Source of the DNA: Pseudorhizobium banfieldiae
GTDB taxonomy: Bacteria; Pseudomonadota; Alphaproteobacteria; Rhizobiales; Rhizobiaceae
Direction of reading: 5' to 3'
NCBI RefSeq assembly: GCF_000967425.1
Contig: NZ_FO082822.1
Span: 1-15,430 of the forward strand
DNA: 15,430 nucleotides
In this document: piece by piece, positions 1 through 15,430 of the stretch
How positions within the stretch are numbered: the stretch's first letter is position 1
Layout of the letters: every line of letters starts with the position of its first letter
Notes under the pieces: generated by a model
The model's input: the letters and a program-made list of their open reading frames with translations, nothing else
Database searches by the model: none
What the model was told of the DNA's origin: nothing
Position numbers and translations under genes: made by a program

Positions 1-241
1 CGCGTTTCAGCCATTCACGAAGGCGCCGGGAGAATTCCTCGTCCTTGTCATCTTCCAGCCGATGTAGAACGAGCGCGCCGAGCAGCACCTTGCGCCGTGT
101 GTCCCTGGCGCGTTCCTGTTTGCCCAACCGAGCTTTCAACGACCTTTTTTGTTCTTCGAGTTCGACAATACGTTGCTCGATTGATTTGCGCGCCATTCTT
201 CCCCTCGCGAGCATCTGGTGAATCAAATCCAGTTTACTCAT
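1..241 (-). CDS. traD: TraD-like small transfer protein, 5' part (gene continues at the right edge)
   Basis: This is the first 80 codons of a small, charged protein beginning MSKLDLIHQM, with a likely coiled coil (KSIEQRIVELEEQKRSLKAR) followed by DTRRKVLLGALVLHRL and ending at the edge with REWLKR. The pattern resembles the TraD/MobC-type accessory proteins encoded beside TraA relaxases, which help assemble the relaxosome; that role is known for the family, not shown here. The gene diverges from traA across the oriT. Joined to the minus-strand bases 15430-15330 it gives a 113-residue protein with no break. An internal ATG at 196 (MARKSIEQ) has a better ribosome site (GAGGGGAAG just upstream) than the ATG at 241, so the true product may be 98 residues. 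Confidence 0.75.
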   Translation of the reverse strand, partial: MSKLDLIHQMLARGRMARKSIEQRIVELEEQKRSLKARLGKQERARDTRRKVLLGALVLHRLEDDKDEEFSRRLREWLKR

Positions 242-330
242 TGTACCTATATATCCAACCCCAAAAGCTGAATTCTGCTCGACACTGGCTTGATACCGTT
301 GACGAAAGAGCGTAGCGATTTGAGTACACA

Positions 331-360
331 AGGGCGCACTTACGACTTGCGCGCAAGTCG
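331..360 (-). other. oriT: oriT: 18-bp palindrome plus R1162/RSF1010-type nick motif
   Basis: On the minus strand a perfect 18-bp palindrome (CGACTTGCG/CGCAAGTCG, 343-360) is followed at once by TAAGTGCGCCCT (342-331). Inverted repeat followed by TAAGTGCG^CCCT is the arrangement I recall for the R1162/RSF1010 oriT, where the MobA relaxase nicks between G and C. By analogy the nick falls between 335 and 334 on the minus strand. The 5' end would then lead toward traD, and traA would enter last. The site sits between divergent traD and traA, where this family usually has its oriT. The palindrome ends 4 bases before the traA ATG, so relaxase binding could also repress traA. Nicking is inferred. 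Confidence 0.8.
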
Positions 361-364
361 GAGC

Positions 365-3300
365 ATGGCGAAGCCAAAGCAGGGAGCCAGACCGCCGTTG
401 GCGATCTATCACGCCAGCATGAAGCCGGTACCACGCAGCAGCGGACGCAGCGCCGTTGCTGCTGCCGCTTATCGATCTGGCGATCGGTTGACCAATGAGC
501 GCGATGGCCGCACGCATGACTTCTTGCGCAAACAAGGTATCGCTCACGCGGAAATCGTTCTACCCGAGGGCGTTTCAGAGGATTGGGCTTTGGACCGGTC
601 AAAACTCTGGAATGCAGCGGAAGCAGCGGAATCGCGAAAAGACGCCCGTGTAGCACGGGAGTTCGAGATTGCGCTTCCGCACGAGCTGGATGCCGAACAG
701 CGTTTGGAGCTGGCGCGAGACTTTGCAGGCGAGTTAGCCAATCGCTATGGCGCGGCGGTCGATGTGGCCATTCACGAGCCGCATGGCGAAACCGACATTC
801 GCAATCATCATGCTCACCTTTTGATGACGACGCGCACGGTTGGTGCAGGCGGGCTGGGTGAGAAGACCCATATCGAGCGCAAGAACGAGTGGTTGCTGTC
901 GAACGGGTTGCCAACCTCGCATATGCAGCTTCGGGATATCCGGCAGACCTGGGAGCTTTGCGCCAACCGGCATCTTGAACGGGCCGGGCTTGATGTTCGT
1001 ATCGATCATCGCTCCCATTCTGAGCGCGGGTTAGAGATCGCGCCCACCGAACATATGGGGGTCCACGCCACGCAGGTGCAGCGGCGCGGCGGCGATGTTT
1101 CAAGAGGGCGGCTCGACAAGGAATCGGCCGAGCGCAATGCCGAGCTGATCCGTGAAAGGCCAGAACAGGTCCTGGCGGTCATCTCGCGGGAAAAGAGCGT
1201 GTTCGACCGGCACGACATTGCGCGGGCGCTGCATCGCTATCTCGATGGCGACGCGCAGACGTTCCAGAATGCGTTCTCATCGGTCATGGCGTCCAAGGCC
1301 CTGGTCGAGCTTGAGCCGGCAGGCGAGGGGACGCTTGCCCGTTATTCGACCCGCGAAATGGTCGAGGTCGAGGGCCGCATGGCCGAGGCCGCGGTGCAGA
1401 TGGCCGACGAGAAATCGTATCGCGTCGAACCGCGGCATGTCGAGCGGGCGATGGCCGGGCAGGATGCGGCGATCCGATCGAGCGTTGCGAACGTCACGGC
1501 CGAGAAGGTCGAGGTCGGGGAACTGGATCGTGCCGAGGCCGATCGGATGATTGGCGCGGCGCGTCTGTCCGACGAGCAGCGGGCGGCGATCGCACATGTC
1601 ACCGGAGCGGAGCGGATAGCGGCGGTTGTCGGGTTCGCCGGCGCTGGTAAATCCACAATGCTCGCCGCCGCGCGCGAAGCCTGGGAGCGCCAAGGCTATC
1701 GCGTTCATGGTGCGGCGCTCGCCGGCAAGGCGACCGAGGGGCTTGAGGAATCGTCCGGCATCCAGAGCCGCACCCTCGCCTCATGGGAATATAGCTGGCG
1801 GGCCGATCGTGGGAAGCTTGGTCGCGGCGACGTTCTGGTCATCGACGAGGCGGGTATGATCGACAGCCGCCAGCTCGCCCGGTTCATTCTCGAAGCGCAG
1901 CGAACCGGGGCGAAAATCGTTCTGGTGGGCGATCATGAGCAGTTGCAGGCGATCGGGGCCGGAGCCGCGTTCCGGGCGGTCATCGAGCAGATCGGCGCAG
2001 CCGAGCTGACCGACATTCGCCGCCAGCGCGAAGATTGGCAGCGCGCCGCGTCGGTCGCGCTCGCCACCAACCGAACGGCCGAGGGGTTTGCCGCCTATGC
2101 CGAGCGCGGCCACGTCAGAATACTCGAGACGAAAGACGAGGCTCGAGCCTTCATCGTTGGCGATTATATGGCTGATCGCGCGGCGCATCCGGACGGCACC
2201 CGCGTTGCCCTTGCGCATCGACGGGCAGACGTTCGCGCCCTCAATGGCGACATCCGCTCGCTCTTGCAGGGCACGGGCGAGCTGGCACGCGGAGAGGATG
2301 CCGGCGAAGTCACCTTTCAGACCAATGACGGTAAACGGGCCTTCGCGCCGGGCGACCGGATTGTGTTTCTGGAGAATGATCGCGACCTGGGCGTGAAAAA
2401 CGGCATGTTGGGCACCGTGGAGCGCGTCGAGGCTGATAAACCGGATGCCAGCCCCAGGCTCGTTGCGGTCCTTGATGGGAAGGAACGCGCTGTGAGCGTT
2501 CCCGTGGACCGCTACAGGGCCTTCGATCATGGCTATGCGACCACGATTCACAAATCGCAGGGCGCGACGGTCGATCGGGCCTTTGTCATGGCGTCCAGTA
2601 CTATGGACCGGCACATGACCTATGTGGCGATGACGCGCCACCGGGAGGGCGTCCAGCTCTATGGCTCGCAGGACGAGTTTGCGGCGCGGCCAGGTGCTGG
2701 CTCCATGGCGAATGCCGGCGCCAGGGCCGGGATGCTCATTGCCCATGGCAAGGCCCCGTATGAGAACCAGCCGGGCAACCGCGAGAGCTATTTCGTGGCC
2801 GTGCAGACCGCATCGGGGCAGAAAAACACGGTTTGGGGCGCCGATCTTGAGCGCGCCATGCGTGAGGCTGCGCCGGCGATCGGCACGCAGATCGGGTTTG
2901 AGCACAAGGGGGCAGAAACCGTTCGCCTTCCCGATGGCCGCACGGCCGAACGCAATAGCTGGTCGGTGCTCAACGTGCAGGACCTGGCGCTCAAGCAGAT
3001 GGAATCCCGCCTGTCGCGGTCGGGCGCGAAAGAAACCACGCTCGATTATGCAGCGGCCTTTGCCGAGCGACGCGGGCTGGCCGAGCGCATGGGCGTCCGT
3101 AGCGAAATCGAGATTCCGCGCAACGTTCAGGCACGCACCGAGGATCCTGGGCGGAAAGAACCCGCCCAGGATCTCGGCGCGCATACGCTCACGCCCGGCA
3201 ACGGCGGTGCGAGGGGCGAACTCCGGCAGGGAGAGAACGCCGGCGAGCAGGAACGCGGCCAGCCTGCGCCGCTTGTCCCGGCGATCACCGATCATGCGCG

Positions 3301-4054
3301 CAGCATTGAGGACGTGGCGCGCGAGAAGGCCACGCCGGCGTTCGAGCATCATTGGCAATCGATCGAGCGGCTGGCGAAGGAGGTTTATACCGACCCGGGC
3401 GCTGTCACCGACCGGATGCGCAGCGCGATCACGCACGAGGGCAGGGATGAGACGAGCTTAAGCAAGACCCTCGCACGTCAGCCTGAACAGTTTGGGGAGC
3501 TGCGCGGCAAGTCCGGCCTGTTCGGGGCCAATGCCGAGCGCAAGAATGCCCTCAAGCGGGCCGAGGCGATGAGTTCGCATTTGGATGGGGCGGGAAAGAC
3601 CTGGACGCGGCGCTTTGCCGAGGAAAAAGAAGCCGAACAATGGCGGCGTGATAGAAACGATCGCGTCCAGATTCCCGGCCTGACACCCCGCAGCGAAACC
3701 CTGCTCAAGCAGCTCGACCAGATCAAGGATGCGAAGGCACGGACGAGCTTTGTCGATCAGCTCGAAAAGGCTGCCGATGGCAAGCAGGCGATCGATGAAG
3801 CCAAATGCATTGCCAAGGCCATGCAGAGCCGGTTCGGCTCAAGCGATCACCGCGATATCGACAAGGGGCTCGACCGCACACGCTCGCAGCTCCCCGAGAT
3901 CGCCAAGGACGTCGACCGGATCAAGGAGGTGGCCCGGATCACGAACAGGGCGCGCGAAACGGTTATCCGGCGCGATTATGCGCTTGAGCGGGCGCAGCAA
4001 CAGAAGCTCGACATGCAGCGCGGCCGGACGCGTGATCGTGGGTTGGAACGCTAG
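365..4054 (+). CDS. traA: TraA: MobA/MobL-type relaxase fused to a superfamily I helicase
   Basis: This 1229-residue protein nicks oriT and unwinds the strand for transfer. Residues 12-240 form the relaxase domain: IYHASMKPVPRSSGRSA leads to a candidate catalytic Tyr36 (AAAYRSG), and the metal-binding histidine motif NHHAHLL holds His148, His149 and His151. The helicase follows, with Walker A GFAGAGKST (Lys429), Walker B VLVIDEAG (Asp494-Glu495), and late motifs TIHKSQGATVDRAFV and TYVAMTRHREGVQLY. A charged C-terminal region of about 350 residues completes the usual length of Ti-type TraA. I chose the ATG at 365 because GGAG lies just upstream and family members start close to the IYH motif; the frame is open from an ATG at 290, but that would overlap the oriT. 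The gene is intact, unlike its transfer neighbours. It carries a 12-bp hairpin at 3143-3173. Confidence 0.95.
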   Translation: MAKPKQGARPPLAIYHASMKPVPRSSGRSAVAAAAYRSGDRLTNERDGRTHDFLRKQGIAHAEIVLPEGVSEDWALDRSKLWNAAEAAESRKDARVAREFEIALPHELDAEQRLELARDFAGELANRYGAAVDVAIHEPHGETDIRNHHAHLLMTTRTVGAGGLGEKTHIERKNEWLLSNGLPTSHMQLRDIRQTWELCANRHLERAGLDVRIDHRSHSERGLEIAPTEHMGVHATQVQRRGGDVSRGRLDKESAERNAELIRERPEQVLAVISREKSVFDRHDIARALHRYLDGDAQTFQNAFSSVMASKALVELEPAGEGTLARYSTREMVEVEGRMAEAAVQMADEKSYRVEPRHVERAMAGQDAAIRSSVANVTAEKVEVGELDRAEADRMIGAARLSDEQRAAIAHVTGAERIAAVVGFAGAGKSTMLAAAREAWERQGYRVHGAALAGKATEGLEESSGIQSRTLASWEYSWRADRGKLGRGDVLVIDEAGMIDSRQLARFILEAQRTGAKIVLVGDHEQLQAIGAGAAFRAVIEQIGAAELTDIRRQREDWQRAASVALATNRTAEGFAAYAERGHVRILETKDEARAFIVGDYMADRAAHPDGTRVALAHRRADVRALNGDIRSLLQGTGELARGEDAGEVTFQTNDGKRAFAPGDRIVFLENDRDLGVKNGMLGTVERVEADKPDASPRLVAVLDGKERAVSVPVDRYRAFDHGYATTIHKSQGATVDRAFVMASSTMDRHMTYVAMTRHREGVQLYGSQDEFAARPGAGSMANAGARAGMLIAHGKAPYENQPGNRESYFVAVQTASGQKNTVWGADLERAMREAAPAIGTQIGFEHKGAETVRLPDGRTAERNSWSVLNVQDLALKQMESRLSRSGAKETTLDYAAAFAERRGLAERMGVRSEIEIPRNVQARTEDPGRKEPAQDLGAHTLTPGNGGARGELRQGENAGEQERGQPAPLVPAITDHARSIEDVAREKATPAFEHHWQSIERLAKEVYTDPGAVTDRMRSAITHEGRDETSLSKTLARQPEQFGELRGKSGLFGANAERKNALKRAEAMSSHLDGAGKTWTRRFAEEKEAEQWRRDRNDRVQIPGLTPRSETLLKQLDQIKDAKARTSFVDQLEKAADGKQAIDEAKCIAKAMQSRFGSSDHRDIDKGLDRTRSQLPEIAKDVDRIKEVARITNRARETVIRRDYALERAQQQKLDMQRGRTRDRGLER
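3143..3173. repeat. Perfect 12-bp hairpin inside traA
   Basis: GATCCTGGGCGG (3143-3154) and its exact reverse complement (3162-3173) flank a 7-base loop. It codes for the linker EDPGRKEPAQDLG between the helicase and C-terminal region of TraA and stays in frame. Function is unknown; there is no T run after it. Confidence 0.8.
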
Positions 4055-4118
4055 GGTGGACGGAGAGCGGCTTTCTTGCCACTATCCGTCTTCCGCTGAA
4101 ATTCCATGAGGCAGAAGA

Positions 4119-4226
4119 TTGTCGCGCCCTGGTTTGCTGCATGATCGGGCTTGCCCGCAATGCGGCGAGACGCGCCGTATCCATGTGGCGCATAGCATTA
4201 GCGAACTGTCCGCCGAGGAAGCCTAA
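4119..4226 (+). CDS. Possible 35-residue protein with a CPQCG knuckle
   Basis: A short frame opens at a TTG (4119) with GAGG about 8 bases upstream and codes for 35 residues: MSRPGLLHDR, then ACPQCGETRR and IHVAHSISELSAEEA before TAA. The CPQC pair looks like half a zinc ribbon, and composition is protein-like. It starts 64 bases after the traA stop on the same strand, so it could be co-transcribed with traA. It may be a genuine small protein or the tail of a lost gene. I do not recognise a family, and no full zinc site is present since only two cysteines are seen. Confidence 0.3.
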   Translation: MSRPGLLHDRACPQCGETRRIHVAHSISELSAEEA

Positions 4227-4296
4227 TTGCTAGCGCTCACTGAGCTTGAGGTTCAGCCCGGCCGGGCGCGACCGCGGTTTGAAGCGGTGAATCGGG

Positions 4297-4480
4297 TCAG
4301 CGCGGTTTGCCGAGGTCAATCGCCTCGATATCGGTTTGGGAGAAGTCGCCGCTCGGCTCTCCCCACATCTCGTCCAGGAGCTTGCTTGTGGTCCACCGGC
4401 GCAACGGGCCCGCGTTGCGGGTCATTTCGAGAGTCTTTGCCAGCCGTTTCTTTATCGGCGTTCTAGATGTTCTTTCGGTT
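4297..4480 (-). pseudogene. Unidentified coding remnant downstream of the broken arsC
   Basis: After the arsC2 frame ends, another minus-strand frame stays open and reads like a protein C-terminus: TPIKKRLAKTLEMTRN, then LRRWTTSKLLDEMWGE and DFSQTDIEAIDLGKPR before a stop. It has no start of its own except codons overlapping arsC2 in a different frame, so it is most likely the 3' end of another gene joined to arsC2 by a deletion. I do not recognise the family; it does not match the C-termini of ArsC or ArsH that I know. The rest of 4055-4480 shows no other supported gene. Confidence 0.35.
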
Positions 4481-4714
4481 TCATTGTCGGATTGTCCAAG
4501 TGCCCAACCCCGATTCGGAAAAGGGCGTCCCCTTTTCCCGTAGAAGATCACGGCGCGCGATGTTCATGCGACCAATGAGATCCACGAGCAGCGCCCGTGT
4601 GGGCGGGCAGTTGAGATATTCGATGATTTGAGGCTCGATGTCAGCGTTGCGGATCAGGCCCAGCGTGTTGCGCGAGGTCCCGCATTCCGGGTTGTGGTAG
4701 ATGATAATGCCCAT
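4481..4714 (-). pseudogene. arsC: Truncated glutaredoxin-type arsenate reductase ArsC
   Basis: The 77-residue frame begins MGIIIYHNPECGTSRNTLGL, the hallmark start of R773-type ArsC, with catalytic Cys11 in HNPECGTSRNT and the conserved Arg of DLLREKGTPF. Full-length proteins are about 140 residues and need two further arginines in the second half. Here similarity stops after SESGL and seven unrelated residues (GTWTIRQ) precede a stop, so the C-terminal half is missing and activity is unlikely. A GAGG ribosome site precedes the ATG, whose A lies 7 bases past the stop of the preceding arsC remnant. It is the last recognisable gene of the ars operon. The break looks like a deletion joining it to an unrelated sequence. 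Confidence 0.8.
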
Positions 4715-4721
4715 GCCACCC

Positions 4722-4917
4722 TCACGCCGCGCTGTTCCGGGGTTTGCTCGCCCCTTTGGCTTGTCCGATTTCGCTCAGCCGCACCTTGAGGGACGATCTA
4801 TCGAGAGAAGCGACAGGCAGGGCAGTGAATGCCGAAATCCGGTTCATGAGGTAGCGCAGGGCAGTCACGAAGGCTGCCCGTGCAGAGAAACAGGACGTTA
4901 TAAACCGGTTCAGACAT
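4722..4917 (-). pseudogene. arsC: Low-molecular-weight-phosphatase-type ArsC with internal deletion
   Basis: The ATG at 4917 overlaps the end of arsR and starts MSEPVYNVLFLCTG, the N-terminus of thioredoxin-dependent LMW-phosphatase-type arsenate reductases, whose P-loop reads CTGNSARS. The sequence is broken directly after CTG-G. In another frame it resumes as YLMNRISAFTALPVASLDR and SSLKVRLSEIG, which matches the typical C-terminus of the same family. Roughly 80 central codons, including the rest of the P-loop, are gone, with a frame change at about 4875. This is an internal deletion inside one gene rather than two partial genes. The product cannot be active. An arsR-arsC(LMW)-arsC(Grx) order is plausible for the ancestral operon. 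Confidence 0.7.
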
Positions 4918-5266
4918 GAGCATCACTCTCGACGGAGGCGCAGCACGACAGGGCCGCGAAGGCTGGCTGGCACACTTCGGGATGATCTTGGCAGCAATCC
5001 CGCATCAGAAATTCGACTAGGCCGGAGAGCGCCGGATAGATGGCGCTGTAGATGATCGAGCGTCCCTCGCGGCGAGACTCTACTAGGCCGGCGTTTTCGA
5101 GGTGGCTAAGATGAAACGACAGTCGGGAGGATGATGCCCCCATTGCTTCACCGATCGCACCGGCAGGGAGCCCTTCCGGTCCAGCCGTCACCAACAGCCG
5201 AACGATCCTCAGCCGCGTTTCCTGGGAAAGTGCGGCAAATGCGCCAATGGCTTGTTTTCCATCCAT
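4910..5266 (-). CDS. arsR: ArsR-family arsenic-responsive repressor
   Basis: This 118-residue winged-helix protein represses its own ars operon and leaves DNA on binding As(III) or Sb(III) (family knowledge). The start ALSQETRLRIVRLLV and the recognition region SSRLSFHLSHLENAGLV with wing EGRSIIYS are classic ArsR. The thiol site is C-terminal: RDCCQDHPEVC, plus a later SCC pair. This resembles the Acidithiobacillus-type ArsR, whose cysteines lie near the C-terminus, rather than the R773 type with CVC in the recognition helix. I favour the ATG at 5266 (MDGKQAIG); an ATG at 5278 in the same frame adds MRCC. A dyad at 5283-5295 is a candidate operator. The arsenate reductases it would control are broken. 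Confidence 0.9.
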   Translation of the reverse strand: MDGKQAIGAFAALSQETRLRIVRLLVTAGPEGLPAGAIGEAMGASSSRLSFHLSHLENAGLVESRREGRSIIYSAIYPALSGLVEFLMRDCCQDHPEVCQPAFAALSCCASVESDAHV

Positions 5267-5282
5267 GCAACATCTCAATTAC

Positions 5283-5295
5283 TCAAGAATATTGA
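5283..5295 (-). promoter_or_regulatory. Candidate ArsR operator
   Basis: An AT-rich imperfect dyad, TCAAGAATATTGA (4-bp perfect arms TCAA/TTGA), lies 5 to 17 bases upstream of the earliest possible arsR start, in an AT-rich patch between the MFS stop and arsR. Position and composition fit autoregulation, but the sequence alone does not prove it. Confidence 0.4.
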
Positions 5296-5343
5296 AATGA
5301 ATATGCTATATGATGATGTTTTTGCCAGTCCCCTGTGTCGCCC

Positions 5344-6630
5344 TTAGGGTTCTGGTGGCGTAAGCACCGATTCCGGCTCTGGCCGCGCCTGGACCGTGGG
5401 TGCCGCCAACAGTCGCTCGTAAGCTAACCAAGCGAGGTATCCGCTTAAGGCCAGGCACGTCAGCCCAATCGCCATCTTCATACCGGAAGCGCCGAGAAGC
5501 GGGGCAAGAACGGCCGATGTAAAGGTCATGACCATCGTTTGAAGAAAGCCTTGCGTCGAGGCCGCCGTCCCGCGCAGCCTTGGGAACAGGTCCAGCGTCA
5601 GCAGCGTGATGCTCGGCATCGCGAGCGACATGCCGGTGGTGTAGAGCGCGACCGGCAGCACCGCCCAGGGTACTTCGGGTGGCAAGAAGCGGTTGTAGGC
5701 GAGGTTCAGCACGACGGCGGCGAACATGACGCCGTAGCCCCATCGTACCGTGGTGGGGCGCTGCAGCCGCTTTGCGACCCTGCTCGACAGGTACGAGCCG
5801 AAGATCACGCCTGACATCGCTGGGATGAATAGCCAGCCGAACTGGTTCTGTTCGAGCCCGAGATGCTCGATGATGAACCAAGGTGCGGAGGACACGTAGA
5901 GGAAGAAGCCGGCGAAGTTGCCGCTGAGCGCGAGCGACAGCAGCCAGAACGGCTTCGAGCCGAGCACCGTCCGATAAGTGCGGGCGAGTTCTGCTGGCTC
6001 CACCGAAGTCCGCTGCTCAGGAGGCAGCGTCTCGGGTAGGTAAAACCAGGTGGCGACGAGCTGCAGGAGCGCGAAGAGAGCGAGGAAGCCGAACACCGAT
6101 GGCCACGGGAACCACTCCGCCAGCCAGCCGCCGAACACGGGGGCAATCGCAGGCGCGAGGCCAAAAATCATCGTGACCTGCGACAGAAGCCTTTGCGCCT
6201 CTGCGCCTTCCAGCCGGTCGCGTATCACCGCACGTCCAACGATGCTTCCCGCTCCCACCGACAAACCTTGGAGCGTGCGAGCCAGCATTAAGAGCACGAG
6301 CGATGTCGTGAGCGCTCCACCGATCGAGGCAGCTGCATACACTGACAATCCGGTGAGCACGACGGCGCGGCGGCCAAAGGCGTCTGCCAGTGGTCCGTGC
6401 AGCAGCATCATAAAACCGAATGCGAAAGTGTAGACACTCAGCGTCTGTTGGATCTCGGCCTGCGTTGCCCCCATGGCGGCCATCAGCGCCGGGAAGAAGG
6501 GCATGTAGGTCGAGATGGAGAACGGACCTAACATCGTGTAGCTGCCGAGGAGTAGGGTGAGGCGTCGAGTGCCGGGCTGGCGCCTGACGGCCCCGCTTTC
6601 TTCATCTCTCGCGGGAGGCGGCGTGGTCAT
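5344..6630 (-). CDS. MFS transporter, Bcr/CflA-like multidrug efflux family
   Basis: This 428-residue inner-membrane protein has about 12 hydrophobic segments. The region STYMPFFPALMAAMGAT in the first segment, motif A GPLADAFGRRAVVLTG in the first cytoplasmic loop, and LQGLSVGAGSIVGRAVIRD in segments 4-5 are typical of the Bcr/CflA subfamily, which exports drugs by proton antiport. The second half (NFAGFFLYVSSAPWFIIEHLGL) fits the same family. The ATG at 6630 follows a GAGAGAG ribosome site; an upstream in-frame ATG at 6681 lacks one. The gene lies 93 bases after the small unknown gene and in line with the mer-type promoter at 7114-7145, so mercury-responsive expression is possible. Its substrate cannot be read from the sequence. 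Confidence 0.88.
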   Translation of the reverse strand: MTTPPPARDEESGAVRRQPGTRRLTLLLGSYTMLGPFSISTYMPFFPALMAAMGATQAEIQQTLSVYTFAFGFMMLLHGPLADAFGRRAVVLTGLSVYAAASIGGALTTSLVLLMLARTLQGLSVGAGSIVGRAVIRDRLEGAEAQRLLSQVTMIFGLAPAIAPVFGGWLAEWFPWPSVFGFLALFALLQLVATWFYLPETLPPEQRTSVEPAELARTYRTVLGSKPFWLLSLALSGNFAGFFLYVSSAPWFIIEHLGLEQNQFGWLFIPAMSGVIFGSYLSSRVAKRLQRPTTVRWGYGVMFAAVVLNLAYNRFLPPEVPWAVLPVALYTTGMSLAMPSITLLTLDLFPRLRGTAASTQGFLQTMVMTFTSAVLAPLLGASGMKMAIGLTCLALSGYLAWLAYERLLAAPTVQARPEPESVLTPPEP

Positions 6631-6723
6631 CAATGCTCTCTCTAAGTGTTGCAGAAGCGCTATGACCTGCGCAGTGAACAACAGGTCCGAACATTCTTGG
6701 AAGATGATCGCAGGGCCGTGTTG

Positions 6724-6954
6724 TTATCTGAGGCGCCGTGACACTACGCCGCCGTTGATGGTCCTGTCCGCAATAGCTCTATAGGCGTTCGCAACCGACG
6801 AGCCGGGCGCGAGATTAGGCTGGAGCGTTTCGAGCGCCCGCAGAAGGTGCTCCGCTACGTCCGACTGCTCGTCTGACAGCGCCCGCCTAAATGCTTTCAG
6901 GATTAGCTCCTCGAGAGGAGATATCTGGTCCTCAGGAACGGCGGAATGGGTCAT
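6724..6954 (-). CDS. Small unknown protein (76 residues) first behind the mer promoter
   Basis: The product is a 76-residue acidic, helical protein (MTHSAVPEDQ, then ISPLEELILKAFRRALSDEQ and SDVAEHLLRALETLQP). A good ribosome site (GAGGACCACATG) supports it as real. It has no membrane segment, signal peptide or cysteine, so it is not MerT, MerP or MerF. It resembles small conserved hypotheticals that I have seen in alphaproteobacteria, without a known function. It is the first substantial gene downstream of the mer operator-promoter and precedes the MFS gene on the same strand by 93 bases, so the two may form one transcript. The function is unknown. Confidence 0.65.
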   Translation of the reverse strand: MTHSAVPEDQISPLEELILKAFRRALSDEQSDVAEHLLRALETLQPNLAPGSSVANAYRAIADRTINGGVVSRRLR

Positions 6955-7277
6955 GTGGTCCTCATGCTAGAGCTCCATCACACACGGCGGTCATGCTCAT
7001 CGTCTTTATGTCCAAGTTGAAAGCGTGTGCGGTTGACCAGAGCGTGTGACACTGGTTGATCTCGACGCATCCTCGTAGCTTCTCTCCCGAAGCGATGAGG
7101 CGTCTTCCGAGTCATTATACGCTCCGTACTGCGGTACGGAGTCAATCCTTTTTCACCCAGTGCTGCCGGGCCGGGCCGCGAACCGCAGCCATTAGCAACA
7201 GGACAAGTCGGAAGCCTTAGTGAGACCTGCGGCCAGCGTGTTTGCGGAGCGGCACAAAGATCAGGGGCGCGGCCAGG
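6955..7277. other. Intergenic region between merR and the 76-residue gene
   Basis: This 323-base stretch contains the mer-type promoter (7114-7145) and a leader of about 150 bases. In the leader an ATG at 7070 opens a 30-codon frame ending at 6978 (MRRDQPVSHA…HDRRV). It has no clear family and its ribosome site is poorly placed, so I do not call it as a gene. No remnant of merT, merP or merA was recognised. Bases 7146-7277, between the merR stop and the promoter, show nothing I can name. Confidence 0.5.
7114..7145 (-). promoter_or_regulatory. mer operator-promoter (MerR-type, 20-bp spacer)
   Basis: Read on the minus strand: -35 TTGACT (7145-7140), a 20-base spacer, then a perfect -10 TATAAT (7119-7114). 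The spacer and the edge of the -35 carry a perfect dyad, CTCCGTAC (7122-7129) and GTACGGAG (7134-7141). The Tn21/Tn501 mer promoter has the same TTGACTCCGTAC…GTACGGA layout with an overlong 19-bp spacer, which MerR untwists when it binds Hg(II). The promoter points away from merR, toward the 76-residue gene and the MFS transporter. No mer structural gene follows. Confidence 0.9.
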
Positions 7278-7730
7278 CTATTCCTTCGCACGATGTGGGC
7301 TTCTGGAGCGCTCCGACTGCCCGTTCTGAATGGCGTGGAGTGCTTCGAGAATGGTGCAAGTGCCGATGTCCCCTTGGCCAGGGCACGCATCGATGATGGC
7401 ATGTAGCGCTGCACGAATTTGCTTTAACTCCTTGGTTTTCTGCTCGACCTCCTTGACCTTCACCATCGCGGCGGCGCGCACGTTGCCGCAATCGGACGAA
7501 GGGTCCGTACGCAACGAAAGCAGCTCCTCTACCTCGCGAAGCGAGAACCCAAGCTCTTGCGCTCGCTTAATGAACCGAATTCGTTGCACCGTGTCGGCCG
7601 GGTAGAGGCGAAACCCGGTGCTGCCCGGTTTGCGCGGCTGCTCGATCAGACCACGGCGTTCGTAGAACCGGATGGTCTCGACACCGACACCGGCCTTCTT
7701 GGCGGCTTTTCCGATGGTCAGGTCTCGCAT
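7278..7730 (-). CDS. merR: MerR, mercury-type transcriptional regulator
   Basis: This 150-residue regulator has the N-terminal winged helix-turn-helix (MRDLTIGKAAKKAGVGVETI, RFYERRGLI, GFRLYPADTVQRIRFIKRAQ) and a dimerisation helix. Three cysteines, Cys81 (SDCGNVR), Cys116 (DACPGQG) and Cys125 (GTCTILEAL), match Cys82, Cys117 and Cys126 of Tn501 MerR in identity and exact spacing. These bind Hg(II) across the dimer, so mercury sensing is the best prediction. The ATG at 7730 has AGGAG six bases upstream; an ATG at 7736 lies too close to it. The gene is upstream of, and in the same direction as, the promoter it should control, rather than divergent as in Tn21. No merT, merP or merA is present on this plasmid. 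Confidence 0.92.
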   Translation of the reverse strand: MRDLTIGKAAKKAGVGVETIRFYERRGLIEQPRKPGSTGFRLYPADTVQRIRFIKRAQELGFSLREVEELLSLRTDPSSDCGNVRAAAMVKVKEVEQKTKELKQIRAALHAIIDACPGQGDIGTCTILEALHAIQNGQSERSRSPHRAKE

Positions 7731-7836
7731 TCTCATCTCCTTTCGTGCGCTTATGAGAGCAACTACGGGCAAGGCGCGTGGGGCCGGCCATAGCGGATTA
7801 TGAACGACGCCTAGCATTCGATTTTTGATGAGGCGT

Positions 7837-7867
7837 CTATTACGAAGCTATACTTCAGCATTCGCAA
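7837..7867 (-). promoter_or_regulatory. Candidate merR promoter with dyad in a 19-bp spacer
   Basis: On the minus strand TTGCGA (7867-7862) and TAATAG (7842-7837) are 19 bases apart, and the spacer holds the dyad GAAG-tatag-CTTC (7844-7856). An overlong spacer with a central dyad is the MerR-family layout, but this dyad is unlike the mer operator at 7122-7141. It lies about 107 bases upstream of merR. Both hexamers are weak matches, so this is tentative. Confidence 0.3.
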
Positions 7868-7898
7868 AAATCCTAAAACCCGCGACGGATCGACCACC

Positions 7899-7972
7899 CC
7901 CTGAATTCAGGGCTTTCCCTGTCGCATGTCTTTGTCGCAAGTGGTAATTTACCTGCGACATGATTTGCGACA
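7899..7972. promoter_or_regulatory. Cluster of four TGTCGCA half-sites (candidate res site or operator)
   Basis: TGTCGCA occurs at 7920-7926 and 7933-7939, and its reverse complement at 7954-7960 and 7966-7972, giving two nested inverted pairs. The inner pair spans exactly 28 bp, the usual length of res subsite I for Tn3-type resolvases, whose half-sites begin TGTC. A perfect 14-bp palindrome CCCTGAATTCAGGG (7899-7912) sits beside it. The cluster lies directly upstream of the arginase-resolvase operon, where a resolvase would both recombine and autoregulate. The nested order is not a standard three-subsite res, so an operator for another regulator is possible. Confidence 0.5.
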
Positions 7973-7986
7973 GGCGGGGCAGGAAT

Positions 7987-8820
7987 TTGAAGCTCGATAT
8001 TACCGTTTCCCAAGGGCGTGTAGCTGACAAGGTGTCGGGCGTGAACGAGGGTGCGGCCCGCATCGGGCGGGCATTGGAACGGCGCTATGGTGCAACGGGG
8101 CAGTTCATCGGGCGGGCAGCGCTCCCGGCCCGAGACGATTGGCGCGTCAGTCTCTCCCAGGCCAGAAATACGCTCGACGGATTAAGCAGCGCGATCGCGG
8201 CTAGCGTTGCGGCCGGCAATCTTCCAGTGATGGTTGCCAACACGTGTGCTGCAAGCTTGGCCTCCTTGCCGATCGCAGCGCGAGAGTATCCGGACGCCGT
8301 GGTGCTTTGGATTGATGCCCACGGCGATTTCAACACCCCGGCGACGACTGATACCGGTTATCTTGGTGGCATGGTGCTATCGGCGGCTTGCGGCCTGTGG
8401 GATAGCGGCCACGGTGCGGGCCTGCGCTCTGAAAATGTCGTCCTGATCGGTGCGCGTGATATTGACCAGGCCGAGGGCGAGCTTTTGCAGGACGCCTGCG
8501 TTCGGGTCATTCCACCAAAGGAGGTCACGCCGGAAACGGTCATGGCCGCGATTGCCGGTGCGCGCGTGTGGATTCATCTCGATTGGGATGCGCTTGAGCC
8601 TGGTTTCGTTCCAGCGGACTACAAGGTGCCGGGCGGTATGACGCCGGCTCAGCTCCGGGTAATATTCGAAGCCATTCCTTCGGCACAACTCGCTGGCATC
8701 GAGTTGGCTGAGTTTCAGGCCGGGACGGACGACGAAGCCGACGAGAGAGCCGTTTCCATTATTCTCGACACGATTGCCCCTCTACTTGAGAGGGGCAGGG
8801 ACGGTGCGGTGCGAGCATGA
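7987..8820 (+). CDS. Divergent arginase/agmatinase-family (ureohydrolase-fold) protein
   Basis: The fold is indicated by WIDAHGDFNTP (residues about 109-119), which keeps the DAHxD metal motif, and IHLDWDALEPGF, corresponding to the SxDxDxxDP motif with both key aspartates but Glu-Pro in place of Asp-Pro. The first metal motif, usually GGDHS, reads ANTCAAS, so the ligand histidine is replaced by cysteine. Family members with cysteine here exist in bacteria, generally of unknown substrate, so arginine hydrolysis should not be assumed. The product is 277 residues from a TTG at 7987 (MKLDITVSQGRVADK) that has AGGA just upstream. An ATG at 7960 in the same frame lies inside the TGTCGCA cluster and lacks a ribosome site. 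The stop overlaps the resolvase start (ATGA). Confidence 0.75.
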   Translation: MKLDITVSQGRVADKVSGVNEGAARIGRALERRYGATGQFIGRAALPARDDWRVSLSQARNTLDGLSSAIAASVAAGNLPVMVANTCAASLASLPIAAREYPDAVVLWIDAHGDFNTPATTDTGYLGGMVLSAACGLWDSGHGAGLRSENVVLIGARDIDQAEGELLQDACVRVIPPKEVTPETVMAAIAGARVWIHLDWDALEPGFVPADYKVPGGMTPAQLRVIFEAIPSAQLAGIELAEFQAGTDDEADERAVSIILDTIAPLLERGRDGAVRA

Positions 8821-9392
8821 GCGGCACTGTTCTGATTGGATATGCCCGCGTCTCGACACGCGGCCAAAACCTCGACCAGCAGCGTGCCGCCCTTGGTGCG
8901 GCGGGTTGCGCCCGCATCTTTGAGGAAAAGGCGTCCGGAGCAAAGCGGGATCGGCCCGAGCTGGCGCGAATGCTCGACCACTTGCGCGCCGGCGACGTGG
9001 TGACGATCACCAGGTTTGACCGCCTCGCCCGATCGACCGGAGATCTTCTCAATATCGCGGAGCGGATCAAGGAGGCCGGCGCTGGCCTGCGCTCCCTGGC
9101 CGAGCCGTGGGCCGATACGACGACGCCGGCCGGCCGCATGGTGTTGACGGTGTTTGCCGGCATTGCGGATTTCGAGCGGTCCTTGATCGTGGAGCGCACC
9201 AGCGCCGGCCGCATAGCGGCGAAGGCCCGAGGGGTGCGGTTCGGCCCTTCCCCTGCCCTGTCGGCCGAGCAGATCGCGCACGCGCGTCAGCTCATCAATG
9301 AGGAAAAGAAGCCAGTAGCGGAAGTAGCCCGGCTCCTAGGTGTGCATCGCGCCACGCTTTACCGGGCGCTTGATGGCACAGCGGCCGTGTAG
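8817..9392 (+). CDS. Serine recombinase, resolvase/invertase family (TnpR-like)
   Basis: This 191-residue site-specific recombinase has the catalytic start IGYARVSTRGQNLDQQ with nucleophile Ser13, EKASGAKRDRPELARMLDHL, and TRFDRLARSTGDLL, which holds the active-site arginines. A long dimer helix follows (GIADFERSLIVERTSAGRIA). The C-terminal helix-turn-helix is KPVAEVARLLGVHRATLYRAL. Length and layout fit Tn3-type resolvases. Its ATG overlaps the stop of the arginase-like gene by 4 bases, so translation is coupled. No transposase gene or terminal inverted repeats were found nearby, so it may now resolve plasmid multimers instead of transposition cointegrates. The TGTCGCA cluster at 7920-7972 is the nearest candidate target. 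Confidence 0.93.
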   Translation: MSGTVLIGYARVSTRGQNLDQQRAALGAAGCARIFEEKASGAKRDRPELARMLDHLRAGDVVTITRFDRLARSTGDLLNIAERIKEAGAGLRSLAEPWADTTTPAGRMVLTVFAGIADFERSLIVERTSAGRIAAKARGVRFGPSPALSAEQIAHARQLINEEKKPVAEVARLLGVHRATLYRALDGTAAV

Positions 9393-9395
9393 AGC

Positions 9396-9458
9396 GAAAC
9401 CCCGCGATTTCAGAGATTTCGATTCAAAGGGTTGTAGAATCGGAAGAATCGCGGTTTC
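9396..9458. repeat. Inverted repeat between the resolvase and RHH genes
   Basis: GAAACC-CGCGATT (9396-9409, two extra bases within) pairs with AATCGCGGTTTC (9447-9458) across a 37-base loop. It begins 4 bases after the resolvase stop and ends 8 bases before the RHH gene, so it could be an operator for the RHH protein or a weak end-of-transcript structure. Confidence 0.35.
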
Positions 9459-9466
9459 CTGTAACT

Positions 9467-9676
9467 ATGAGTCGAACCGCTATACCAGTGAAAGAGAAGG
9501 TCGCCGCCCATCGGGAGCGATTGAAGGCGGCCGGCCGTATCTATGTGAACACCGATCTTCCCGCCGATCTGGTCGCGCGTCTTGACCAGATCAAGGAAGC
9601 CATGGGCGCGTCATCGCGTGCCCCGATCATTGAAGAAGCTTTGAGGTTCTATATCGAGAACGCACCGAGGGCATGA
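9467..9676 (+). CDS. Small ribbon-helix-helix DNA-binding protein
   Basis: The 69-residue product has a basic N-terminus (VKEKVAAHRERLKAAGR), a predicted strand YVNTDLPADLVARLDQI and helices with the turn GASSRAPIIEEALRFYIE. This is the ribbon-helix-helix pattern seen in CopG/Arc-like repressors. It lies just upstream of the putative replication gene and is followed by a strong hairpin, so a role in copy control or self-regulation is plausible but inferred. No clear ribosome site precedes the ATG, which begins 8 bases after a long inverted repeat. It could instead be an antitoxin that has lost its toxin, since no partner toxin gene adjoins it. Confidence 0.65.
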   Translation: MSRTAIPVKEKVAAHRERLKAAGRIYVNTDLPADLVARLDQIKEAMGASSRAPIIEEALRFYIENAPRA

Positions 9677-9680
9677 AATG

Positions 9681-9718
9681 AAAAACCCCTAGCCGTTCGC
9701 AGCGGCAAGGGGCTTTCG
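9681..9718. terminator. Hairpin terminator, strongest on the minus strand
   Basis: CCCCT-A-GCCG (9686-9695) pairs with CGGC-A-AGGGG (9703-9712) around a 7-base loop, with one A-A mismatch. On the minus strand it is followed by TTTTT; on the plus strand only by CTTT. It sits 9 bases past the RHH stop and may insulate that gene from the replication gene. Confidence 0.6.
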
Positions 9719-9773
9719 GATTTCGGCAACGGCTTTGTTAGGACCGCCTGAACAGCCCCTAACATAGTCGAGA

Positions 9774-10742
9774 GTGAACCACCCGGCAAGAGTGAGTCTC
9801 GCCGGGACCGGGGAATCTTTGTCCGCCGTCCGCGCCGTCATGTCCTCCGAATGGAAGGACGAAAGGCATATGTTGAGGACGCAAATCGCGGCCGCGATCG
9901 GCTGCGCGCGCGGGCACGCGCTCGATGAAATCATGCGGGAAGTCTGGACCAGGCACGGAGCCGGGCAGCTCAACGAGGCCGAGGCCGAGCAGCTCTCCGC
10001 CCTCGCCTATGCGCGACGAGCGGCATTGCAGCGGTCGGGACAGGCCGCACTTGGCCTTGTCATGCCGCCCCCGGCTGAGCGCGAGCGGACGCCAGTTCGC
10101 CGACAAAGCCATTTCAAGGGCCGATCCGAGGGCCGGATTTGGCGGCCGACGACGCGGCAGGAAACGCAAAAGGTGCTTCTGGCCGCGAAACGCTATGAGC
10201 TGGCCGAGCGCCAGAAGGGCAAGCGCAGCGGCCCCCTTGGCGCGGTCGCCATCGAGGTTCTGGAATATTTCGTCAATCTGGTGGACTTCCGAACTGGCAG
10301 GCTAGACCCGTCCCTAGATACAATCATGGGCAAGGTGCGCCGGTCGCGTGACGCCGTGGTGCGCGCCTTGAAGGCGTTGCGGGCGCATGGCTTCCTCGAC
10401 TGGCTGCGCCGCTACGAGCCGACAGGCAACGAGAGTGGGCCACAGGTGCAGCAGGCCAGCAACGCCTATCGCCTGTCCCTGCCCGAAAGGGCGCTGCGCT
10501 TCCTTGAGCGGTTCGGCAAGGCCCCGCCTCCGCCCGACGATCATGTGCAGGCCGAGGCCGAGCGAAAAGCCGTCATGGAAGCCCACAGGGCCAGCCTCGA
10601 CGTTGGCGAGCGGGTTATGTTCGACGTTGGCGACAATGCCTTGGGACAGGCCCTCGCCCGCCTTGGAAAGTCTTTGCAGAAGCGTGAGTCCGCTAAACAG
10701 ACTGAATCCCCACCTAGTTCTATCCTCTATGGGAAAACATAA
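9774..10742 (+). CDS. Putative plasmid replication initiator (winged-helix protein)
   Basis: The frame codes for 322 residues with a central helix-turn-helix: LGAVAIEVLEYFVNLVDFRT, LDPSLDTIMGKVRRSRDAVV and RALKALRAHGFLDWLRRYEP. The same pattern occurs in initiators and helix-turn-helix proteins of alphaproteobacterial plasmids, where it sits next to parA as here. It is the only candidate initiator on what appears to be a whole plasmid. The N-terminus is basic and the C-terminus is helical and acidic, ending near QTESPPSSILYGKT. The GTG at 9774 gives the longest form but has no good ribosome site; ATGs at 9840 and 9870 are alternatives, and the last has GAAAGG just upstream. I could not assign an incompatibility group. 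Confidence 0.65.
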   Translation: MNHPARVSLAGTGESLSAVRAVMSSEWKDERHMLRTQIAAAIGCARGHALDEIMREVWTRHGAGQLNEAEAEQLSALAYARRAALQRSGQAALGLVMPPPAERERTPVRRQSHFKGRSEGRIWRPTTRQETQKVLLAAKRYELAERQKGKRSGPLGAVAIEVLEYFVNLVDFRTGRLDPSLDTIMGKVRRSRDAVVRALKALRAHGFLDWLRRYEPTGNESGPQVQQASNAYRLSLPERALRFLERFGKAPPPPDDHVQAEAERKAVMEAHRASLDVGERVMFDVGDNALGQALARLGKSLQKRESAKQTESPPSSILYGKT

Positions 10743-10758
10743 GCGGTCGCCGCTGTTC

Positions 10759-10811
10759 GGGCCGCTTTCGCGGCCCTGCGGCGGTTCCGGCCCGCGTTAA
10801 GTACGGGCCGG
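10759..10811. terminator. Two GC-rich hairpins after the replication gene
   Basis: GGGCCGC (10759-10765) pairs with GCGGCCC (10770-10776) around a TTTC loop. CCGGCCCG (10787-10794) pairs with CGGGCCGG (10804-10811) across 9 bases. Both stems are perfect and lie 16-70 bases past the stop. No T run follows, so intrinsic termination is uncertain. Confidence 0.4.
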
Positions 10812-10904
10812 GAGGCGGCACCGGCAGTGCAAACCCGTTGACCTAGTGCGAACGGTAAGCACCGCATGGGCTTTCGAGAAAGATCATGCGGAAGCGTCGC
10901 GGAT

Positions 10905-11010
10905 AAATTTCTAGCATTTTATTAGCGAGTAGCTTTTTACTAGCAACTGGAGAACTGCTGTTAACCAGCATGTAAACTGTTCATTAATACCTAGCTGCTA
11001 GTTAGCAGCT
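10905..11010. promoter_or_regulatory. AT-rich par control region: three TAGC pairs 11 bp apart and an 18-bp dyad
   Basis: TAGC starts at 10912, 10923, 10930, 10941, 10992 and 11003, making three pairs each spaced 11 bp, about one helical turn. The last pair lies within a dyad AGCTGCTA-GT-TAGCAGCT (10993-11010) ending 23 bases before parA. The stretch is clearly more AT-rich than its surroundings. It is a good candidate for the operator or centromere bound by the RHH-type ParB-like protein, or for part of the replication origin. Which of these applies cannot be read from sequence. Confidence 0.55.
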
Positions 11011-11033
11011 TACAACCTGATCTGGAGACGCAC

Positions 11034-11705
11034 ATGCCCGTCATATCTCTGGTTTCCAGCAAGGGCGGCGTCGGCAAGACTACTTCGGCGGTTGTGCTTG
11101 CCGGCGAATTTGCTGCCGCTGGTCGCAAGGTTGTGCTGGTAGATGCCGACCCTAACCGGCCGCTTGAGGCATGGGCGCGGCTCCGGGCGCTGCCTGAGAC
11201 AATGCGCGTCGTCACCGACGACTCGGCCGAAACCATCATCGACACCATAGAGGACGCTCGCGCCGGCGCAGACTTCGTGATTGTCGATCTTGAGGGCACC
11301 GCTACCGATCGCATCGGCTTTGCCGTGGCCCGGTCCGATCTGGTGTTGATCCCGTTGCAAAGCTCCGTTCTGGACGCGGCCGAGGCGGCAAAATCCGTCA
11401 AGCTGGTGCGGCAGATGTGGAAGGTAGCGAACCGCGAAATCCCGTATCGAGCTTTCTATACCCGCGTCCCTCCCGCGATCCGTGAGCGCACGGCCCGCGA
11501 TATCGAGCGTCAGTTTTCCGACGCCGAGATTCCGACGCTGCCCGCAACCTTGATCGACAGGGCCGCTTATCGCGCGCTGTTTTCCTTGGGCGGCACCTTA
11601 CACGAGCTGGAGAGCGCGGACGTGTCCGGCTTGAACGGCGCGAGAGAGAACGCCCGTAATTTCGCGCAGACCGTAATCAACACCTTGAGGGGAGGGGCCG
11701 CATGA
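11034..11705 (+). CDS. parA: ParA-family partition ATPase
   Basis: This 223-residue deviant Walker ATPase drives segregation of plasmid copies by binding the nucleoid. Walker A is SSKGGVGKTTSAVVLA (residues 8-23) with the signature lysine of the ParA/MinD class. VVLVDADPNRPLEAW and FVIVDLEGTATDRIG supply the metal and hydrolysis residues. It has no N-terminal DNA-binding domain, so it is the short type Ib form, for which the partner usually represses the operon. GGAG seven bases upstream supports the ATG. Its stop overlaps the start of the next gene (ATGA), as expected for a parA-parB pair. VirC1-like proteins share this domain, but the context favours partition. Confidence 0.93.
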   Translation: MPVISLVSSKGGVGKTTSAVVLAGEFAAAGRKVVLVDADPNRPLEAWARLRALPETMRVVTDDSAETIIDTIEDARAGADFVIVDLEGTATDRIGFAVARSDLVLIPLQSSVLDAAEAAKSVKLVRQMWKVANREIPYRAFYTRVPPAIRERTARDIERQFSDAEIPTLPATLIDRAAYRALFSLGGTLHELESADVSGLNGARENARNFAQTVINTLRGGAA

Positions 11706-12028
11706 CCGGCGACGATAAGAAGCGTGCTACGCTCGACTTTGGCGACTTGCCGACGACACCGGCCCCGGCCGTCGATCCCAAGGCCGTCAAGGAGGCCACG
11801 CGCGCAGCGGGTTTCAGAGAGACGCCGAAGGCGGCAGCGCCGGCGACACCGGCCTCGACTGGACGGCGCACCCGGCGCAGGACCGGGCGAACGGAGCAGT
11901 TTGCCACCCGGCTGCGTGCAGAGACGTTGGAGGCGATCTACGCTTATGCCGATCGGCACGAGATCACGCTTGCCGAGACGATCGAGCGAGCGATGAGCGC
12001 GCTAGTAGACGCCGAAAGCAGGGCTTGA
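11702..12028 (+). CDS. ParB-like centromere-binding partner of ParA
   Basis: The product has 108 residues. It starts with an unstructured Ala/Pro-rich region (TTPAPAVDPKAVKEATRAAG) and a basic patch (GRRTRRRTGRTEQF). It ends with a compact module (FATRLRAETLEAIYAYADRH, ITLAETIERAMSALV) that looks like a ribbon-helix-helix domain. Small RHH proteins encoded directly after type Ib parA genes bind the centromere and repress the operon. The 4-base overlap with parA indicates translational coupling. I do not recognise a named family, so function is assigned from position and the RHH-like end. Confidence 0.7.
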   Translation: MTGDDKKRATLDFGDLPTTPAPAVDPKAVKEATRAAGFRETPKAAAPATPASTGRRTRRRTGRTEQFATRLRAETLEAIYAYADRHEITLAETIERAMSALVDAESRA

Positions 12029-12061
12029 AAAGGTAGCCTTTTGTAGCTACATGCGGCCGCA
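12028..12061. promoter_or_regulatory. Three adjoining palindromes upstream of dinJ
   Basis: AAAAGG-TAG-CCTTTT (12028-12042), TGTAGCTACA (12042-12051) and TGCGGCCGCA (12052-12061) follow one another with no gap, between the parB-like stop and the dinJ ribosome site (AGGAG, 12071-12075). Antitoxins of the DinJ class bind palindromes in their own promoter, so at least one is probably the operator. The first may also slow transcription leaving the par operon. Confidence 0.5.
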
Positions 12062-12083
12062 AGCCTTTTCAGGAGCGAAGATC

Positions 12084-12344
12084 ATGAGAGTTGATACCGT
12101 AGTGCGCGCGCGCGTCGATGCCGAAACGAAGGATAGCGCCACGAAGGCGCTCGCGGAAATGGGATTGTCCGTCTCTGATTATATCCGTATGGCGCTGGTC
12201 CGGGTTGCCCGCGATAAGGCCATCCCCTTTCCGGTGAAGGCTCCGAATGCGAAGACGGCTGCGGCTATGGAGAAGACGGCGCGCGGCGAGGATGTTCACA
12301 AGGCGAAGGATGCCGACGACCTGTTCAAGCAGTTGGACATTTGA
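12084..12344 (+). CDS. dinJ: DinJ/RelB-family antitoxin
   Basis: This 86-residue antitoxin has an N-terminal ribbon-helix-helix (TVVRARVDAETKDSATKALA, EMGLSVSDYIRMALVRVARD) that binds its own operator, and a C-terminal tail (GEDVHKAKDADDLFKQLDI) that wraps the toxin. AIPFPVKAPNAKT between them is typical of DinJ. The ATG at 12084 has AGGAG nearby; an in-frame ATG at 12051 overlaps the palindromes and is unlikely. The stop codon touches the toxin start codon with no gap. Loss of the plasmid would let the stable toxin act on daughter cells, so the pair aids maintenance. Confidence 0.93.
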   Translation: MRVDTVVRARVDAETKDSATKALAEMGLSVSDYIRMALVRVARDKAIPFPVKAPNAKTAAAMEKTARGEDVHKAKDADDLFKQLDI

Positions 12345-12617
12345 GTGCGGGAACCGAGCTATTCCGGCCAGTTCCGCCGTGACGTGAAGCGGGCGGAAAA
12401 GCGCGGCAAGGACATGGCGAAGCTGCGCCACGTCCTGCAATTGCTGATCGAGGGCCAGCCCTTGCCGGCGCAACTGCGTGATCACCCCTTGAAATCGAAC
12501 TGGATCGGTTATCGCGACCTGCACATAGAGCCGGATTGGCTGCTGATCTACAAAGCGGACGCGACGAGCGTTCATTTCGAGCGCACCGGAACCCACTCCG
12601 ATCTTTTCCGTAAGTAG
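12345..12617 (+). CDS. yafQ: YafQ-family mRNA interferase toxin
   Basis: This 90-residue RelE-superfamily ribonuclease cuts mRNA on the ribosome. His47, His60, Asp64, Arg80, His84 and Phe88 (in DHPLKSNW, YRDLHIEPDWLLIY and FERTGTHSDLF) have the same spacing as His50, His63, Asp67, Arg83, His87 and Phe91 of E. coli YafQ, so the toxin looks catalytically complete. Translation starts at a GTG immediately after the dinJ stop, which ties toxin output to antitoxin translation. The order of antitoxin then toxin is standard for dinJ-yafQ. Confidence 0.93.
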   Translation: MREPSYSGQFRRDVKRAEKRGKDMAKLRHVLQLLIEGQPLPAQLRDHPLKSNWIGYRDLHIEPDWLLIYKADATSVHFERTGTHSDLFRK

Positions 12618-12678
12618 GTCAGCGCCAGGGCCGTTTTCCCATCTGGCGGGATCGGGCAAGGGGCTATCTTTGTGCCAG

Positions 12679-12727
12679 CGGCCCGCCCCCGGCCGTCCCT
12701 ACGGCCCTATATGGAGAGAGCGGGCCG
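12679..12727. terminator. Nested hairpins between convergent yafQ and phosphoesterase genes
   Basis: Outer arms CGGCCCGC (12679-12686) and GCGGGCCG (12720-12727) enclose an inner hairpin GGCCGT-ccct-ACGGCC (12691-12706). The structure lies between two convergent genes, where a bidirectional terminator is expected. There is no T run, so it may work through another mechanism or serve as a cruciform. Confidence 0.4.
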
Positions 12728-12735
12728 TCCGATGG

Positions 12736-13450
12736 CTAGCGCTGCGTCTCAACCTCCACCACCAGAGATTCCTCAAGCGGGGATTTGAGAACATCGGCCC
12801 GGCTGGATTGCACAGGGCGGGTTCCGTTGGGCCGCGTCATGTCGATGCTGGCATGGATATGGCCGTGGACCCACAGAGCGACCTTGCCGCTATCGGTCAG
12901 CTCGGAAAGATCAGAGGCGCAGTTTCCGGCGGCCCATGTTCCATGCACATCGAGCGGCAAGCAGCCAGGATGCGGCGCGTGATGCGTCACGACGACGAGG
13001 GGGAGAGGGTCTTGGTCGTCCTCTATGATCGAGGCCATCTGCGCCTTTGCCGTGGCGTGGGCGGCGGCGGAATCGGCTAGGGTGAAGGGGCGAGAGGCTT
13101 GCCCGTCCGCCATGGCTATCAGCTCACCGGTAGGGGCCTGCATTTCGGCCAGCTCGCCCGCTAGGGCATAATCGGTCCAGAGGGTTGCGCCCGCGAACCG
13201 GCATCCGGCAATGGTGACGGCCTCGCCGTCGAGCAAGGACGCCTTTCCAATGCTCATGATTTCCCATGACGAAGACGACCGGCTTTCCCCCGGCGAGGCG
13301 GGTGAGCATATCGAGACCACGCCGAACATCGCCCTGCCAAATATCCCCGGCCGCGACCAGCACATCGAAGTCGGGCCGGGCAGGGGCGAAGGCTCCCGGA
13401 AAGGGCACGGCTTCCGTGTGCAGATCGGACATGATCCAGAGCTTTGGCAA
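12736..13450 (-). pseudogene. Calcineurin-like metallophosphoesterase split by an internal deletion
   Basis: Two frames together hold all the metal motifs of this family. The first has LWIMSDLHTE, VLVAAGDIW and VVFVMGNHEHW; the second has VVVTHHAPHPGC and LWVHGHIHAS. The first frame starts at a TTG (13450) with AAGGA upstream and leaves the family pattern after GNHEHWKG. The second picks up at ASLLDGEAVTIAG, near 13240. Family members have roughly 20 more residues between these points, so a deletion of about 50-60 bases that also shifted the frame is the best explanation. A single polypeptide cannot be made without frameshifting. Related genes are common on alphaproteobacterial plasmids; the substrate is unknown. 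Confidence 0.7.
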
Positions 13451-13550
13451 TGCGGTTCCTTTCTGGTTTGCGGCGTAAGCCGCCCGGTCCGGAGGCGAAC
13501 GCGCTCCCCCACATAGCGCAGTAGAGAGCCGGAGGGCCGTAGGGATAAGT

Positions 13551-13569
13551 CCCGGCGCTATGCGCCGGG
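13551..13569. terminator. GC hairpin at the 3' end of traG
   Basis: CCCGGCGC-TAT-GCGCCGGG is a perfect 8-bp stem with a 3-base loop, starting 9 bases past the traG stop on the minus strand. It is a likely transcript-end structure, although no T run follows. Confidence 0.5.
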
Positions 13570-13577
13570 TCCGTCTG

Positions 13578-15081
13578 TCACGCCGGATCGAACAGCCCTT
13601 TGAATTCCGGATCGGCATAGTAGACGAGCTTGTTGGCCATGATTGGCCGCTTGCCGGCGATGAACAGCAGTTCTCCGTTCTGGGGGAAGTTGCGCACTTC
13701 GTCAGGAGTCATCAGCGGCCGCGCGCTGTGCTGTTCGCCATAGGAGACGCCGGATTTTTCGGAATCGAGGGCGCGGCCCATGGTTTGGAACACGGCAGTT
13801 GTCTGGCCGAGCATGTCGGAGACGAATTTGGCGGTGTCATTATCGTTGACGCCGGAGACCTGAAGGACGCCGGCGTTGGAGAGGAAGGTGCCGGCCTTCG
13901 CGCCATAGGTGGCGCGGAGCTGATGGAGGTCCTGCAGGATGGGCCAGAGCTGGACGCCATAGCCGGCCATCAACCCCATGGCACGCTCGACGGCGGCCAG
14001 ATGGCCGAGGGCGGCGAACTCATCGAGCAGATAGAGCACTGGCGTTTCGGCTTTGCGGACTCGCGGGCCATGTCGAGCAGGCTTTGCGTGACGAACAGGC
14101 GCAGCCAGCGCGAATAGGTGGAAAGCCGATCAGGCGGCAGGACGAGGAATACCGTTGCCGTGCTTTTCTTGAGGTCGGCAAAGCGGAAGTCGGAGCGGTC
14201 CAGCACTTTGGCCATGCGCGGGCTGTCGAGGAAATGGGTATGGCGCTGCGCGGCCGAGAGGACGCCGGAGGCTTCCTTGTCGGATTTGCCTAGGTGCCGG
14301 TTGGCGGCACGGGCGACCAGGCCGCCAGCTTCCGTTGACGACTGCATGTCGGCCAGAAGCGCGGCGGAGGCGTCGGGCGCGAGGGCGAGATAGTCGCGCA
14401 GGGTGGCGAGGGTACGCCGATCGCGCGGCTCCTGCGTGGCGATATGAAGGATCATGCCGCCGATCAGGGCCTTGGCTTCCTCGTTCCAATGCGCCTCGCC
14501 CGCCGCGCCGGGTTCGTCATAAACGAGAGCGTCGGCCAGCGTGGCGGCGTCCTCGGCGACGTCGAGGCTTTGGGGATCGAGAGCGTCGAGCGGACTATAG
14601 GAAGCGGACGGCTGGCCGGTCACGCCGAAGGGGTCGAGAACATGGATCGGTCCGAAGCCTTGGCGAGCGCGCCCGGCAACCTTGGCGTTCGCGCTTTTGG
14701 GACGATGCAGATCACCGAGCGATCGGCGGTCAAGAGATTGGGAAGGATTGAGCCGACGCACTTGCCCGATCGTGTCGGGGCCATGGTGAGCAGATGGGCC
14801 GGGCCGTCATAGCGCAGAATCTTTTTCGTCTCGGGGTGGCGTCCAATCATCAGGCCGGGATTCTCCCCGGTCAGCTCGCGCAGCTCCTTGAAGGTGGTGA
14901 AGCGGGCCGAGCCATGGGTTTCGCCATCGAGATCCCCGAAATGGGTGATCAGCGGAAAGGTGGCGAGACGAAAGGTGAGGATGGCGAGAACAGCGATCAG
15001 CAGGGCGGCATGAAGGAAGCTGACAACCATATTGTGGCGCAGGCCCAAGGCTTCGAGCAGGGCACCGCCGCCGAGGCCCAT
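13578..15081 (-). pseudogene. traG: TraG/VirD4-type coupling protein with two frameshifts
   Basis: Three successive frames read as one coupling protein, the inner-membrane ATPase that hands the relaxosome to a type IV channel. Frame one (from 15081) has a membrane segment (FLHAALLIAVLAILTF), HGSARFTTFKELREL and a Walker A-like APTRSGKCVGSILPNLL. Frame two takes over near 14720 (NAKVAGRARQGFGPIHVLDP) and runs through FLVLPPDRLSTYSRWLRLFV. Frame three takes over near 14060 with Walker B VLYLLDEFAALG and continues to FKGLFDPA. Restoring one base at each break gives 501 codons exactly. The first break fits a lost A in ATC-GAT-CCC. The residue after the Walker A lysine is Cys, where I would expect Gly. 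Either the gene is dead or the sequence has indel errors. Confidence 0.85.
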
Positions 15082-15337
15082 TTCCCGACCCAGGCGAGCG
15101 ACAGACGCTTGCCGCGATCAACCGCGCGCTCGATCGCGTCCTGCATGGTGCGGTCGGGCTGATCGGGCACGATGCGCAGGCCGCGCGCTTCAATGTGCTC
15201 GAGGAAGAACCGCGCAATCAGAAGCTGTCGGCTTCTGAAAACTCAAGCCCGTGATCGCGCGCCGCCAGGGCAAGCGAATTGCGGATCGCGCGGAATAAAT
15301 CAATATCGGCTTGCCTTGCCGGTACGCCGTCATTCAT
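14997..15337 (-). pseudogene. Small unknown transfer-region gene with one frameshift
   Basis: The ATG at 15337 overlaps the traD stop by 8 bases and opens MNDGVPARQADIDLFRAIRN, then SLALAARDHGLEFSEADSF, before a stop at 15218. In the next frame protein-like sequence resumes at once: LIARFFLEHIEARGLRIV, then PDQPDRTMQDAIERAVDRGK. Adding one base at about 15219 (giving DSFLIARFF) joins them into 113 residues ending at 14997. The result would overlap the traG start by 85 bases, which is long, so the true end is uncertain. It lies between traD and traG in a likely operon. I do not recognise the family. Confidence 0.5.
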
Positions 15338-15430
15338 TGCCGGTCTGTCGCCCGGCATTGGCTGGCGTGTCCTGCATCAAATCGTCAAACAACGCCTTGT
15401 CCATGTCGCGCGTCAGAAAGCCGGGCAATT
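15330..15430 (-). CDS. traD: TraD-like transfer protein, 3' part (gene begins at the left edge)
   Basis: The frame enters from the right edge and reads LPGFLTRDMDKALFDDLMQD, then TPANAGRQTGNE and a stop. The motif LPGFLTRD directly after REWLKR is how I recall TraD-like proteins of this group ending. The last base of the left-edge portion (G, position 1) plus AA (15430-15429) supplies the joining Glu codon. The small gene downstream starts within its last codons, which suggests coupled translation toward traG. Confidence 0.75.
   Translation of the reverse strand, partial: LPGFLTRDMDKALFDDLMQDTPANAGRQTGNE

Follow-up and report, generated by a model that had tools for sequence, protein, structure and literature searches.

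The question raised by this locus is what a MerR sensor and a mer-type promoter control when the genes that follow them do not belong to a mer operon. The window, that is the whole stretch of DNA analysed, is the entire 15,430-bp circular plasmid 5 of strain NT-25 (LR723681.1; the two sequences agree in full once the window is rotated and reverse-complemented), an arsenite-oxidising member of the Rhizobiaceae from a gold mine. A preliminary description of this DNA had noticed the sensor and the promoter facing non-mer genes; we confirmed this observation, and the interpretation given there was partly supported. With moderate confidence, we suggest that the locus is not a damaged mer operon but an auxiliary metal-response unit, whose exporter is under the control of a second MerR circuit that has an operator of its own. 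The features discussed below are the following:

7278-7730, minus strand: merR, coding for a 150-aa MerR-family activator, with AAGGAG upstream of the ATG
7114-7145, minus strand: mer-type promoter, with -35 TTGACT at 7140-7145, dyad CCGTAC-n4-GTACGG at 7124-7139, -10 TATAAT at 7114-7119 and a 20-bp spacer
6724-6954, minus strand: P76, coding for a 76-aa protein without cysteine, predicted with low confidence to be helical, a member of an uncommon family that occurs in metal and mer loci
5344-6630, minus strand: MFS exporter of the Bcr/CflA family (DHA1), 428 aa, one cysteine
4910-5266, minus strand: arsR, coding for an ArsR/SmtB repressor with a CCx6C motif near the C-terminus
4798-4917, minus strand: arsC of the low-molecular-weight-phosphatase type, broken and identified by visual inspection; the start alone is readable in frame
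4481-4714, minus strand: truncated glutaredoxin-type arsC, 77 aa (the model NF007456 is 141 long)

The Promoter and Its Long Spacer

The promoter, TTGACTCCGTACCGCAGTACGGAGCGTATAAT (7145-7114, minus strand), has 0 mismatches to TTGACT-CCGTAC-n4-GTACGG-n4-TATAAT, and when the window was shuffled 200 times with its dinucleotides preserved, no shuffle matched it, even with 3 mismatches allowed; the canonical -35, dyad and -10 with a 20-bp spacer reported in the preliminary description are, thus, exact. As also claimed there, the promoter faces the 76-residue gene and the Bcr/CflA-like exporter, which both lie downstream on the same strand; a detail missing from that account is that merR is located upstream of its promoter and is co-directional, not divergent. 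According to the part of PMC9909328 available to us, MerR-family promoters have spacers of 19-20 bp, and a mer operator within such a spacer, as expected for an Hg(II)-responsive MerR, is found here.

The spacer was compared over 33 boxes from 26 of the named loci, with dyad mismatches ≤1 and -35 matches ≥5/6. At 20 bp, the -10 has A at position 2 in 33/33 boxes, the first T in 25 and the last T in 26, and the mean match is 3.5/6, versus 1.1/6 at 19 bp; therefore, the long spacer is what the group usually has, and the plasmid is no exception in this respect. One box, in L105, fits 19 bp better, and the full 6/6 TATAAT occurs in the plasmid box alone. Loci with a qualifying box that were left out of this count are L055, L088, L089, L090, L113 (nearly a duplicate of L114) and shorter versions of included loci; L008 (3 mismatches), L083 (2) and L112 (none up to 3) have no qualifying box.

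A leader RNA or riboswitch was also considered and rejected: the predicted folding of the 168 nt that follow the promoter is no better than that of shuffled sequences (z -0.29), and the two Rfam matches are both below the gathering scores.

The MerR Sensor

The only cysteines of the plasmid MerR are C81, C116 and C125, with spacings of 35 and 9, equal to those of Cys82/117/126 in Tn501 MerR (PMC9909328, in the part available to us), so that the claim that all three Hg-binding cysteines are kept with the Tn501 spacing holds. The three residues are conserved in 16/16 aligned proteins, namely the plasmid MerR and 15 relatives chosen from among the 120 matches listed. The best NCBIfam model is TIGR02051 MerR, at 134.6 bits, below its curated cut-off of 150.85, with the Zn and Cu sensor models trailing by 16-26 bits. 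This cut-off is strict here, since the two MerRs adjoining the merA loci of the same host, which score 137.1 and 125.8 bits, also miss it. By sequence, the nearest solved structures are 4ua1 ('Regulatory protein'), which we take to be Bacillus megaterium MerR, and then 5crl ('Mercuric resistance operon regulatory protein').

In the MerR tree, the plasmid protein falls in a group of 17 loci and six database proteins with a support of 94/89, which is under the starred level. A smaller clade, with support 96/90, unites it with the Methylobacterium loci L005 and L007 and five database proteins; L005 and L007, both on plasmids, are the sole other members of this clade with known surroundings, and both are non-mer. 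Cys81 is absent in 4/17 loci of the wide group (L009, L098, L100 and L102), and the MerR of L009 lacks it although it adjoins merTPA. The CCGTAC box is also used by five Grx-linked MerRs with Arg at position 81. Since MerRs that have no Cys81 share this box, finding it is not in itself proof of mercury sensing.

Some MerR proteins of these loci are longer, about 224-230 aa (L005, 3986-4669; L107, 5056-5730; by length also L008, L009, L099 and L104), and those of L005 and L107 have a heavy-metal-associated (HMA/MerP-like) domain fused behind the MerR domain.

Mercury and Arsenic Genes in the Host

The rest of the host genome (4.58 Mb in all) consists of two contigs of 4,239,731 and 322,264 bases. 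Searches with the MerA and MerT models found, on the 322-kb contig, two merA genes above the model cut-off and three merT genes, with two MerRs adjoining the merA loci. The sensor is, thus, not an 'orphan', as it had been called. The reported absence of merA and merT is correct for plasmid 5, which has no match to the MerA or MerT models, fragments included, and hence no merA and Hg transporter under the promoter by these models, and is not correct for the genome.

Between the MerRs of the 322-kb contig and merT, exact dyads were found next to TTGA, TCTGTA-n5-TACAGA and CCTGTAG-n3-CTACAGG, which we infer to be the operators of the host merT loci; they are of the CTGTA type, not CCGTAC. The third merT of this contig has no exact dyad of comparable size nearby. 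The exact bare CCGTAC dyad occurs in two places in the 4.58-Mb genome, at the plasmid promoter and at position 663086 of the large contig, between the gene of an Arg81 MerR and a glutaredoxin-MauE gene, and the plasmid MerR could cross-bind there. As read in the stretch around the latter dyad (L043, 2691-3938), the box is perfect and precedes a glutaredoxin-MauE fusion gene, and the MerR is without Cys81.

Downstream of the exporter, a gap of 77 nt (61% A+T) separates the MFS gene from arsR, which is probably a separate unit from P76-MFS; we read it as the leftover of an ars operon that abuts the MerR-P76-MFS unit and is not part of it. Neither arsC gene behind arsR (4481-4917) is intact; what this arsenite oxidiser carries on its plasmid is an ars operon in decay. 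Elsewhere in the window, TraG is three consecutive ORFs in the public record (13578-15081), so that the coupling protein may be broken, and a palindrome, CCCTGAATTCAGGG, with several TGTCGCA/TGCGACA repeats (7899-7980) lies upstream of an arginase-recombinase pair.

Recurrence of the Box and of the Sensor

The -35 and dyad with ≤1 mismatch were found in 16/385 genomes of the class, NT-25's included, and a reversed control pattern in 1 genome. The loci read came from this class scan, plasmids, one genome contig and viral contigs; a few of them (L009, L113, L114 and L112) are not alphaproteobacterial, and the CCGTAC boxes recur mostly in Alphaproteobacteria. Mer structural genes, counted (the plasmid included) as blastp matches to MerA/MerT/MerP/MerF seeds at E≤1e-6, are present in the fetched stretch of 5/17 group loci (L009, L010, L099, L104 and L107) and absent from the other 12, some of whose stretches are short or end at a contig end; a weak MerF-like match in L097, HMA-domain matches in L005 and an HMA-like protein recognised by eye in L102 were not counted. 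Furthermore, MerA was found above cut-off elsewhere in 4/10 of the box-carrying genomes examined, some of them drafts, the ten being those left from the 16 after exclusion of the genomes with MerA beside the box, of NT-25 itself and of the short G760; thus, a genome with the box need not have a mer operon.

What follows the boxes is often a transporter gene. The genes merR, ccdA and a P-type ATPase lie near boxes in L006, L099, L104 and L107 (with the ATPase further downstream in L107), the same genes occur in L008 with only a 3-mismatch site, and merR and a P-type ATPase lie near the box of L005. An MFS is the first gene after the box in L102, the second in L007 and L111, and the third in L010; it is preceded by LPG_synthase_TM in L111, and in L010 the same pair comes after one unknown gene. 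The MFS of L102, L111 and L010 are mutually alike (50-72%) and that of L007 is of a second kind; the best match of these four to the plasmid MFS has an E of 0.01, and their families differ from it. L102 contains three boxes, at 1913, 3881 and 4795, before the MFS, a DUF7482 protein and merR. The plasmid unit fits these auxiliary MerR/CCGTAC exporter units, having a MerR of the same group, the box and a transporter.

Through a shared mer box, the MerR might instead respond to thiol stress or to a soft metal other than mercury (Cd, Cu, Ag, Au, As(III)), as could be suggested by a best score that is under the Hg cut-off and 16-26 bits ahead of the Zn and Cu models, by the Cys81-less MerRs that use the box beside glutaredoxin-MauE genes, by the adjoining arsR, and by the P-type ATPases of L005 and L104 (the two scanned), which pass the heavy-metal model as well as the copper model. 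We consider this unlikely, in view of Cys81/116/125 at the exact Tn501 spacing, of the mercuric regulator 5crl as second-nearest structure by sequence, and of the mer genes beside 5/17 group members.

L104 and L107 each combine, within a single stretch, two operator types and two MerRs. At merT, with the site TCTGTAG-n3-CTACAGA, there is a divergent MerR that has a YEKIG or YEKTG segment, and at the CCGTAC boxes with ccdA a second MerR with FYERRGL; this helix segment of MerR has a role in DNA recognition. The NT-25 genome has the same pair of MerR/operator types, on two contigs.

The preliminary description had proposed a search for the same merR-promoter-76 aa-MFS order in other genomes. Outside the plasmid, no contig could be read with the full order; pairwise linkage of MerR with P76 and of MerR with MFS does appear, as judged from equal longest-contig sizes. 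A MerR relative (P0130) and a P76 relative (P0005) have the same longest contig of 88,608; two pairs of MerR and MFS relatives share 97,958 (P0132 and P0011) and 11,878 (P0180 and P0084). From a jitter null, about 0.03 shared contigs were expected for MerR/P76 and about 0.05 for MerR/MFS. A third MerR/MFS coincidence, at 2,065, was set aside as short; over all sizes, 3 were seen versus 0.58 expected. The relatives of P76 and of the MFS had no shared longest-contig value.

We can now examine the proposal that merTPA was deleted under the promoter and that P76 and the MFS then came under the leftover switch. Deletions have occurred on the plasmid, as the truncated ars genes indicate, and a merR-box-merTPCA arrangement in the same orientation exists in L113 and L114. 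Nevertheless, the sensor and the promoter are intact, the plasmid has no MerA or MerT fragment by models, L005 and L007, the other placed loci of the 96/90 subclade, are non-mer, and contigs seem to be shared between close relatives of the MerR and relatives of P76 and of the MFS, so that this deletion is disfavoured and seems to us quite improbable.

P76 and the MFS Exporter

The exporter passes the Bcr/CflA model TIGR00710 with 253 bits (cut-off 200.9). Its single cysteine makes transport of bare Hg(II) in the manner of MerT improbable, and P76, having no cysteine, would not itself be a thiol carrier. The predicted fold of P76 consists of three helices with a mean pLDDT of 68.6, too weak for a fold search.

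Relatives of P76 were found as 6 database proteins (its own included), in 8 genome loci, on 1 viral contig and on 1 further plasmid; in the order, they occur in 3/397 genomes, NT-25 included. Twelve loci besides the plasmid were counted, without a background rate for mer adjacency and with L020 and L021 entered as their larger versions L044 and L045. A P76 relative lies ≤1 kb from merT in 2/12, L014 (with merP and merA) and L044 (with merP); a P-type ATPase is in the stretch in 6/12 (L012, L016, L017, L018, L044 and L045) and a MerR relative in 4/12 (L014, L016, L044 and L045), at least one of the three features being present in 7/12. The P76 relatives of L014, L044 and L045 run convergently to merR and, therefore, are not under that mer promoter, which argues against a direct role in the mer operon.

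As for the exporter, MFS like P0003 at E≤1e-90 were found in 0/384 other genomes of the class and 0/296 of the order (partly overlapping draws); four genomes of the phylum have an MFS 45-47% identical, with no MerR match in their 4.2-kb loci, and the viral-contig scan gave no MFS relative.

In a genome that already has merA and merT loci, and next to broken arsC copies, one could imagine that unrelated metal genes came together by chance on a shuffled plasmid, without coordinated function. The perfect -10 and dyad, the intact ORFs with Shine-Dalgarno-like sites, and the independent presence of P76 relatives in P-ATPase or MerR loci (7/12) make it very improbable.

Comparison with Known Systems

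In the mer switch of Tn501/Tn21, a CCGTAC-n4-GTACGG dyad lies between TTGACT and the -10, in an overlong 19-bp spacer. The plasmid shares with it the three-cysteine MerR, the dyad, TTGACT and an overlong spacer, and differs in that the spacer is 20-bp, merR is upstream in the same direction and no merTPA is downstream. The merR-promoter-merTPCA loci of Shewanella ANA-3 (L114) and of Citrobacter plasmids (L113) also have merR upstream and co-directional, with a perfect box; however, these are real mer operons with the merR-box-operon order, driving merTPCA, and their MerR is 49% identical to that of the plasmid. The Methylobacterium fujisawaense plasmid locus L007 has a MerR of the same subclade (59% identical), a perfect box, an MFS target and no mer genes annotated in its 6.2-kb stretch, but its box precedes merR, which is therefore inside the operon, the MFS is not close and P76 is lacking. 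The five merR-ccdA-P-type ATPase units (L006, L008, L099, L104 and L107) have the MerR lineage and an auxiliary exporter in common with the plasmid, with CCGTAC boxes at 0-1 mismatch in 4/5 (L008 having the 3-mismatch site); they differ in the P-type ATPase and CcdA in place of the MFS, and in the MerR, often of 224-230 aa.

Activation of an MFS pump by a MerR-family protein occurs in BmrR-bmr. A further case of an MFS exporter activated in this way is SoxR-mfsA (PMC4411124, in the part available to us). These are redox or drug sensors, unlike a three-cysteine metal sensor with a mer box. Among the titles and abstract openings of the open-licence literature, we found no description of a mer-box MFS unit, in agreement with the earlier suggestion of a metal-inducible efflux unit undescribed in this form; a term search of the main texts of PMC8261052, PMC3466566 and PMC11227200 gave 0 occurrences of 'MFS' or 'facilitator'.

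Discussion

In the auxiliary metal-response unit that we favour, MerR would bind the CCGTAC-n4-GTACGG dyad, and the 20-bp spacer would keep the promoter silent. A thiophilic ion, most likely Hg(II), would be bound between two subunits, by C81 of one and by C116 and C125 of the other; the metal-loaded MerR would then untwist the spacer, and RNA polymerase would start from the consensus -10, by analogy with the known MerR mechanism (PMC9909328, in the part available to us). P76 and the MFS exporter would be co-transcribed, and the MFS would relieve metal stress. Hg(II) is probably the inducer, which is our best guess and not a result. The sensor belongs to the mostly alphaproteobacterial MerR lineage with CCGTAC boxes at transporter genes, separate from the MerRs at the host merTPA with CTGTA-type operators.

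In favour of this reading, we counted the exact promoter, the kept cysteines, the -10 pattern at 20 bp, the mer genes in 5/17 loci, the MFS after boxes, P76 beside merT, the contig linkage, the gene order of L113/L114 and the two operator types of L104/L107. Against it we counted the MerR score under the Hg cut-off, the Cys81-less MerRs on the same box, P76 convergent to merR, the complete order and close MFS kin not found elsewhere, and the different families of the MFS at other boxes.

A broader hypothesis, which we put forward tentatively and with some doubt, is that Alphaproteobacteria have two mercury circuits: merTPA would be under a YEKIG-type MerR that acts on CTGTA/TACAG, and auxiliary exporters (CcdA/P-type ATPase or MFS) under a FYERRGL-type MerR that acts on CCGTAC/GTACGG. 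On the NT-25 plasmid there would then be the second circuit alone, P76 would be a new mer-associated protein and the MFS pump an effector of mercury tolerance. If this were true, the mercury response in these bacteria would consist of uptake and reduction by MerA plus a separately switched export arm, which would escape gene finders in which 'MerR plus mer box' counts as a mer operon.
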